A DNA stretch of 64,000 bases, from the NCBI RefSeq assembly GCF_900117445.1, contig NZ_FPEJ01000003.1, positions 62,001 through 126,000 on the forward strand. The letters are read 5' to 3'. Positions 1 through 64,000 of the stretch are shown one piece after another (the stretch's first letter is position 1; each line of letters opens with the position of its first letter). A program made the translations under genes and the position numbers. This stretch comes from Hyphomicrobium sp. NDB2Meth4. GTDB taxonomy: Bacteria > Pseudomonadota > Alphaproteobacteria > Rhizobiales > Hyphomicrobiaceae. Below the pieces are notes generated by a model that did not search any database, was not told the origin of the DNA, and worked only from the letters and a program-made list of their open reading frames with translations.

Positions 1-1386
1 CTGCAGAGCAAGGGCGCCGACGACCCCGTTTATCCGGCCTCTCTCACCAAGATGATGACGCTCTACATGACCTTCGAGCTCATCGAGATGGGGCGCCTCA
101 ACTATTCCTCCAAGATCAAAATGACCGAGGAGGGCGCCGACGCGGCCCCTTCCAAGCTGGACCTGAAGCCCGGCGAGGAACTGACTGTCCTCGATGCCAT
201 CAAGGCCCTCGTCACCAAATCCGCAAACGACGTCGCCATCGCACTTGGCCAGCACATTGCCGGCAGCGAGGCAAATTTCGCCCGCCTGATGACCAAGAGG
301 GCGCGCGAACTCGGAATGAGCAAAACCACATTCCGTAACGCTTCAGGCCTTCCCAACCCGGACCAAGTCACCACCGCCCGAGATATGGTGACCCTGGGCC
401 TGCGCCTGCAGGACGATTTTCCGCGGCACTACCGGCTGTTCGCGACGCGCGAGTTCACGTTCCGCGGCAAGACCTATCGCAACCACAACGGTCTCCTCGC
501 GCGCTATCGCGGTACCGACGGCATCAAGACCGGCTACACCCGCGCTTCGGGCTTCAATCTCGTCTCCTCCGTCAGACGCGACGGCAAGCACGTCGTCGCC
601 GCAGTGTTCGGCGGCAAGACCGCTCGCATCCGCAATGCGCGTATGCAATCGCTGATTACCGCGGCGCTTCCCAAGGCCTCGACCACCGTTACGCGCAAGC
701 CCTCTCTCGTCGCCCGCGCCACGCCAAAGCCCGTGCCGGCGCGCCAGCCAGTACGCGTGGCCGCGGCCACCCCGCGCGCAGAACTGCCCCCGCCAGCGCC
801 GCGCCCCGCGCCGCCACGCGCATCGCAATCGACAGAGCAGTCGCGCGAAGCAACCATAGCGGTCGCCAAAGTCCGCTCGGTCCGCATCGACGAGCCGCGG
901 GCCGACCTGGCCCCCGATGCGGCCACAGCACAGCTCGCCGTCGCCTCTTCCGCCGACGCCGACATGCCGCGTCAGCCGGTTCGCGCCAGCGCAGATTTTG
1001 GTTTCCCCCGTTTCGTGCCTGAGACCGGCGCGCTGCGTCCCTCGACCCTCGCCGACCAAGCCGCACACCTTGAGCGCGTCCAGGACCCAGCTCCCGCACC
1101 TGCCGCGCGTCAGGCCCCCGCACCATCCGTGCAAAGCTCCGCGCGTGGCGGCTTCGAAATTCAAATCGGCGCTTACGGCGACTCCGCCGAGGCCGAAAAG
1201 CGCATATCCGCCGCTCGTCAGCGTGCCGGTGGCATGTTGGATGGCTATCGTGCGGTTGCCATTCCCGTGCAGGGAGGCAAGCTTTATCGTGCCCGCTTCC
1301 AGGGCTTCACGTCGACCGCCGCCAACGACACCTGCACGCGCCTTCGCGGCATGCGCATCGACTGCTTCGTTACCCGCCCCCAGTAA
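1..1386 (+). CDS. D-alanyl-D-alanine carboxypeptidase (PBP5/6-like, S11) with C-terminal SPOR domain, 5' partial
   Basis: This enzyme trims the terminal D-alanine from peptidoglycan pentapeptides in the periplasm. The reading frame is open from base 1, so the signal peptide and true start lie outside the window. All three serine-penicilloyl motifs are visible: the S-x-x-K in ASLTK (serine codon at 40-42), S-A-N at 220-228 and K-T-G at 526-534. After the catalytic domain comes a Pro/Ala-rich linker of about 150 residues (roughly 690-1130). The last 80 residues, starting near FEIQIGAYG, look like a SPOR domain, which binds denuded septal glycan. That fusion is common in alphaproteobacteria and suggests a role at the division site. 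The stop is TAA at 1384-1386. The overlapping antisense frames are GC-rich shadows. Confidence 0.93.
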   Translation: MQSKGADDPVYPASLTKMMTLYMTFELIEMGRLNYSSKIKMTEEGADAAPSKLDLKPGEELTVLDAIKALVTKSANDVAIALGQHIAGSEANFARLMTKRARELGMSKTTFRNASGLPNPDQVTTARDMVTLGLRLQDDFPRHYRLFATREFTFRGKTYRNHNGLLARYRGTDGIKTGYTRASGFNLVSSVRRDGKHVVAAVFGGKTARIRNARMQSLITAALPKASTTVTRKPSLVARATPKPVPARQPVRVAAATPRAELPPPAPRPAPPRASQSTEQSREATIAVAKVRSVRIDEPRADLAPDAATAQLAVASSADADMPRQPVRASADFGFPRFVPETGALRPSTLADQAAHLERVQDPAPAPAARQAPAPSVQSSARGGFEIQIGAYGDSAEAEKRISAARQRAGGMLDGYRAVAIPVQGGKLYRARFQGFTSTAANDTCTRLRGMRIDCFVTRPQ

Positions 1387-1405
1387 GCGCAAACAGCTGT
1401 CAGCG

Positions 1406-2119
1406 TCACCCGCGCAACGCCGCGAGCGCGACGTCTTTCGCCTCGTTGATTTTAGCCGCCAGGTAGGTCGACCCGCCGCGATCGGGATGCAGTCTCAGCA
1501 TCAGCTCGCGATGCGCTCGACGTATCGCGTCCTCGTCGGCTCCTTCGGCCAGCCCGAGAATATCCAGCGCTTCTTCGCGCGTCATACGCCCGTCCGGGCC
1601 GCGGCTCATGTCCGATTCACCGCGCGCCATGTCTTCGCGCCAGCTCGGATGGATTCGGTCGAGATACGCCTCGACAAGCTGCGCGGACTGCGGATCGACA
1701 TGCCTGCAGTCCTGCCACAAAAGCCCCAGATCGGTTGGACTGAGCGATGCCATGTCGCGCCCCGCAAACATGCCCTTCTTGACGCGCCCGTGCATCTCGC
1801 CGGTATCGTGGTCGAGTTCCATCTCCAGATGGTCGGTGACGATGCGCGAGCTCTGCCCCGGCGTGCGGCGCGCGTTCCCGCCACCGCCCAGCCACGGCGG
1901 GGCCGTGCGCCCCCAGATCAGCCACGAACCAAACATGCCGAGAGGAACGGCAATCGCGCCGAGCCCGCGCATGAAGAGAATTCCGGCCGCGAGCAGCGAG
2001 ACAACGCCGCCCGCAAGGCGCAACCTGCGCGCCACGTTGGCGGGATTGGCCTGGCTGAATCTGCGCATCGCGAGCAGCCCCAACGCGAGCGCTACCATTC
2101 CAAGTACGAGATAAGCCAT
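1406..2119 (-). CDS. Membrane-anchored J-domain protein
   Basis: A 237-residue protein with two N-terminal hydrophobic helices (about residues 2-16 and 34-64) and a C-terminal J domain of about 60 residues. The HPD tripeptide that stimulates Hsp70 ATPase is intact in LRLHPDRGG, preceded by the usual EALDILGL helix. The topology, membrane segments first and J domain last, resembles DjlA or Pam18-type co-chaperones and implies that DnaK is recruited to the inner membrane. The middle (residues 85-150) is a charged linker of no family I recognise. Its start codon overlaps the stop of the VWA gene upstream by one base (TGATG), so the two are probably translationally coupled. Confidence 0.85.
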   Translation of the reverse strand: MAYLVLGMVALALGLLAMRRFSQANPANVARRLRLAGGVVSLLAAGILFMRGLGAIAVPLGMFGSWLIWGRTAPPWLGGGGNARRTPGQSSRIVTDHLEMELDHDTGEMHGRVKKGMFAGRDMASLSPTDLGLLWQDCRHVDPQSAQLVEAYLDRIHPSWREDMARGESDMSRGPDGRMTREEALDILGLAEGADEDAIRRAHRELMLRLHPDRGGSTYLAAKINEAKDVALAALRG

Positions 2120-2922
2120 CAGGCGCCCGCGGTTCCGGGATTGAGCTGATCGAGCAGGAGCCGTGCACCGGCGCCATCGCGTTGCTTGCCCAGAGCCAGC
2201 AGCGCCTTCCGGCCACCGGCCGCGTAGGTCGCCACCGCCGTCAACAGGTCGCGCAACTGCTTGGCCGAACCGCGATCAAAACGACAGAAGGCACCTTTCG
2301 TGAGCCGCGCAATCTCACGGAAGGCACGCGCAGCGGTCTCATCGCCCCCTTCCTGAAACACGAACACCGGCACGCCGAGCAGCGACAGCTCACCCGCACG
2401 CGCACAAAGCCGATCGACATTCTCTTCCATGCTGTCACCAACGTAGACGACAGCATTGATCCGGCGCCGACCGCTCTCCTCGAGCGCATGCCCCAGCACC
2501 TTGCCGATTTGTGTCAGCCCACCCTGGCACGATACCGATCGCATGAGCCGCGCCAGCGCATCGGGATTAGAAACCCAATTCGACGCGCGGCATTCGCCCG
2601 TGCCGCGAAAATAGATGAGCTGCACATCGAGCCCGCCCACCTCTTTCACCGCCGCGAACATCTCACCCTGAAGACTGAGGGCCAGATCCCACGTCGGCGC
2701 CCGGCTCATTGTTGCGTCCATCGCGAACAACAGCCGGCCGCGATCGCCGGTAGCCGCCGGCGCCAGCGACTTCATCTTCGCGATGAAATCCGCGACTTCC
2801 GCATTGGACGAAACCTGTCCCGCCGGCACCGACGCGGAACCGCGCTGCGACACGGCTCCGCCGGTCTCGCCATTCTCGAATGAAGGCGGGACAGTTGTTC
2901 CGGTAGGCTTACGCGTGATCAT
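2119..2922 (-). CDS. VWA-domain protein of unknown function
   Basis: This 267-residue protein has a von Willebrand A-like core. LLFAMDATMSR resembles the first metal-site strand (DxTxS in place of the usual DxSxS), and VVYVGDSMEEN the later D-containing strand. The conserved GLTQIGKVLGHAL segment supplies the threonine position. There is no signal peptide or membrane helix, so it is probably cytoplasmic. The last 40 residues are Ala/Gly/Leu-rich. It lies directly upstream of the J-domain membrane protein and overlaps it by one base. The specific role is unknown; by analogy with other VWA proteins it may mediate metal-dependent protein-protein contacts. Confidence 0.75.
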   Translation of the reverse strand: MITRKPTGTTVPPSFENGETGGAVSQRGSASVPAGQVSSNAEVADFIAKMKSLAPAATGDRGRLLFAMDATMSRAPTWDLALSLQGEMFAAVKEVGGLDVQLIYFRGTGECRASNWVSNPDALARLMRSVSCQGGLTQIGKVLGHALEESGRRRINAVVYVGDSMEENVDRLCARAGELSLLGVPVFVFQEGGDETAARAFREIARLTKGAFCRFDRGSAKQLRDLLTAVATYAAGGRKALLALGKQRDGAGARLLLDQLNPGTAGA

Positions 2923-2992
2923 GTCGAGAGCCCAGATGCCATTGCACCGACAGCATGGCGTCCAGCCGCTTCACCCGCAATATCCTGCCGAT

Positions 2993-5900
2993 TCAACGAC
3001 CGGTAACCGTCCTGCCCGCGAGCAGGTCGAGATTGCCACCTGTAGCCGTAACGTCGGTCGAGCGCACCCGTTCAGTTGCGTAGGCCAGCAACGTATGCGG
3101 GCCGCCTGCCTTTGGACCCGTCCCCGATAGCCCCTCGCCGCCAAACGGCTGGGCCCCGACGACAGCGCCGATCTGATTGCGGTTGACGTAGATGTTGCCG
3201 ACGCGCGCATGCTCATAGACGTAGTCGGCGACACCCTCGATGCGACTGTGCAGGCCAAGCGTCAGCCCATAGCCGCTGGCGTTGATCGCCGCGATCACCT
3301 TCTCGATCCCGCCGCGCCCATAACGCACCACGTGCAGGATGGGCCCGAAGACTTCGCGATCAAGCACCGACAGGCTGTCGATCTCGTATGCGGCGGGCGT
3401 CACGTAGCTTCCCGCCCGGCATCCCTCGGGCAGCAGCAAATCGACGAGCTGGCGCCCGTCGCGCTGCATGCGGATCTTGTGCCCCTCCAGATCGTCCTGC
3501 GCTTCCTCGTCGATCACAGGACCGATGTCGGTCGAATAGTCGAACGGATCACCGACATCCAACGCTTCGATGGCGCCGACCAGCATGTCGATGGTCTCGT
3601 CAGCCATATCCTCCTGCAGGAACAGGACGCGTGCTGCCGAGCACCGCTGCCCCGCACTGTTGAACGCCGAGCGCACCGCATCGCGCACGACCTGCTCGGG
3701 CAGCGCCGTTGAATCGGCAATCATCGCGTTGATGCCGCCCGTCTCCGCGATGAAAGGCACGATAGCGTTGCGCCGTTCAGCCAGCGCTTTCTGAATCGCC
3801 CACGCTGTTTCGTTCGAGCCGGTGAAGGCGATGCCCTTGACGCGCGCGTCCTTGACCAGCGCCGCCCCAAGCCGGCCGCTGCCCGGCAGCAGATGCAGTG
3901 CGTCGACGGGAACGCCAGCTTCATGCAGCAGCTTCGTCGCCATGAAAGCGGTGATCGGCGTCTGTTCGGCCGGTTTCGCCAGCACGGCATTGCCCGCAGC
4001 CAGGGCCGCCGAAACCTGCCCGACAAAAATAGCCAGCGGAAAGTTCCACGGCGAGATGCACGCGAACACGCCGCGGCCGTGCAGCGCCAGCGTATTTCGC
4101 TCTCCCGTCGGTCCCGGCAGGACGACAGGCCCGGCGAACAGCCGCCGCGCCTGCACGGCGTAATAACGCAGGAAGTCGATCGCCTCGCGCACGTCGCCCT
4201 GCGCGTCCTCCAGCGTCTTGCCGGCCTCGCGCATGATCACGGCCATCAAGCGTGCCTTGTCGCGCTCGAAAAGATCCGCAGCGCCGGCCAAAATGTCCGC
4301 ACGCTTGGCACCACCGAGCTTATCCCAGGAGGCAGCGCCCGCCGTTGCCCGGCTCACCGCCGTATCCGCCTGCTCCGGCGTCGTCACTTGCACCGTGCCG
4401 ATGCGCTCGCGCCGGTCGTGCGGGCACGTGACGAGGCTCTCGCCCTCGCCGCTGACGAATTCCTTTCCACCGATGATCGGGCCGACCGCGTACGCATCAT
4501 CGAGTGCATCGCCCATCTCAGCGAACAGAGCCGTACGCACCGGCGTCTGACTGAGCGCCAGCCCGCTCGCCGCCATCCGCTCCGGCATGTAGATTTCGCG
4601 AGGGCGCACCAGCGCGCGTTCATCACCCTTGGCGCGCTCCGCCTCCGCCATTTCCACCGGGTCGCGCACGAGCTCGTCAATCGGCGCCTCTCCGTCCGCG
4701 ATACGATTGACGAATGAAGTGTTCGCTCCATTCTCGAGCAGGCGCCGCACCAGGTACGCCAGCAGTTCCTCGTGACCGCCCACGGGCGCATAGATGCGGC
4801 ACGGCCGCTTCAGCATCCCGTTCTCGCCAACAACTCCATCGTAGATGGCCTCACCCATGCCGTGCAGGCGCTGGAACTCAAACTTCGTTTGCGCGCCCGC
4901 AACGTGCGCAGCAGCGATCGAGTAGGCATTGTGTGTCGCGAACTGTGGATAGAACGCCTTGCGATCGCTCAGCAGTAGCCGCATGCAAGCGAGATAAGAG
5001 ACGTCCGTGTGCACCTTGCGCGTGAACACCGGATAGTCGGAGAGCGCACGCTCCTGCGCCCACTTGATCTCGCTATCCCAGTACGCCCCTTTGACAAGCC
5101 GCACGGGTATGCGTTTACCCGTCTGTTCGCCCAGCCGCCGCAACCAGCGCAGCGTCGGAATCGCGCGCTTGCTGTAGGCCTGTACGGCGATGCCGAGCCC
5201 GTTCCAATGCTCCAGCGCCGGGCTCGTCATCATCCGCGCCAGCATATCCAGCGTAATATCGAGCCGGTCCTGCTCTTCCGCATCGATCGTCAGCGTAAGG
5301 CCGCGCGCCCGTGCGCTACGTGCAAGCGTGAACAGCCGCGGCGCCAGCTCGCCCGCGATGCGATCTTCCTTGCCCGGTTCAAAGCGCGGATGCAGCGCCG
5401 ACAGCTTCACCGATATGCCAGGACGAGCATGCAGCGCATCGGCGTGCAGAATGCCGAACGGCCCAGCCGCCTGCCCCACAGCGTCGATGGCTGCTAGATA
5501 GCTATCGAAATAGCGCTCGGCATCTTTCTCCGAACGCGCCCCCTCGCCAAGCATGTCATACGAGAAGAGATACCCCTTCTCCATGTACGGCTGCGCGCGC
5601 GAGACTGCCTCGCGGATCGTACGCCCCAACACGAATTGATCGCCCAGCAGTTTCACTGCCTGGCGCACGGCCTGCCGGATCACAGGCTCGCCCGAGCGGG
5701 CGACAAGCCGCTTCAGCGCATCGAACGGATTGGCCCCCTGAGCCTCCCGCAGTTTGACGATGCGTCCCGTCAGCATCAGCGCCCAGGTCGAGGCGTTGAC
5801 GAACATGCTGTCCGACTGACCGAGATGCTTCTCCCACTGCCCGCCGGAAAGCTTCTCGGCGATCAGCGCATCCGCCGTCTCGCTGTCCGGCACGCGCAGC

Positions 5901-6196
5901 AGCGATTCCGCGAGGCACATCAGTATGACGCCTTCCTCGCTCGACAGCCCGTATTCGCGCATGAATGCGTCGACGCCCGCATGCTTGCCGCGGTCGGACC
6001 GGACTCCGTGCACAAGCCGGCGGGCAAGATCGGATGTGCGGCGGCGCTCGTCTTCGGAGAAAACGGCGCGCTCGATCAGCCGGTCGAGAAGACGCTGCTC
6101 GTCGTGCAGATAATGTGAGGCAATTTCATCGCGTGGCGGCAGTTTCGCCCACTCGATCACTTCGCGCGTTGATTCGGTACTTTTCACCGCCACCAT
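2993..6196 (-). CDS. putA: Bifunctional proline dehydrogenase / L-glutamate gamma-semialdehyde dehydrogenase
   Basis: PutA oxidises proline to glutamate in two steps, using FAD and then NAD+. The frame is open further upstream, but I place the start at the ATG at 6196, where GAGGA sits about 5 bases ahead, giving 1067 residues. A longer start would overlap panC on the other strand by nearly 200 bases. The proline dehydrogenase half includes RLVKGAYWDSEIK (near residue 370) and FQRLHGMGE. The aldehyde dehydrogenase half includes FTGSNETA, the general-base Glu in AETGG and the catalytic Cys in GQRCSAA (near residue 850). There is no N-terminal ribbon-helix-helix DNA-binding domain, so this protein is unlikely to repress its own gene as the E. 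coli enzyme does. Channelling between the two sites is expected from the family. Confidence 0.96.
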   Translation of the reverse strand: MVAVKSTESTREVIEWAKLPPRDEIASHYLHDEQRLLDRLIERAVFSEDERRRTSDLARRLVHGVRSDRGKHAGVDAFMREYGLSSEEGVILMCLAESLLRVPDSETADALIAEKLSGGQWEKHLGQSDSMFVNASTWALMLTGRIVKLREAQGANPFDALKRLVARSGEPVIRQAVRQAVKLLGDQFVLGRTIREAVSRAQPYMEKGYLFSYDMLGEGARSEKDAERYFDSYLAAIDAVGQAAGPFGILHADALHARPGISVKLSALHPRFEPGKEDRIAGELAPRLFTLARSARARGLTLTIDAEEQDRLDITLDMLARMMTSPALEHWNGLGIAVQAYSKRAIPTLRWLRRLGEQTGKRIPVRLVKGAYWDSEIKWAQERALSDYPVFTRKVHTDVSYLACMRLLLSDRKAFYPQFATHNAYSIAAAHVAGAQTKFEFQRLHGMGEAIYDGVVGENGMLKRPCRIYAPVGGHEELLAYLVRRLLENGANTSFVNRIADGEAPIDELVRDPVEMAEAERAKGDERALVRPREIYMPERMAASGLALSQTPVRTALFAEMGDALDDAYAVGPIIGGKEFVSGEGESLVTCPHDRRERIGTVQVTTPEQADTAVSRATAGAASWDKLGGAKRADILAGAADLFERDKARLMAVIMREAGKTLEDAQGDVREAIDFLRYYAVQARRLFAGPVVLPGPTGERNTLALHGRGVFACISPWNFPLAIFVGQVSAALAAGNAVLAKPAEQTPITAFMATKLLHEAGVPVDALHLLPGSGRLGAALVKDARVKGIAFTGSNETAWAIQKALAERRNAIVPFIAETGGINAMIADSTALPEQVVRDAVRSAFNSAGQRCSAARVLFLQEDMADETIDMLVGAIEALDVGDPFDYSTDIGPVIDEEAQDDLEGHKIRMQRDGRQLVDLLLPEGCRAGSYVTPAAYEIDSLSVLDREVFGPILHVVRYGRGGIEKVIAAINASGYGLTLGLHSRIEGVADYVYEHARVGNIYVNRNQIGAVVGAQPFGGEGLSGTGPKAGGPHTLLAYATERVRSTDVTATGGNLDLLAGRTVTGR

Positions 6197-6344
6197 CGGA
6201 TCCTCGGCATTGACGCGAGCACGATTCGACACAACCCACTCTAGCAAATAGGAGACCCGAGCGCTCTTCGGACATACAGCGGCCTTGACGCAGCCCGTCC
6301 CTCTCGCCAGAGCTTTCCGCTCCGAACCAAGCGAGGCGTGACCG

Positions 6345-7283
6345 GTGTCGACCCAACCCCAGATCGTGCGTGCCATCCCTGAATTGCGCGCCACAGTTGC
6401 CCTGTGGCGGCAGTCTGGCCTCAAGGTTGCCCTGGTTCCGACCATGGGCGCTCTGCACTCCGGGCACATGAGCCTCGTCCGCCGCGCCGCCGAACTGGCC
6501 GACCGCACCGTTGTCTCGATTTTCGTCAATCCGAGCCAGTTCGCCCCGCACGAGGACCTTGCCCGCTACCCCCGCGACGAGGCCGGCGACATGGCCAAGC
6601 TGGCAGCAGAAAACTGCCACCTCGTGTGGGCGCCGACCGTCGCCGACATGTATCCGGCAGGATTTGCCACCCGCATCCTCCCCGCGGGGGCAGCACAGGG
6701 TTTGGAATCCGACTTCCGGCCCCACTTCTTCGGTGGCGTCGCCACTGTATGCGCCAAGCTTTTCGGGGCGGTGACGCCGGACGTCGCTGTGTTCGGCCAG
6801 AAGGACTACCAGCAGCTTTGTGTCATCAAGCAGCTTGTGCGCGACCTCGACATGCCGCTCTCCATCGTCGGCGTCGAGACGGCGCGCGAGCCAGATGGCC
6901 TTGCCCTCTCCTCGCGCAACGTCTACCTCTCACCCGCAGAGCGGCAGGTTGCACCAGCCCTCAACCGCATTATCAGCGAGGTCGCCGAGGCCGCACAGCG
7001 CGCCATCGCTGGCGGCTCGGCCGCGGGCAAGGCACCGCGCCCCGCGCCGCTGTTCCGCGATCCCGCCGCCCCACCGGACGAACTCGAACTGCCGGAACTG
7101 ACAAAGATTTGCGGCGCCGCAAAGCAGCAACTGCTCGATGCCGGATTTGCCAAGGTCGACTATGTCGCCGTTCGCGAAGCCGACACATTGCGGCTTGTCA
7201 CCGAACCTGGGCCACGGCCCTTGCGCGTGCTCGCTGCTGCCACGCTCGGCACCACGCGGCTCATCGACAACGTCCCTGGCTAA
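6345..7283 (+). CDS. panC: Pantothenate synthetase
   Basis: PanC condenses pantoate and beta-alanine with ATP to make pantothenate, the coenzyme A precursor. The ATP-binding HIGH-like motif is seen in PTMGALHSGHMSL and the second signature in FVNPSQF. KDYQQL and LSSRNVYLS are also intact. The start is GTG at 6345 with a purine-rich stretch upstream. At 312 residues it is about 30 longer than usual. The excess is an Ala/Pro-rich insertion at about residues 220-250 (around APRPAPLFRDPAAPPDE), in the C-terminal lid region. It is transcribed divergently from putA. Its stop (7281-7283) overlaps the stop of the convergent transporter gene. Confidence 0.96.
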   Translation: MSTQPQIVRAIPELRATVALWRQSGLKVALVPTMGALHSGHMSLVRRAAELADRTVVSIFVNPSQFAPHEDLARYPRDEAGDMAKLAAENCHLVWAPTVADMYPAGFATRILPAGAAQGLESDFRPHFFGGVATVCAKLFGAVTPDVAVFGQKDYQQLCVIKQLVRDLDMPLSIVGVETAREPDGLALSSRNVYLSPAERQVAPALNRIISEVAEAAQRAIAGGSAAGKAPRPAPLFRDPAAPPDELELPELTKICGAAKQQLLDAGFAKVDYVAVREADTLRLVTEPGPRPLRVLAAATLGTTRLIDNVPG

Positions 7284-8215
7284 CCCCTGCGCCGCGCCGC
7301 CAGCACGATTCCCGCGCCAATCAGTACGATTCCCACTGCATGGTAGGCCTGTGGCTGCTCACCCAGCAGCAGAATGGCCAGCACCGTGCCGAACACCGGC
7401 GTCAGATAGATCGACAGCCCGGCCGTGTTTGCCCCCAGCAGCTCCACGCATCGATTGAACGCGAAATAGCCGATCGCCGAGGCGAACACCCCCACATAGA
7501 GAATGGCGAGCACCGACTGCATGCTGAGCGGCATCGCCTGGCCATGCCATGTTTCGGCGGCATAGAACGGCAGCAGCAGCCCCGCCCCGACTACAAAGCT
7601 CGCGAACAGGAAACTCAGCGGATGCACGCTCGGCCGCAGCCGCAGCAGCGCTGTGTAGAGCGCATAAACCGCGCACGCCGTCAGCATCCAGACATCACCG
7701 GCGTTGAACTGAAACTCGCTCAGCACATGCCAGTCGCCATGCGTGATCAGCGTCAACGCGCCGATCAGCGACAATACGATGCCCAAAGCCTGCGCCCCGG
7801 TGATCGTATCGCGAAAAACCAGATAGCTCGCCAGCACCACCAGCACTGGGGCCGACACCTGCAGCATCACGATGTTGAGCGCCGTCGTTGTATGCGCGGC
7901 GACGTACAATGCTGAATTGAAGAACGAGATGCCCAGCGCCGCCAGCAGCACCATCATTGGCCAATGGCGCAGCATGGTGCGCATGTCTTGCCGCACGTGC
8001 GGCATCGCAAACGGCGCCACCACGAGTGCGGCAAGCGCCCAGCGCCAGAACGCAAGACCGATCGGCGGCACGCTACTGACGACCGCGCGCGCAACGATCG
8101 CGTTACCGGCCCACACGAGGCCCGGCACCAGCATCAGAAAGCGCGCATCGCGCCACCAGACATATTGCGTCTTGCCCGGGCCGGGTTCCGGCTCGGGCGC
8201 TCGCTTCGAATCCAT
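7280..8215 (-). CDS. DMT-family (EamA) transporter
   Basis: A 311-residue membrane protein with about ten hydrophobic helices in two repeated halves, as in the drug/metabolite transporter superfamily. Typical EamA features are FWRWALAALVVAPFA near the end of the first quarter and the second-half repeat ending LLLGEQPQAYHAVGIVLIGAGI, where the conserved E-x-P lies between the last helices. Substrate cannot be predicted; relatives export amino acids, metabolites or drugs. The N-terminal 20 residues are charged and Pro/Gly-rich and precede the first helix. It converges on panC, and the two stop codons overlap. Confidence 0.9.
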   Translation of the reverse strand: MDSKRAPEPEPGPGKTQYVWWRDARFLMLVPGLVWAGNAIVARAVVSSVPPIGLAFWRWALAALVVAPFAMPHVRQDMRTMLRHWPMMVLLAALGISFFNSALYVAAHTTTALNIVMLQVSAPVLVVLASYLVFRDTITGAQALGIVLSLIGALTLITHGDWHVLSEFQFNAGDVWMLTACAVYALYTALLRLRPSVHPLSFLFASFVVGAGLLLPFYAAETWHGQAMPLSMQSVLAILYVGVFASAIGYFAFNRCVELLGANTAGLSIYLTPVFGTVLAILLLGEQPQAYHAVGIVLIGAGIVLAARRRG

Positions 8216-8397
8216 GGGCTAATGACACGTTTGCAGCCACGTCGCGCCCCCGTGCCGAACGGCACGAGTTCACGGCCAACTATATAGGCGCGCACGCCAG
8301 CACAAGCGACTTCGAACGAACCAGGAAAAAGGTACGGCCCCGGGGAGGTTCTGCCACCACCGGAGCCGCACGCGTATCGTTCGCAAGAATGGAGCGC

Positions 8398-9027
8398 TTA
8401 GTCTTTCCCGAGGAACGGATCGGGCTGCGCATCGTGGAACGGCACGGCATCAACGCCCGACGCCAGCGTCACCATATGCATACGCAGATCGTCCGCGCCC
8501 TTGCCGCGCAGAATCTCCAGTGCCTTGACCTCGCGCTCCTTGTCATCCGTGCGCACCCACAGCACCAGGCCGCCGTGCTTCAGATGCTTGTCGATCTGGT
8601 CGGCATGGCGCTTCTCCATGCGGCGCGCCGCATAAAGCCCGAGCGCACCGACAGCGCAGCCGCCGGCAAGCGCCGCACCGGCAGTTGCCACGACAGCAGC
8701 TCCACCAAGGGCTGCCAGAGCCGCAGCGCCAGCGCCGCCGATGTAGACGGGAATGCCCGCAAGCGCCGCCAGACCTTCCGCGCGCGCATCGCTGGAAACG
8801 AATGTTGCCCGCGGCGTATCGGGACTGTCGGCAAGCTCTTTGGCGTCGGGAATTTTGCCACCGAACTTCGCCGCGATGGCCTCTTCGCTCGCCAGCACGC
8901 TCAGATCATCACGCGTGAAGCCAGAGGTCAGCAGTTCGTCGACCGCTCCCTGCAGCGCCTTTGCCGAACCAAATACGGCAGAAGCTTCCCGTGTCGTATC
9001 CTCGGTCGAGCAGTCACCCGTCGCCAT
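8398..9027 (-). CDS. Hypothetical protein with central Gly/Ala hydrophobic segment, possibly stress-related
   Basis: A 209-residue protein. Residues 10-55 (AVFGSAKALQGAVDELLTSG and following) resemble the ferredoxin-like 'general stress protein 17M' fold, in which a small protein modulates or senses by binding its own family. Residues 90-130 form a hydrophobic Gly/Ala hairpin that could insert in or line the membrane. A second soluble segment ends with VLWVRTDDKEREVKALEIL. The layout of soluble-hydrophobic-soluble recalls DUF1269-type proteins, but I cannot confirm the family. The ATG at 9027 has GAGGAG 11-16 bases upstream. It stands alone, divergent from parE, with about 330 bases between the two starts. 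Confidence 0.65.
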   Translation of the reverse strand: MATGDCSTEDTTREASAVFGSAKALQGAVDELLTSGFTRDDLSVLASEEAIAAKFGGKIPDAKELADSPDTPRATFVSSDARAEGLAALAGIPVYIGGAGAAALAALGGAAVVATAGAALAGGCAVGALGLYAARRMEKRHADQIDKHLKHGGLVLWVRTDDKEREVKALEILRGKGADDLRMHMVTLASGVDAVPFHDAQPDPFLGKD

Positions 9028-9357
9028 TATCCCATGCTCCTCAATTTATGTTTGCCCCACCTGAATTCGGCAGGCTGAAACGCCGAACGCGCTGAGCAAC
9101 GATCACCCAAGAACCCCTAAAATTGCTTTCGTCTGCTCGTAAAAATTGTCGAGGCCGGACAATACCCGGTCATCCAATGGCCAATTTCCGGTTACCGACT
9201 GCCCCGCGTGACCGGAATACCACGCGCTGAGGCGCAGGCTTGCCAAGCCCGGCCGCGCCGTGCGAGGTCTCCACCACGACCAACCAGGGATTCGCCGCTC
9301 TCGGCCCCAGTCCCCGCGTTCCGTGCTCGCGGCACGTTCGATCGACGGGATAGACGC

Positions 9358-11373
9358 ATGGCCGGAGTCGTCCGCGACCTCTTCGCAACGATCGATAGCT
9401 TCATGACTGACAAGACGGCTCGCGCCCGCCGCACGACTGATGCCTCCGAGGCCTACACCGCCGCAGACATCGAGGTCCTCGAAGGCCTCGAGCCTGTCCG
9501 GCGCCGCCCAGGCATGTACATCGGCGGCACCGACGAGAAAGCGCTGCATCACCTCTTCGCCGAAGTCATCGATAACTCGATGGACGAGGCCGTGGCCGGC
9601 CACGCCACCTGGATCGACGTTGAGCTGGACGCCGAGGGCTTCGTCTCCGTCACCGACAATGGCCGCGGAATGCCCGTCGATCCGCATCCCAAATTCAAGA
9701 ACAAGAGCGCGCTCGAAGTCATCATGTGCACGCTGCACGCGGGCGGCAAATTCGACGGCAAGGCGTACAACACCTCGGGCGGTCTGCACGGCGTCGGCGT
9801 ATCCGTCGTCAACGCGCTGTCGGACGTTTGCGAGGTCGAGGTCGCACGCAGTCAGCAGCTCTATCGCATGACCTTCTCGCGCGGCGCTCCGCAAGGAAAG
9901 CTCGAGAAGCTCGGCCCGGTCATGAACCGTCGCGGCACCAAGGTGCGCTTCCACCCGGACGACAAGATCTTCGGCAAGGGCGCGCACTTCAGACCGGCAC
10001 GCCTGTTCAAGATGGCGCGCTCGAAGGCATACCTGTTCGGCGGCGTGAAGATCCGCTGGAAGTGCGATCCCTCGCTCATCAACGACGAAACGCCCCCTGA
10101 GGCGGAGTTCCATTTCCCCGGCGGTCTCAAGGATTATCTCGCATCCGAAATTGCCGGACAGACGCTCGTTACCAAGGACCTCTTCGCTGGCAACGTCGAA
10201 CGCGAAGGTAAGCACGGCTCCGTCGAATGGGCCGTCGCCTGGGTTGCCGACGCCGACGGCTTCTCGCGCTCATACTGCAATACCATCCCCACCGGCGAAG
10301 GCGGCACGCACGAGAACGGCCTGCGCTCGGCGCTATCGAAGGGGCTGCGCGAATTCGGCGAGCGCGTCGGCAACCGCAAGGCAGCACAGATCACCGCCGA
10401 CGACGTGATGGGCACCGCCGCGTCGATGCTGTCGGTCTTCATCCGCGAGCCCGAGTTCCAGGGCCAGACCAAAGACAAGCTGGCCACGCAGGAAGCAACG
10501 CGTATCGTCGAATCGACGGTGAAGGACGCCTTCGATCATTGGCTGACCGAAAGCCCGCAGCAGGCGACGCGCCTGCTCGAATGGTCCATCGATCAGGCTG
10601 AAGAGCGCTTGAAGCGCAGGCGCGAGAAGGAGGTCGGCCGTCAGTCGGCCACGCGCAAGCTGCGCCTTCCGGGCAAGCTCGCCGACTGCTCCATTCAATC
10701 GGCCTCCGGCACAGAAATCTTCATCGTCGAGGGTGACTCGGCCGGCGGCTCGGCTAAGAGTGCGCGCCAGCGCGAGACGCAGGCAATTCTTCCCCTACGC
10801 GGCAAAATCCTCAACGTTGCCAACGCCTCATCGGCGAAACTGTCGCAAAACCAGCTTCTCGCCGACTTGATCCTCGCCCTCGGTGTCGGCACTGGCGCCA
10901 AATACAAGGACGACGACCTGCGCTACGAGCGCGTCATCGTCATGACCGACGCCGATGTTGACGGCGCACACATCGCTTCCCTGCTCATCACGTTCTTCTA
11001 TCAGGAGATGCCGGAGCTGATCGAAAACGGCCATCTCTTCCTGGCCGTGCCGCCGCTCTACAAGCTGACCCACGGCGCCAAGTCCGTCTACGCGCGCGAC
11101 GAAAAGCACCGCGCGGAGTTGCTCGCCAAGGAATTCAAGCCGAACGCGAAAGTCGAGGTCTCCCGATTCAAAGGCCTCGGCGAGATGAATGCTGCGCAGC
11201 TCAAAGAGACGACCATGGACCCGGCCAAGCGCACACTGCTCAAGGTCGAGATCGGCGACGGTGACCGCTCGATGATCGGCGAGGCCGTCAATGCGCTGAT
11301 GGGATCCAAGCCCGAAGCCCGCTTCCGCTTCATCCAGGACCGCGCCGCCTTCGCCCACGACCTCGATATTTGA
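9358..11373 (+). CDS. parE: DNA topoisomerase IV subunit B
   Basis: ParE is the ATPase subunit that powers ParC in decatenating daughter chromosomes. The GHKL ATP site is complete: VIDNSMDEAVAGH, DNGRGMPVD and GGLHGVGVSVVNALS. The TOPRIM domain contains EGDSAGGSAKSAR, PLRGKILNV and DADVDGAHIASL. I chose the ATG at 9358 (671 residues, weak GGGA ahead); the ATG at 9403 (656 residues, starting MTDKTARAR) is equally plausible. The frame extends upstream to 9208 but that stretch is not protein-like. ParE rather than GyrB is supported by the length and the lack of the GyrB insert. parC is not in the window. Confidence 0.94.
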   Translation: MAGVVRDLFATIDSFMTDKTARARRTTDASEAYTAADIEVLEGLEPVRRRPGMYIGGTDEKALHHLFAEVIDNSMDEAVAGHATWIDVELDAEGFVSVTDNGRGMPVDPHPKFKNKSALEVIMCTLHAGGKFDGKAYNTSGGLHGVGVSVVNALSDVCEVEVARSQQLYRMTFSRGAPQGKLEKLGPVMNRRGTKVRFHPDDKIFGKGAHFRPARLFKMARSKAYLFGGVKIRWKCDPSLINDETPPEAEFHFPGGLKDYLASEIAGQTLVTKDLFAGNVEREGKHGSVEWAVAWVADADGFSRSYCNTIPTGEGGTHENGLRSALSKGLREFGERVGNRKAAQITADDVMGTAASMLSVFIREPEFQGQTKDKLATQEATRIVESTVKDAFDHWLTESPQQATRLLEWSIDQAEERLKRRREKEVGRQSATRKLRLPGKLADCSIQSASGTEIFIVEGDSAGGSAKSARQRETQAILPLRGKILNVANASSAKLSQNQLLADLILALGVGTGAKYKDDDLRYERVIVMTDADVDGAHIASLLITFFYQEMPELIENGHLFLAVPPLYKLTHGAKSVYARDEKHRAELLAKEFKPNAKVEVSRFKGLGEMNAAQLKETTMDPAKRTLLKVEIGDGDRSMIGEAVNALMGSKPEARFRFIQDRAAFAHDLDI

Positions 11374-11564
11374 GGCTTTTCAAAAGCCTACGCTTGCTAC
11401 CTGTGGCGGATACGCAAAAAGCCCCGCACGCCCTGCGTGTGCCCCAGTAAGCACACCTAGCGCGCGAGTGTACTCCAGCGCACACTCAACCGTTGCGCCA
11501 TGCTCGCCTGCCGTTAAAACCTACAGCTATTGGTTTGTATGTAGCGTTTTAGTGGGGTCGCGTT

Positions 11565-12305
11565 ATGCGTTTGCGTCTTGCGTTGGCGGCAGGATTTGCC
11601 GCTTGCTTTGTTGCCGGTGCGAATGCTGGCGACAATTACAACTGGAGCGGCCTCTACGTTGGCGCTCACGGTGGCTATGCGTGGGGCGACGCCAGCACTA
11701 CGGACGACATCAAGGATTGGTGCGTACCTGGCGACACCGCCTGCATCAACAAGTACGTCGGACCCTTCAATTTCGATCTGGATGGCGCGTTCGGCGGCGG
11801 TACCATCGGCTTCAACTTCCAGCATAGTGGCATCGTTCTTGGTCCGGAGGCTGAAATCGGCTATCTCGACCTCACGGGCTCGCGCCGCACCGACAGTTCC
11901 AATCCCACTAAATACCAGACGCTGGAGGTCGACGGCGGCTTCTATGCCGTCCTGGGTGGCCGCCTCGGCGTGGCCTTCGATAATACCCTAATTTATGGCA
12001 AGGGCGGCTGGGTGTGGTGGGACACTGATGCCACGCAGACAACGACCACCCCGGGCTTCACAACCCACGGAACGGGCGCCTACTCAGGCTGGGCCTACGG
12101 CGGTGGCATCGAACATGCTCTCGGCGGCGGCTGGAGTGTCAAGGCGGAATATCTCCACTTCGATGTCGATACCGAAGGAGGAGATCAGACCCGAGACGCC
12201 GACGGCTACACTTTCAATAACTGGACGGAACTTGATGCCGACACTGTTAAAGTCGGCGTCAACTACAAGTTCGGCTCGCGCGATGAGCCGGTGCCGCTGA
12301 AGTAG
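11565..12305 (+). CDS. Omp25/31-like outer-membrane beta-barrel protein
   Basis: A 246-residue secreted protein. The first 21 residues are a signal peptide cleaved after GANA. The mature start, NWSGLYVGAHGGYAWGD, is the typical opening of the alphaproteobacterial Omp25/Omp31/opacity-type barrels. Alternating aromatic and Gly residues continue to the end, and the C-terminal strand DTVKVGVNYKFG ends near an aromatic residue as BamA substrates do. It should form an eight-stranded barrel in the outer membrane, with a structural or porin-like role. The single-gene unit is followed at once by an intrinsic terminator. Confidence 0.88.
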   Translation: MRLRLALAAGFAACFVAGANAGDNYNWSGLYVGAHGGYAWGDASTTDDIKDWCVPGDTACINKYVGPFNFDLDGAFGGGTIGFNFQHSGIVLGPEAEIGYLDLTGSRRTDSSNPTKYQTLEVDGGFYAVLGGRLGVAFDNTLIYGKGGWVWWDTDATQTTTTPGFTTHGTGAYSGWAYGGGIEHALGGGWSVKAEYLHFDVDTEGGDQTRDADGYTFNNWTELDADTVKVGVNYKFGSRDEPVPLK

Positions 12306-12333
12306 TCACTCAAGCGCGACCCTACATTGCTTG

Positions 12334-12367
12334 ACCGGGGATGGGCGATCGCGCTCGTCCCCGGTTT
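12334..12367 (+). terminator. Intrinsic terminator after the Omp25/31-like gene
   Basis: An 8-bp GC-rich stem (ACCGGGGA pairing with TCCCCGGT) encloses a 16-base loop and is followed by a short T run. It lies 29 bases after the barrel gene's stop, between two convergent genes. The loop itself contains a further palindrome, GCGATCGC. Confidence 0.6.
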
Positions 12368-12385
12368 GCGTTATGAGACGACGCG

Positions 12386-13105
12386 TCAGCGCGAAATTCC
12401 CAGCTGCTGCGCGATCCTGCGCGCTGTGACCTCGCGCCGCTCGGTGATCCCACGAAATCCCGCCCGTGCTTCCTCGACGATGTGCGGCGGCGCGCTCTCC
12501 GGCGTTCCGCTGTCGAACGGCGGATCGGGCGCATATTGCATGGAGAGCTGAATGCCCTTGGCGCTGTCCTCTCCGCACGCCAGAGCGGCCAGTTGCAGCG
12601 CGCCGTCTATGCCGGCCGTCACGCCCGCGGTGCTCACGAGCGCCCCATCGACCACCACACGTGCCGGGATCGCAGTAGCGCCAAACAGCGGCAATAGATG
12701 GTGCGCGGCCCAATGCGTCGTCGCGCGTTTGCCCTGCAGCAGCCCAGCCGCGCCGCAGATCAACGCCCCGGTACAGACCGAAAGCACATAGCGCGCGCCC
12801 GCCGCTTGCCGCGCAACCCAATCGAGCACCTCGGCGTCATCCATCAGCGCTTCCTGGCCGAAGCCGCCAGGAATGTGCAGCACGTCGAGTTGCGGCGCCT
12901 CGGAAAGAGCCGCGTCGGCAACGATCGTCAGCGCTTTCACGTCGCGGACGGGACCAGCCGACTTCGCATAAATGCGGCACGTCGCACCCGGCAAGCGGGA
13001 TAGCACCTCGAACGGTCCAGTAAGGTCCAGCTGATCCAGCTCGTCGAAGGCGAGAGTGCCAACCCGCAGCGGCTGCGGGCCGCCAACCTGCTCGGACGCC
13101 GTCAT
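12386..13105 (-). CDS. DJ-1/PfpI-family protein (isonitrile hydratase-like)
   Basis: A 239-residue class I glutamine-amidotransferase-like protein. The nucleophile-elbow cysteine is in LSVCTGAL. An acidic residue precedes it in the strand LDQLDLTGPFEVL, which also carries the substrate-site signature of the isonitrile hydratase / transcription-regulator N-domain group. TTHWAAHHLL and STAGVTAGID complete the family pattern. No AraC-type DNA-binding domain follows, so it is a stand-alone enzyme or chaperone, not a regulator. The exact substrate is unknown. Its start at 13105 overlaps by ATGA the end of an uncertain frame described for the upstream gap. Confidence 0.85.
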   Translation of the reverse strand: MTASEQVGGPQPLRVGTLAFDELDQLDLTGPFEVLSRLPGATCRIYAKSAGPVRDVKALTIVADAALSEAPQLDVLHIPGGFGQEALMDDAEVLDWVARQAAGARYVLSVCTGALICGAAGLLQGKRATTHWAAHHLLPLFGATAIPARVVVDGALVSTAGVTAGIDGALQLAALACGEDSAKGIQLSMQYAPDPPFDSGTPESAPPHIVEEARAGFRGITERREVTARRIAQQLGISR

Positions 13106-13551
13106 GCGCTGGCACTCCCCTCAGTCGGAACGGATTGGCGCCATTGCGGCGCCCCCACTCCATCCTCGTCATCGTTCGAGACTAGCGAGTCCCATCGTCG
13201 ACCCTGACGCAGCACCATCAGATACCGGTCGGCGTCTTCACATAACGCCTGCCATCCGCGCGCGCACCTTGCAGGAACACCGAAAACACAGCGCCGACGA
13301 CAACCACTAGCCGCGCGAACGGCCAATCCCACGAAATCGCCCCATACCCACCCGCAAAAAGCCGCATCGACAGATACCACTGGGGCGGCTGGTGAATTGA
13401 ACCGCTCGTACATAGATGTAAATTGTATAGGCAGCCGCGCGAGCCCAGGCCGCCAAACCGCATCGCCCGGCCAATGGATCCATCTGCGCTAATCGGAGTT
13501 TAGGATTTCTCCAGTTAGATCAGTGGTTAGGCCTTCCTAAGGGTTATCGAT
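13106..13551. other. Intergenic stretch with two weak overlapping minus-strand frames
   Basis: No confident gene is present in these 446 bases. Two leftward frames overlap. One (stop at 13218) would give a hydrophobic helix, FARLVVVVGAVFSVFLQGA, in a peptide of about 49 residues. The other (13102-13413) reads DADRYLMVLRQGRRWDSL and ends with an ATGA overlap on the PfpI start. Third-position GC is lower than in neighbouring genes and neither has a good ribosome site. One possibility is a small membrane protein gene broken by a frameshift. The last 50 bases hold the leader of the L,D-transpeptidase gene. Confidence 0.3.
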
Positions 13552-15222
13552 ATGACACTCCTTCCGGCGTTGTCCCGCCGTCGCTCACTTATTTCGCTCG
13601 CAGCCGTCGCGATTGCCATTGCCGGCGTCGCCGGACCAGCTTCGGCGCGCAGCAATCGCGCAGACGACCAGGATGACACCCGCCAGGAAACGACCAGACG
13701 CCAGCCAGGGCAACCCATGCTCGCGGTTGTCTCGCTCGGCGACCAGCGCGTCACGATCTACGACAAGGACGGCGCCATCATGCATGGCCCGATCTCGAGC
13801 GGCGCCACGCCCAACGACACCCCGCCTGGCATCTACGCCATCCTGCAGAAGAACCGCGAGCACTATTCGAACCGCTATGACGATGCGGCGATGCCCTTCA
13901 TGCAGCGCATCACATGGACGGGCATCGCTCTGCACGCCGGTGCACTGCCGGGCTATCCCGCCTCGCATGGCTGCGTTCGTTTGCGCCACGACTTCGCCAA
14001 CCAGCTTTTCGACATGACCAAGCTTGGCATGCGCGTCGTCGTCTCACGCAACAACATGGTGCCGGTGCCGATTTCACACCCGAACCTGTTCAAGCCCAAG
14101 CCCTTCGGCACCAACGTCGCCGTGCTGACCCCGGCCGCGATCACCATTCCACAGCCTGCCGCCGACGGCAAAGACACCCGCTATGACGGTGGTCCCAACG
14201 ATCCGCCCTACCTCCAGGCCCGCGCCACGGCATTGCAGGCGGCCTACAACGAAAAGAACGCGGAAGCGCAGGAACTGGGCAAGAAGGCCGACGCTGCAAA
14301 GGCTCTCGCCAAACAGAAGCAACGCGAAAGTGCCAAGGCGGCGCGCGACCTGAAAAACGCGGAAAACGCCTTCAAGCGCGCCACCGGGTGGCTCGAAGAC
14401 GCAGAACGCACACTGTCGCGAGCCAAGTCGGACAAGGCCATTCAGCGCGCGCAGGCTCAAAAGGCTAAGGCAGAGGCGAAAGTCGCCGACACCAAGGCCA
14501 AACTCGAGAAGATGCAGGCCGATACCAAGCCCGCGCTCGAAGCTGCTCAGCAAGCCGCGGACGCCGCCAAGTTTGCCGAAGACGAGAAAAACGCCGCCGC
14601 CGAAGCCGCGCGCGATGCCGAGCGCAAGCTGTCACCGGTCTCGGTCTTCATCAGCCGCAAGACCGGCAAGCTCTACATCCGCCAAGCCTTCGATCAGATC
14701 TACGAAGGCGACGTCTTCATCCGCGACCCTGACGAGCCGATCGGCACCTACACGTACACCGCTCTCGACTACAAGCCGGGCGGGCGTGAGATGCTGTGGA
14801 ACGTCGTCTCGATCGCTGGCCGCCAGCCGGGCGAGCCCGAGAAGAGCAGCGGCATGAACCAGCTTCGCCGTAATCAGGCCGCGCCTGAAATCCCCACCGA
14901 CGTCGTCGGAGCAACGGCAGCTCTCGACCGCATCGAGATCCCGCAGGAGACCAGAGAGCGCATCGCCGAACTCGTGCTCCCCGGTTCATCGCTGATCATC
15001 TCCGATGAAGCCGCACACAAGGAGACGGGCAAGCACACCGACTTCATCGTGCTTCTCAGCGGCGAGCCGCAGGGCGGCATCATCCTGCGTCCCAAGCCCA
15101 AGCAGGAGTACTACGACGATTACTGGGGTGGCTGGGGCTACAATAATGACCCTGGCTACGGCTACGACCGTCGCCGCAGAAAGCGCGGTCCCTTCGGCGG
15201 TCCGGGCTTCGCCTTCTGGTAA
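13552..15222 (+). CDS. L,D-transpeptidase (YkuD) with coiled coil and degenerate C-terminal domain
   Basis: A 556-residue secreted enzyme expected to make 3-3 cross-links in peptidoglycan or attach proteins to it. A signal peptide covers residues 1-33. The YkuD domain spans about residues 55-170, with the catalytic Cys in SHGCVRLRHDF and the conserved His in ALHAGALPG. Residues 225-360 are a long Ala/Lys/Glu coiled coil. The C-terminal 190 residues begin SVFISRKTGKLYIRQ and resemble a second YkuD-like fold that lacks the Ser-His-Gly-Cys motif. They include LVLPGSSLIISDE. The end is rich in Tyr, Gly and Arg. A strong terminator follows, so it is monocistronic. Confidence 0.9.
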   Translation: MTLLPALSRRRSLISLAAVAIAIAGVAGPASARSNRADDQDDTRQETTRRQPGQPMLAVVSLGDQRVTIYDKDGAIMHGPISSGATPNDTPPGIYAILQKNREHYSNRYDDAAMPFMQRITWTGIALHAGALPGYPASHGCVRLRHDFANQLFDMTKLGMRVVVSRNNMVPVPISHPNLFKPKPFGTNVAVLTPAAITIPQPAADGKDTRYDGGPNDPPYLQARATALQAAYNEKNAEAQELGKKADAAKALAKQKQRESAKAARDLKNAENAFKRATGWLEDAERTLSRAKSDKAIQRAQAQKAKAEAKVADTKAKLEKMQADTKPALEAAQQAADAAKFAEDEKNAAAEAARDAERKLSPVSVFISRKTGKLYIRQAFDQIYEGDVFIRDPDEPIGTYTYTALDYKPGGREMLWNVVSIAGRQPGEPEKSSGMNQLRRNQAAPEIPTDVVGATAALDRIEIPQETRERIAELVLPGSSLIISDEAAHKETGKHTDFIVLLSGEPQGGIILRPKPKQEYYDDYWGGWGYNNDPGYGYDRRRRKRGPFGGPGFAFW

Positions 15223-15244
15223 TCCGACTCCCCAAGAGTGCATG

Positions 15245-15283
15245 AAGAGGCCGCGGGCATTGTCCGCGGCCTCTTTGCTTTTG
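15245..15283 (+). terminator. Strong intrinsic terminator after the L,D-transpeptidase gene
   Basis: A perfect 12-bp stem (AAGAGGCCGCGG with CCGCGGCCTCTT) has a 7-base loop and is followed by TGCTTTT. It starts 22 bases after the stop codon. Confidence 0.9.
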
Positions 15284-15420
15284 GGCACCTGTTGCACCAT
15301 CCTGCAGCGGGCTCGCCTGCCCACCACCGCATGCAACGCGCACACGCGACGCAGATGTCAGACGAACTCAATCTGTGCCGGTGCTAAGCTTGCTGCGCGT
15401 CCATCTGAGGTGATCGCACG

Positions 15421-15918
15421 ATGACGAATTTTCCAGCCGACCTCGCCCAAGCTTGCGCGGATCTCTCTGCCCAAACCATTCCTGCCGGATCGACGATCGT
15501 CGCTGCCGGCACGCCTGGCGGCCCGCTGCATATTCTGATTGAAGGCTCGGTGACCGTGCTGCGCGACGACGCCGAGGCCGCAACCATCGACGAGCCGGGT
15601 GCGGTGTTTGGCGAGATGGCGCTTCTGCTCGGCGCCCCGCACGCAACGACAGCGATCGCAAAACAGGACTGCCGTTTCTATGTCGTGACAGACGGCGCGG
15701 CGTTCCTGCGCTCCAACCCCGATTTGATGTTCCACGTCTGCCGCACACTGGCCCTGCGCGTGCATTTGCTTTCAGGCTATCTCGCCGACCTCAAAACCCA
15801 GTTCGCCGACCACGACAGCCACCTCGGTATGGTCCACGAAGTGCTCTGCAAGCTTTGCGAACACCCGCACCGCGAGGTTACGCTTGGCTCTGACCGCCAA
15901 CCTGGTCCATTGCCCTAG
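15421..15918 (+). CDS. Cyclic nucleotide-binding domain protein
   Basis: A 165-residue protein made of one Crp-like cNMP-binding domain. The beta-roll signature is GGPLHILIEGSVTVLRDD, and the phosphate-binding cassette region reads PGAVFGEMALLLGAPHATTAIA. The usual Arg of the cAMP-binding R-x-A-x-A/S motif is replaced (PHATT), so classical cAMP binding is doubtful. There is no DNA-binding domain or membrane segment. GAGGTGAT lies upstream of the ATG. The stop codon TAG is the first triplet of a 55-bp palindromic repeat, so the C-terminus may have been fixed by insertion of that element. Confidence 0.85.
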   Translation: MTNFPADLAQACADLSAQTIPAGSTIVAAGTPGGPLHILIEGSVTVLRDDAEAATIDEPGAVFGEMALLLGAPHATTAIAKQDCRFYVVTDGAAFLRSNPDLMFHVCRTLALRVHLLSGYLADLKTQFADHDSHLGMVHEVLCKLCEHPHREVTLGSDRQPGPLP

Positions 15919-15970
15919 ACCATGATCGCTTCGGACCCAATCCGCCCGAAGCCTGAATCATCGGTCTCAT
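15916..15970 (+). repeat. 55-bp dispersed palindromic repeat, copy 1
   Basis: This imperfect palindrome matches 48537-48591 at 50 of 55 positions without gaps. The inner arms GCTTCGGAC and its near complement flank a 6-8 base centre. The outer arms are AGACCATGAT and ATCATCGGTCT. It fills the space between two convergent genes. Its first triplet is the stop codon of the cNMP-binding gene, and the minus-strand stop of the metallophosphoesterase gene (15967-15969) lies inside its last bases. Confidence 0.85.
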
Positions 15971-16743
15971 GCTTTAAGCCACGCGGGCTCCTCGGTGAGA
16001 TTGGGCACGGGAAACGTCAGCGGCTTATCGAGCGCCGCCGTCTGAGGTCCCATCAGCGAGAACCACAGCGCCGAGCTTTCCTCGACATCCAGCATGATGT
16101 GCGTCGGCACTTCGCCGATCTGCCGCCCCGCGTTGAAAACGAATGTGCCCCCGCGCGTGTCGATCCACGAGCCATCCGCACGAAACGGGGCATTGTGCAC
16201 GTGCCCGCAGAACACGAGATCAGGTTGGTATTCATCGATCCAACGCGCCAGTTCCGCGTCGCCGAACTCGCGCATCTCATGACTGATGCGTGAGCCGATC
16301 GGCGGCGCGTGATAGACCCAGATCCAGCGTTTCTTCTGCGCATTCGCATCGCGCGCGAGCTGGGCCCCGATACGCTCCTTCGTCAAAGGCCCGTCCCACC
16401 ACGGGCAGATGCTGAATAAAATCCCATCGACCGCCACCGCGTCGCCATCGGCCGGAATGCCGCTGGCACGCACTCCCTTGGCGATCCATTGCGCGATGCG
16501 TTCCCCATGCTCATCGCGCGCATCGAGATCGTGGTTGCCCGAACAGACGATCAGCCGCGTCTTCGCCGCCAGCCGGGTGAGATACTTCTCGACCACCGCG
16601 ATCTGCACGCGCGGATCGACGGTTGAGAATGCATCGAGCAGGTCGCCGGCAAGGATGACGAGATCGAAGCCGGGCCCGATCCGCATCAGCCAGTCATATT
16701 GTTTGAGCGTGTAATGGATGTCGGCCGTAATGAGTATCTTCAC
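15967..16743 (-). CDS. Metallophosphoesterase
   Basis: A 258-residue calcineurin-like phosphoesterase with all dinuclear-metal motifs: ADIHYTL (D-x-H), LAGDLLD, CSGNHD and CGHVHNAP (G-H-x-H). Residues are cytoplasmic in character, and there is no signal peptide. Substrate is unknown; small members of this group hydrolyse nucleotides, cyclic dinucleotides or phosphoproteins. It lies 36 bases downstream of the fatty-acid desaturase gene on the same strand and is probably cotranscribed. Its stop codon falls inside palindromic repeat copy 1. Confidence 0.9.
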   Translation of the reverse strand: MKILITADIHYTLKQYDWLMRIGPGFDLVILAGDLLDAFSTVDPRVQIAVVEKYLTRLAAKTRLIVCSGNHDLDARDEHGERIAQWIAKGVRASGIPADGDAVAVDGILFSICPWWDGPLTKERIGAQLARDANAQKKRWIWVYHAPPIGSRISHEMREFGDAELARWIDEYQPDLVFCGHVHNAPFRADGSWIDTRGGTFVFNAGRQIGEVPTHIMLDVEESSALWFSLMGPQTAALDKPLTFPVPNLTEEPAWLKA

Positions 16744-16779
16744 CGCGGCCGCCCCCCGATTGCCTCGCCGCCCGCGCCA

Positions 16780-18171
16780 TCAGTTCTTGCGCAGCGACGC
16801 CTCAACCTCGCGCGCAATACCGGCAGCATCGGCGATGTCGGCGTATTCGATCGCCGCGTTGTCGACGTAGACCGCTTCCTCTGTCTTGGGCGCGTACTTT
16901 TCGCCCAGCACGCCCATCGCCGTCGGATGGCCCAGCGCGTTCTCTGCGTCGCCGAAATACCCTTCGACGATCACGCCCTTGGCGCGGTATTCGGGTTCCT
17001 CTAGCAGCAACTCGTGCAGGCGTTTCAGCTTGTAGTGCGGCACCGACGCCATGATGTGGTGCGGCAGGTGATAGTCCATGCCGAACGGGAACACCGCATA
17101 GCGCATCATCGGGCCAACGAGAAACACACGCGTGTTCGTGTATCGCCCGCGGTCGGCATTGCCGTGCTGCACCCACTGCCGCAGGATCATGAACAATGGG
17201 AATGTCGTGAACAGCGCCAGCACCCACAGCAGCCCGAAGTACATCCACGCATCGCCCCACCCGGCAAGCTGCACGGCCGACAGCGCGCCGTACAGCAGCG
17301 CCAGATAAGTCACGCGATGAATGCCGATCATGCGCAGGGGAATGACCGGAGCGAGACGCGTGCGCGGATAGGCATCGTCCGGCAGCATCCAAAGGATGCC
17401 GACCACCACGGCCCACATCAGCGGCAGAATGATCGCCACCGCGAGCGAATACCCCATCACGCTCAGCGGCACGACCACCAGCGGCGCACCGACAGCGAAC
17501 AGGATGCCGGCGCGCAGCGGGCGCACCGAACCGGGACGATCGGGATCCGCATAGGGGTTGCTCGATCCGCCACCGAGCGATGAATACTTCGCCCTGACGA
17601 TCGTGTAGCGGAACAGGTTCGGCAGCCACAGCTGCTTCAACAGCGACCACAGCATCTCGACATGGGTGATCGGGAAGTCCAGCCAGTGATCGCTGTCGTG
17701 CAGCTGGCTGATGTCTGGATCGCGCAGCGGATCGTTGACGAACTGGTGATGCGCCAGATGGTGCAGCCGGTAGTGATAGGTGGTCGTGAAGATCGGGAAC
17801 GCGCCAAGCCAATCGGAAGCGAGCTCGTTCAGCTTGCGATTAGCGAACAGCACATAGTGGGTGCCTTCGTGGATCGCCCCGCCGAACTGGTGCTGAGAGG
17901 CGCCGATGGCAAAGATCGCCGCTATCGTGGAGGGAACCGTCCACCACCACGAGATGTCTCCCGCGCGAGCAGATTCGATCACCCACACTGCGCCCGCAAC
18001 TGACGCGGCGATCACTAGGTAGATACGCGCCAAGTGCCACCAGTTGGTGACATTGTCGCGCGCCTTCAGCGCTTTGATCTCTTCACTCGATTGCCGGCTC
18101 GACCGTGCATAATCGGGTTCGCCGTCAAGCCTACGCGCTGAAACACTTGCCGTCGCTCCATGAGCAGTCAT
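16780..18171 (-). CDS. Membrane fatty-acid desaturase
   Basis: A di-iron membrane desaturase of 463 residues. All three histidine boxes are present: HEGTH, HHLAHH and YHLPHHIMA. They are separated by paired hydrophobic helices as in DesA-type enzymes. It probably introduces double bonds into membrane acyl chains and so influences fluidity. I start it at the ATG at 18171, which has GGAAG 8 bases ahead. The frame continues 27 codons further upstream without a better signal. The last 60 residues form a soluble extension with many Glu and Ala. Substrate specificity cannot be told from sequence. The metallophosphoesterase gene follows. Confidence 0.9.
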   Translation of the reverse strand: MTAHGATASVSARRLDGEPDYARSSRQSSEEIKALKARDNVTNWWHLARIYLVIAASVAGAVWVIESARAGDISWWWTVPSTIAAIFAIGASQHQFGGAIHEGTHYVLFANRKLNELASDWLGAFPIFTTTYHYRLHHLAHHQFVNDPLRDPDISQLHDSDHWLDFPITHVEMLWSLLKQLWLPNLFRYTIVRAKYSSLGGGSSNPYADPDRPGSVRPLRAGILFAVGAPLVVVPLSVMGYSLAVAIILPLMWAVVVGILWMLPDDAYPRTRLAPVIPLRMIGIHRVTYLALLYGALSAVQLAGWGDAWMYFGLLWVLALFTTFPLFMILRQWVQHGNADRGRYTNTRVFLVGPMMRYAVFPFGMDYHLPHHIMASVPHYKLKRLHELLLEEPEYRAKGVIVEGYFGDAENALGHPTAMGVLGEKYAPKTEEAVYVDNAAIEYADIADAAGIAREVEASLRKN

Positions 18172-18428
18172 GCGTGCGCTTCCAGGTCTTGAGTTTTCCG
18201 CGGCGCCGAATCCGTCCAACTTATGCTGGCAATCGATGAATCGCCCAGCCATTGCAAGTTGATTGCTCGGGCGACGTTGCAGCAGGGTTACGGCGGCACG
18301 TCGAATATCGGGCTTTTCGGCGACTGGAGCCGAGATCGCCCCATAAGTAAACCGATGTTTACGACACCCGTCCTGCCCCTGCGGACACTTCCTCGCCAGT
18401 AGAAGACGCCAACATTCAGGGGGATCGC

Positions 18429-19106
18429 ATGCGGATCAAGGCTCTAGCCGCCGAATTCATTGGGACTTACATGCTCGTGACATCGATTGTCGCGGCAGCG
18501 CTTTTCTCGTTCCCGATCGCAGGCATTGTCGGCGTTGGCGTATCGGTCGGCTTTGCCGTCATGGCGATGATCTTTGCCGTTGGCTACATCTCCGGCGGCC
18601 ACTTCAATCCCGCGGTGACATTGGGCCTCGTGGCGGGCGGGCGCTTCAAGGCGAGTGACGCGCCTGGCTACATTATTGCCCAGTGTCTCGGAGCCATCGC
18701 CGCCACCGTTGTTCTTTTCGTGATCGCCTCCGGTAAGGTCGGCGGCTTCGAGGTCGGCAACTTCGCCTCCAACATGTACGGCGGCGACGCGGGCTACTCG
18801 ATGCTATCGGCGTTCGTGGTCGAAGTTGTGCTCACGGGCCTGTTCGTCCTCGTGATCATGGGCGCAACGTCGAAGCGCGCTCCGGCCGGCTATGCCGCCA
18901 TCGCCATCGGCTTCACGCTCGGCGCCATCCACATCATGTCGATCCCGATCGACAACACGTCTGTGAACCCCGCGCGCAGCCTTGCCACCGCTCTCATCGC
19001 AATGGGCGAGCCCATGGCCCAGCTCTGGCTTTTCTGGGTTGCACCCATCCTCGGCGGCGTCATTGGCGGATTGTTCGGACGCTGGCTGGTCGATGATCAG
19101 GAGTAA
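18429..19106 (+). CDS. Aquaporin (AqpZ-like MIP channel)
   Basis: A 225-residue channel with six helices and both NPA half-helices intact: HFNPAVTLG and SVNPARSL. The Arg after the second NPA is part of the selectivity filter. Water rather than glycerol transport is suggested by the short loops and the similarity to AqpZ, but it is not proven. GGGGGATCGC precedes the ATG. A terminator follows, so it is a single-gene unit. Confidence 0.93.
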   Translation: MRIKALAAEFIGTYMLVTSIVAAALFSFPIAGIVGVGVSVGFAVMAMIFAVGYISGGHFNPAVTLGLVAGGRFKASDAPGYIIAQCLGAIAATVVLFVIASGKVGGFEVGNFASNMYGGDAGYSMLSAFVVEVVLTGLFVLVIMGATSKRAPAGYAAIAIGFTLGAIHIMSIPIDNTSVNPARSLATALIAMGEPMAQLWLFWVAPILGGVIGGLFGRWLVDDQE

Positions 19107-19129
19107 CTACTGGTAGTATTTACCTGAGG

Positions 19130-19168
19130 AAAAACCGCGGCTCGACGCCACATCTCGCGGTTTTTCTT
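19130..19168 (+). terminator. Intrinsic terminator after the aquaporin gene
   Basis: The stem AAAAACCGCG pairs with CGCGGTTTTT across a 16-base loop, and the 3' arm ends in five Ts. Confidence 0.8.
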
Positions 19169-19197
19169 GCATTTTTGCAGAACATGTGTCAGCACAC

Positions 19198-19250
19198 GAA
19201 CGGCTCGAGCGCAGGGGACGCTATTTATTTAGATCCTTTCCGAGCCGTTC
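19198..19250 (+). promoter_or_regulatory. Inverted repeat in the leader of the RNA helicase gene
   Basis: Ten-base arms GAACGGCTCG (19198-19207) and CGAGCCGTTC (19241-19250) are perfectly complementary across a 33-base loop. They lie about 120 bases before the helicase start and have no T run. They could form an mRNA leader structure or a protein-binding site. Confidence 0.4.
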
Positions 19251-19366
19251 ACGCATTTCGCTTAGCCCCTTTAGGCACCCAATCACCCCTGCGCTCCGTC
19301 ATACCCGCTGCCGCCTTCGATGGCGTTGGCGCGGGCTCGCATGAACGCAGACGGAGACGTTTACTT

Positions 19367-21043
19367 TTGGAAAATAAGACCTTCGCGGAGCTTGGGCTAA
19401 GCTCCAAGGTGCAGGCGGCCATTGCTGCTGCCGGCTACACGGCGCCCACACCGATCCAGGCGGCTGCTATACCAATCGCTGTGACCGGCCAGGACGTACT
19501 CGGCATCGCCCAAACAGGCACCGGCAAGACGGCCTCGTTCGTTCTGCCGATGATCACCCGCCTCGAAACGGGCCGCGCCAGAGCCCGAATGCCCCGCTCT
19601 CTCATCCTGGCTCCCACACGTGAACTCGCCGCCCAGGTCGCCCAGAGCTTCGAAAAATACGGCATCAACAACAAGCTCTCACTGGCACTGCTGATCGGCG
19701 GTGTCTCGATGGACGATCAGGTCAAAAAGCTCGACCGCGGTGTCGACGTCCTGATCGCAACGCCCGGACGACTGCTCGACCATTTCCAGCGCGGCCGCGT
19801 CATGCTGATGGGTGTCGAGATCCTCGTGATCGACGAAGCCGACCGCATGCTCGACATGGGCTTCATCCCCGACATTGAGAAGATCTGCAAGCTTCTGCCG
19901 CCCCGCCGCCAGACGCTGTTCTTCTCGGCGACGATGCCGCCGGAAATCACCCGCCTCGTCAGCCAGTTCCTCACCAATCCAGAGCGCGTCGAGGTCGCCC
20001 CGCCGGCGACGACCGCCAAGACCATTACCCAGCGCTTCATCTACTGCCCCGACGCTGAGGACTGGGCCAAGCGCGAAACACTGCGCGAGCTGATCCGCGA
20101 GACCAACGTTCGAAACGCGATCATCTTCTGCAATCGCAAGGTCGACGTCGCCATTCTCAACAAGTCGCTGATGAAGCATGGCTTCTCTGCCGGCGCATTG
20201 CATGGCGACATGGACCAGAAGAGCCGCATGGAGACGCTCGACAAGTTCCGCTCCGGCGAGCTCAAGCTGCTGGCCGCCAGCGACGTTGCGGCCCGCGGTC
20301 TCGACATCCCCGACGTCAGTCACGTCTTCAACTTCGACCTACCGTGGCAGTCGGACGACTACGTGCACCGCATCGGCCGCACCGGCCGCGCCGGCAAGGA
20401 AGGCCACTCCACGTCGCTCGTCACCATCGATGACCTGAAGAACCTCAAAGACATCGAGAAGATGCTCGGTGAGCCGATAGTCTGGATCGGAGAAGGCCCG
20501 TCTGAGCAGGACTACGCCGAATCCGGCAAGAAGAAGCGTCGCGGTCGCGGCGGTCGTGGCGGACGCGCCGGCAATGGTCGTGGCGAACGCCAAGAAGCTT
20601 CAGGCCAGTCTCGCGGCGAAGGCTCTCGCGGTGAAGGAAAATCGCGCCAGGGTGACCGTCGCCGCGGTGGCCGCCCGAAGAGTGAGCAGGGCGAGCACAA
20701 CGAGCGCCAGCCCGAGCAGCGCGCTGCCCAGCGTGAGGGATCGGAGGCTCCGCGCGCACCGCGTCGCGAAGCCCAACCCCGTCCCCAACGTCGTGCCGAG
20801 CCCCGCCATGGCGAACCCCGTCATGCAGCGGCCGAAGCACCGGCCAACACCCAGCGCAGCGCACCGGCAGCGGAGCCCCGCGCTCAGCAACAGCGTCAGC
20901 GGCCAGAGCACACACGTCAAGAACGCACGCGTCAGCCGGAAGCGGCGCCAGCACGTGCGGGCTCTTCGTCAGGCTTCGCCGGCAACGTTCCGGCGTTTCT
21001 GCGCAACCCGGTGAAGCGCCCGGCGAAGGTCGCCAGCGAATAG
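19367..21043 (+). CDS. rhlE: DEAD-box RNA helicase (RhlE-like)
   Basis: This 558-residue ATP-dependent RNA helicase should remodel structured RNA, for example in ribosome assembly or cold adaptation. Motifs are complete: Q motif PTPIQ, GTGKT, PTRELAAQ, DEAD, SAT and HRIGRTGRAG. The last 170 residues are a low-complexity tail rich in Arg, Gly, Gln and Glu, typical of RhlE-type helicases that bind RNA non-specifically. I start it at TTG 19367, which has GGAG 9-12 bases ahead and gives the family-typical opening ENKTFAELGL. No in-frame ATG fits, and the upstream part of the frame looks non-coding. A perfect terminator follows. Confidence 0.92.
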   Translation: MENKTFAELGLSSKVQAAIAAAGYTAPTPIQAAAIPIAVTGQDVLGIAQTGTGKTASFVLPMITRLETGRARARMPRSLILAPTRELAAQVAQSFEKYGINNKLSLALLIGGVSMDDQVKKLDRGVDVLIATPGRLLDHFQRGRVMLMGVEILVIDEADRMLDMGFIPDIEKICKLLPPRRQTLFFSATMPPEITRLVSQFLTNPERVEVAPPATTAKTITQRFIYCPDAEDWAKRETLRELIRETNVRNAIIFCNRKVDVAILNKSLMKHGFSAGALHGDMDQKSRMETLDKFRSGELKLLAASDVAARGLDIPDVSHVFNFDLPWQSDDYVHRIGRTGRAGKEGHSTSLVTIDDLKNLKDIEKMLGEPIVWIGEGPSEQDYAESGKKKRRGRGGRGGRAGNGRGERQEASGQSRGEGSRGEGKSRQGDRRRGGRPKSEQGEHNERQPEQRAAQREGSEAPRAPRREAQPRPQRRAEPRHGEPRHAAAEAPANTQRSAPAAEPRAQQQRQRPEHTRQERTRQPEAAPARAGSSSGFAGNVPAFLRNPVKRPAKVASE

Positions 21044-21073
21044 GCGCCCGCTCGAAACACTTCAGGCAAAAAC

Positions 21074-21110
21074 AAAAGCGGATGCGATTGATAATCGCAT
21101 CCGCTTTTCG
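21074..21110 (+). terminator. Intrinsic terminator after the RNA helicase gene
   Basis: A perfect 16-bp stem (AAAAGCGGATGCGATT with its complement) has a 3-base loop and ends in TTTT. It lies between convergent genes. The A and T flanks could let it work in both directions, also serving the cytochrome b561 gene. Confidence 0.9.
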
Positions 21111-21131
21111 TTTGCGCCGCCGCTTGCCAGT

Positions 21132-21713
21132 TCAGGCTACCGCCGACGGCGTTCGATTAGAACGGTCACCCGAGCCAACCATGCGCCGTAACGTGTCGTC
21201 ACGCATCACGTAGTGGTGCCACAGTGCGGCAAGCATGTGCACACCCGCGAGCGCGATCAACGCGTAAGCGGCAAGCTCGTGAGCTTCCTCCAGGAAGTCC
21301 TCCGCAGCGTGCGTCAACGGCAGCGGAGAAGGCATCGGCAGCACACCGAATGCCATGGGCACGATCGGCGTTTCCTGGACACCAGCCAACGCCCATCCAA
21401 ACAGCACGGCCGCCAGCGTGAGGGCATAGAGCCCCAGATGCGCGAGCCGCGCAGCCGACTGTTGCCACGGCGGTGTACCGTGCGGCGCAGCAGGCGTGGA
21501 ATTGAGCAGCGCCCAGGCGATGCGCACCACCAGAATGACGAGCAGTGTAATACCGAGCGACGCGTGAATTGCGTAATAGAATGGACGGTCAGCGCGCGCG
21601 GGCACCTCTCCCATCCAAAGGCCGAGTCCGAACGTCGCCAAAATCAATGCCGCGACGACCCAATGCATGGTGATGGCAGGCCAGCCCCACGCATTTTGCG
21701 AATTCCTGATCAT
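21132..21713 (-). CDS. Cytochrome b561
   Basis: A 193-residue inner-membrane di-heme cytochrome with four helices. Conserved histidines are in ITMHWVVAALI, YAIHASLGIT, EEAHELAAYAL and AGVHMLAALWHH, the spacing expected for the bacterial b561 group. It may act as a superoxide:ubiquinone oxidoreductase or a general electron carrier. The ATG at 21713 has GGAGGATCAA immediately upstream, which decides the start against the longer frame beginning at 21788. It is probably the last gene on this strand before the terminator. Confidence 0.92.
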   Translation of the reverse strand: MIRNSQNAWGWPAITMHWVVAALILATFGLGLWMGEVPARADRPFYYAIHASLGITLLVILVVRIAWALLNSTPAAPHGTPPWQQSAARLAHLGLYALTLAAVLFGWALAGVQETPIVPMAFGVLPMPSPLPLTHAAEDFLEEAHELAAYALIALAGVHMLAALWHHYVMRDDTLRRMVGSGDRSNRTPSAVA

Positions 21714-21791
21714 TTGATCCTCCAGCTGTCCCGCCCGTACTTTCTCGCATATCGCGGCTGACGGCAGCATGACGAACAAAACTGACAAAGA

Positions 21792-22223
21792 TCAGAACGA
21801 GCTGCCCGGCTGCTCCAGGAACGCGATCTCTTCCGGCGTGGACGAGCGTCCCAGGATCGCATTGCGATGCGGGAAACGGCCGAAGCGGGCAATCACATCG
21901 CGATGCGCTTCCGCGTGGCGCGTGAACTCCTCATCCTCGACCGTGCTGATGAGCTCCACCGACCGCAGCTGATCGGGCAGCGCCTCGCTGTGCTCGAACG
22001 GCAAATATAGAAACACGCGGTGCTCAAGGGGGAAGATGCGTACGTCCACGCCCACCTCCTCGACCGGACGCACATTGATCTCATCGATCAGCGGCGCAAA
22101 CCGCGTCTTGATCGCCTCGTCGATAGCATCGTCCTTCGCAAACCACGATTTACGCCCAAGCTCGTCGAACCAGAACGTCAGGACATCGCGCACCCAGGCG
22201 GGATCGGTCGATGGCGCGGTCAT
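21792..22223 (-). CDS. DUF924 family protein with internal deletion
   Basis: Both ends match the DUF924 family: an opening VLTFWFDELGRKSWFAKDDAID and a closing LPFEHSE, IARFGRFPHRNAILGR and EEIAFLEQPGSSF. The family is normally about 180-200 residues; this one is 143. The missing part is the central alpha-helical block that usually contains the LDQFPRN motif. Here RFAPLIDEINVRPVEEVGVDVR leads almost directly into the LFFYLPFEHSE region. The reading frame is kept. Function of the family is unknown. It overlaps the upstream TfoX-like gene by four bases (ATGA), so they form one operon. Confidence 0.8.
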   Translation of the reverse strand: MTAPSTDPAWVRDVLTFWFDELGRKSWFAKDDAIDEAIKTRFAPLIDEINVRPVEEVGVDVRIFPLEHRVFLYLPFEHSEALPDQLRSVELISTVEDEEFTRHAEAHRDVIARFGRFPHRNAILGRSSTPEEIAFLEQPGSSF

Positions 22224-22657
22224 GATCTGTTTCTCCCCTTCTTGTCCTTGCGGCCCGGCGTCTCAGCAGCGCTAGCTTGTCTCTTCGCCGTGCGGCCCGG
22301 TCTCTTCTCAGTGCGCGGTGTCTTCGCCGCCGCCTTCTTTTTTGCAACGCCCAGTGCCCGCTGCGCCCAGCAACGCATCTCGTCTGCGTCATCGAGCAGA
22401 CGCTCGGGACTTCTCCAATACGACAGATCAACCGCCCGGCCATTGCGTTGATACGAAAACGGCGCGAGCCCTTCGGCTTCGAAGTCACCTCGCGTCGTAT
22501 CGTCGGCTTTGAGATACAGAACGTCGTCGATGACGATGCCGAACATCAGCCCGTCGGCGAACAGCCCTGCGCCGCTGAACATGCGCCGCACGCCAAGCGG
22601 CCCGATATCCGCGAGCAATTCTCTCAGAAGCTCAATGAAGCCGTCACTCGCGCCCAT
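22220..22657 (-). CDS. TfoX/Sxy N-terminal-domain protein with basic tail
   Basis: A 145-residue protein whose first 95 residues match the TfoX N-terminal domain: GPLGVRRMFSGAGLFADGLMFGIV, LYLKAD and RSPERLLDD. In gammaproteobacteria TfoX promotes competence gene expression, but short alphaproteobacterial forms are of unknown role. The C-terminal domain is missing. Instead there are about 45 residues rich in Lys, Arg, Ala and Pro, similar to histone-H1-like tails, which could bind nucleic acid. Its end overlaps the DUF924 gene. Confidence 0.85.
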   Translation of the reverse strand: MGASDGFIELLRELLADIGPLGVRRMFSGAGLFADGLMFGIVIDDVLYLKADDTTRGDFEAEGLAPFSYQRNGRAVDLSYWRSPERLLDDADEMRCWAQRALGVAKKKAAAKTPRTEKRPGRTAKRQASAAETPGRKDKKGRNRS

Positions 22658-22672
22658 AGCAGACGCGGCCGG

Positions 22673-23056
22673 TCATTCGGCCGAGGTGCCGGCTCCCTCG
22701 CCGGCAGGCACGAGATTGACGCTCTCACCGCACCCGCACGCTGAGCGCTGGTTGGGATTGTTGAACACGAACTGGCTGGCCAGCTTGTCGGTCTTGTAGT
22801 CCATCTCGGTGCCGAGCAGATAGATGATGGCCGAAGGCTCGATCAGCAGCACCGCGCCGTCCTGCTCCACCACCTCGTCGTGCGCGCCTTTTTCCTCGGC
22901 GACGGTCATCGTGTATTCCATGCCCGCGCAGCCGCCCTTCTTCACGCCGATCTTGAGACCGAGCGCGTTGGGATTGCCGGCCATCAGCGCGCTGATGCGG
23001 CGGACGGCAGCCGGCGTCATCGTCATCACTTTCGGCATCATGCGCAGCGTGGGCAT
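22673..23056 (-). CDS. sufA: A-type Fe-S carrier protein
   Basis: A 127-residue HesB/IscA-family protein that carries or transfers iron-sulfur clusters. The three conserved cysteines are present: GGCAGMEY and, near the C-terminus, ACGCGES. It is the last gene of the suf cluster, about 75 bases after the DUF59 gene. AGGATC precedes the ATG. The additional residues after CGCGES (NLVPAGEGAGTSAE) form a short tail. Confidence 0.93.
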   Translation of the reverse strand: MPTLRMMPKVMTMTPAAVRRISALMAGNPNALGLKIGVKKGGCAGMEYTMTVAEEKGAHDEVVEQDGAVLLIEPSAIIYLLGTEMDYKTDKLASQFVFNNPNQRSACGCGESVNLVPAGEGAGTSAE

Positions 23057-23132
23057 TTCGGTTGATCCTGATTTGCGTCAGTTCAAGATATAGTCAGCGT
23101 TGGGCGTTTGCAAAACCCGCTGTGTTGTTGAA

Positions 23133-23564
23133 TTAGAACATGTTGAGGGCGAGCCGCGCCTCGTCGGACATGCGGCTCATGTCCCACGGCGGATCGAACG
23201 TCATGGTCACCGTCGTGCCCTTGATACCCGGAACGGCGTTTACGGCGTTTTCCACCCACTTCGGCATCTCGCCGGCGACGGGGCAGCCCGGAGCCGTCAG
23301 CGTCATCGCAATGGCGACGTTCCGTTCATCGTCGACGTCCACGGAATAGATCAGTCCCAGCTCGTAGATGTCTGCCGGAATCTCTGGATCGTAGACGGTC
23401 TTCAACGCCGCCACGATATCGCGCAGCAACGGATCCTCTGCATCTGGCGTCGGCAGCGAAGCGGCGGGCGCAGCACCAACCTCTGCTTCACGCGCCTGTG
23501 TCGCCCCAGGCTTATCGTAGCTGGTAGCAGGAGCGGCTTCGCTCTCGATCGGTTTGCCATCCAT
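23133..23564 (-). CDS. sufT: SUF-associated DUF59/MIP18 protein (SufT-like)
   Basis: A 143-residue protein. Its DUF59 domain includes VYDPEIPADIYELGLIYSV, the conserved DPE motif, and TLTAPGCPVAGEMP with the reactive cysteine. Members help cluster maturation or transfer in SUF systems. The first 50 residues are a poorly conserved Ala/Pro/Glu-rich extension. The ATG at 23564, with AGGGATATC ahead, gives only an 10-base gap after sufS; the longer frame would overlap sufS. Confidence 0.88.
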   Translation of the reverse strand: MDGKPIESEAAPATSYDKPGATQAREAEVGAAPAASLPTPDAEDPLLRDIVAALKTVYDPEIPADIYELGLIYSVDVDDERNVAIAMTLTAPGCPVAGEMPKWVENAVNAVPGIKGTTVTMTFDPPWDMSRMSDEARLALNMF

Positions 23565-23574
23565 GGCGATATCC

Positions 23575-24864
23575 CTACGCAAACAGCTCGTGCGCGCGTT
23601 TAAGCGCATCGACGAGCGCGTCTACTTCTTCCTTCGTGTTGTACATCGCGAACGAGGCCCTGCAGACCGCGTTCACGCCTAGCCGCTCCATCAGCGGCTG
23701 CGCGCAGTGGTGTCCCGCGCGCACGGCAACGCCTGAGCGGTCGATGATGGTCGCAATGTCGTGCGGGTGCAAACCGTCCATTGTGAACGAAACGATGCCC
23801 CCCTTGCCCGGCGCATGACCATAGGTCTTCAGCCATGGCAGCTCTGCCAGCTGCGCATGCGCATAGGTCCGCAACTCGCCCTCGTGTCGGGCAATCTTGT
23901 CCCGGCCGACCTGCATCATGTAGTTGAGCCCCGCACCGAGCCCGATAGCCTCGACGATCGGCGGCGTACCTGCTTCGAACTTGTGCGGCGCCGTGCCATA
24001 CGTGATCCGATCGACCGCGACGTGCTCGATCATGCCGCCGCCGCCCTGGTAAGGCCGCATGCTATCGAGCAGCGCAGCCTTCGCGTAAAGCACCCCGATC
24101 CCGCTCGGCCCGTACGTCTTGTGTCCGGTGAAAACGTAGAAATCGGCATCGAGATCGCGCACGTCCACCGCCAGATGCACCGCTGCCTGGCTGCCATCGA
24201 TCAGCACGGGAATGCCGCGCGCGTGTGCCATCCGGATGATCTCGCGCACTGGCACCAGCGTGCCCGTCACGTTCGACATATGCGTGACGGCAACGAGCTT
24301 GGTGCGCGGCGTAAGCAGGCGTTCGAACTCATCGAGAATGAGCTCGCCGTTGTCGGCAATTGGCGCCCACTTCAGCACCGCACCATTGCGCTCGCGCAGG
24401 AAGTGCCAGGGCACGATGTTGGAATGATGCTCCATGATCGACAGGACGATCTCGTCGCCCTCGCCGATGTTGGCACCCATCGACGACGCAACGAGGTTGA
24501 TCGCCTCCGTCGCGTTCTTCGTGAAAATGATCTCATCGACGCTCCCCGCATTGAGGAACCGCCGCACGATCTCGCGCGCATCCTCGAAGTGCTGCGTCGC
24601 CGTGTTAGACAGATAATGCAGCCCGCGATGCACGTTCGCGTATTCGAACCGCATCGCGTGATCCATCGCATCGATCACCGGCCGCGGCTTCTGTGCCGAG
24701 GCCGCGTTGTCGAGATAAACGAGCGGCTTGCCGTGAATCTCGCGAAACAGGATCGGAAAGTCGGCGCGGATGCTCGCGACGTCATAAGGGCGATCTCCAC
24801 CCTCAGCCGCCGCAACCTTTAAAGCGCCAACCTGCTTTTCCATTTCGCGAGCTTCCGATGTCAT
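23575..24864 (-). CDS. sufS: SUF cysteine desulfurase
   Basis: SufS removes sulfur from cysteine with pyridoxal phosphate to supply Fe-S assembly. This 429-residue group II desulfurase has the PLP lysine in FTGHKTYGPSG and the persulfide cysteine in RAGHHCAQPL. YLDNAASAQKP and NVHRGLHYLS are typical N-terminal motifs. The start at 24864 overlaps the sufD stop by ATGA. The usual partner SufE is not in the window. DUF59 and sufA genes follow. Confidence 0.96.
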   Translation of the reverse strand: MTSEAREMEKQVGALKVAAAEGGDRPYDVASIRADFPILFREIHGKPLVYLDNAASAQKPRPVIDAMDHAMRFEYANVHRGLHYLSNTATQHFEDAREIVRRFLNAGSVDEIIFTKNATEAINLVASSMGANIGEGDEIVLSIMEHHSNIVPWHFLRERNGAVLKWAPIADNGELILDEFERLLTPRTKLVAVTHMSNVTGTLVPVREIIRMAHARGIPVLIDGSQAAVHLAVDVRDLDADFYVFTGHKTYGPSGIGVLYAKAALLDSMRPYQGGGGMIEHVAVDRITYGTAPHKFEAGTPPIVEAIGLGAGLNYMMQVGRDKIARHEGELRTYAHAQLAELPWLKTYGHAPGKGGIVSFTMDGLHPHDIATIIDRSGVAVRAGHHCAQPLMERLGVNAVCRASFAMYNTKEEVDALVDALKRAHELFA

Positions 24865-26204
24865 GCCGCGCGCTCCTTGTGTTCGGCCTTGCGCAGCCAG
24901 CGGCGGGCCAACGCTTCCAGAGCTTCACGCAGCCCTTCGTGTCCGACCTTTTCGATCGCCTCGCCAATAAACGATTCGATCATCAGGGCGCGCGCTTCCG
25001 CCTCCGGAATGCCGCGCGAGCGGCAATAGAAGATCAGGTCCTCGTCGAGGTCGGCGCTCGTCGAACCATGCCCGCACACGACATCGTCGGCATAGATCTC
25101 AAGCTCGGGCTTGGAGTCGAACTCGCAATCCGGCGACAGCATCAGCACCTGCGCCATCTGCTTGCCGTCCGTCTTCTGCGCGTCCGGCCGTACGATCACC
25201 TTGCCTTGGAACACGCCGCGCGCGTGATCTTCGAGAACTCCCTTGAACAGCTCGCGGCTGATGCACTGAGGCACCGCATGATCGACGATCAGCGTCGTAT
25301 CGATGTGCTCACCCTCTCGTGCCAGGAAAGCACCAGACAGATCGATCTTGGCGCCGTCGCCGGCGAACGTCACACCCACTTGATTGCGGGCGACACCCGT
25401 TCCCGCCGTGAAATGGAAGCCGTTGTATTCCGCGTCCGGCCCCAGCTCTGTAAGCCAGTTGGCGAGATGCACACCACCGCCGGTTTCGATCGTGCACTTC
25501 ACGTGCTCCAGCCGGGCTCCTTTGCCCACCACAACCTTGGTTGCAGTGTTGATCTGGAAATCCTGCGCAGCCTTGGGCAGCGTCGCGTGCGCCTCGATGA
25601 CGCTCGCCACCGCACCTTCGCCAACTCGCACGACGTTACGCACCGCCACGAACACCGGGTCCGCAGACGCCCGCACGAACACGAGCAGCACCGGCTTCTC
25701 CAGCGAAGCCAACGGCGTGATATCAACGACGGCGCCGTCCGCCGCATAGGCCGTATTCAGCGCGATCACCGCATCATCGTCGCGGCCACTCGCGTCGAGC
25801 AACTCGGTAGCGCTCGTGTCGCTGTCGAGCAGCGTCGCCAGCGAAGCTACGCTTACCTCGCCATCGGCCACCAGGTCGGACAGGTCCGGCGCATACCGGC
25901 CATCGACGAACACCACGCGGTGCGCCTCGACTGCTGCGAGCGGCCCAAGCGCTGCATCCACATCCGCTGGCGTCAGCGTCGCTGCCTTCTTCGGCGCCGG
26001 CAGCACTTCCTTCAGCACATTGCGCAGATCGGTGTACTTCCAAGCCTCGACGCGGCGATGCGGCAGCCCGAGCGCCCCGAAGCGCCCGATGGCATCCAGC
26101 CGCAGCTTACGGATGTCAGCCGATCCAGGCAGCTCGGCAGCGGCTGCCGAGAACGCCTCCGACAGTGCTTGCTCTGCTTTGGTCTTCAATACGGCTACGT
26201 TCAT
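24861..26204 (-). CDS. sufD: Fe-S scaffold subunit SufD
   Basis: A 447-residue subunit of the SufBCD scaffold. The right-handed beta-helix core is recognisable in the middle, and the C-terminal segment contains VVCGHGSTSADLDEDLIFYCRSRGIPEAEARALMIESF, of which the HGS-T pattern carries the SufD histidine near the assembly site. It starts immediately before the sufC stop, with no gap, and overlaps sufS by four bases, so translation is coupled across the three genes. Confidence 0.95.
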   Translation of the reverse strand: MNVAVLKTKAEQALSEAFSAAAAELPGSADIRKLRLDAIGRFGALGLPHRRVEAWKYTDLRNVLKEVLPAPKKAATLTPADVDAALGPLAAVEAHRVVFVDGRYAPDLSDLVADGEVSVASLATLLDSDTSATELLDASGRDDDAVIALNTAYAADGAVVDITPLASLEKPVLLVFVRASADPVFVAVRNVVRVGEGAVASVIEAHATLPKAAQDFQINTATKVVVGKGARLEHVKCTIETGGGVHLANWLTELGPDAEYNGFHFTAGTGVARNQVGVTFAGDGAKIDLSGAFLAREGEHIDTTLIVDHAVPQCISRELFKGVLEDHARGVFQGKVIVRPDAQKTDGKQMAQVLMLSPDCEFDSKPELEIYADDVVCGHGSTSADLDEDLIFYCRSRGIPEAEARALMIESFIGEAIEKVGHEGLREALEALARRWLRKAEHKERAA

Positions 26205-26960
26205 CTAAGCCGCCTTTGCCTGATATTCGGCGTAGCCCGACTTCTCCAGCTCCTTGGCCAGAGAGGCATCCCCCGACTTGCGGATCTTACCGTCGACCAT
26301 CACGTGCACGCGGTCGGGAACGATGTGATCCAGCAGCCGCTGATAGTGGGTGATGACCAGCATCGCGCGATCAGGCGATCGCATCGCATTGACGCCGTCC
26401 GAAACGACGCGCAGCGCATCGATGTCGAGACCCGAATCCGTTTCATCGAGCACACACAGCGTCGGCTCCAGCGCTTCCATCTGCAGGATTTCCGCGCGCT
26501 TTTTCTCGCCGCCCGAGAAGCCGACGTTTACCGGACGCTTCAGCATGTCCATGTCGATCTTCAGCCGCGCAGCCTTTTCCTTCACATACTTCAGAAACTC
26601 CGGCGTCGACATCTCGGGTTCGCCGCGCGCCTTGCGCACCGCGTTGACCGCCGTCCGCAGGAACGTCAAGCCGGCGACGCCGGGGATTTCCATCGGATAC
26701 TGGAATGCCAAAAACACGCCCTTCGCCGCGCGCTCTTCCGGCTCCATCTCGAGGATGCTCTCGCCGTTCCACAGAATGTCGCCCGAAGTCACTTCGTAGC
26801 CGTCGCGCCCCGCGAGCACATAAGCCAGGGTCGACTTGCCCGATCCGTTCGGGCCCATGATCGCGTGCACTTCGCCTTTCGGAATGGAGAGCGTCAGCCC
26901 CTTCAGGATCTCACGATCCTCGTCGGCGAGCTTCACGTGCAGGTCTTTGATCTCAAGCAT
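26205..26960 (-). CDS. sufC: Fe-S assembly ATPase SufC
   Basis: SufC is the ABC-type ATPase of the SufBCD scaffold. This 251-residue protein has Walker A in [10 protein letters not shown], the signature [17 protein letters not shown] and Walker B in [15 protein letters not shown]. There is no membrane partner, as expected. GAGGAAGTAGGACG precedes the ATG. About 100 bases separate it from sufB, holding a short palindromic repeat. Confidence 0.97.
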
Positions 26961-27013
26961 CGTCCTACTTCCTCATTCACCGAGCGCCGAACTCGGCGTG
27001 TCGTTCTCAATCT

Positions 27014-27040
27014 GTCATCCCGGATCTGAAATCCGGGGAT
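27014..27040. repeat. Short palindromic repeat inside the suf operon
   Basis: GTCATCCCGGAT is followed after five bases by ATCCGGG, giving a 7-bp hairpin (27019-27037). The GTCATCC head matches that of the larger element at 32256-32350, so this looks like a half-unit of the same dispersed repeat class. It sits between sufB and sufC and could stabilise or attenuate the upstream message. Confidence 0.5.
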
Positions 27041-27061
27041 TGCTCTATTCGAACTTCGGGT

Positions 27062-28531
<1,470 letters not shown>

Positions 28532-28565
28532 AACTACCCTTTCAACGTCTCAAACTGTTCAAGCC

Positions 28566-29699
28566 TCACGCCGCGAGCGCCGCGCCGCCTGCAACCTTTT
28601 GCCAAGCCGCCAAGAAGGCGGCGATATCTGTTTCGCTCGTCTCTGCGCCGAGACTGACGCGCACCGCCGAACGGGCGACGCTATCTGGCAATCCCATTGC
28701 AGTGATCACGGTGTTAGCGCCGACCTTGCCTGACGTGCACGCCGCACCGGCACTGATCGCAACACCTTCCATGTCCATGCGGATCACCAGCGTCTCGGCC
28801 TGCTTGCCCGGCACAGCGATGCAAGACGTATTGCCGATGCGCGCTGCATTCCGCCCGATGATCACAGCATCCGGTGTCAGCGACATAACGCTGGCTTCGA
28901 GCTGATCGCGCAGAGCGCTGGCGCGCTTCATCGCCTCGACATCGCGCGCAACCTCGGCGGCCGCCGCGCCAAACCCCGCGATCCCAACGACGTTCTCGGT
29001 GCCACCGCGCCGGCGGCGCTCCTGCCCGCCGCCTTTGACGAGCGCCGGCAGGTTCACGCCATCCCGAATGACGAGCGCGCCCACACCGCGCGGACCGCCG
29101 AGCTTGTGCGCCGAGATCGTGAGCGTGTCGGCGCCCAGCGACGCAAAGTCCACCGGCAGACGCCCAACGCCCTGCACGGCATCGACGTGCAGCGCGACAC
29201 CGAGTGACCGCGCCAGGTCGGCAGCTTCCGCGACCGGCTGAATGACGCCCGTTTCGTTGTTCGCCATCATCACGCTCAGCAGCGCGCGCGCACCGCCCTG
29301 CGCCGCATGCGACAGCGCTTCCTGCACTGAGCCCAGATCGACGACACCATCCTGGCTCGCCGGCAGCGCAATCACCTTGGCGCCGCACGCACGTGCCGGT
29401 GCTAGGACGGAATCGTGCTCGATCGCGGAAACGCAGATCGCCTTCCAACCCGCATCCATCACGGCATTGTTGGCTTCCGTTGCCCCGCTGGTGAAAACGA
29501 TCTCGCTCGGCCTGGCGCCGACAAGTTCGGCCACATGCTCGCGCGCCGTCTCGACGATCGCGCGCGCTCGGCGCCCTTCCGCGTGCACTGACGAGGGATT
29601 GCCCGTCACGTCCATCGCGGCAACCATCGCCGCACGCGCGCTATCGCGCAGCGGTGCCGATGCGTTGTTGTCGAGATAGGTGCGCGTCCCGTCCGTCAT
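28566..29699 (-). CDS. Cysteine desulfurase, NifS/IscS type
   Basis: A second, group I cysteine desulfurase of 377 residues, distinct from sufS further along. The opening YLDNNASAPL, the PLP lysine in TISAHKLGGPRG and the cysteine loop AISAGAACTSGKV are all present. The ATG at 29699 overlaps the iscR stop by ATGA, so I reject the longer frame reaching 29882, which lies wholly inside iscR. Having both types in one operon is common in alphaproteobacterial suf clusters; the division of labour is not known from sequence. Confidence 0.94.
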   Translation of the reverse strand: MTDGTRTYLDNNASAPLRDSARAAMVAAMDVTGNPSSVHAEGRRARAIVETAREHVAELVGARPSEIVFTSGATEANNAVMDAGWKAICVSAIEHDSVLAPARACGAKVIALPASQDGVVDLGSVQEALSHAAQGGARALLSVMMANNETGVIQPVAEAADLARSLGVALHVDAVQGVGRLPVDFASLGADTLTISAHKLGGPRGVGALVIRDGVNLPALVKGGGQERRRRGGTENVVGIAGFGAAAAEVARDVEAMKRASALRDQLEASVMSLTPDAVIIGRNAARIGNTSCIAVPGKQAETLVIRMDMEGVAISAGAACTSGKVGANTVITAMGLPDSVARSAVRVSLGAETSETDIAAFLAAWQKVAGGAALAA

Positions 29700-30172
29700 C
29701 GAGCTGCAAACTCCGGCTGACGATGCGGTTGCGCCTCCACCTGCGGCGTCTCGACCGGCTTGGGCACAACCGGGAAACCCTCGATCACGTCCTGCAGAGA
29801 GACATTGGCGAGAAAGCTGGCGATATGGTTGCCCAGCGCATGCCAAAGGCCGTGCGTCAGACAACGCCGGTCCCCGAGACAACCATTGTCGGCGTCGAGG
29901 CAGCGCGTCAGCCGCGTCTCCTCCTCCATCGCCTTCATGATCTCGTCGATGTGAATATCGGCTGCGGGACGCGCCAGCGAGTAGCCCCCGGAGCGACCGC
30001 GCGCGCTGTCAACGAGACCGGCGCGGCGCAAGCGCAGGAATATCTGTTCAAGGTAGGCGAGCGAAAGTCCCTGCCGCTCGGCAATCGCGGACAGCGGCAC
30101 AGCGGATTCGCCGTACTTGGCGAGATCGGCCATCGCCATCACCGCGTAACGGGCTTTGGTATTCAACTCCAC
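29696..30172 (-). CDS. iscR: Rrf2-family Fe-S sensing repressor IscR
   Basis: A 158-residue winged-helix regulator that senses iron-sulfur status. The DNA-binding region is intact (LSLAYLEQIFLRLRRAGLVDSARGRSGGYSLA). The cluster ligands match IscR closely: C-x5-C-x5-C in RCLDADNGCLGDRRC, followed two residues later by His (CLTH). That pattern fits IscR better than RirA. It starts at GTG 30172 with GGAGGAAGTGGC ahead. It leads the eight-gene suf operon and probably controls it together with an iron-box regulator, since the promoter carries an Irr-type palindrome. Confidence 0.92.
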   Translation of the reverse strand: MELNTKARYAVMAMADLAKYGESAVPLSAIAERQGLSLAYLEQIFLRLRRAGLVDSARGRSGGYSLARPAADIHIDEIMKAMEEETRLTRCLDADNGCLGDRRCLTHGLWHALGNHIASFLANVSLQDVIEGFPVVPKPVETPQVEAQPHRQPEFAAR

Positions 30173-30308
30173 GCCACTTCCTCCACGACCCCAGCACCTT
30201 CAAAGACGCTGGCATTAACCAAGCGCTTTCTCTTGCAATCGGCACCGGGCCGTGTGCTAAGAAGCGCCTCCACCGGAAAGCGAGACTGACAGACATCAGC
30301 GCCCGCTT

Positions 30309-30325
30309 TTTCGAACAGTTCTAAA
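30309..30325 (-). promoter_or_regulatory. Irr-type iron control element (ICE-like palindrome)
   Basis: On the minus strand this reads TTTAGAACTGTTCGAAA. It differs at one position from the palindrome TTTAGAA-N3-TTCTAAA known for the iron regulator Irr of Rhizobiales. It lies 10 bases downstream of the predicted -10 box of iscR, which is where a repressor would block initiation or early elongation. Confidence 0.65.
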
Positions 30326-30334
30326 GACTGTAGG

Positions 30335-30363
30335 AATATGAAAATTCCGAGCCCACAAGTCAA
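30335..30363 (-). promoter_or_regulatory. Sigma-70-type promoter for iscR-suf
   Basis: On the minus strand, TTGACT (-35) is followed after 17 bases by CATATT (-10). Between and over them lies the inverted repeat GGAAT-N6-ATTCC (30333-30348), which may be a second operator, possibly for IscR. The predicted leader to the GTG of iscR is about 155 bases. Confidence 0.6.
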
Positions 30364-30457
30364 GGATTGGCTACGCCCAATTCTTCGGCCTGTCTAAGGG
30401 TTCTGCCTCGCACCGCGTTGGCGCCCGAACCGCAGCCCCTCAACAGTTGGAATTTCG

Positions 30458-31231
30458 ATGCCCGAGCTGATCATCAATGGGCCTGCCGGCCGTCTTGAAG
30501 CCCGCTACCATCACGAGCCGGCCGGAGACAGCCCGATCGCCCTGATCCTGCACCCGCACCCTCAGTTCGGCGGGACGATGAACAATCAGGTCGTCTACAC
30601 GCTTTATCACACCTTCGTTGAACGGGGTTTTTCGGTCCTGCGCTTCAACTTCCGCGGCGTCGGCCGCAGCCAGGGCGTGTGGGACGGCGGCCCGGGAGAG
30701 CTCTCCGATGCGGCCTCGGCCCTCGACTGGCTGCAGATCGTCAAGCCTGACGCCAAGAGCTGCTGGATCGCCGGCGTCTCGTTCGGCACCTGGATCGCCA
30801 TGCAGCTGCTGATGCGCCGTCCCGAGGTGGAAGGCTTCATCTGCGTCGCCCCGCCCTCAAATCTTTATGACTTCTCGTTCCTTGCCCCCTGCCCGGCCTC
30901 CGGCCTGATGATCAACGGCGACAAGGACCGCGTCGTACCCTCCAACTCGGTCGGCGATCTCTCCCAGCGCCTGAAGACCCAGCGCGGCATCAAGATCACC
31001 CATCAGGTCGTCCCCGGCGCCAACCACTTCTTCCAGGACAAGCTCGATGAGCTGAAGGAGGCCGTCGGCACCTACGTCGATGCGCGCATGGAGCAGGCCG
31101 AGATCGACCGCGCCCAGGAGAAAGAGCGCGAGCGCGAGAAAGAGCGCGAGCGCCAGCGCCAGCGTGAGCTCGAGCGTCAGGAAGAGACGACCGGAGGCGG
31201 CGATGACGACAGTGAGGGCGACGCTGACTAA
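30458..31231 (+). CDS. Alpha/beta hydrolase with charged helical tail
   Basis: A 257-residue serine hydrolase. The nucleophile elbow is GVSFGTW. The oxyanion region is LHPHPQFGGTMNN, the acid is near NGDKDRVVP, and the histidine is in GANHFF. This is the COG2945 type. Residues 206-257 form an extension not needed for the fold: a run of Glu-Arg-Lys-Gln repeats that should be one long charged helix, then a Gly/Asp-rich acidic end. Substrate is unknown. It is divergent from iscR. Only 12 bases separate its stop from the M28 peptidase start, so the two are likely cotranscribed. Confidence 0.9.
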   Translation: MPELIINGPAGRLEARYHHEPAGDSPIALILHPHPQFGGTMNNQVVYTLYHTFVERGFSVLRFNFRGVGRSQGVWDGGPGELSDAASALDWLQIVKPDAKSCWIAGVSFGTWIAMQLLMRRPEVEGFICVAPPSNLYDFSFLAPCPASGLMINGDKDRVVPSNSVGDLSQRLKTQRGIKITHQVVPGANHFFQDKLDELKEAVGTYVDARMEQAEIDRAQEKEREREKERERQRQRELERQEETTGGGDDDSEGDAD

Positions 31232-31243
31232 AGGTTCAGCCCC

Positions 31244-32245
31244 GTGCTGAAGCTGATCGCGCTCTGGGGCGCAGGACTGCTGCTGAGCGCCATCGCCGCG
31301 CTTGCGGTAGCCTATTGGTATTCGCTGAGCCTGCCGGGTGAGAGCTTTACCAGCCCTCCCCCACCGCTCACCGATGAGGAGCACCACCTGGCGCAGCGTT
31401 TGCGCCGCCACGTCACCGCGATCGCCAGCGAACCGCACAACATCGTCCACTACGACGCGCTCGAGAAATCGGCCGCCTACATCGAGGCCGAGCTGAAGGC
31501 GCTCGGCTACGAGCCGGTGTCGCAGGCCTATGACGTCAACGGCAAGAGCGTGCGCAACATCTCCGTGGAGATCGCGCCCCCGGATGCCGGCGCAGCAACG
31601 CCGAGCCTCGTCGTCGGCGCGCACTATGATTCATACGGCAACGCCCCCGGCGCCAACGACAACGGTAGCGGTTCCGCTGCCGTCATCGAGCTTGCGCGCC
31701 TGCTGAAGGACATGCCGCTCAAGGATAAGCGCCTGCGGCTCGTGCTCTTCGTCAACGAAGAGCCGCCCTACGACCGCACGCCCGACATGGGCAGCTATCG
31801 CTTCGCCAAGCAGTTGAAGGACAACGGCGAGAAACTGATCGGCATGGTCTCACTCGAAACCATCGGCGCTTTTTCCGACCAGCCGGGAACGCAGAAGTAT
31901 CCATCCCCGTTCGATCTCGTCTTCCCGGACGTTGCCAACTTTATCGCTCTTGTCGCACTACCCGGCGGGCGCTCGTTCCTGCACGATTTCGTCGCCAGCT
32001 TCCGCGACCACACAAGAATCCCGACCATCGGCGGCACCGCCCCCGATTTCGTCGACGGCATCGGCTGGTCCGACCACTGGGCATTCTACATGCTCGGCTA
32101 TCCCGCGATCATGATCACCGATACCGCGCTGTTCCGCTATCCCGAGTATCACACGCCCGCCGACACGCCCGACAAGGTCGACTACGGCAAGCTGGCACAC
32201 ATCACGCAGGGCGTCGCCGCTACTCTGAGCGATCTATTGCGCTAG
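31244..32245 (+). CDS. M28-family peptidase, membrane anchored
   Basis: A 333-residue zinc aminopeptidase-like protein. One N-terminal helix (residues 5-26) anchors or exports it. The co-catalytic zinc ligands are visible in GAHYDSYGNAPGANDNGSG (His and Asp), the catalytic Glu in FVNEEPP, and further ligands in DGIGWSDHWAF and YPEYHTPADTP. It should cleave N-terminal residues from peptides in the periplasm. The start is GTG at 31244. It follows the hydrolase gene by 12 bases. Confidence 0.92.
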   Translation: MLKLIALWGAGLLLSAIAALAVAYWYSLSLPGESFTSPPPPLTDEEHHLAQRLRRHVTAIASEPHNIVHYDALEKSAAYIEAELKALGYEPVSQAYDVNGKSVRNISVEIAPPDAGAATPSLVVGAHYDSYGNAPGANDNGSGSAAVIELARLLKDMPLKDKRLRLVLFVNEEPPYDRTPDMGSYRFAKQLKDNGEKLIGMVSLETIGAFSDQPGTQKYPSPFDLVFPDVANFIALVALPGGRSFLHDFVASFRDHTRIPTIGGTAPDFVDGIGWSDHWAFYMLGYPAIMITDTALFRYPEYHTPADTPDKVDYGKLAHITQGVAATLSDLLR

Positions 32246-32255
32246 CCGCCACAAC

Positions 32256-32350
32256 TGTCATCCTCGGCTCCATGCCGAGGATCCACAGCCCCGTAACCTC
32301 CACCGAGCAAGCGGACAGCTGGGTCCTCGGGACAAGCCCGAGGATGACTG
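32256..32350. repeat. 95-bp composite palindromic repeat (BIME-like)
   Basis: The outer arms GTCATCCTCGG (32257-32267) and CCGAGGATGAC (32338-32348) are perfectly complementary. Inside, two hairpins are visible: CCTCGGC-N5-GCCGAGG on the left and CCTCGGG-N5-CCCGAGG on the right. The arrangement resembles bacterial interspersed mosaic elements. It lies between the convergent M28 peptidase and anmK genes and may also terminate transcription. Confidence 0.75.
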
Positions 32351-32497
32351 ATGTAGGGAGGCGCCCCCTGCGCCCATCTTGGCCGCGAGGCGGCAAGGCG
32401 CCAAGGGCGCCCGGCGCGAGCGCCGGATTTCAAATCGCGCGACATCCGCCACACAACAAGCTTCTCTCAGCTTGTGTCACCCAAAAAACAAGAAGCA

Positions 32498-33604
32498 CTA
32501 CCGCGCAGCGCAGACGACGCCGCCGCTCATCGGCTCGATAACGCCTGTCGTCTCCGGGAACGTGATCGGCAGCTTCTCGGCCGCCCGCACCGCGAGATAC
32601 GCCCACGCCTCGGCCTCGATGAAATCGCCATTGAAACCGAGCGCCTCCGCCGGAACCACGGCATTGGGCACATTGGCGGCAATCATGCCCATCAAAGTCT
32701 TGTTCTTGCGCCCGCCCCCGCACACGATCCACAGCCGCGGCTCTTCCGGCATGTGCTCGCGCGCCTTGCCGATGGTCGCAGCCGTAAACGCCGTCAGCGT
32801 CGCCGCACCATCTTCCAGCGACAACCCCGCGACCGGCGCCGACGAGAAGTCGTTGCGATCGAGCGACTTCGGCGGCGGCTTCCCGAAGTAGCCGTTGGTC
32901 AGCAGCTCCTGCAGCGCGTCCTCATCGGGCTTTCCCCTTGCCGCCAGCGCCCCGCCCGCGTCGTGCGGCTTGCCCGTGCCCGCCAGCACCCAATCATCGA
33001 TCAGAGCGTTGCCCGGCCCGGTGTCGAACGCCAGCATGCGGCCGCCGCGTCCGACCCAAGTGACGTTGGCCACCCCACCGACATTCACGAATGCAACGGG
33101 TAGCTCTGGCAAAGCCGCCGCTAACGCGCGGTGATAGACCGGCACCAACGGTGCGCCCTGCCCGCCCGCTGCCACGTCGGCCGCGCGCAAGTCGTAGACG
33201 ACATCGATGCCCATACGTTGTGCCAGCATCTGTCCATCGCCCAGCTGCACCGTCAGCTTGCGCGGCGCGTCGTGCAGCACCGTCTGGCCGTGATAGCCGA
33301 TCAGATCGACTTGCGTCTTTTCAATGCCGTTTGTCCGGAGAAACCGCTCGACCGCCTCGGCATTGAGCTCAGTCAGCTCGCGCTCGAGCGCCGCCAGGCA
33401 TCCCGGCCGCGCATCCCGCGCCACGATGCCTCTGGCCTCGATCAGCGCTGCCCTGAGCTTCACCTTTGCCTCTGCCGGGTAAGGATAGCTCGCCGACGGC
33501 CCATGCCCCAGCGCACGATCCCCGTCGGTATCCAGCAGCGCCACATCGATGCCGTCCATCGATGTGCCGCTCATCAGCCCTACTGCGCGCCGCACCTTGC
33601 TCAT
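32498..33604 (-). CDS. anmK: Anhydro-N-acetylmuramic acid kinase
   Basis: AnmK phosphorylates and opens anhydro-MurNAc released from peptidoglycan turnover, giving MurNAc-6-phosphate for recycling. The 368-residue protein has the family opening [15 protein letters not shown], the sugar-site GYHGQTVLH, the phosphate-binding [12 protein letters not shown] and the catalytic [17 protein letters not shown] precedes the ATG at 33604; the frame extends six codons further to 33622. It is divergent from tyrS, with 67 bases between. Confidence 0.95.
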
Positions 33605-33671
33605 CTGCCTCTTCCCGTGCATGTTCCGCCCCGCCGCCGCAGAGAAGCCGGCAGACTGTGATAGCGAAGCG

Positions 33672-34925
33672 ATGACCGATCTAAAATCCGACTTTCTGAA
33701 GATTCTTACCGAGCGCGGCTACATTCACCAGTGCTCGGACCTCAGCGCCCTCGATGATCTGGCCGCCAAGCGCGAGATTATCGCCTACGTCGGATATGAC
33801 TGCACCGCACCTTCGCTCCACGTCGGCCATCTACTCTCTATCATGATGCTGCACTGGCTGCAGGAGACCGGCAACAAGCCTATTGCACTGATGGGCGGTG
33901 GAACCACGCGCGTCGGCGACCCCTCTGGCCGCGATGAGACGCGCAAACTGCTGACCTACGACCAGATCGACGCCAACAAAGAGCAGATCAAGACCACGTT
34001 CGCCAAGTTTCTCCGCTTCGGCGACGGCAAGACCGATGCCGCGATGGTCGACAACGCCGAATGGCTGACGCGTCTCAACTACATCGAGATGCTGCGCGAC
34101 GTCGGCCGTCACTTCTCGATCAACCGCATGTTGACGATGGACTCGGTGAAGCTCCGACTCGACCGCGAGCAGGAGCTGTCCTTCATCGAGTTCAACTACA
34201 TGATCTTGCAGTCCTACGACTACGTCGAGCTAGCCCGCCGCTACGGCTGCAACCTGCAAATGGGCGGCTCCGATCAGTGGGGCAACATCGTCAACGGCAT
34301 CGACCTCGGCCGCCGCATGGGCACGCATCAGCTCTATGCGCTCACGTGTCCGCTGCTCACCACCTCGTCCGGCACAAAGATGGGCAAGACTGCCGCCGGC
34401 GCCGTCTGGCTCAACGAGGCCCAGCTCTCGGCCTATGACTATTGGCAGTTCTGGCGCAACACCGAGGACGCCGACGTCGAGCGCTTCCTGAAGCTCTTCA
34501 CCACCCTTCCGATGAGCGAGATCGCTAAACTGGCGGCGCTTCAGGGTGCAGAGATCAACGAGGCGAAGAAGACTCTCGCCACCGAGGCGACGGCCCTGAT
34601 GCATGGCCGCGACAAGGCCGAAGCCGCTGCAGACACCGCGCGCAAAACGTTCGAGCAAGGCACCACCGCTGAAGGCCTGCCCACAGTCGAGATCAGCAAG
34701 GGCGAATTTGCCGCCGGTCTGGGCGTCCTGTCCGCGTTCGTGCAGGCAGGTCTCGTCAAATCGAACGGCGAAGCGCGCCGGCAGATTCAGGGCGGCGGCC
34801 TCAAGGTCAACGATCAGCCTGTCTCCGACGAGAAGGCGCACCTGAGCCTCGACGACGCAACCGCCGACGGCGCCATCAAGCTCTCGCTCGGCAAAAAGAA
34901 GCACGTGCTGCTGAAGCCGGTCTGA
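33672..34925 (+). CDS. tyrS: Tyrosyl-tRNA synthetase
   Basis: A 417-residue class I aminoacyl-tRNA synthetase. The HIGH motif is HVGHLLS, the KMSKS loop is KMGKT, and the tyrosine pocket includes YDCTAPSLH and [20 protein letters not shown]. The C-terminal S4 RNA-binding domain is present ([14 protein letters not shown]). The ATG at 33672 fits family length. The longer frame back to 33549 overlaps anmK and is not coding. It converges on the YhdP-like gene with 11 bases between stops. Confidence 0.96.
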
Positions 34926-34936
34926 GCGCCCTGCGC

Positions 34937-37900
34937 TCAGCGTTTCTTCGTCGGCGGGGACACGGTCTGCGACGACCAACCATCGATCGTCTCGTTGCCG
35001 ATAACCGTTCCGGGCGCCGCAGTCTGTCCCTCATCGCCCGGCTTGCCGATGGTCGACGACGCGCGCACGCCTGATGTCGTCGTGTCGCCGAGAGCATCGT
35101 CGCGGCGCTGCACTTTCGGATCGAACGGCGTCATCTGGAAGATGTCGCGGAAAATTCCCGGCGCCAGCATCGACAGCGGGTTGACGATGACCTCCGGCCG
35201 ATCCATCGAGCCTTGGATGGCAAACGTCATCCCGGAAATACCTTCGCACTTCGGCCCTGTGATGATCTGCCCGAACAGCGGGATTTCACACAGCGCGCTG
35301 TTCAAGCCTTGCAGCGGAACATACGTACCGCCCAAATTCACTTGGCGCATTTTGTAATCGACTTTGCCGCGGATCGACGCGCCGAGCATCGGTCCGCGCA
35401 GTTGTGAGTCGCTCATCACGAACTGACCGTAGCCGACCGAGAACGGCACCTTCATCAGCGTGAAATCGAACACTTCACGCGTCACGCGCTTCGCGCGCCG
35501 GCCCGATCCTCCGTCAATCGCCGGCCGGCCCTCGTCCGCACCTGAAAACACCTCCGACACAACAGGGTCGCCGAGAATACGGAATTGCTCAACCCAGAGA
35601 ATGCCGGTCTTCTCCGCCGCGCCCTTGCCTTCCATATTGACTTCGAGGCGCACGCGGCCGCCTTGGATGTTTGGATAGAAGTCTATCAGTTTGAGCGCCT
35701 GACCGGCGTCGGTGGAATCCGCATACAGCTTCCGCGGCTGCCCGGGATCCTGACGCATCACCACCGCAAGCGGCTGCCCGCCATCGAGCGTGGAGCGCGC
35801 ATCGAGCGCCACCAGTTTTTCGCCCCGCTTCGACAGCTTCACCTTCACGTTGCGCAGCGACACCTCGTGATGTCCGATCACGGTGCCGATCTCTGCGTCG
35901 ACGTCCATTCCCTCGCGCGGCTCTTTGGGCTTTGGAGCATTTTCAGTGAGCTGCCCCAGCGAGAAAAGCGACTTGAAGAAGTTGCGCCCGTCGAACGTCG
36001 GGCCGCGTACCTTCACCTTCCAGATGTCGTTCGAGTTGAGCGTACCCTCGACTTCCATGCGCGTTACGACGTTGAGCGAGAAGTCCGGGAAGTGAAACTC
36101 GCGCAGCCGGTTGTCCGCACCGATCGCCAGCCAGCCCTCGATAGCGATATCGTCGCCCGCCACTTTGAAGTTCTGCAGCTCGGTCTTGTGCGTCTTTCCG
36201 CGCACGATATCGCATTGCAAGTTCGCCGGACGCCCGGGCGGCTTGCGCCACGCAACACCCTCCAGCAGGAGATCAGCGCTGGTCAGGTCGCCGTGCAACT
36301 GAATGAGCTGCTCGCCGCTGGCGTCATGGCCTATCGTCACCTCGATCGGCACCACGCCCTGCACGATGCTGTTGATGTCGAGGCCGAGCTGATTGCGATC
36401 CGTGTTGTCGAGAGTCGCGCTCAGGCGCAGCGGTGGCTGTTTATCGGCAGGCGCGTCGAAGATGCGCTGCCATCCCAGCTTCGCCAGCACACCGTTGATC
36501 AGCATCTGCCCGTTCGCACCGGCAGCCTTCTCGCTGATATCGAAATCAATGCTCGCGCTTTGCACCTGATAGCTGTCGGCGATCTTCTTCACGCGGCCGT
36601 CGAACAGACGACCCTTGCCGTCGATCTTCACCGAACCGTCTGGCAGGTCCGCCAGCAGCGGCAGGTTGATCTTGAATTGCGCTTCGACCTTGCCGTCGAT
36701 GCCATCGCGCGGCAGCCCGGTCTCTTCCAGGAAGGCCGGACGCGAATGAGCGATGAGGTCGAGCACGTTTCCGACGTTCGTTTGGGAGGCAAAGACCACT
36801 TCACCCGTCGGCACTTCACTCATGATATCGACAGCGGTGAAGCGGCCGTCCGAAAGCGGCAGCTGCCGGTCCGGTGCCAGCACCATTCCGGCCTCCGGTA
36901 TCGTCACCTCCAGCGAATCGTTCTCGATCCGCGCCGTCACGCGGCTTGAAACGACAGGCGGCAATTCGTCGATAACGCGCAGCTCGACATCGGCGACATC
37001 CATCAGAAACGACAACTGATGCTCTTGCGTGCCGACGCCCGGCTCCGTTGCCATTTGCGCACCGCTGACGAAGCGGAACTTGGCGCCCTGAACGGACGCA
37101 CGATCCACCCGCTCACCGATCCACTCGCGTGCACCCGGCGCGACCGCCTTCGGCCAAAGCGCCTTCAGCGTGTTGAGAGCCATCGGCCCGATCGTGCCTT
37201 CAAGCCGCGTGCTGGCCGGTTCCGCACCTGCAACCAGGCTGCCCGACATGCTGATCACCGCGCCGCCCGCACGCAGCACGAATTCGTCGAGCTCCACCGC
37301 GCCCCTGTGCGGCTCGATTTTGCCGCTCGCGCGCCATTCCTCTAGCGCGACAGGCGCAACCTTGAATTCCTCTGCTGCAAACGAGCCGTCCTGCGCGCGA
37401 AGTTGATACTTCCACGATGGATGCTCAGCGTTAGGGTCGTCAGCTTGAGCAACACCGGAAATCGTCACGCGGCTTCCGCGCCAGCTCAGCGTGGACGGTG
37501 AAAGCATGACCTTCTCGGCCACTCCGTCGTAGCCGAGTCTGATCGCTCCCCCATCGACTTCCAGCGGCGCTTCGGGCAACGCCGGCAACTTTATGCTTCC
37601 GTGGCCAAGCGACAATGCCAGCGCCGCCGAACGAACGTCTCCGTCACTCGTCAATTCAAGGGTGGCCTCGCCATCGACGGGCAGATCCAGCGCCTGCAGC
37701 AGACTGAGTTCCGGCACGGTGCCCGCGATACTGCGCGGCACCAGGCCATTCACCGATGTCTTGAGATTGAGCGTACGGCTCCGCTCTGATTCATCGGTCT
37801 CGAACTTCAATTCCCACGGTTTGCCACCTGCGGCCATGACCATGGCCCGTCCGGTGATGACGCTCCTCGTGCGCCCATGCATCAACTCGATGTTCAGCGA

Positions 37901-38701
37901 CGGCACGCGCCATTCTGTATTGCGCCCGGCATAGTCGAGCATCAGCGTCGCGTTGCGCAGTCCGAACTCGCGCAAGTATGAAGTGGCATCGAGACGCTGT
38001 CGCGCGCGTGAGGACATATCCGTCAGCACACGGGCAAGATCGATGCGCTTCAGCGGTCCCATCGCCTCGGCGGCCGGAGCAGATGACGCCGAACGCGTCA
38101 CTGGCACTGGCGCCGGTGCTAGCGGACCATTTGAAGGCTCGCGTTCAACGCCGGTCGCATCGCTCGGCACCGGCTTTGAAAAGCTCAGCGCCAGCCCCCC
38201 CTTCTCCGAATAGAAAAGAAATAGCCGCGGCTCGATCAGCTCAATGCGCGCCGGGACTACGCGCATCGACCACAGCGCTGGCGTCGAAATCTCGACTGCT
38301 GCAAACGGCGCTGACGCAACGACGTCGCCGTCGACCTCGTGCACACGCACATTGCTGAGACGGAATTCCAGCCCGCCGGTTTCCGACAGCGATACGACGG
38401 CATCGTCGATGCGCACGGTATTGCCGCCGAGTTCAGCGTTGATGCCCCTCTCAATCGGCTCGACCAGAAATTCGAGCGACATTGGGCCATGACGCAACCG
38501 CACGTAGCCAAGGCCGGCCACGAGCAGCGCCAGCATGAGAAACGGCGCAAGAATGAATACCGATCGGCCGACGCCGTGCAGCACATGATCGCAAGCGACG
38601 GCAGCCGTCGTCACGGAGCGCTTCAGGTTCGAGGCCGGCGGTTCCGGTGCTCGCGGCGCTGTGCGGCCGGTCTGTGTTTTTGGTCTTCCGGTCGTCTGCA
38701 A
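34937..38701 (-). CDS. YhdP/AsmA-like large envelope protein (DUF3971)
   Basis: A 1254-residue protein with one N-terminal membrane helix (about residues 49-66, FILAPFLMLALLVAGLGY). A very long periplasmic part follows, rich in beta strands. The C-terminus, GLNSALCEIPLFGQIITGPKCEGISGMTFAIQGSMDRPEVIVNPLSMLAPGIFR, is the AsmA-like C-terminal signature. YhdP, TamB and AsmA proteins form hydrophobic troughs bridging the inner and outer membranes and move phospholipids. The start is uncertain: the longest frame begins with TTG at 38701 and no good ribosome site is evident. A basic Pro-rich N-terminal segment precedes the helix. Confidence 0.88.
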   Translation of the reverse strand: MQTTGRPKTQTGRTAPRAPEPPASNLKRSVTTAAVACDHVLHGVGRSVFILAPFLMLALLVAGLGYVRLRHGPMSLEFLVEPIERGINAELGGNTVRIDDAVVSLSETGGLEFRLSNVRVHEVDGDVVASAPFAAVEISTPALWSMRVVPARIELIEPRLFLFYSEKGGLALSFSKPVPSDATGVEREPSNGPLAPAPVPVTRSASSAPAAEAMGPLKRIDLARVLTDMSSRARQRLDATSYLREFGLRNATLMLDYAGRNTEWRVPSLNIELMHGRTRSVITGRAMVMAAGGKPWELKFETDESERSRTLNLKTSVNGLVPRSIAGTVPELSLLQALDLPVDGEATLELTSDGDVRSAALALSLGHGSIKLPALPEAPLEVDGGAIRLGYDGVAEKVMLSPSTLSWRGSRVTISGVAQADDPNAEHPSWKYQLRAQDGSFAAEEFKVAPVALEEWRASGKIEPHRGAVELDEFVLRAGGAVISMSGSLVAGAEPASTRLEGTIGPMALNTLKALWPKAVAPGAREWIGERVDRASVQGAKFRFVSGAQMATEPGVGTQEHQLSFLMDVADVELRVIDELPPVVSSRVTARIENDSLEVTIPEAGMVLAPDRQLPLSDGRFTAVDIMSEVPTGEVVFASQTNVGNVLDLIAHSRPAFLEETGLPRDGIDGKVEAQFKINLPLLADLPDGSVKIDGKGRLFDGRVKKIADSYQVQSASIDFDISEKAAGANGQMLINGVLAKLGWQRIFDAPADKQPPLRLSATLDNTDRNQLGLDINSIVQGVVPIEVTIGHDASGEQLIQLHGDLTSADLLLEGVAWRKPPGRPANLQCDIVRGKTHKTELQNFKVAGDDIAIEGWLAIGADNRLREFHFPDFSLNVVTRMEVEGTLNSNDIWKVKVRGPTFDGRNFFKSLFSLGQLTENAPKPKEPREGMDVDAEIGTVIGHHEVSLRNVKVKLSKRGEKLVALDARSTLDGGQPLAVVMRQDPGQPRKLYADSTDAGQALKLIDFYPNIQGGRVRLEVNMEGKGAAEKTGILWVEQFRILGDPVVSEVFSGADEGRPAIDGGSGRRAKRVTREVFDFTLMKVPFSVGYGQFVMSDSQLRGPMLGASIRGKVDYKMRQVNLGGTYVPLQGLNSALCEIPLFGQIITGPKCEGISGMTFAIQGSMDRPEVIVNPLSMLAPGIFRDIFQMTPFDPKVQRRDDALGDTTTSGVRASSTIGKPGDEGQTAAPGTVIGNETIDGWSSQTVSPPTKKR

Positions 38702-38952
38702 GTCCGGCCCCTAGACAGTGTCAGGATGCTCCACATCCCGAGTGCAAACAACAAGAAATGGGATGTCCGCGCAACCACCCGGCGCGCCCCCTCTGACGCA
38801 CTAAATATGGGGCGCGCGCGCCCCTCAATTCTGCACACGCCAGTCCCTTGCGCGGCTTTCGCTGCGCCGCTAAGCCTCAGGCACAGTGGAATTTGTTGTC
38901 GTGTGACCCGGTCCACGTGCACGTGGAAAAGCGACAAAAGAAAGGCATCTCG

Positions 38953-39423
38953 GTGACCATCGAAGAAGGTTCCCCAGCCCCCGCCTTCGCGCTCCCCGAC
39001 AGCGATGGCAAGACCGTCGAGCTTTCGGGCCTGAAGGGAAATCGGGTCGTCATCTACTTTTACCCAAAGGACGACACGGCGGGGTGCACCACGGAGGCCA
39101 AGGACTTCACCTGCCTAGCCGACGATTTCAAGCGCGCCAAGACGACCCTTCTGGGAGTTTCTCCCGACAGCTCCGCAAGCCATCGCAAGTTTCGCGATAA
39201 GCACGAGTTGGCCGTCCGTCTGTTGTCGGACGACGGTCATCGTGTCGCGGATGCCTACGGGGTGTGGGTGGAGAAGTCGATGTACGGGCGCAAGTACATG
39301 GGAATCGAGCGTGCCACATTCCTGATAGATAAAGCTGGCAGGATCGCGCGCATCTGGAGGAAGGTTAAGGTCAAAGGACATGCCGAAGCGGTGCTCGAAG
39401 CCGTCCGCGCGATGAAACGTTAA
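38953..39423 (+). CDS. bcp: Thioredoxin-dependent peroxiredoxin (Bcp/PrxQ)
   Basis: A 156-residue peroxiredoxin that reduces hydroperoxides. The peroxidatic cysteine lies in DTAGCTTEAKDF. The usual PrxQ resolving cysteine five residues later is replaced by Lys, but another cysteine occurs nine residues after the first (DFTCLADDF). The start is GTG at 38953 with GAAAGG ahead, matching the family opening (IEEGSPAPAFALPD). The frame upstream to 38848 is probably untranslated. Confidence 0.93.
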   Translation: MTIEEGSPAPAFALPDSDGKTVELSGLKGNRVVIYFYPKDDTAGCTTEAKDFTCLADDFKRAKTTLLGVSPDSSASHRKFRDKHELAVRLLSDDGHRVADAYGVWVEKSMYGRKYMGIERATFLIDKAGRIARIWRKVKVKGHAEAVLEAVRAMKR

Positions 39424-39624
39424 GCGCGCGCCTGGTTACGTTGCACACATTTTGTGCCTGCATCGGCGAAGCAGTCGATGACCCCAGGCGGGATCTGTGC
39501 TTAGATGACTGAATGGGGGGGATTTCTCGGCTCGATAGCCGCATCGGATCCCCGATTACTAATCTGTCCTCGTCTACTCCAAGACCTGTATCCGATCGTT
39601 GCGTCAGAGCAGAGGTGCACGCTT

Positions 39625-40125
39625 ATGTTGCCGAATTTCAAAAGATCCGAGTCCGAGCCGCCAAAGGTCACGCCGCCCAACTTCGCACCCGCTGCCGCAC
39701 AACCCGCATCCGGGGCGCGCCCCATCGGTCTCGCCCGAACGAATGAGCGCAACGCGCCATCCGTCATCGGCCCGGATCTGACCATCAACGGCAATCTCGT
39801 CTCCAAGGGCGAAGTGCAGATTGACGGCGAAATCCAGGGCGACATCCAAGGCACCTACGTCGTCATCGGCGAGAAGGCCCGCATCACCGGCGGCATCGTC
39901 GCCGAAGAAATCGTGGTCCGCGGTCACGTCATGGGCTCGGTGCGCGGCAAGCGCGTCATGCTGCAGTCGTCCAGCCACGTCGAGGGCGACATCTTCCATC
40001 AAGCGCTGGCCATCGAGCAGGGCGCCTTCTTCGAGGGCAAGTCGCGCCGCTCGGAGGATCCCACCGCCGAGGCCGCCAAGCCTGAAATTCCTTCTTCGCT
40101 CACCAGCGCCGGCCTGAGCAGCTAG
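39625..40125 (+). CDS. Bactofilin family protein
   Basis: A 166-residue cytoskeletal protein. The central region (about residues 52-135) is the right-handed beta-helix of bactofilins, with repeats such as LTINGNLVSKGEVQIDGEIQGDIQGTYVVIGEKARITGGIVAEEIVVRGHVMGSV. Short unstructured ends flank it. Bactofilins polymerise without nucleotides and organise cell shape, stalk or peptidoglycan enzymes. AGAGG precedes the ATG at 39625. An intrinsic terminator follows. Confidence 0.93.
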   Translation: MLPNFKRSESEPPKVTPPNFAPAAAQPASGARPIGLARTNERNAPSVIGPDLTINGNLVSKGEVQIDGEIQGDIQGTYVVIGEKARITGGIVAEEIVVRGHVMGSVRGKRVMLQSSSHVEGDIFHQALAIEQGAFFEGKSRRSEDPTAEAAKPEIPSSLTSAGLSS

Positions 40126-40176
40126 TCGCCCGCGCGACGCTTCGGCATCGCTCCTAGAGCGCACACGAAAATTATA

Positions 40177-40212
40177 GGCCCCGGCTGCGGTATCCGCGCC
40201 GGGGCTTTTCCT
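40177..40212 (+). terminator. Intrinsic terminator after the bactofilin gene
   Basis: The stem GCCCCGGC pairs with GCCGGGGC, with an inner TGCGG/CCGC-rich loop, followed by TTTTCCTTT. Confidence 0.8.
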
Positions 40213-40246
40213 TTGTGCCCACACACCCAGCACCGCTTCGGCCACC

Positions 40247-42847
40247 TCAGGCAGCCACTCGTTCGGCATTCCACTGCGCGAGCGCGATACGGCGCCCGCC
40301 TAGCTCGTCGAAATCGCGCTCGCGGCAGCTCAGCACCAGCACTTGGTGGCTTTTTGCCGCCAGCTGCAGCGCCTGGAACAGCCTCTTGAGACGATCATCG
40401 TCCGTATTCACCACCGCGTCATCGATGATCAGCGGCGCAGGTGTGCCCGTGTCCGCGAGAAGCTGCGCGAACGCCAGCCGAACAAGCAAGCCCAGCTGTT
40501 CCTGTGTCCCGCCACTGAGCCGCGCGAACTCTTCGCGCACGCCGCGGCGTTCGAGCGCCTGTGGCGCCAGATCCTCACCCAGCACAAGATGCGCCTCGGG
40601 CCACATGAGTTGCAGATACGGCGCCAGCCGGCCGACCACCGGCCGCGCGAAACGATCACGCGTGCGCGTCGCCGCTGCGTCCAGCTCCTTCATCAAAAGC
40701 AGCAAAGCTTGAGCTTCCTGCTGAAGGTCGGCGCAGCGCGCCTCCGCCTGCACGCACAGCGCTTCGAGTTCCTCGACGCGCGCTTCGACGTCTTCGGCCC
40801 GATCGGAGGTCAGCCCTCCCAGCAGGCCGCTCTCGGCCTCGCGCAACGCCGAGATTTCTGCACGCGCTTTCTCATCGGCGATACGCGCCGCCTCGGCCGC
40901 CTTCTGCAATGCACTGACGCGCGCCTCATCGGACGACTTATCACGCCACGCGGCAGCCTCCAGCACAGCGACGTTCAAAGTCTCGCGCGCAGCTCCCAGC
41001 GCCGCGCGTCGCTCCGCCAGAGCCGCCGCGCGCGCCTCGGGCGCGCCCAGTTCCTCGCTCAAGCTGGCGATATCCGCCGCGTAGTTGTTGGCCTGTGCAC
41101 GCAGCGTCAACCACTCTTCGCGCGCCTGGCCCTCGGCGGCTTCCGCTTCGGCCAGCATCGCTTCCGCCTCGGCAAGGGCGCCCTGCGTTTCGCTCGCGCG
41201 TGCATCGATGTCATCCGTAGATCCGGCAACATTCGATGCAGCAACTGTTGCCGCCAATTCCGCATGCGACTGCTGAAGGTTCTGGATGCCTTCGCGCGCG
41301 ACCATCTTCAGCCGTTCGCAAACCTCCGCCAGACGCGCTTCGCCGTCACGCCGCTCTGCGAGCAAGCGCTCGGCTTCCTCCAGCGAGCGGGCCCCGACAC
41401 CAAGCAGCAGTTCTTCGCGACGGGCGCGATGGGCTGCAAGCGCATCCTCATCGCGCGCCACATCGTCCGACTGCCCCGGCTCGATCGTCAGCACGCCGAC
41501 GCCGGCAATCTCCAGCCTGATCGGACGCGTCGGTTGCAGCACTTCGCCATCACCGAGCGCCCGCCCGTCAAGCGTCACCCTTCCAGCACCGCCATCAACA
41601 TAAGCGAGGCTCACACGTGGCGCCGATGCAGAAAGGCGCGCTTCCAGCTTCAGGATGCTTGAAGCCTCGCGCCGCGCCGCTTCGATCGTTCGCTCATCCG
41701 CGGCATTGCCCTTTAGAGCCTGGACGAGCTGCATACGCTCCGCTTCCGCAGCGCGCGCGGCCTCCAAACGCAGCGACAGCTCGGCCAGCCGATCTCTGCG
41801 TGCCAGCGCCTGCCGGTCACGTTCGAGCCCGGCAAGCACCCCTTTTAGGGCGTCGCGATTCTGCCGCGCATCCTTCGCTTTCTGAACGCTTGCAACGCCG
41901 CGCGCCTCGCAGGCGGCAAGCAGAGGCGCGGTCTTCGCAGCCGCCGCCTCGCGCTGCGCCAGAGCATCGATGCGCCGCTCCAGCGCTTCCAGCAGCGCCT
42001 GGGCCGCTGCGAGCTGCTTCTGGCCACCCTCGACGGCAGCCTCCGCGAGCTTCAGCTTCTCGCGCGCCTTCTGCGCGTCCTCGAACGTGCGCTGCGCATT
42101 CTCCCGCTCGCGTTGACGCAACTGGGCAGCCTCGGCATCACCAATTTCGGCAAGCCTCACGCGCACATCCTGCAGCGCCTCAAGACGATCGAGCGCCCGC
42201 TTAAGGCGTTCTCTGGCATCGTCCCTCTGCTTCACGAGATCATCGCGCCGGTCGATCGCCGCCTTCAACGCGCCCGCAGGACGCGGCGGATTATGGCTCG
42301 TTACCAGGCCGGCAAGCTCGGCTTTCACACGCCCCGCGACGAACCGGGCCGCACTGCCATCGGCGACGTTCTCCACTTCGCTCTCGATCGCGGCCATGAA
42401 CGTGGCCCCGCCCGTCTTCACCGGCGCCATGCTGGCGAGCGCTTCACCCTGCGTGACACACAACAACGAGAAGTGCCCCGTGCCGCCAAGCAGCTTGCAA
42501 AGCAGCGTCTCCGCATCCCCGCCGCGCGAAACCTGTCCGGTCGACAGATCGTGTAGTTCGGCCGACCGCGTCGTCAGGTATTGCTTGCGCAGCCGCCACG
42601 GACGTCCCTGCACGTCGAGATCGAGCTCGATCAACGGTGCACCGCCCGAATAAGGACGCAGCTCCTCGATCTCCTGCTTTTTCGACGTATGCGGCAGGAA
42701 CAGAGCGGTGTTCACGGCGCGCAGGATCGTGGACTTGCCAAGCTCGTTCGGGCCCGCAAGCACATCGAGGCCGCCCGTCAGGCCTTCGAGCGCAACCGGT
42801 GTGCTGAAGCGGCCAACCTCTTTCAGGCGAATGGCGCGGATTTTCAT
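40247..42847 (-). CDS. SbcC/YhaN-like AAA ATPase
   Basis: An 866-residue SMC-like ATPase. Walker A is in AGPNELGKST (residues 31-40). The signature is RLSGGTQEQLGLLVRLAFAQLL, and Walker B is PLIIDDAVVNTDD near the end. Between them lie about 600 residues of Ala/Glu/Arg coiled coil, with a less helical insert near the middle (around SLAYVDGGAGRVTLDG). It overlaps the nuclease gene upstream by four bases. By analogy with SbcCD and Rad50-Mre11, the pair should act on DNA ends or hairpins. The short coiled coil fits the YhaN subgroup better than SbcC. Confidence 0.9.
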   Translation of the reverse strand: MKIRAIRLKEVGRFSTPVALEGLTGGLDVLAGPNELGKSTILRAVNTALFLPHTSKKQEIEELRPYSGGAPLIELDLDVQGRPWRLRKQYLTTRSAELHDLSTGQVSRGGDAETLLCKLLGGTGHFSLLCVTQGEALASMAPVKTGGATFMAAIESEVENVADGSAARFVAGRVKAELAGLVTSHNPPRPAGALKAAIDRRDDLVKQRDDARERLKRALDRLEALQDVRVRLAEIGDAEAAQLRQRERENAQRTFEDAQKAREKLKLAEAAVEGGQKQLAAAQALLEALERRIDALAQREAAAAKTAPLLAACEARGVASVQKAKDARQNRDALKGVLAGLERDRQALARRDRLAELSLRLEAARAAEAERMQLVQALKGNAADERTIEAARREASSILKLEARLSASAPRVSLAYVDGGAGRVTLDGRALGDGEVLQPTRPIRLEIAGVGVLTIEPGQSDDVARDEDALAAHRARREELLLGVGARSLEEAERLLAERRDGEARLAEVCERLKMVAREGIQNLQQSHAELAATVAASNVAGSTDDIDARASETQGALAEAEAMLAEAEAAEGQAREEWLTLRAQANNYAADIASLSEELGAPEARAAALAERRAALGAARETLNVAVLEAAAWRDKSSDEARVSALQKAAEAARIADEKARAEISALREAESGLLGGLTSDRAEDVEARVEELEALCVQAEARCADLQQEAQALLLLMKELDAAATRTRDRFARPVVGRLAPYLQLMWPEAHLVLGEDLAPQALERRGVREEFARLSGGTQEQLGLLVRLAFAQLLADTGTPAPLIIDDAVVNTDDDRLKRLFQALQLAAKSHQVLVLSCRERDFDELGGRRIALAQWNAERVAA

Positions 42848-43965
42848 GTCCGAGACTCCGCTTCCGCCTGTCGCGCCAACGCAAACAACCTGCGCAATGC
42901 GCGCCCAGCCACGGCTGCATCCGCACCGCTGTTCTCCGACGATGCCTTGAGCCGCTGTGCGATCTCACCCAGCACCGGGGAATCGAGCGCGGCGAGATCG
43001 GCAGCATCCGCGAACGCCGTCACGCCGCTCATATCCGCGGACAAATGAAACAGGCGCGGCGTCAACTCCGCGAGCTTACCGTCAATCCGCGCCAGCTCCG
43101 CCATCGGCACGGCACCCGAGAGCTCGAGCGTCATCAGGCATTGCGCGGCCGCCCTGCCCAGCGCCGACACCTCGGCATCGATCTGCGCCAGCGATGAGAC
43201 GTCATCGAGCTTTTGCGAACGCCGCAGCCAAGTGAACTGCGCAGTCCGCACCGGCGTCACCTCCGGCGGCGCTTCACCGTCGACGTGAACGATGAGTGCA
43301 TTGCCCGGATCGTTGTCGCGGAACCCATCCGGTTCAGGCGTGCCCGAATACCAGACGCGATCGGAAATCCGCATCGTCCCGTGCCAGTCGCCCAACGCCA
43401 TGTAGGCAAGCCGCGCCGACTTCACGCGCGCTGGATCAATGGGAACATTCGCATCGCCGTTGCTGCCGAACCCCTGCACCGACCCGTGTGCCAACCCGAT
43501 GCGCACCGCGCCCGCAGCGATCCCGTCCCACCAAGCCGTCGGATCAATCTCTGTCCGCTTCGACGCCAGCGGTGCCGGCAGCAGCACGACGCCCGGCGCA
43601 AGCTCGGCGGGCTTCGCTTCCAGATGCAAATGAACGTTCTGAGGCACCCCAGCGGCCGCGACTCCGCTCCACACCCCCCCCGCCCGCGCCGGGTCATGGT
43701 TCCCCGGCAGCAGGTGCCAATTGAGTTGCGGATGCGCCTTGAGCTGCTCCAGCACCCGCCGGATCAGCATGTCGGGGATCGTCTCCGCGTCGAACACATC
43801 GCCGGCCACGAGTACCGCAGAACAGCCAGCCGCCGTCGCTGCATCAGCCAACCGGCCGATCACATCGAAGCGCTCCTTGCGCAGCACTACCGCTTCCTCG
43901 TCCGGAAAGGACCCGAAGCGCTTACCCAGCTGCCAGTCAGCCGTATGCAGGAATTTGAAGCTCAT
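42844..43965 (-). CDS. SbcD/YhaO-like DNA repair nuclease
   Basis: A 373-residue Mre11-type phosphoesterase. Motifs are HTADWQLG, LVAGDVFD, LPGNHD, LAHG and GDWH. The first metal motif reads D-W-Q, where SbcD has D-x-H. The substitution may be a subgroup trait and needs comparison. The C-terminal part (residues 260-373) is Ala/Leu-rich and may contact the ATPase. The ATGA overlap with the ATPase gene shows coupled translation. Confidence 0.9.
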   Translation of the reverse strand: MSFKFLHTADWQLGKRFGSFPDEEAVVLRKERFDVIGRLADAATAAGCSAVLVAGDVFDAETIPDMLIRRVLEQLKAHPQLNWHLLPGNHDPARAGGVWSGVAAAGVPQNVHLHLEAKPAELAPGVVLLPAPLASKRTEIDPTAWWDGIAAGAVRIGLAHGSVQGFGSNGDANVPIDPARVKSARLAYMALGDWHGTMRISDRVWYSGTPEPDGFRDNDPGNALIVHVDGEAPPEVTPVRTAQFTWLRRSQKLDDVSSLAQIDAEVSALGRAAAQCLMTLELSGAVPMAELARIDGKLAELTPRLFHLSADMSGVTAFADAADLAALDSPVLGEIAQRLKASSENSGADAAVAGRALRRLFALARQAEAESRT

Positions 43966-44115
43966 AGAACCATAATGTTCTCGTTACGTTCTCAGCGCAA
44001 CCACAAATCGCCGGCGCCAAAGTTATCCACAGGGGCAGGCAGCTGGCGGCAGCAACCTGGTTGCCGCCAGCGAACCGGATGCCGGACGGCATCGAACCTG
44101 CCGCCAGCGCCCGGC

Positions 44116-44316
44116 TCATTCGTCGTCATCGTCGTCGCCTTCCTCTTCCTCGTCATCGTCGACGAGGCTCTTCAGGGTTTCGACGATCTGCAACTCGCCA
44201 TCTTCTTTCGACTCGACCAGCCACTCGGTCAGGATCGTCTCGCCCTGCTTGAACACGACCTTGAACGGCAGCTCGTCGCCCGACACAGGAACGACATCGC
44301 CAGTGACAAAAGCCAT
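44116..44316 (-). CDS. Small protein with acidic tail
   Basis: A 66-residue protein of no family I recognise. GGAGGGTCATC directly before the ATG at 44316 decides the start. Residues 1-48 look like a small beta-rich domain (DELPFKVVFKQGETILTEWLV). The last 14 residues are nearly all Asp and Glu. It is likely cytoplasmic and may bind a basic partner. It stands 150 bases upstream of the nuclease/ATPase pair on the same strand. Confidence 0.7.
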   Translation of the reverse strand: MAFVTGDVVPVSGDELPFKVVFKQGETILTEWLVESKEDGELQIVETLKSLVDDDEEEEGDDDDDE

Positions 44317-44559
44317 GATGACCCTCCATGCGTTTCGCCGGCGCGCTCTGAGGGCGTGCACGGCCAGCGCAGCCTAGTTGGGATTCGAATTATTTCGAGC
44401 GTGCGGGCAGCATGTAATCCGCTGTGGAAAACCCCTTCAGGACAAAATCTTGGCGCAATGGACTTGCCGCCCCGCGCCGCCGTTCGCTCCCTGAAGCGGC
44501 CGTCCCCCGCTATGCGCCGTCACCGAACACTTCTAGTTTAGCCGCCGCAATTTCCAGCA

Positions 44560-44588
44560 GCGGCGAGGATCCCCCTCGCCGCTTTTTT
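44560..44588 (+). terminator. Terminator-like hairpin just before the htpX-like gene (possible attenuator)
   Basis: A nine-base arm GCGGCGAGG pairs with CCTCGCCGC across a short loop, and six Ts follow. It has every feature of an intrinsic terminator, yet ends only 11 bases before the ATG at 44600. No promoter can fit in between, so transcription of the gene must pass through it. Confidence 0.7.
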
Positions 44589-44599
44589 GAGGGAAGCAG

Positions 44600-46297
44600 A
44601 TGGCTCGCCTGTTCTTTGCTTCGTTCGTTACGATCGGTCTCATCTTCGGCATGGTCTGCGGCGTCATTCTCGCCGCGCTCGTCTTCACCGAGAACGTCGA
44701 TCTCGGCTTCGCGATCGGCCTTACCATTCTCATCAACGGCGTGATCTGGCTCGTCAGCCCATGGCTCAGCGATCTGACGCTGCGCTGGTTCAACAAGATG
44801 GCCTTCCTCGACGACGCGGAAGTGAAAGCGCGCTATCCCGGCGTGCACCAGATCATTCACGCTGTGGCGAACGAATATAAGTTCAGCGCGCCGCGCATCG
44901 GCCTCATCCCCGACCGCAACCCGACCGCCTTCACGTACGGCCTGCTGCGCTCAAACGCGCGCATCGTCGTCACCGACGGCATTTTCGAGTTCTTGAACGA
45001 GGACGAGCAGCGCGCGGTCGTAGCCCACGAGCTCGGCCACATCGTCAACCGCGACTTCATCGTCATGACCGCCGCGGGCACGCTCGTGCAGATTCTGTAT
45101 CAGGTTTACGCGGCCTCGATGCGCTCGAGCCGCGGCGGCAGCGGCAAGAACAAAGGCGGCCAAGCGCTCGTCGCCGTCGCCGCCATCGTCATGTACTACA
45201 TCGGCATCTACCTCCTCTATTATCTCAGCCGCACACGCGAATATCTTGCTGATGCGTTCTCCGCCGAGCATGTCGAAGGGCGTCACCTCGCCTCCGCGCT
45301 GGTCAAGATCGCCTACGGCATCGTCAAGGTGGAAGACACCGAGGAAACGCAGAGCCTGCTGCAGAGCACGCGTCACCTCGGCGTCATCGACGTGAAGAAC
45401 GCCCGCTACTCCGGGCTCGAAGCCGAGAGCGACCTGCAAAGCCCTGAACGCGCATCGGAAGCCATGCTGTTCGACGCCCACAATCCGTGGGCACGTCTCA
45501 TCGAGCTGAATTCAACGCACCCGCTCACCGGCATGCGCATATCGCACCTGGGCGAAATCGCGCGGCAGAAGGCACAGCCCTTCCCGGACTACGATCTCGT
45601 TGCCGCCGCTCAGCGCGTCCACCTCGACAAGGCCGCGCTCTGGCGACAGTTCACGCGTGAGCTCGGCATCCTCGCGCTGCCCGCGGTGCTTGCTGTACTC
45701 GCCGCCTTCACCGGCGTGTGGCCGCTCATCCCGGCGGGCTTCGCGCTCGGCGTCCTGATCACCTTGCCGCTGCGCTATCCTTCGACGTCGCCTTCCGCCA
45801 CCACCGTCGCCACTCTGATGACCAACCCAGCGGCCTCGCCCGTCATCGGCCGCCCCGCTCAGCTCACCGGCAAGGCCATCGGACGCGCCAACCCAGGCTT
45901 CTTTGCCGGCGAGGACGTCATCTACCAGGACAAGACCGGCCTGCTGACCGCCGATTTCCGCTCGATGCTTGGCTTCATCGGCGATCTCTTCGCGGGCTGG
46001 CGCCGTGTCCCCAAGCACCTCGGTCAGGACGGACAGCTCACCGGCTGGTTCCGCCGCAGCATGGGCGGCTACATCATCACCAAGGAGATGCGATCGACCG
46101 CCGGCATCCTCCGCGCCCGGCCCTATTTCTGGCAGGCCGCGCTCTCGCTGGTTGTGCTCACCGCCAGCCTCTACGCCGCATTCGTCGGCATCGGCACCGT
46201 CGCTGACGAACTCGGGTATAAGTCGCAAGGGCACCGGGCCGCTGGGCACGAAAGGCACACCCCTGAATTTCAAAGCGAAATGGCCCCCGAAGAATAG
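44600..46297 (+). CDS. HtpX-like M48 membrane metalloprotease
   Basis: A 565-residue inner-membrane zinc protease. The zinc motif is HELGH in AVVAHELGHIVNRD, and the third ligand is in REYLADAFSAE. Two helices precede the catalytic domain and one or two lie within it (ALVAVAAIVMYYIGIYLLYYL). After residue 310 there is an extra C-terminal region with two hydrophobic segments (around 355-395 and 515-540) and soluble loops, making it nearly twice the size of E. coli HtpX. HtpX degrades misfolded membrane proteins. GAGGGAAGCAG precedes the ATG. Confidence 0.9.
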   Translation: MARLFFASFVTIGLIFGMVCGVILAALVFTENVDLGFAIGLTILINGVIWLVSPWLSDLTLRWFNKMAFLDDAEVKARYPGVHQIIHAVANEYKFSAPRIGLIPDRNPTAFTYGLLRSNARIVVTDGIFEFLNEDEQRAVVAHELGHIVNRDFIVMTAAGTLVQILYQVYAASMRSSRGGSGKNKGGQALVAVAAIVMYYIGIYLLYYLSRTREYLADAFSAEHVEGRHLASALVKIAYGIVKVEDTEETQSLLQSTRHLGVIDVKNARYSGLEAESDLQSPERASEAMLFDAHNPWARLIELNSTHPLTGMRISHLGEIARQKAQPFPDYDLVAAAQRVHLDKAALWRQFTRELGILALPAVLAVLAAFTGVWPLIPAGFALGVLITLPLRYPSTSPSATTVATLMTNPAASPVIGRPAQLTGKAIGRANPGFFAGEDVIYQDKTGLLTADFRSMLGFIGDLFAGWRRVPKHLGQDGQLTGWFRRSMGGYIITKEMRSTAGILRARPYFWQAALSLVVLTASLYAAFVGIGTVADELGYKSQGHRAAGHERHTPEFQSEMAPEE

Positions 46298-46437
46298 TCT
46301 CGGCCGAGAAAAGGGAGTCGGATCTGCCACAGCCCCGGCCGCATTCACGCCAAGACTTTCGGGATAGATTGTCGCTTGCCCGTTGTTGGTGCAAAACGTT
46401 TTCTACGCCGAATCGATTTGATGGAGTGACAATCGAC

Positions 46438-46983
46438 ATGCGGGTCGTCGCACTTTGCCTGGCCGGCTTTGTTTCTGCCCTTGGCCTGACATCGACGGCA
46501 TCGCGCGCCGAGAACCTCGACGGTTACTGGATGGACTCGCACGGCGAGGTCATCATGCAGTTCGGCGCATGCGGACGTAACCGTTGCGGCCGCGTCGCCT
46601 GGCTCAAGAAGCCGCGCGGCCCCGATCGCGGGCCCCTGCGCGACTTCCGCAATCCCGATGCTAAGCTTCAGTCGCGTTTCGTCTGCGGCCTTGTTGTCGT
46701 CAGCGGCTTCAAGAAGCAGCCGGACGGAACGTGGGCTGACGGCAACGTATACGTCCCCGATCTCGGCACCAGCTTCAGCGGCTATGCCGAGGTGCTGAGC
46801 CAAAGCAAGGTGAAGGTCACCGGCTACATGCTGCTCCCGATCCTCGGATCGTCGGAAGTTTGGACGCGCGTCAACCGCCAGCCGCCGTCCTGCGAAGAGC
46901 AGGCGAAGATGATTGCGGATGGCACTTGGTCCGTAGACATCTCGGCGTGGCCGCCCATTCCTCCTCCTGTCGCCTCGCGCTGA
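46438..46983 (+). CDS. DUF2147 secreted protein
   Basis: A 181-residue protein with a signal peptide (residues 1-23, ending TASRA). The DUF2147 pattern is clear: LDGYWMDSHGEVIMQFGACGRNRCGRVAW, then a D-G-x-V-Y-x-P-D-x-G strand and VKVTGYML. The fold is a calycin-like small beta barrel, suggesting a periplasmic ligand-binding role, but no ligand is known. GGAGTG precedes the ATG at 46438. It is the first of three secreted-protein genes in a row. Confidence 0.88.
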   Translation: MRVVALCLAGFVSALGLTSTASRAENLDGYWMDSHGEVIMQFGACGRNRCGRVAWLKKPRGPDRGPLRDFRNPDAKLQSRFVCGLVVVSGFKKQPDGTWADGNVYVPDLGTSFSGYAEVLSQSKVKVTGYMLLPILGSSEVWTRVNRQPPSCEEQAKMIADGTWSVDISAWPPIPPPVASR

Positions 46984-47007
46984 TTAGCCCCGCGCTGGAG
47001 CAATTCC

Positions 47008-47592
47008 ATGAGCTTCAGCATTCCACGTATGGTGCTGGCGGCACTCGCCGCCATGCTGACGACATTGGCTGTGGCGCAGACGATCCCGAAGCAGAAGGGC
47101 CCCGCGCGCATCTTCGCTCAATTCGATTTCTACTGCCTCAAGCACATTCCCGATCTCACTGGCATCGAGCGCGCCGCCGGCTTTGGCGAGTACGACCAGT
47201 TGCTCGGTGATGACTTGGCGCCGTACGTGCCTGAAACGCGCTACGACAAGCTGCTCGGCTGGCGCTATCACGACCACGGCGACGAATTCATTCTCACCGC
47301 AATGCGCGGCGAAGCCGACGATGCCGTGAAGCGCGAGGCCCCCGCATTCGCCGCCGCCACCGGAACGACGTGCGCTCTGCGTGTGCCCAATTCGCAACCG
47401 GGACTGTTGCTCGGCGAATTGACGCGGGCGGTCGGACGCCCCGCTGACAAAACGTGGCTCGATGGCGCCACGCGCGTGTACTCGTGGACACACCAAAAAG
47501 CAGACACTTTGAGCTTCATTCAATTCCATGCGCCTGAAATTGCAGGCGCAAAAGCTATGCTCAGTGCGAGCCTCTTCGTGAAAAAGCGGTAA
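47008..47592 (+). CDS. Secreted protein of unknown function
   Basis: A 194-residue protein with a signal peptide (cleavage after VAQ or AVA near residue 23). The mature part starts near ARIFAQFDFYCLKHIPDLTGIE and carries two cysteines (in FYCLKH and TTCALR) that could form a disulfide. I do not recognise the family with certainty. It lies 24 bases after the first DUF2147 gene, with GGAGC before its ATG, so it is probably cotranscribed. Confidence 0.75.
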   Translation: MSFSIPRMVLAALAAMLTTLAVAQTIPKQKGPARIFAQFDFYCLKHIPDLTGIERAAGFGEYDQLLGDDLAPYVPETRYDKLLGWRYHDHGDEFILTAMRGEADDAVKREAPAFAAATGTTCALRVPNSQPGLLLGELTRAVGRPADKTWLDGATRVYSWTHQKADTLSFIQFHAPEIAGAKAMLSASLFVKKR

Positions 47593-47726
47593 TGCGCTGC
47601 GTCTGTGCCCTGTTCCACACGGAACTGCGCTGACCTCACGAAACCGTTGATCTGCGTGGCGGATCGGCCGCTTGCGCCCAGACCTGCATTTGCCTAGGTC
47701 AACACCAGCAGTTTTCGGAGGTACCC

Positions 47727-48539
47727 ATGCGCCTTTCTCGTATCACCATGCCCTGCGCCAGCTTCGCATTTGCGATGCTCTCGACAGCCGGCGCGCATGC
47801 CGACACTTCGCCGCTCGGTGTTTGGATCGATCACACCGGCCGCGGCGCCGTCGAAATCATCGAATGCGAAGGCAAGCTCTGCGGTCGCGTTGCCTGGACG
47901 AAAGACTCCGGCGACGCCAAGGACTGCGGCAAGCAGATCATCGGCAACGTCGCCCCTGTCGGCAAGAACAAGTGGGACAACGGCTGGATCTATGATCCAG
48001 ACCGCGGCCGCAAGTTCGACGTCGAACTGACTGCGCTCGATAACGGCAAGCTGCGCGTCAAAGGCTACGCCGGCACCAAGTGGTTGAGCGAGACATACAC
48101 GTGGAAGCGCGCTCCCGCCGATCTGCAGACTTGCGCCGCAGCTTCGAACACTGAGGCCAGCGCTCCGCAGAAGCCTGACGCGGCGGCAAAGTCAGAAACG
48201 GCGAAGGCGGACACCGAGACCAAGCCCGCTTCCGGCGCTGTGACGACACCTGTTCCGCTCAATGCCGCTAACGCCAACGACGCTCAGAAGCGGGCGGCGG
48301 CGACTGACAAGAACGTCGATGCGAAAAAGCCTGCAATCGCCAAGGCCGACCCGAGCGACGACGATGATGCGAGCGACGCGCCCCAAGGCGGCGGCAAGGG
48401 CCGCGTTCTCGCACGTCTCATGAACGAGCTCGAGAGCGGCGACGGTCCGGTGAAACTGAAGCGCACCGGCAAGACCTGCAAGGTGACGGCGCCTTACGTC
48501 GGCGTCATCAGCTTCCCCTGCGATCGCGACAACGACTAG
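47727..48539 (+). CDS. DUF2147 secreted protein with disordered extension
   Basis: A 270-residue protein. After the signal peptide (residues 1-25) comes a DUF2147 domain: LGVWIDHTGRGAVEIIECEGKLCGRVAW, then NGWIYDPDRGRKFDVEL and LRVKGYAG. Residues 135-230 are an Ala/Lys/Asp-rich disordered linker. The last 35 residues contain two cysteines (KTCKVTAPYVGVISFPC). GGAGG precedes the ATG. Its TAG stop is the first triplet of palindromic repeat copy 2. Confidence 0.85.
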   Translation: MRLSRITMPCASFAFAMLSTAGAHADTSPLGVWIDHTGRGAVEIIECEGKLCGRVAWTKDSGDAKDCGKQIIGNVAPVGKNKWDNGWIYDPDRGRKFDVELTALDNGKLRVKGYAGTKWLSETYTWKRAPADLQTCAAASNTEASAPQKPDAAAKSETAKADTETKPASGAVTTPVPLNAANANDAQKRAAATDKNVDAKKPAIAKADPSDDDDASDAPQGGGKGRVLARLMNELESGDGPVKLKRTGKTCKVTAPYVGVISFPCDRDND

Positions 48540-48591
48540 ACCATGATCGCTTGGGACCCTATCAGTCCGAAGCGTGAATCATCGGTCTCAT
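48537..48591 (+). repeat. 55-bp dispersed palindromic repeat, copy 2
   Basis: This copy matches 15916-15970 at 50 of 55 positions, in the same orientation relative to the upstream gene. Its TAG is the stop of the DUF2147 gene. The inner arms here are GCTTGGGAC and GTCCGAAGC. Confidence 0.85.
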
Positions 48592-48616
48592 AGATCTCTC
48601 GCAGGACTTTCCTAGC

Positions 48617-48655
48617 TGCAAAAGCCCGCGCCGAAAGGTTGCGGGCTTTTTTGCA
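48617..48655 (+). terminator. Intrinsic terminator between convergent genes
   Basis: The stem TGCAAAAGCCCGC pairs with GCGGGCTTTTTTGCA across an 11-base loop. The A and T flanks allow activity in both directions, serving the DUF2147 gene and the GNAT gene. Confidence 0.85.
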
Positions 48656-48657
48656 AT

Positions 48658-49191
48658 TCACAGCGCGCGCCCGAGAAACACCAGCTCGCTGCCATTGATG
48701 AGCGCCCGCGCGCGCGGCGCAAATCCGACGCGCTCATAAAAGCGCACGTTGCGTGCATCCGCCGATGTGACCACGTGCGCGCCCTTGGCGCCCGCCCGCT
48801 TCGCATCCGACGCGAACGCCTCGATCAATGAGGCGCCAATACCGCGACTGCGATACGCTGGCGCCAGATTGATATGCAGATGCGCTGGATACGTTTCGGT
48901 CGCTGCAGTGAACGCATCGATTACGCTAGGCTCGTCAAGCGCTGCAACCAGGTAGCCCGCAACCGAGCCATCGGCCGATAGCGCCACATAAGCCCATTCT
49001 GGATATTGCTTCAGGTATCGCCCGAACCACCGCTCGCGGAAGGCAGCACGCACCTCGTCGCTCGCGAACGTCTTCGTATTGCTCGATTCAAAGAAAATCT
49101 GATCGAGCTCGCGCGCGATCTGCTGGGTGGGGGTAACGTCCTGCCACCGCCTGATCTCGACGGGTAGAGCGGCAGCGTTCGTGTCAGCCAT
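48658..49191 (-). CDS. GNAT-family N-acetyltransferase
   Basis: A 177-residue acetyl-CoA-dependent acetyltransferase. Motif A is AHLHINLAPAYRSRGIGASLIEAF, with the R-x-x-G-x-G-A pyrophosphate loop. Motif B is VRFYERVGF. Substrate is unknown. It is the last of a run of leftward genes encoding mainly secreted small proteins, about 75 bases after the Gly/His-rich gene. Confidence 0.88.
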   Translation of the reverse strand: MADTNAAALPVEIRRWQDVTPTQQIARELDQIFFESSNTKTFASDEVRAAFRERWFGRYLKQYPEWAYVALSADGSVAGYLVAALDEPSVIDAFTAATETYPAHLHINLAPAYRSRGIGASLIEAFASDAKRAGAKGAHVVTSADARNVRFYERVGFAPRARALINGSELVFLGRAL

Positions 49192-49266
49192 CGGATCGTG
49201 CTCGTCTCACCCGTAATGCGAAAGGGCCGGATCGTGTCCGGCCCTCCGCATCCTCGAACGAGGCGA

Positions 49267-49770
49267 TTAATCTTCGATGCACGCGTAGTAGCGGTTCCAC
49301 CAATAACGGCTGCGGGTGGCCACCGCACGGCGCCGCAACGGCTCGCACGATGCATAGTCCGACCCGTAATCGTCGTAATAGTAGTAGGGATAGGCGCCGA
49401 ACCCATAGACGTACGGATAGCCACGGAAACGCGGGCCGCGATGGTGATGGTGACCGCCACCTGGCCTCGGACCGTGGTAGTGGCCCCTGCCCGGACCGCG
49501 AGGACCGCCGCCAAAGCGCGGACCGCCCGGCCGAGGACCCCCGCCAAAGCGCGGACCGCCGCCACCGCCGCCATGCATGCGCGGACCACCACCGCCGCCA
49601 CCACGCATGCCTGGACCGCCACCGGTGCGGCCCACCTGATCAATCAGGCCTTGCTGCGCCGCCGCGGGAGGCGCCTTGGTGAAGGGGGCAGCGCCGGCGG
49701 GCAGCGCGGCCATGATCGAAAATGCAAAGGCCACCGCAAGCGGCCCTGCCGTTGTGAGATATCTTGTCAT
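49267..49770 (-). CDS. Gly/Pro/His-rich secreted protein with C-terminal C-x21-C motif
   Basis: A 167-residue protein. A signal peptide (residues 1-27, ending AGAA) is followed by a Gly/Pro/Arg/His-rich low-complexity stretch of about 80 residues with a HHHH cluster, which may bind metal. A Tyr-rich segment (YPYYYYDDYG) leads to a C-terminal module C-x2-L-x-R-x-A-x-A-T-x5-W-x-R-Y-x-A-C, three residues from the end. The same module ends the next two genes. The ATG at 49770 is chosen because the signal peptide starts there and GGAG lies 11 bases ahead. Confidence 0.75.
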   Translation of the reverse strand: MTRYLTTAGPLAVAFAFSIMAALPAGAAPFTKAPPAAAQQGLIDQVGRTGGGPGMRGGGGGGPRMHGGGGGGPRFGGGPRPGGPRFGGGPRGPGRGHYHGPRPGGGHHHHRGPRFRGYPYVYGFGAYPYYYYDDYGSDYASCEPLRRRAVATRSRYWWNRYYACIED

Positions 49771-49991
49771 TAGAGGTCTCCTGGAACTGAGCCTCCGGGG
49801 CGTCGCTTCGACCGCGCCGACGGGTGCGGGGGAAAGCCGGCGTTCGGAAAGCATTAACTATGTGGAGACGCCGAGCGGCGTGTCCAAGATCCGGCGCTAC
49901 CGCAATCGTGATCGGCGGACCTGAACTGGACCTGAATAGTGAACGGCCGCTAACCCTTTTCGCTCATTTGCGAGGGCTCGACCGGAAGGCG

Positions 49992-50471
49992 CTAGTCCTT
50001 GGAGCACGCGTGATAGCGGTCCCAGGCGGAGCGCTTGCCACTGGCTAGGGCATTGCGCCGGAGCGCAGCGCACTCCGATTGAGACGAGGCCACTTCGTCT
50101 GCGTAGCGGATCGGGTAGCCACGGCTACTGTAGCCAGCAGGGGGAGTATAGACCCCATTGAAGCTCGGACTATAAAGATGACCGCCACGGACGGTTAGCG
50201 GCACGCTGACCCCTGGTGCAATGGAGCCATAACGCGTCGCACTCTGCTTGGATTTGTCGTCCGCAGATTTGTCCTGGCCACTAGTGCGCTTTGACTTGTT
50301 CTTGCTGGTGCGCGGCCCCTCATCGTCGGCGATCTTCTTCTGCGCGACGGTTTGAACGACTGGCTCCGAGCCAGGCGTCGTCCGCTTTGCCAGCGGAAGG
50401 GCGATCGCGGTCGAGATCGTGGCGGCACTCCCCAAGACCAGTGCACAAGCTGCGACGACTGCTCGATGCAT
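49992..50471 (-). CDS. Secreted protein with C-terminal C-x21-C motif (second of three)
   Basis: A 159-residue protein with a signal peptide (about residues 1-24, STAIA). A Lys/Ser/Asp-rich disordered segment (residues 50-85) follows. The C-terminal module has the identical C-x21-C spacing (CAALRRNALAS through RYHAC) and ends three residues later. GGGGA lies five bases before the ATG at 50471; an ATG four codons upstream (50483) is the alternative. It lies 116 bases after the third member. Confidence 0.75.
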   Translation of the reverse strand: MHRAVVAACALVLGSAATISTAIALPLAKRTTPGSEPVVQTVAQKKIADDEGPRTSKNKSKRTSGQDKSADDKSKQSATRYGSIAPGVSVPLTVRGGHLYSPSFNGVYTPPAGYSSRGYPIRYADEVASSQSECAALRRNALASGKRSAWDRYHACSKD

Positions 50472-50587
50472 CGTGTTCCCCATGAGCTGTAGCGCGCCTC
50501 GCGGCGGCCCTTCATTTGCGATACGTTAACCCAATCTGGAAGCCCCACCGCAAATGATCAAGGTCGCCAGCCACCAATTGGCGCGTT

Positions 50588-50932
50588 TTATCTGCCGAGG
50601 CATGCCCGATAGCGCGTCCACCAGTTGTCATTCTTCGTGGCTATCGCGCGCCGCGCGTATTTTCGGCACGAACCTGGCGAGCGATCATCGTCGCTATAGT
50701 AGCGGTAGTAATACGGCTCTTTGCTGCCGCGATCCCGCACGTCGCCGGCCCCGCGCATGGGGGGCGGAGGGTTACCCTTCAAGCCGCCATAAGTACCGCC
50801 GGGCCCCGCCCGGTGCGCATCACTCGAATAGGGCTTGGCAACCCCTGGCCGTCGATCCGGCATGGCCGCATCGGCCACCGAAGCCGCAACGGCGATGAGA
50901 CCAAAGGCAATGGCGATACGAGAGGGCGACAT
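50588..50932 (-). CDS. Small secreted protein with C-terminal C-x21-C motif (third of three)
   Basis: A 114-residue protein with a signal peptide (residues 1-23, SVADAA). The mature N-terminal half is Pro/Gly-rich, followed by a Tyr/Asp-rich stretch (EPYYYRYYSDDD). The C-terminal module again shows C-x21-C (CRKYARRAIAT through RYRAC) and ends three residues later. It is 53 bases from the lipoprotein gene upstream. Confidence 0.75.
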   Translation of the reverse strand: MSPSRIAIAFGLIAVAASVADAAMPDRRPGVAKPYSSDAHRAGPGGTYGGLKGNPPPPMRGAGDVRDRGSKEPYYYRYYSDDDRSPGSCRKYARRAIATKNDNWWTRYRACLGR

Positions 50933-50985
50933 GGCAATAACTCCGCGGCAACACCCCTTATATGGGATGTCGCCGCGGATTTTGT

Positions 50986-51342
50986 TTACGCGGGCGCGGG
51001 CACTGGATCTTCGGCACCGTCGTCAGGCTGCTGCGGCAGAGGAATCTCGCCGTAGTTCGGGCTGAACGGCTGCGTAGGATCGTCCTCACGCTGGAACATG
51101 CGCGCCACCGGGGGCCGTTGCGCCTCCCGACCATCGTTTTCCAGGTCGACAGGCACCACCGGTCGTGGGGGTTGCGATGGCACGAACGCACTTACCAGGC
51201 CGCTGTTGGGCAGCGGCGCTACAGAGCTGCAACCGCCGAGCGCAGCGGCTGCCAGCGAGACAAGGAGCGTCACGCGAACGCATGACGCTCCTTTTCCGGC
51301 CGTACGCTGGCCGGTACGCACATACGAACGCGACGACCACAT
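50986..51342 (-). CDS. Predicted small lipoprotein
   Basis: A 118-residue protein. A hydrophobic segment VTLLVSLAAAALGGC ends in a lipobox (L-G-G-C), so the mature protein would be attached to a membrane through the cysteine. The rest is Pro-rich and acidic, without a recognised domain. The ATG at 51342 has AGAGG ahead but gives a long basic n-region. An in-frame GTG at 51273, right before the hydrophobic segment, is a possible alternative start. Confidence 0.6.
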   Translation of the reverse strand: MWSSRSYVRTGQRTAGKGASCVRVTLLVSLAAAALGGCSSVAPLPNSGLVSAFVPSQPPRPVVPVDLENDGREAQRPPVARMFQREDDPTQPFSPNYGEIPLPQQPDDGAEDPVPAPA

Positions 51343-51432
51343 GGGAAAACGCCTCTCAACCAGAAACGCGACTGGGAGGAGTGTGCGCGCCCGTTGGTTA
51401 ATGGTCGCCTAACTGGCGTGCCAAAATGACGA

Positions 51433-52071
51433 TCACGGACTAAATCGCAGCACGCCGCTGGCAGCGACACCATTGAATATCGCCTGCATTGCGATACCGG
51501 CGAGCAGGATGCCGAACACGCGCATGAGCACGCGCTGAGCCGTGATGCCGATCATGCGATTGATCCGATGCGACAGCAGCAGCAGAGCCAGCGTCACCAG
51601 CATCACGGCAGCCAGTGCGGCTACGGTCGTGCCGAGCAGCAGTGCATTCCCATCCGCATTCGCCGCCAGCAGAATTCCCGCGCTCATCGCGCCAGGTCCT
51701 GCAAGCAACGGCATCGCCAGAGGAAATACCGCAATATCGTCCTTAGTCTGCGCTTCCTCGTCCTCGGGCTGGGTGAGCTTGAATGCGCTCGTCGGCTTCG
51801 CGAACACCATGTCGAGCGCGATGATCAGCAGAATAATCCCGCCAGCCGTTTGCAGCGCCGCGATGCTGACGCCGAGTTCATCGAGCAGCGGCTGACCGAA
51901 CAGCGTGAAGATCAGCAGCAGCACACCGGCGATTGCCGTCGCGCGCAGGGCGATCGCCGCGCGTTCGGCAAGCTCCATTTTTGGCGTCAGCGTCGCAAAT
52001 AGGACCGCTGTCTCGATCGGACCGATGGTCGCGAAGAACGTTGCGAAGCTCGTCAGCGCAGTTTCAAGCAT
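51433..52071 (-). CDS. MarC-family membrane protein
   Basis: A 212-residue protein with six hydrophobic helices, typical of the MarC/NAAT group. The motifs FFATIGPIETAVLFATL and FPLAMPLLAGPGAMSAGIL are characteristic. Despite its name, MarC has no proven role in multidrug resistance, and the substrate is unknown. I use the ATG at 52071, which begins the first helix; the frame runs 14 codons further upstream with a basic stretch. Confidence 0.9.
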   Translation of the reverse strand: MLETALTSFATFFATIGPIETAVLFATLTPKMELAERAAIALRATAIAGVLLLIFTLFGQPLLDELGVSIAALQTAGGIILLIIALDMVFAKPTSAFKLTQPEDEEAQTKDDIAVFPLAMPLLAGPGAMSAGILLAANADGNALLLGTTVAALAAVMLVTLALLLLSHRINRMIGITAQRVLMRVFGILLAGIAMQAIFNGVAASGVLRFSP

Positions 52072-52258
52072 CTTTGCCCATGCATTCGGCGGATTGGTGC
52101 GCCGCCTGCGCAAATTATCAGCGCCTATCAGCAGTCACTAACGGAGGCTGCTAACACGCTCAACTATTGGAACAAATTCGTTGTCAGAGGCTTTCACTGA
52201 ATTATCATCTGTCGTGCGAGTCCGGGGGGACTTCGCAAACAACTTCGGGGGACACCAC

Positions 52259-52528
52259 ATGCACGAGCCCGAATTCGCCTCGCTGCTAAAAGGCTACAGC
52301 CTGACGACTGCGGAAATTCTCTACCGCTTGCCGGACCATCCGGCCCTGCTGCAGAGCTACATCTGGCAGGACTATGATCTCCATCCTCGCTTTCCCAAAC
52401 TGACAGGCTTTCTTGATTTCTGGGAAGCCAAGCTCGAGGGCAAGCTGTTCAAGGTGACGGTTGCGCACAACAAGCTTCTGTCGCCGGCCGAGGTGCGCCT
52501 CGTCGGCTCGGAGTTCAAGGTGCACTAG
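52259..52528 (+). CDS. usg: Usg family protein
   Basis: An 89-residue protein of the Usg family, named for its position upstream of trpF in other bacteria. Recognised stretches are LLKGYSLTTAEILYRLPDHPALLQSYIWQDYDLHPRFPKL and LFKVTVAHNKLLSPAEVRLVGSEF. Function is not established. GGGGGACACC directly before the ATG at 52259 decides the start against the longer frame at 52181. It converges on the DUF1285 gene, and the two overlap by four bases. Confidence 0.88.
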   Translation: MHEPEFASLLKGYSLTTAEILYRLPDHPALLQSYIWQDYDLHPRFPKLTGFLDFWEAKLEGKLFKVTVAHNKLLSPAEVRLVGSEFKVH

Positions 52529-53109
52529 TCCACGTCTGGAAGCGGAAAGAAAACGCCGCCACTCCATATGCCGACTGCGCGCTTGCCTTCGCGCACTTCT
52601 TCGACGGCAAGCGCCACGAGGTCGTGCAGCAACGCGCGCGTCAGCAGCGCCTCCAGGCGGCCGCGCACGTGCACATATGGCTTCAGCCCGCCGCCCGGCT
52701 GCTGCTCCGCAAAGCGCAGCGGATGTTCCGCCCCGCACGCCACCACATCATCGACGTTCGTCCGGAATATCAGGCGCTGCTCGCTTCCGCCGCCTTGCAC
52801 CTCCATCTCGACTGCGAGGAAAGGTGCATCCTCGACTTCCACGTCGACCTTTTCCGCAGGCGTGACCAGATAGGTTTTTCCGTCGCCATCCTTGCGCAGC
52901 ACCCCGGCGAACAGCTTGACGAGCGCCGGCCGCCCGATCGGACTGTCCTGGTAGAGCCACGTGCCGTCACGCAGGATCTTCAGCCCGATGTCGCCGCAAT
53001 AGGGCGGATTCCAGCTTTCGACCGGAGCCGGCCGGCGTTCCGCTGCACCAGCGGCTAAATCCTGAAGTCTGCCAAGACCGGCCAAATTTCCTGCCCTTAT
53101 GTCATCCAT
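52525..53109 (-). CDS. DUF1285 family protein
   Basis: A 194-residue protein matching DUF1285: PPYCGDIGLKILRDGTWLYQDSPIGRPALVKLFAGVLRKD is the conserved opening and EDAPFLAVEMEV the middle motif. It is cytoplasmic, with an enzyme-like fold of unknown reaction. The first 30 residues are Ala/Arg-rich. It is transcribed divergently from the MoxR operon, with about 185 bases between the start codons. Confidence 0.88.
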   Translation of the reverse strand: MDDIRAGNLAGLGRLQDLAAGAAERRPAPVESWNPPYCGDIGLKILRDGTWLYQDSPIGRPALVKLFAGVLRKDGDGKTYLVTPAEKVDVEVEDAPFLAVEMEVQGGGSEQRLIFRTNVDDVVACGAEHPLRFAEQQPGGGLKPYVHVRGRLEALLTRALLHDLVALAVEEVREGKRAVGIWSGGVFFPLPDVD

Positions 53110-53293
53110 ATTCCGCTTTCGGTGTCATAGACACCTGCAACACATGGTGTGTGACACCCTTACCCCCAATCTAACGTAACATTCACTTGACCCAGCGCAT
53201 GCCGCCTTGGATCGTTTCCTCTCCTTTTCTTTGTTAAACTGGCTTAGGCGCTGCTGACACGCCCCAATAACGACAAAGCGAGCCGCATTCACC

Positions 53294-54292
53294 ATGAGCA
53301 CCGTCATCGACACCCAAGCTGACATCGTCCCGCGACTGGAAGCGGCAGCCGAGCGCGTGCAACGTGCACACAAGGCTGCGGCTTCCGTGATCTTCGGTCA
53401 GGACGTCGTCATCGAGCGCACGCTCATCACGATCCTTTCCGGCGGCCACGCACTGCTGATCGGTGTTCCCGGCCTCGCCAAGACGCTGCTCGTCGAAACG
53501 CTTGGCAAGGTCCTGGGCCTCGACGCCAAGCGCGTGCAGTTCACGCCTGACCTCATGCCCTCCGACATCATCGGCTCTGAGGTGCTGGAAGACGTTCCCG
53601 GCAAGTCGCGCTCGTTCCGCCTCGTCAAAGGACCGATCTTCACGCAGCTGTTGATGGCCGACGAAATCAACCGTGCTTCCCCGCGCACTCAGTCGGCGCT
53701 GCTGCAGGCAATGCAGGAGCATCACGTCACCGTCGCCGGTGTGCGCCACGACATCCCTTCGCCCTTCCACGTGCTCGCGACACAGAACCCGCTCGAGCAT
53801 GAAGGTACCTACCCGCTCCCCGAAGCTCAGCTCGACCGCTTCCTGCTGCAGATCGACGTCACCTATCCCGATGTGCTCGCCGAGCGTCGTATGCTGTTTG
53901 CAACCACCGGCACCGACGAGCGCCACCTCGAATCCGTGCTCAATGGCCCCGAGCTGATGAGCATCCAGCGCCTCGTGCGTCAGATCCCCGTTCCCGACAA
54001 GGTCGTCGACGCCATCCTCAAGCTGGTGCGGTCCGCCCGTCCCGGCACCGGCGCCAACGAGGAGACCGATCGCTACGTCGCCTGGGGCCCCGGACCGCGC
54101 GCCAGCCAGTCGCTGATGCTCGCCGTCCGCGCCAAGGCACTGATCGACGGCCGCCTCGCACCGTCCGTCGATGACGTGATCGCGCTCGCCGACCCCATCC
54201 TCAAGCACCGCATGGCGCTGACCTTTGCCGCCCGCGCAGAAGGCAAGGACCTCGGAACGATCATCAGCCGACTCGCATCGGCTGTGGAGTAG
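53294..54292 (+). CDS. MoxR-family AAA+ ATPase
   Basis: A 332-residue chaperone-like ATPase. Walker A is GVPGLAKTLLVE, Walker B is LLMADEINRASPRTQSALLQAMQE, and the sensor region LATQNPLEHEGTYPLPEAQLDRFLL is typical. MoxR ATPases work with VWA or DUF58 proteins to mature or activate envelope complexes. It leads a four-gene operon; the next start follows after three bases. Confidence 0.95.
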   Translation: MSTVIDTQADIVPRLEAAAERVQRAHKAAASVIFGQDVVIERTLITILSGGHALLIGVPGLAKTLLVETLGKVLGLDAKRVQFTPDLMPSDIIGSEVLEDVPGKSRSFRLVKGPIFTQLLMADEINRASPRTQSALLQAMQEHHVTVAGVRHDIPSPFHVLATQNPLEHEGTYPLPEAQLDRFLLQIDVTYPDVLAERRMLFATTGTDERHLESVLNGPELMSIQRLVRQIPVPDKVVDAILKLVRSARPGTGANEETDRYVAWGPGPRASQSLMLAVRAKALIDGRLAPSVDDVIALADPILKHRMALTFAARAEGKDLGTIISRLASAVE

Positions 54293-54295
54293 CGA

Positions 54296-55267
54296 ATGGC
54301 GAATGCCGCTCACTCCGGCCAGGGCCAAGCCGCAGGCGGTGGGGTCCTGGCGCTTGAACGTGAAGCGCACGGCCTCGCCGACCGTCTTCCCGAATTGCTC
54401 GTCGATGCCCAGCGCATCGCGCAGACGGTCGCGCATGGCCTGCACGGCCGCCGCCGTTCCGGCCCCGGCGAGACGTTCTGGCAGTTTCGCCAATTCCAGC
54501 CGAGCGACACGCTGCGCCAAATCGATTGGCGCCGCTCCGCCAGCTCCGACCACCTCTTCGTGCGCGAGCGCGAATGGGAAGCCGCCCACACGATCTGGTT
54601 CTGGACCAATCTCTCTGCGTCGATGGATTTCCGCAGCGATCTCGCCACGACGACCAAACGCGATCGCGCCCTGTTGCTGACACTGGCTGCTGCCGAGTTG
54701 CTCGTGCGCGGCGGCGAGCGCGTCGCCCAGCTTGGCCTCACGGCCCCCACCGCAAGCCGCAAGGCCACCACCCGCATGGCGGAGGCCATCCTCGCCCACG
54801 AAGATTCAACCATGCTGCAAGCGACGCAGCCGCCGAAGATTCATCTGCCGCGTTTCTCCGGCGCCATCCTCGTCAGCGACTTCCTCGATCCCATCGAGAC
54901 GACGCGCGAGCACATCGAGATGCTCGCCGCCGACGGCGCCGTCGGCCACCTGATTGCAGTCGTCGATCCCGCCGAGGAAACGCTCCCCTACGAGGGACGC
55001 ACCGAATTCTTGAGCCCCGGCGGCGGCCAGCGATGGGTCGCGGATCGCGTGCAGAGCCTGCGCGCTCAATACCAGGAACGTTTCGCTGCCCACCGCGCCG
55101 AGCTCGCCGCTCTGGCGCATCGCCTCGGCTGGTCGTTCCTCGTCCACCACACCGACCGCTCGCCGACTGAACCGCTGCTTTCGATCATCATGCGCATGCA
55201 GGGCGGCCCGTCTGATCGCCGCTGGCAGTCCAACGAGCACGCCAACCCGGCCGAGGCCTCCAAATGA
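54296..55267 (+). CDS. DUF58 domain protein
   Basis: A 323-residue soluble protein. The DUF58 signature is RRRSGPGETFWQFRQFQPSDTLRQIDWRRSASSDHLFVREREWE. A degenerate VWA-like half follows. It is the usual partner of MoxR. GGAG lies nine bases before the ATG, inside the moxR stop region, and its stop overlaps the next start by ATGA, so translation is coupled on both sides. Confidence 0.92.
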   Translation: MANAAHSGQGQAAGGGVLALEREAHGLADRLPELLVDAQRIAQTVAHGLHGRRRSGPGETFWQFRQFQPSDTLRQIDWRRSASSDHLFVREREWEAAHTIWFWTNLSASMDFRSDLATTTKRDRALLLTLAAAELLVRGGERVAQLGLTAPTASRKATTRMAEAILAHEDSTMLQATQPPKIHLPRFSGAILVSDFLDPIETTREHIEMLAADGAVGHLIAVVDPAEETLPYEGRTEFLSPGGGQRWVADRVQSLRAQYQERFAAHRAELAALAHRLGWSFLVHHTDRSPTEPLLSIIMRMQGGPSDRRWQSNEHANPAEASK

Positions 55268-58149
55268 GCTTCGGCGCGCTGGCCTTCCTCAATCCCTGGC
55301 TGCTGGCGGCGCTCATCACGCTGCCGATCATCTATTGGCTGCTGCGCACCGTCCCGCCGAGCCCGCACAGGGTAACCTTCCCACCAACGCGCATTCTCGT
55401 CGGCCTCGAGAATGCCGAGAAGACTCCCGCTGCATCGCCTTGGTGGCTGACGCTTCTGCGCCTGCTCGCTGCAGCACTGCTGATCCTCGCGCTCGCCGAA
55501 CCCGTGCTCAATCCTTCGCGCGAAGCCGCGTTGAAAGGATCCGGCCCCGTCGCGCTCGTGATCGACAATGGCTGGGCCTCTGCCGCGCACTGGACCGAGC
55601 GTCAGCAGATGATCGATCGCCTCATCAACGAATCAGAAAGCCAGAACCGGCCCGTCGTCATCGTACCGACCGCTAGCACCACCAAGAGCGTCAACCTGCG
55701 CATCGAGGCTCCTTCCGATGCACGCTCGACGGCCGCTGCGCTTGCACCCCAACCGTTCGCGCCCAACCGCCTCGCCGCCGCGAACGCGCTCGCAACGGAA
55801 CTCGATGGCAACGGCGGGGCGCCCAGCATCGTGTGGCTCAGTGACGACATCGATCACGACGGCAAGTCAGCCGACGTCGCGGGCAAGCTGCGCAGCCTCG
55901 CCGAAGGCGGCACGTTCGCGGTCATTGCCGATGCACGCTCGTCAGAACCGCTAGGGCTTTCTGCCGGCATTGGCGAAAGCGGCAAGCTCGAAGCCCGCGT
56001 GCTGCGTCCCCAAGGTGGCGCGCGTAACGGCTTCCTCCACGCCATTTCGACGCGCGGACAAAGCCTCGCCGAAGCCCCGTTCAAACTCGCCTCTGGCGAG
56101 AACGCCGCAACGATCCCGTTCGAATTGCCGCTCGAGTTGCGCAACCAGGTCGGCCGCATTGAGATCGCCGGCGAGCGCTCGGCAGGCGCCGTCAGCCTGA
56201 TCGATGCGCGCTCGCAATGGCATCGCGTGGCACTGATCTCCGGCGAAAGCCGCGAGCAGGCGCAGCCGCTGCTGGCCCCGCTCTACTACATCGAGAAGGC
56301 GCTCGCCCCCTATTCCGAGCTGATCAAGCCGAAGGGCTCCAACCTCGCCGCCGGCATCCAGCAAGCTCTGTCCCAGAATGCCAGCGTGCTCATCCTTGCC
56401 GACATTGGCACCTTGTCAGGCGAGGCCGCAAAGCACGTCGAGAACTGGGTTGAAAAGGGTGGCGTGCTCGTGCGCTTTGCCGGTCCGCGCCTCGAAAACG
56501 GCGGCGATGATCTGTTGCCCGTGCCGTTACGTGTCGGCGGCCGCACCCTCGGCGGCGCCCTGTCTTGGTCGACGCCGCAGAAGCTCGCTCCCATCGAGGA
56601 TCAGAGCCTCTTCGCCGGCATCCCCGTGCCGCCTGAAGTGAGCGTCAGCCGCCAGGTCCTCGCCGACCCGGCCATGCTCGGCCCAGACGTGCACGTCTGG
56701 GCACGCCTGCAGGATGGCACACCACTCGTCACCGAGCGCAAGCTCGGCGAGGGCCAGATCATCCTGTTCCACGTCACCGGCAATTCCGATTGGTCGAACC
56801 TGCCGTTGTCGGGACTGTTCGTCGAAATGCTCCGCCGCATCTCCGCGCTCGGCACCAATGTCGGCGACGGCACGGACGCAGCCGCCGGCGGTGCCAACGA
56901 GGCCGGAGCACCCGACACGCCGACCGTGCTGCCTCCGCTGCAGACGCTAGATGGCTTCGGTGTCCTCATTCCGCCGCCGCCCACCGCCCAGCCGATTGCG
57001 GCATCCGAGGTGCGTGACCTCGTGCCGAGCCTCGATCACCCACCGGGCTATTACGGCGGCGGAAGCTCTCCGCATGCCGTCAACGTGCTTGGCCTCAAGA
57101 GCACGCTGAAACCTCTACCCTCGCTCCCGGCCGGCACCGAGTACCTCAGCTACGCCAGCGAAAGCGCACGCCCTCTCAAGTCGTGGATGCTGCTCGCCGC
57201 GCTCGCCCTTCTTTTTGCGGATATTCTCGCCGTGATCTTCCTCCAAGGCGGCTTCATCTTCCGCCGTCCCTCGCGACGCGCAGCGCACGCAGCGCTCGCG
57301 CTATTGATTGCTGGCGCGGCCACCTTCACCGCCACACCGCGCGCTGACGCTCAACCAGTGGATGCGCCTCAAGCGCAAAGCATGAGCAGCAAGCAGGCGG
57401 CCGATGAACGCGCCATCGAAGCAACCAGCAAGGTGACGCTCGGCTACGTGCTGACGGGTGACAAAAACGTCGACGACATCAGCCGTCTCGGCCTCGACGG
57501 TCTCGGCCGCCTTCTTTCCGTGCGCACGGCCGTTGAGCCCGGCCGCCCGATGGGCGTCAACATTCTCACCGATGAGATCTCGTTCTTCCCGGTGCTCTAT
57601 TGGCCGGTGCTGCCCGACGCGCAGCCGCTGCCGGAGGAAACGCTGGCGAAGATCGACGCCTACATGAAGCAGGGCGGCCTCATCATTTTCGACACCCAGG
57701 ACTACGGCCGCGGTCTCTCTGGCGGCGTTGCGCCCGGCCTTGGCGAATCCGCGCTTCAGCGCATCATCGGTAAGCTCGACGTGCCGCGTCTGGAGCCCGT
57801 GCCTGAAAACCACGTGCTGACAAAAGCGTTCTATCTCCTGCGCAACTTCCCCGGCCGCTGGGATGGCGGGCAGCTGTGGGTCGAAGCGCTCGACAACAGC
57901 GGCGCCGACACGCGCCGCGCCCGCGTCTCCGATGGCGTTACCTCCATCATCGTCACGCCGAACGACCTCGCGGCAGCCTGGGCGCTCGATGAAGGCGGAC
58001 GGCCGATCTATCCCACAGTCGGCGGCGGCGAGGACCAGCGCGAGATGGCCTTCCGCACCGGCATCAACATCGTCATGCATGCGCTGACCGGCAACTACAA
58101 AGCCGATCAGGTTCACGTCCCAGCGCTGCTCGAACGGCTCGGACAATGA
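55264..58149 (+). CDS. BatA-like membrane protein with DUF4159 domain
   Basis: A 961-residue protein. The N-terminus (FLNPWLLAALITLPIIYWLLR, then a second helix near residue 70) is the aerotolerance-regulator BatA N-terminal domain. A VWA-like or GATase-like region occupies the middle. Two helices lie near residues 640-690. The last 250 residues form a DUF4159 domain (VTLGYVLTGDKNVDD, EISFFPVLYWPV, GGLIIFDTQDYG). It probably forms the membrane complex served by MoxR and DUF58. Overlap with the DUF58 gene is four bases; the next gene follows after ten. Confidence 0.9.
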   Translation: MSFGALAFLNPWLLAALITLPIIYWLLRTVPPSPHRVTFPPTRILVGLENAEKTPAASPWWLTLLRLLAAALLILALAEPVLNPSREAALKGSGPVALVIDNGWASAAHWTERQQMIDRLINESESQNRPVVIVPTASTTKSVNLRIEAPSDARSTAAALAPQPFAPNRLAAANALATELDGNGGAPSIVWLSDDIDHDGKSADVAGKLRSLAEGGTFAVIADARSSEPLGLSAGIGESGKLEARVLRPQGGARNGFLHAISTRGQSLAEAPFKLASGENAATIPFELPLELRNQVGRIEIAGERSAGAVSLIDARSQWHRVALISGESREQAQPLLAPLYYIEKALAPYSELIKPKGSNLAAGIQQALSQNASVLILADIGTLSGEAAKHVENWVEKGGVLVRFAGPRLENGGDDLLPVPLRVGGRTLGGALSWSTPQKLAPIEDQSLFAGIPVPPEVSVSRQVLADPAMLGPDVHVWARLQDGTPLVTERKLGEGQIILFHVTGNSDWSNLPLSGLFVEMLRRISALGTNVGDGTDAAAGGANEAGAPDTPTVLPPLQTLDGFGVLIPPPPTAQPIAASEVRDLVPSLDHPPGYYGGGSSPHAVNVLGLKSTLKPLPSLPAGTEYLSYASESARPLKSWMLLAALALLFADILAVIFLQGGFIFRRPSRRAAHAALALLIAGAATFTATPRADAQPVDAPQAQSMSSKQAADERAIEATSKVTLGYVLTGDKNVDDISRLGLDGLGRLLSVRTAVEPGRPMGVNILTDEISFFPVLYWPVLPDAQPLPEETLAKIDAYMKQGGLIIFDTQDYGRGLSGGVAPGLGESALQRIIGKLDVPRLEPVPENHVLTKAFYLLRNFPGRWDGGQLWVEALDNSGADTRRARVSDGVTSIIVTPNDLAAAWALDEGGRPIYPTVGGGEDQREMAFRTGINIVMHALTGNYKADQVHVPALLERLGQ

Positions 58150-58159
58150 GGAGCCGCGG

Positions 58160-60283
58160 ATGAACTGGTCGATCGATTTCGCACCAATGCTGCCCGGCCC
58201 CTTCTTCTGGGCCGCGGGCATCATTGCCGCTCTGCTGACGGGCTATCTGCTGTGGCGCCGCTCGCGTGGCGCGCTGCTGCGCGCCGCTGCCATCGCCGCA
58301 GTGCTGCTTGCGCTTGCCAACCCGACGCTGCGCGAGGAGCAGCGCGAAAGCCTTGCCAACGTCGCCATCGTAATCGTCGACGAGAGCGCCAGCCAGACGC
58401 TCGGCGACCGCAAGGCGCAGACCGCAGCCGTAAAGCAGGACCTCGAAGCCAAGCTCGGTAAGATTCCCAACCTGCAAGTGAAGTGGATCCCAGCGTCCCG
58501 CCCGGGCGACAACACATCACCCGGCACCCATCTTTTCGCTGACCTCAACAAAGCGCTGGCCGATACCCCTCCCGACCGCCTCGCAGGCGTCGTCATGATC
58601 ACCGACGGCGAGGTGCACGACGTTCCCAAGACCGCTTCCCAACTCGGCTTCGACGCGCCCGTTCACGCGCTGATCACCGGCGCACCCGACGAGTTCGACC
58701 GCCGCATTGAGGTGCTGTCGGCGCCGCGCTACGGCATCGTCGGCCAGTCGCGCGACATCGAGGTCGCCGTCCGCGAAACCGGCAAGAAGGGCTCCGTCGC
58801 CGAACCGATCGCTCTACGCGTCCGCCGCGAGGGCCGCCCCGACGAGCAGATCACCACCATGGTCGGCAAGCCGGTCAAAATCGAGATGCCGTTCCCGCAT
58901 TCGGGCCAGAACATTCTCGAGGTTGAGCTCGATACGGCACCGGGCGAGTTGACGCCGGCCAATAACCGGGCAGTCATCGCCGCAGAAGGCGTGCGCGAGA
59001 ACCTGCGCGTGCTGCTCGTTTCCGGCGAGCCGCACGCGGGCGAGCGCACCTGGCGTAACCTCTTGAAATCTGACGCCGCCGTCGATCTCGTCCACTTCAC
59101 CATTCTGCGCCCGCCCGAGAAGCACGACGGGACGCCGATCAATCAGCTCTCGCTGATCGCCTTCCCGACGCGTGAGCTGTTCTCGGAGAAGATCAACGAC
59201 TTCGACCTGATCATCTTCGACCGCTATCAGCACCGCGGCCTGTTGCAACTGCCCTATTACGACAACATCGCCCGCTACGTGGAAGAGCACGGCGGCGCGC
59301 TGCTCGTCGCCGCCGGCGATGACTATGCCGGCAACCTGTCGCTGTTCCGCACACCGCTCTCGCCGGTACTCCCCGCGGTGCCGACCGGCCGCGTTCTGTC
59401 GGAGCCATTCAAGGCCAAGCTCACCGACGACGGCCGCAAGCATCCTGTAACCCAGGGGCTGACCGGCGCCGGCGCCAAGAACGCGCAGCCCACCTGGGGT
59501 CGCTGGTTCCGCCAGGTCGAGGTTCAGCCCGAGCACGGCCGCACGCTGATGGACGGTGCCGAGAACGAACCGCTGCTCATTCTCGATCACAAAGGCAAAG
59601 GCCGCGTCGCCCTGCTCACCTCAGATCAGGCTTGGCTATGGGCACGCGGATACGAAGGTGGCGGCCCGCACAGCGATCTTCTGCGCCGCCTTTCGCACTG
59701 GCTCATGAAGGAGCCGGACCTCGAGGAAGAGCGCCTGATCGCTTCCGCCCGCGGCCTGCACCTGACGCTCGAGCGCCGCTCCATGGAAGCCAAGGTGGCA
59801 CCTGTCACCGTACTCGGCCCGGGCGGCGAAACCTCGCAGGTTGTCCTGGAGCCCGCGGGCAACGGCATCTGGCGCGGCAGCGTCGATGTAAAAATCCCCG
59901 GCCTCTACAAAGCGCAGACCGAAGCGCCCGAAGGCGAGCTGACCGCCGTCGCTCACGCCGGCATCGACGATCCCATCGAGATGAGCGAAGTGACGGCCAC
60001 GGACGCCAAGCTGCAGCCCATCATCGACGCCACAGGCGGTGGCGCCTTCTGGATGAGCTCGTCAGCGGAATCAACGCGCGCCAATCCTTCATCGGTGGCC
60101 GTACCGCGCATCTCAATGCTCTCCGGCGCCAAGGTGCTGGCTGGCTCCGGCTGGCTTGGCCTCAAGGACCGGCAGGCCTTCGTCACCCGCGGCGTGAAGC
60201 TGACGCCAATGTTCACCGGTTTTGGCGCACTGGCAGCACTGCTGCTGCTCGTCTCGCTCGCCTGGTGGCGCGAAGGCAAGTGA
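58160..60283 (+). CDS. Large membrane protein with glutamine-amidotransferase-like fold
   Basis: A 707-residue protein. Two helices (about residues 14-32 and 36-54) precede a VWA-like stretch beginning NVAIVIVDESASQTLGDRK. A GATase1-like segment follows (VLLVSGEPHAGERTWRNLL, DLIIFDRYQHRGLLQLPYYDNIARYVEEHGGALLVAAG) without the catalytic Cys triad. One helix lies near the C-terminus (GFGALAALLLLVSLAW). This type is typically found at the end of MoxR/DUF58/BatA operons. GAGGAGCC precedes the ATG. Confidence 0.85.
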   Translation: MNWSIDFAPMLPGPFFWAAGIIAALLTGYLLWRRSRGALLRAAAIAAVLLALANPTLREEQRESLANVAIVIVDESASQTLGDRKAQTAAVKQDLEAKLGKIPNLQVKWIPASRPGDNTSPGTHLFADLNKALADTPPDRLAGVVMITDGEVHDVPKTASQLGFDAPVHALITGAPDEFDRRIEVLSAPRYGIVGQSRDIEVAVRETGKKGSVAEPIALRVRREGRPDEQITTMVGKPVKIEMPFPHSGQNILEVELDTAPGELTPANNRAVIAAEGVRENLRVLLVSGEPHAGERTWRNLLKSDAAVDLVHFTILRPPEKHDGTPINQLSLIAFPTRELFSEKINDFDLIIFDRYQHRGLLQLPYYDNIARYVEEHGGALLVAAGDDYAGNLSLFRTPLSPVLPAVPTGRVLSEPFKAKLTDDGRKHPVTQGLTGAGAKNAQPTWGRWFRQVEVQPEHGRTLMDGAENEPLLILDHKGKGRVALLTSDQAWLWARGYEGGGPHSDLLRRLSHWLMKEPDLEEERLIASARGLHLTLERRSMEAKVAPVTVLGPGGETSQVVLEPAGNGIWRGSVDVKIPGLYKAQTEAPEGELTAVAHAGIDDPIEMSEVTATDAKLQPIIDATGGGAFWMSSSAESTRANPSSVAVPRISMLSGAKVLAGSGWLGLKDRQAFVTRGVKLTPMFTGFGALAALLLLVSLAWWREGK

Positions 60284-60493
60284 TTTCTCTGCAGCGACCA
60301 CCCATCCGGGCCCTGTGCTGCATTGACCTCCCTGTTCCGTCACGGCCGCGCAGGCGGCCGTCTACGCCAGCTTCAAAACACTGGACCGGCGATGGAAGAA
60401 CGCCGGGCCTTCCAAATAGGCGTCACCCCGTTCGATAGTTGCGTGGATGGCCACCTTCGTGGCCATGACGTTTGTGTGGGGCCGGCTCCCCGC

Positions 60494-60895
60494 TTATCCG
60501 CGCACGACGCGCAGCAGCGCCGCAATCCACGCGACGCTCGCCAAGGCGGCGAGAATGATCGACACCCAGCGCACCGCATCGAGATCGACGACATTCACGT
60601 CCGGTCGCGACCGGCTGTAATGGACGGTCAGCGGAACGGCGTCTTGTGATAGCGCCTCGTAGAGATCACGGTTGATCGTTTGCCGCCCCGCGTGCTCGCG
60701 GCCCCCCTCGTCGATAAATCGATAGCTGGCGAAGTAGCGGTTGGGATCGCCGAGCACCACTTTGCCCAGCTTACGCTCGCTCTCGGGCCTCACCGATAGA
60801 GCCTTCGCCGAGCCACCGTCGCTGACAATCAGCCAGTACGTATGCCCGTACCAGGCCGCCAGCGCGGTCGCCACCAGCGCAATCGCCACCAGCAT
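60494..60895 (-). CDS. DUF3592-like membrane protein
   Basis: A 133-residue protein with one N-terminal helix (residues 2-20), a beta-rich soluble part of about 80 residues (YFASYRFIDEGGREHAG, VPLTVHYSRSRPDVNVVD), and a C-terminal helix (VSIILAALASVAWIAALL). This layout is that of DUF3592. GGAGAGGAAAG precedes the ATG at 60895 and decides the start; upstream residues in the frame look non-coding. It is convergent with the MoxR operon and divergent from the next gene. Confidence 0.75.
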   Translation of the reverse strand: MLVAIALVATALAAWYGHTYWLIVSDGGSAKALSVRPESERKLGKVVLGDPNRYFASYRFIDEGGREHAGRQTINRDLYEALSQDAVPLTVHYSRSRPDVNVVDLDAVRWVSIILAALASVAWIAALLRVVRG

Positions 60896-61044
60896 CTTTC
60901 CTCTCCGCCACTTTAGCCTCGTCCCAGCCGCGAATTGGAAATCATCCACGTTCAGGTGCCCCCGGCAGCCCATTGTGATTTGTCCCATCCCGCCATGGGG
61001 CGCACATTTTCGCAACGTACACTTCCACGCAGCAGGAGAACGCC

Positions 61045-61431
61045 ATGGACACCTCGCTATTTCTCGCGCGCTTGCTCGGGCCGATGCTCGTCGTCCTCGC
61101 AATCGGCCTGATCGCCTGTCAGGAATCCTGGCGCGCCATGGCGAAGGAGTTCATCGCCAGCCGCCCATTGGTCTTCCTCAGCGGCTTGCTCACGCTGCTC
61201 GGTGGTCTCGCCATCGTCAATACGCACAACGTCTGGGAAGGCGGCTGGCCCATCGTCATCACGATTTTCGGCTGGCTCGCGGTCGTTGGCGGCGCCGCGC
61301 GTATGCTCTTCCCGCAGACGGTCATGGGCCTGGGCAAACGGATGCTCGACAATAAGACCTACCTCACAGTTGGCGGGATCGTCGAAGGGCTGATCGGCCT
61401 CTGGCTTTGCTACGCCGGCTACATGGCTTGA
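61045..61431 (+). CDS. Small four-helix membrane protein, unknown
   Basis: A 128-residue protein with four hydrophobic segments (residues 5-25, 42-60, 68-88 and 105-126). Short loops carry Arg and Lys on one side. I know no function. AGGAG lies before the ATG. It stands alone between divergent and codirectional neighbours. Confidence 0.75.
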   Translation: MDTSLFLARLLGPMLVVLAIGLIACQESWRAMAKEFIASRPLVFLSGLLTLLGGLAIVNTHNVWEGGWPIVITIFGWLAVVGGAARMLFPQTVMGLGKRMLDNKTYLTVGGIVEGLIGLWLCYAGYMA

Positions 61432-61542
61432 ATAGAGCCTAGTCATCCACCCCCACGTTGCAGCAACGGCGCAACGCTCGTTTGCGTCCCTGCCCGAGTC
61501 GCCTAGCGTCGCCGCCAAACCTCCTCACCGCGGAGCGCCGGC

Positions 61543-63018
61543 ATGAGCTTCCTCTACCGCATCATTTACGCGGCCCACGCCAACGGCACGCACCACAAGC
61601 TCGCGCTCGACGCCTTGAGCTACCTTGAGGATGCAAGTGCCGAGCAGTGGCGCAACGTCTTTCTCAAGCACGCGAAGACCTATCTCGACGGCTCGAAGGC
61701 GCCCGACAACGTCTTCAAGGACTTCAAGAATCACGTCCTGCACGTGCGAGACGACTATTGGGGCGGTGCGCCGGAAAAAGCCGTCGAGTGGTATGCGACG
61801 CTGCTCGAGAAGCTGCGCGCCGAAGCCTGGGAGGAAGCGGTCCACGCCGCCGGCGTACTCAGCCATTACGTGACCGATCCGTTCCACCCCTTTCACACCG
61901 GCCAGACCGAAGCCGAGAACGCCATCCACCGTGCCTGCGAGTGGAGCATCAATCGCTCTTATGATGCGCTCGCAGCGCTCGGCCGCGAGCGATTTGCCAC
62001 GAGTGAAATCGCCATCCCGGCGAGCGCAAAATGGCTGCAGGAATTGGTCTGCCAGGGCGCCGAGACGGCGAACCGCCAATACGAGCGCCTCATTGCCCAC
62101 TATGACATTCACCGCGGCATCGCCGATCCGCCATCCGGCCTCGACGACACCGCCCGTGCCCTCGTCGCCGAACTCATCATTGAGGCGTCGAAGGCATTCG
62201 CGCGCATCCTCGACCGTGCATTCGCTGAAAGCGCGGCCAAGCCGCCGCAAGTCTCTCTCACCGCCGAAACCTTCCTCGCCACGCTGCAGATCCCGATGAA
62301 GTTCATCGAGAAAAAGCTCGCCAACGCCGAGGACCGCGCCCAGGTGCGGGCCATGTATCAGGAGCTGCAGGCGACCGGCCGCGTCGAAGCGACATTGCCG
62401 GAGGACGATCGCACCGTGCGCGACCTGCACGCGAAGGAAGTCATCGCTCCGCGCGAGCTAAAACAGGCCGCCGCCCGCGCCCAGCGCCTCGCCACCAGCA
62501 CGCCCGCGCGGCCAGCCGTCAGCCAGAAAGCGACGCCCACAACAGCGGCCGCAAAGACACCCGAAGCCGCCGAGACCCGCAGCACCCCGCGCGTGTTCCT
62601 CAAGGCATCAGATGACGTCGAAACAGCGCCATCGATCGGCACGCGCTCGGCCCAGAAGCTCGCCGAAGCGGGCATCTTCACTGTCGCCGACCTTCTCTCC
62701 GCCGATCCCGAAGCCTCCGCAACAACCCTCCGGCCGCTCGGCATCAGCGCAGCAACGCTGCGCCTGTGGCAGCAGCAGGCCCGTCTCGTGATGGACATCC
62801 CCGGACTGCGCGGAACCCACGCGCAGCTTCTTACCGGCGCAGGCTACATGGATGCCAAATCGGTCGCCGCAGCGGAAGCCGGCCTCGTATGCGCGGCCGT
62901 ACTCCGCTATGCGGCAACGTCGGAAGGACAGCGACTTTTGCGCCAGGATGGCCCGCCAGCAACCGACAAGATCGAGAGCTGGGTCGCCAGTGCCGTTGCC
63001 GCACGCGCCGCTGCGTAA
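61543..63018 (+). CDS. Zinc phospholipase C / S1-P1 nuclease-fold protein fused to a DUF4332 domain
   Basis: A 491-residue protein without signal peptide. Residues 1-260 have the helical zinc-hydrolase pattern: HHKLALDAL, then a cluster AAGVLSHYVTDPFHPFHTG with H-x3-D-x6-H spacing, and NAIHRACEW with H-x3-E. These are typical trinuclear-zinc ligands. A linker (about 315-360) rich in Ala and Thr follows. The last 120 residues read as paired helix-hairpin-helix units (IGTRSAQKLAEAGIFTVADLLS, DIPGLRGTHAQLLTGAGY), matching DUF4332, a fold often used for nucleic-acid contact. A zinc nuclease acting inside the cell is one reading. GGAG precedes the ATG. Confidence 0.8.
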   Translation: MSFLYRIIYAAHANGTHHKLALDALSYLEDASAEQWRNVFLKHAKTYLDGSKAPDNVFKDFKNHVLHVRDDYWGGAPEKAVEWYATLLEKLRAEAWEEAVHAAGVLSHYVTDPFHPFHTGQTEAENAIHRACEWSINRSYDALAALGRERFATSEIAIPASAKWLQELVCQGAETANRQYERLIAHYDIHRGIADPPSGLDDTARALVAELIIEASKAFARILDRAFAESAAKPPQVSLTAETFLATLQIPMKFIEKKLANAEDRAQVRAMYQELQATGRVEATLPEDDRTVRDLHAKEVIAPRELKQAAARAQRLATSTPARPAVSQKATPTTAAAKTPEAAETRSTPRVFLKASDDVETAPSIGTRSAQKLAEAGIFTVADLLSADPEASATTLRPLGISAATLRLWQQQARLVMDIPGLRGTHAQLLTGAGYMDAKSVAAAEAGLVCAAVLRYAATSEGQRLLRQDGPPATDKIESWVASAVAARAAA

Positions 63019-63030
63019 TCGGCAACGCCC

Positions 63031-63219
63031 TCAGCGCCGCCCAACAAGGCTCGCCAGGCTCGGCTGCCATCTACGCAGCGCTCTCAGCGACTGCGCGACC
63101 TTCCAGCTCCTGCTTTCCTCCAGCGCGCGCTGCCGAGCCTGCTGCTCGGCTTTGAGGCCGTCCGTATAGAAACGATAACGCGACTCCTCTTCGAGGCACC
63201 CAGCGTCTTTCCCCACCAA
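63031..63219 (-). CDS. Possible small protein, uncertain
   Basis: A 62-codon leftward frame giving a helical peptide rich in Arg, Glu and Ser (SRYRFYTDGLKAEQQARQRALEE). It converges on the phospholipase/nuclease-fold gene with 12 bases between stops. No clear ribosome site or known family is seen, and another frame overlaps it. It may be a spurious frame or the remnant of a larger gene. Confidence 0.3.
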   Translation of the reverse strand: MVGKDAGCLEEESRYRFYTDGLKAEQQARQRALEESRSWKVAQSLRALRRWQPSLASLVGRR

Positions 63220-63311
63220 ATCGCCCGTTGTCTCTCTGCTGTTGCACTCTGGCTACGCACCCCTAGATCCCGGCGGGGTTGCATCTCCGCGCACAAACGC
63301 GCAGATTACGC

Positions 63312-63404
63312 CCGTTCCGAGGGGCGCCGGCGAACCGGCTGAGATCGCGTTGATCGCGCGAGCACCCTTAGAACCTGATCCGGTTCGTACCGGCGAAGGG
63401 ACGG
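63312..63404 (+). promoter_or_regulatory. TPP riboswitch (THI element)
   Basis: The conserved core is complete: CTGAGA at 63339-63344, ACCCTT at 63364-63369, GAACCTGATC at 63371-63380, and TACCGGCGAAGGGA ending near 63401. The closing helix P1 pairs CCGTTCC (63312-63318) with GGGACGG (63398-63404), including one G-U pair. The 3' strand of P1 is also the only Shine-Dalgarno-like sequence before the ATG at 63408. Binding of thiamine diphosphate should therefore hide the ribosome site and switch translation off. Confidence 0.95.
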
Positions 63405-63407
63405 AAT

Positions 63408-64000
63408 ATGGACGCTGGCAATTTTAAGCACTTTTCTCGTGCCGTTCTGATCGTGCTCGCCCTCGCGGCGAGCGCCTTCGCGTGCCAGGCTGCCTGCCGC
63501 ACGACCAGCATCGAAAGCGCGCGCTACGTCATCTGCAGCTTTAATGCGCACGATGGCATCGAGCTGTTCCTGCGCGGCGAAAACGGCGCCCCGCTCGGCC
63601 AGTTCGAGCGCGTACGCGATACTCTGCAAAAGCGCGGCCGCACGCTGCTCTTCGCCATGAACGCCGGCATGTACCACGAGGACCGCTCACCAGTTGGGCT
63701 CTACGTCGAGGGCGGCCGCGAACTGAAGCGCCTCTCCACGGCAGATGGCCCGGGCAACTTCAGCATGAAGCCCAACGGCGTATTCTACCTCACTGAAAAA
63801 TCCGCCGGCGTCCTCGAAACGAAGGCCTTCGCGCGCCGCAAACTGAAACCGAAATTCGCGACGCAATCCGGGCCCATGCTGGTGATCGACGGCAAGCTAC
63901 ACCCACGCTTTCTCGCCGACAGCACCTCGCGCAATCGCCGCAATGGTGTCGGCGTCAAAGGCAGCGAGGTGATCTTCGCACTCGCCGATGACCCCGTCAC
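63408..64000 (+). CDS. Phosphodiester glycosidase family (DUF2233) protein, 3' partial
   Basis: The frame is open from the ATG at 63408 to the end of the window (197 codons). A signal peptide covers about residues 1-25 (LIVLALAASAFA), so the protein is periplasmic or secreted. Family motifs are LLFAMNAGMYHEDRSPVGLYVEGG, GNFSMKPNGVFYL, FATQSGPMLVIDG and SRNRRNGVGV, as in NAGPA-type phosphodiester alpha-N-acetylglucosaminidases. Its ribosome site lies inside the P1 helix of the TPP riboswitch. I know of no link between this family and thiamine; genes further right may share the control. Confidence 0.88.
   Translation, partial: MDAGNFKHFSRAVLIVLALAASAFACQAACRTTSIESARYVICSFNAHDGIELFLRGENGAPLGQFERVRDTLQKRGRTLLFAMNAGMYHEDRSPVGLYVEGGRELKRLSTADGPGNFSMKPNGVFYLTEKSAGVLETKAFARRKLKPKFATQSGPMLVIDGKLHPRFLADSTSRNRRNGVGVKGSEVIFALADDPV

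Follow-up and report, generated by a model that had tools for sequence, protein, structure and literature searches.

A TPP riboswitch stands before a NAGPA-like leader gene of thiC in one clade of Hyphomicrobium, in a slot whose occupant varies between lineages

In a 64,000-nt stretch of Hyphomicrobium sp. NDB2Meth4 DNA (hereafter, the window), a TPP riboswitch lies directly before a gene for a NAGPA/DUF2233 phosphodiester-glycosidase-like protein, and the gap between the stop codon of this gene and thiC is 4 nt, just beyond the window edge (Table 1). A translational TPP riboswitch probably governs this two-gene unit, NAGPA-thiC, with NAGPA as a lineage-specific leader in a changeable slot. 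The odd-looking riboswitch target is thereby explained, as NAGPA is the first gene of a thiC operon, an arrangement seen in a single clade. That the leader slot varies was not expected.

The riboswitch was detected with cmscan as a full-length match to RF00059 (74.9 bits, gathering score 54.3, E 6.2e-13), which was the sole Rfam match above gathering score within the window, and no second TPP match was detected in the 4.08 Mb genome among the 150 of 171 first-look candidates that were scored. The element occupies a cis position before a thiamine gene, with NAGPA first and thiC 4 nt further on. Both the predicted adjacency of a TPP aptamer and a DUF2233 gene and the simpler of two explanations originally offered for it, namely that the gene leads an operon with later thiamine genes, were borne out when the genes to the right of the window were read as had been proposed: NAGPA is complete shortly after the edge and thiC is next. 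Misassembly or a chance aptamer was ruled out by the full-length match and by the same order in relatives; that an assembly or annotation artefact joined riboswitch and NAGPA is hardly conceivable, given the identical order in six genomes and the 560-kb length of the contig that holds the window.

Table 1. Positions of the riboswitch, its parts and the neighboring genes, numbered from the first letter of the window
Feature	Position	Strand	Basis and remarks
SMP (small membrane protein), 128 aa	61045..61431	+	ORF, SMP profile; 1.9 kb upstream of riboswitch
Zn-dependent phospholipase C-like / DUF4332 (helix-hairpin-helix) gene	61543..63018	+	ORF, Pfam; between SMP and riboswitch
TPP riboswitch, RF00059	63310..63418	+	cmscan 74.9 bits, full length; spans first codons of next gene
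P1 5' strand, UUCCG	63315..63319	+	CM alignment, sequence
AAGGGA, 3' purine run of aptamer, best Shine-Dalgarno	63396..63401	+	Sequence; 6 nt before ATG
P1 3' strand, CGGAA	63402..63406	+	CM alignment, sequence
NAGPA/DUF2233 phosphodiester-glycosidase-like gene, 253 aa, 5' part	63408..64000	+	ORF, PF09992; continues to 64169 outside window
thiC, 639 aa	64174-66093 (window-equivalent, outside window)	+	ORF; PRK09284 and TIGR00190 well above cut-off

The P1 3' strand had originally been proposed to double as the ribosome site. The site does fall inside the 3' part of the aptamer, but the best Shine-Dalgarno sequence is AAGGGA, which belongs to the conserved 3' part, and the P1 3' strand (CGGAA) comes after it, separating it from the NAGPA ATG. 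The ribosome-site region, AAGGGACGGAATATG, was invariant in all six genus members having NAGPA, and its GGGA was also paired in the best RNA fold of the element. According to passages of PMC2258182, purines of this kind in TPP riboswitches can stand in for a ribosome site. The folding energy of the bare element was no better than that of shuffled sequences (z -0.98), and promoter and terminator predictions gave counts that matched shuffles. The anatomy of aptamer and ribosome site makes it a natural inference that the riboswitch acts on NAGPA translation, and the ribosome site before NAGPA together with the tight NAGPA/thiC junction suggests coupling to thiC as well. When TPP is bound, aptamer P1 and P4 would hold the AAGGGA/CGGA ribosome site, leaving NAGPA untranslated; the ThiC start lies 4 nt past, or overlaps, the NAGPA stop, and coupled translation of ThiC would drop too. 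The chemistry of NAGPA itself is presumably not a thiamine step.

In the genus, one TPP riboswitch and a thiC were present in all eight genomes, and the order TPP-NAGPA-thiC in six (locus L054 is the own locus of genome G004 and was counted once). The NAGPA ATG was equally placed relative to the aptamer in 6/6, and its stop codon lay 4 nt before thiC in four genomes, while in two the genes shared a 4-nt overlap. In the remaining two genomes (G005 and G007) thiC directly followed the riboswitch, 130-132 nt past the aptamer, and no NAGPA was found by a PF09992 profile search of either genome. In the thiC phylogeny the six NAGPA genomes grouped together as a single clade (100/96, bootstrap not settled), with G005 and G007 placed apart from them. 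NAGPA may thus be a leader of single origin, placed in a riboswitch-thiC slot open to change. The aptamer of G005 (L032) had an enlarged variable stem, with a match of 150 nt and 62 bits, and GGACCTG replaced GAACCTG in it, a substitution common to G007.

The NAGPA protein matched PF09992 (NAGPA, identical with DUF2233) over residues 81-220, scoring 69.9 bits (cut-off 25), and this was the single PF09992 match in the source genome. A structure was modelled for the L054 orthologue, which comes from Hyphomicrobium sp. isolate BWSM_147 and is 80% identical to the window protein; the 47 sequences used for it included the 197 residues encoded in the window, and the model had a mean pLDDT of 94.5. 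In a Foldseek search of the PDB, its top matches were the NAGPA catalytic domain 6pku_A (E 1.2e-10) and the bacterial DUF2233 protein 3ohg (E 2.7e-10), with a probability of 1.00; the NAGPA catalytic-domain fold is accordingly assigned on the predicted model of the orthologue. A sequence search for a PDB relative of NAGPA gave none that was credible (best E 1.7), NCBIfam held no family matching it, and a phage origin was rejected after a PHROGs search gave no match. Of the proposed secreted NAGPA-like hydrolase, the NAGPA identity was upheld by the PF09992 match and the predicted fold, and secretion is suggested by an N-terminus that resembles a signal peptide as judged by eye. Among the six genus genomes (15 pairs), dN/dS of NAGPA was 0.05-0.30, which shows that the protein is maintained and selected for itself, and is more than a passive spacer.

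The direct link was searched for beyond the genus. In the family (103 genomes), PF09992 was present in 19 and a TPP riboswitch in 87, and the direct order TPP-NAGPA was found in 6 of the 19, all from this genus, three of the 19 (G008, G074 and G090) being without a TPP match. In the order sample (397 genomes), PF09992 was present in 105, 104 of them over the family cut-off, and NAGPA stood directly behind a TPP riboswitch in 3/105 (G000, G001 and G003), again all of this genus; many of these assemblies were fragmented, and a link split between contigs would escape detection. The TPP places for the 105 genomes came from genus or family scans (6), single matches in the best-match listing (5) and further scans (92), with 2 genomes without a TPP match; the order-sample scans ran the stricter filters of Infernal, and the PF09992 and RF00059 places were joined by eye, twice. 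Outside the genus, the nearest NAGPA was that of G706, upstream of the TPP riboswitch at under 1 kb, and the next distances were 14-15 kb (G553 and G705). In the class sample, the NAGPA subfamily was found in 12/385 genomes. NAGPA as a widespread TPP target was therefore ruled out for the order sample (3/105, one genus), and the recurrent placement behind TPP riboswitches across lineages that marks a conserved thiamine-regulon gene was not seen for NAGPA. A general riboswitch-DUF2233 link, as the original prediction implied, was not found outside the genus in the family and order samples. The outcome named there as speaking against such a link largely came about: the gene is a leader before thiC in six genus genomes, and the other sampled genomes showed no direct link.

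NAGPA was nevertheless found near thiC in other lineages, in another arrangement. A contig scan for NAGPA relatives kept 80 loci, some clipped by contig ends, and thiC lay on the same strand, downstream within about 6 kb of NAGPA, in 5/80, namely the genus locus L054, L056, L060, and the Hyphomonas loci L086 and L114; G069, G706 and G309 added three NAGPA loci upstream of TPP-thiC. In all seven non-genus loci (L056, L060, L086, L114, G069, G706 and G309) NAGPA preceded the riboswitch instead of following it (1.7 kb upstream in G069), and the TPP match was over the Rfam cut-off in six, that of G309 being below it (43.5 bits). This exceeds a rough chance expectation of about 0.25 (79 loci, 12 kb around each, 4 Mb genome) and is thus more than chance, but several of the loci are related and may share an inherited gene order. 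On the NAGPA tree (96 rows), the genus clade was placed with moderate support in a larger group with G069, L056, L060, L114 and the Rhodobacteraceae (89/92, bootstrap not settled). The recurrence upstream of TPP-thiC hints at a tie to thiC not predicted by pure accident.

These loci also bear on the other explanation originally offered, periplasmic salvage of thiamine. In that case NAGPA would itself be an enzyme of the thiamine regulon, a phosphodiester glycosidase in the periplasm that, at low TPP, cleaves an external conjugate to yield thiamine or its pyrimidine. The position directly behind the riboswitch, conserved in six genomes, the fold predicted for the orthologue, the purifying selection, the repeated presence near thiC and, by eye, the signal-peptide-like N-terminus would all suit such an enzyme, and together they point weakly to a thiamine role for NAGPA. 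The direct placement in 3/105 order-sample genomes, all of one genus, argues against it, as do the other genes found in the same position (YjbR, GNAT and SMP, see below), which suggest no shared thiamine chemistry. It is further disfavored because a literature search gave no paper pairing DUF2233 with thiamin, or 'phosphodiester glycosidase' with riboswitch. Salvage by NAGPA is therefore regarded as unlikely, and NAGPA as leader of a riboswitch-governed thiC unit is preferred.

The TPP-thiC interval was surveyed in the 63 loci where aptamer and thiC could both be placed. From 38 fetched family TPP loci, L156, L159 and L160 were dropped for having no thiC; from 40 order and class loci, 24 were without thiC (probably preceding other thiamine genes), three (L190, L191 and L193) were without the aptamer core by motif, and 13 were kept. 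The aptamers were over the Rfam cut-off in 61/63, with L163 and L173 below. The interval was empty, in the sense of lacking an ORF that was at least 80 aa long and passed a composition score, in 24 loci and occupied in 39, by SMP (21), NAGPA (6), YjbR (4), GNAT (2), thioesterase/hotdog-like (2), response-regulator-like (2), DUF302 (1) and other (1) genes. SMP labels were assigned by tblastn (16) or by blastp plus profile (5; L174, L176, L177, L178 and L188), and YjbR and GNAT labels by Pfam (4/4 and 2/2); the response-regulator-like labels came from a sub-cut-off Pfam match in L154 and 27% identity to L154 in L141, and the thioesterase/hotdog-like genes (L151 and L173; mutual identity 35%) were labelled from the sequence by eye, without a supporting Pfam match, a DUF1801 match in L173 being below cut-off. 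On the thiC tree (62 rows, the short L161 omitted), the slot states needed 25 changes, against a mean of 32.2 when shuffled (bootstrap not settled), with at least 7 changes for SMP by well-supported branches and 1 for NAGPA. In family f203, GNAT acetyltransferase genes fill the slot, two in L172 (G706) and one in L186 (G644), and in both loci the final GNAT gene runs 4 nt into thiC. Upstream of TPP-thiC, L086, L114 and L173 carry varying sets of NAGPA, SMP, ArsC-like, YjbR and thioesterase-like genes, of which SMP, YjbR and thioesterase-like genes fill the slot in other loci.

An in-frame ATG or GTG lay 1-13 nt after the aptamer in 24/36 loci (21 when L144, L149 and L167 were counted from their conserved SMP starts), against about 5/36 by chance (rough arithmetic); this count is tempered by the preference of the ORF caller for upstream starts and by the shared lineage of the six NAGPA loci. 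In 10 of the 36 loci the last leader ran 4 nt into thiC, in 7 it ended 4-9 nt short of the thiC start, and in the remainder it was 19-124 nt away; leader wiring was unmeasurable in L154, L163 and L056. Since leaders in many loci start near the aptamer and end near thiC, unrelated genes are often wired alike. This could mean that the main reason for keeping a leader is to relay translation: an ORF running from the aptamer ribosome site to the thiC start, whatever its identity, would place thiC under tight riboswitch control. The close starts and the ten 4-nt overlaps speak for this, but 24/63 loci do without any leader, the start count carries the biases just given, NAGPA shows amino-acid constraint, and SMP is tied to TPP riboswitches in a way that suggests a specific role; a mere relay is a rather improbable account of the slot. 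A tentative extension, somewhat more plausible than the relay, is that the slot is exchangeable in these Alphaproteobacteria, with unrelated small genes repeatedly positioned to begin on the ribosome site of the aptamer and finish on the thiC start codon, so that they serve both as riboswitch-controlled products and in relaying the TPP signal to thiC, with NAGPA as the occupant in this genus and SMP as an uncharacterised thiamine-regulon member.

SMP was found in 36/103 family genomes (profile of 26 rows). In 32 of these 36, SMP and the TPP riboswitch shared a strand and were within 2 kb of each other; SMP followed the riboswitch directly, by at most 110 nt, in 24 and lay upstream of it in 8, the window genome included. 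The four exceptions were G008, G067, G103 and G121. The presence of thiC next to SMP-TPP was confirmed solely in the fetched loci. The linkage in 32/36 genomes suggests a specific role for SMP, and a link to thiamine is more credible for SMP than for NAGPA. Pfam matches among 26 members were to DUF2065 (5) and DUF308 (3), mostly below cut-off, so SMP has no clear Pfam family; NCBIfam held no convincing family for SMP, and a literature search gave no paper naming 'DUF2065'. G031 and G072 each carry two SMP genes in tandem behind the riboswitch, whereas in G003 and G006 SMP stood immediately before it. Other SMP family loci were L034 (8730-9119), L134, L140, L143 and L164.

A single riboswitch-gene adjacency is a poor guide to function, the gene behind the thiC riboswitch differing between close genera. 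If the exchangeable slot is real, any coupled leader ORF can transmit riboswitch control, and unrelated genes are recruitable to vitamin control in one step.

Compared with the glycosidases 3ohg and 6pku, the window protein is alike in its PF09992 match above cut-off and in the predicted orthologue fold, which matches both, whereas it belongs to an alphaproteobacterial subfamily with no PDB chain related by sequence and is encoded in an operon with thiC. TPP regulons are sorted in PMC3766115 into two functional classes, thiamin biosynthesis and transport of thiamin or its precursors. The present riboswitch, before a thiamin biosynthesis gene, resembles the class described there as dominant in most lineages, whereas the terms 'DUF2233' and 'glycosidase' are absent from the main text of that paper. 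With the translational TPP riboswitch of thiC, the system shares the RF00059 aptamer and a thiC in the presumed transcript, and the ribosome site lies within the 3' purine run of the aptamer, as in the translational TPP riboswitches treated in passages of PMC2258182; the difference is that thiC comes second here, and that it is NAGPA that owns the ribosome site inside the aptamer.
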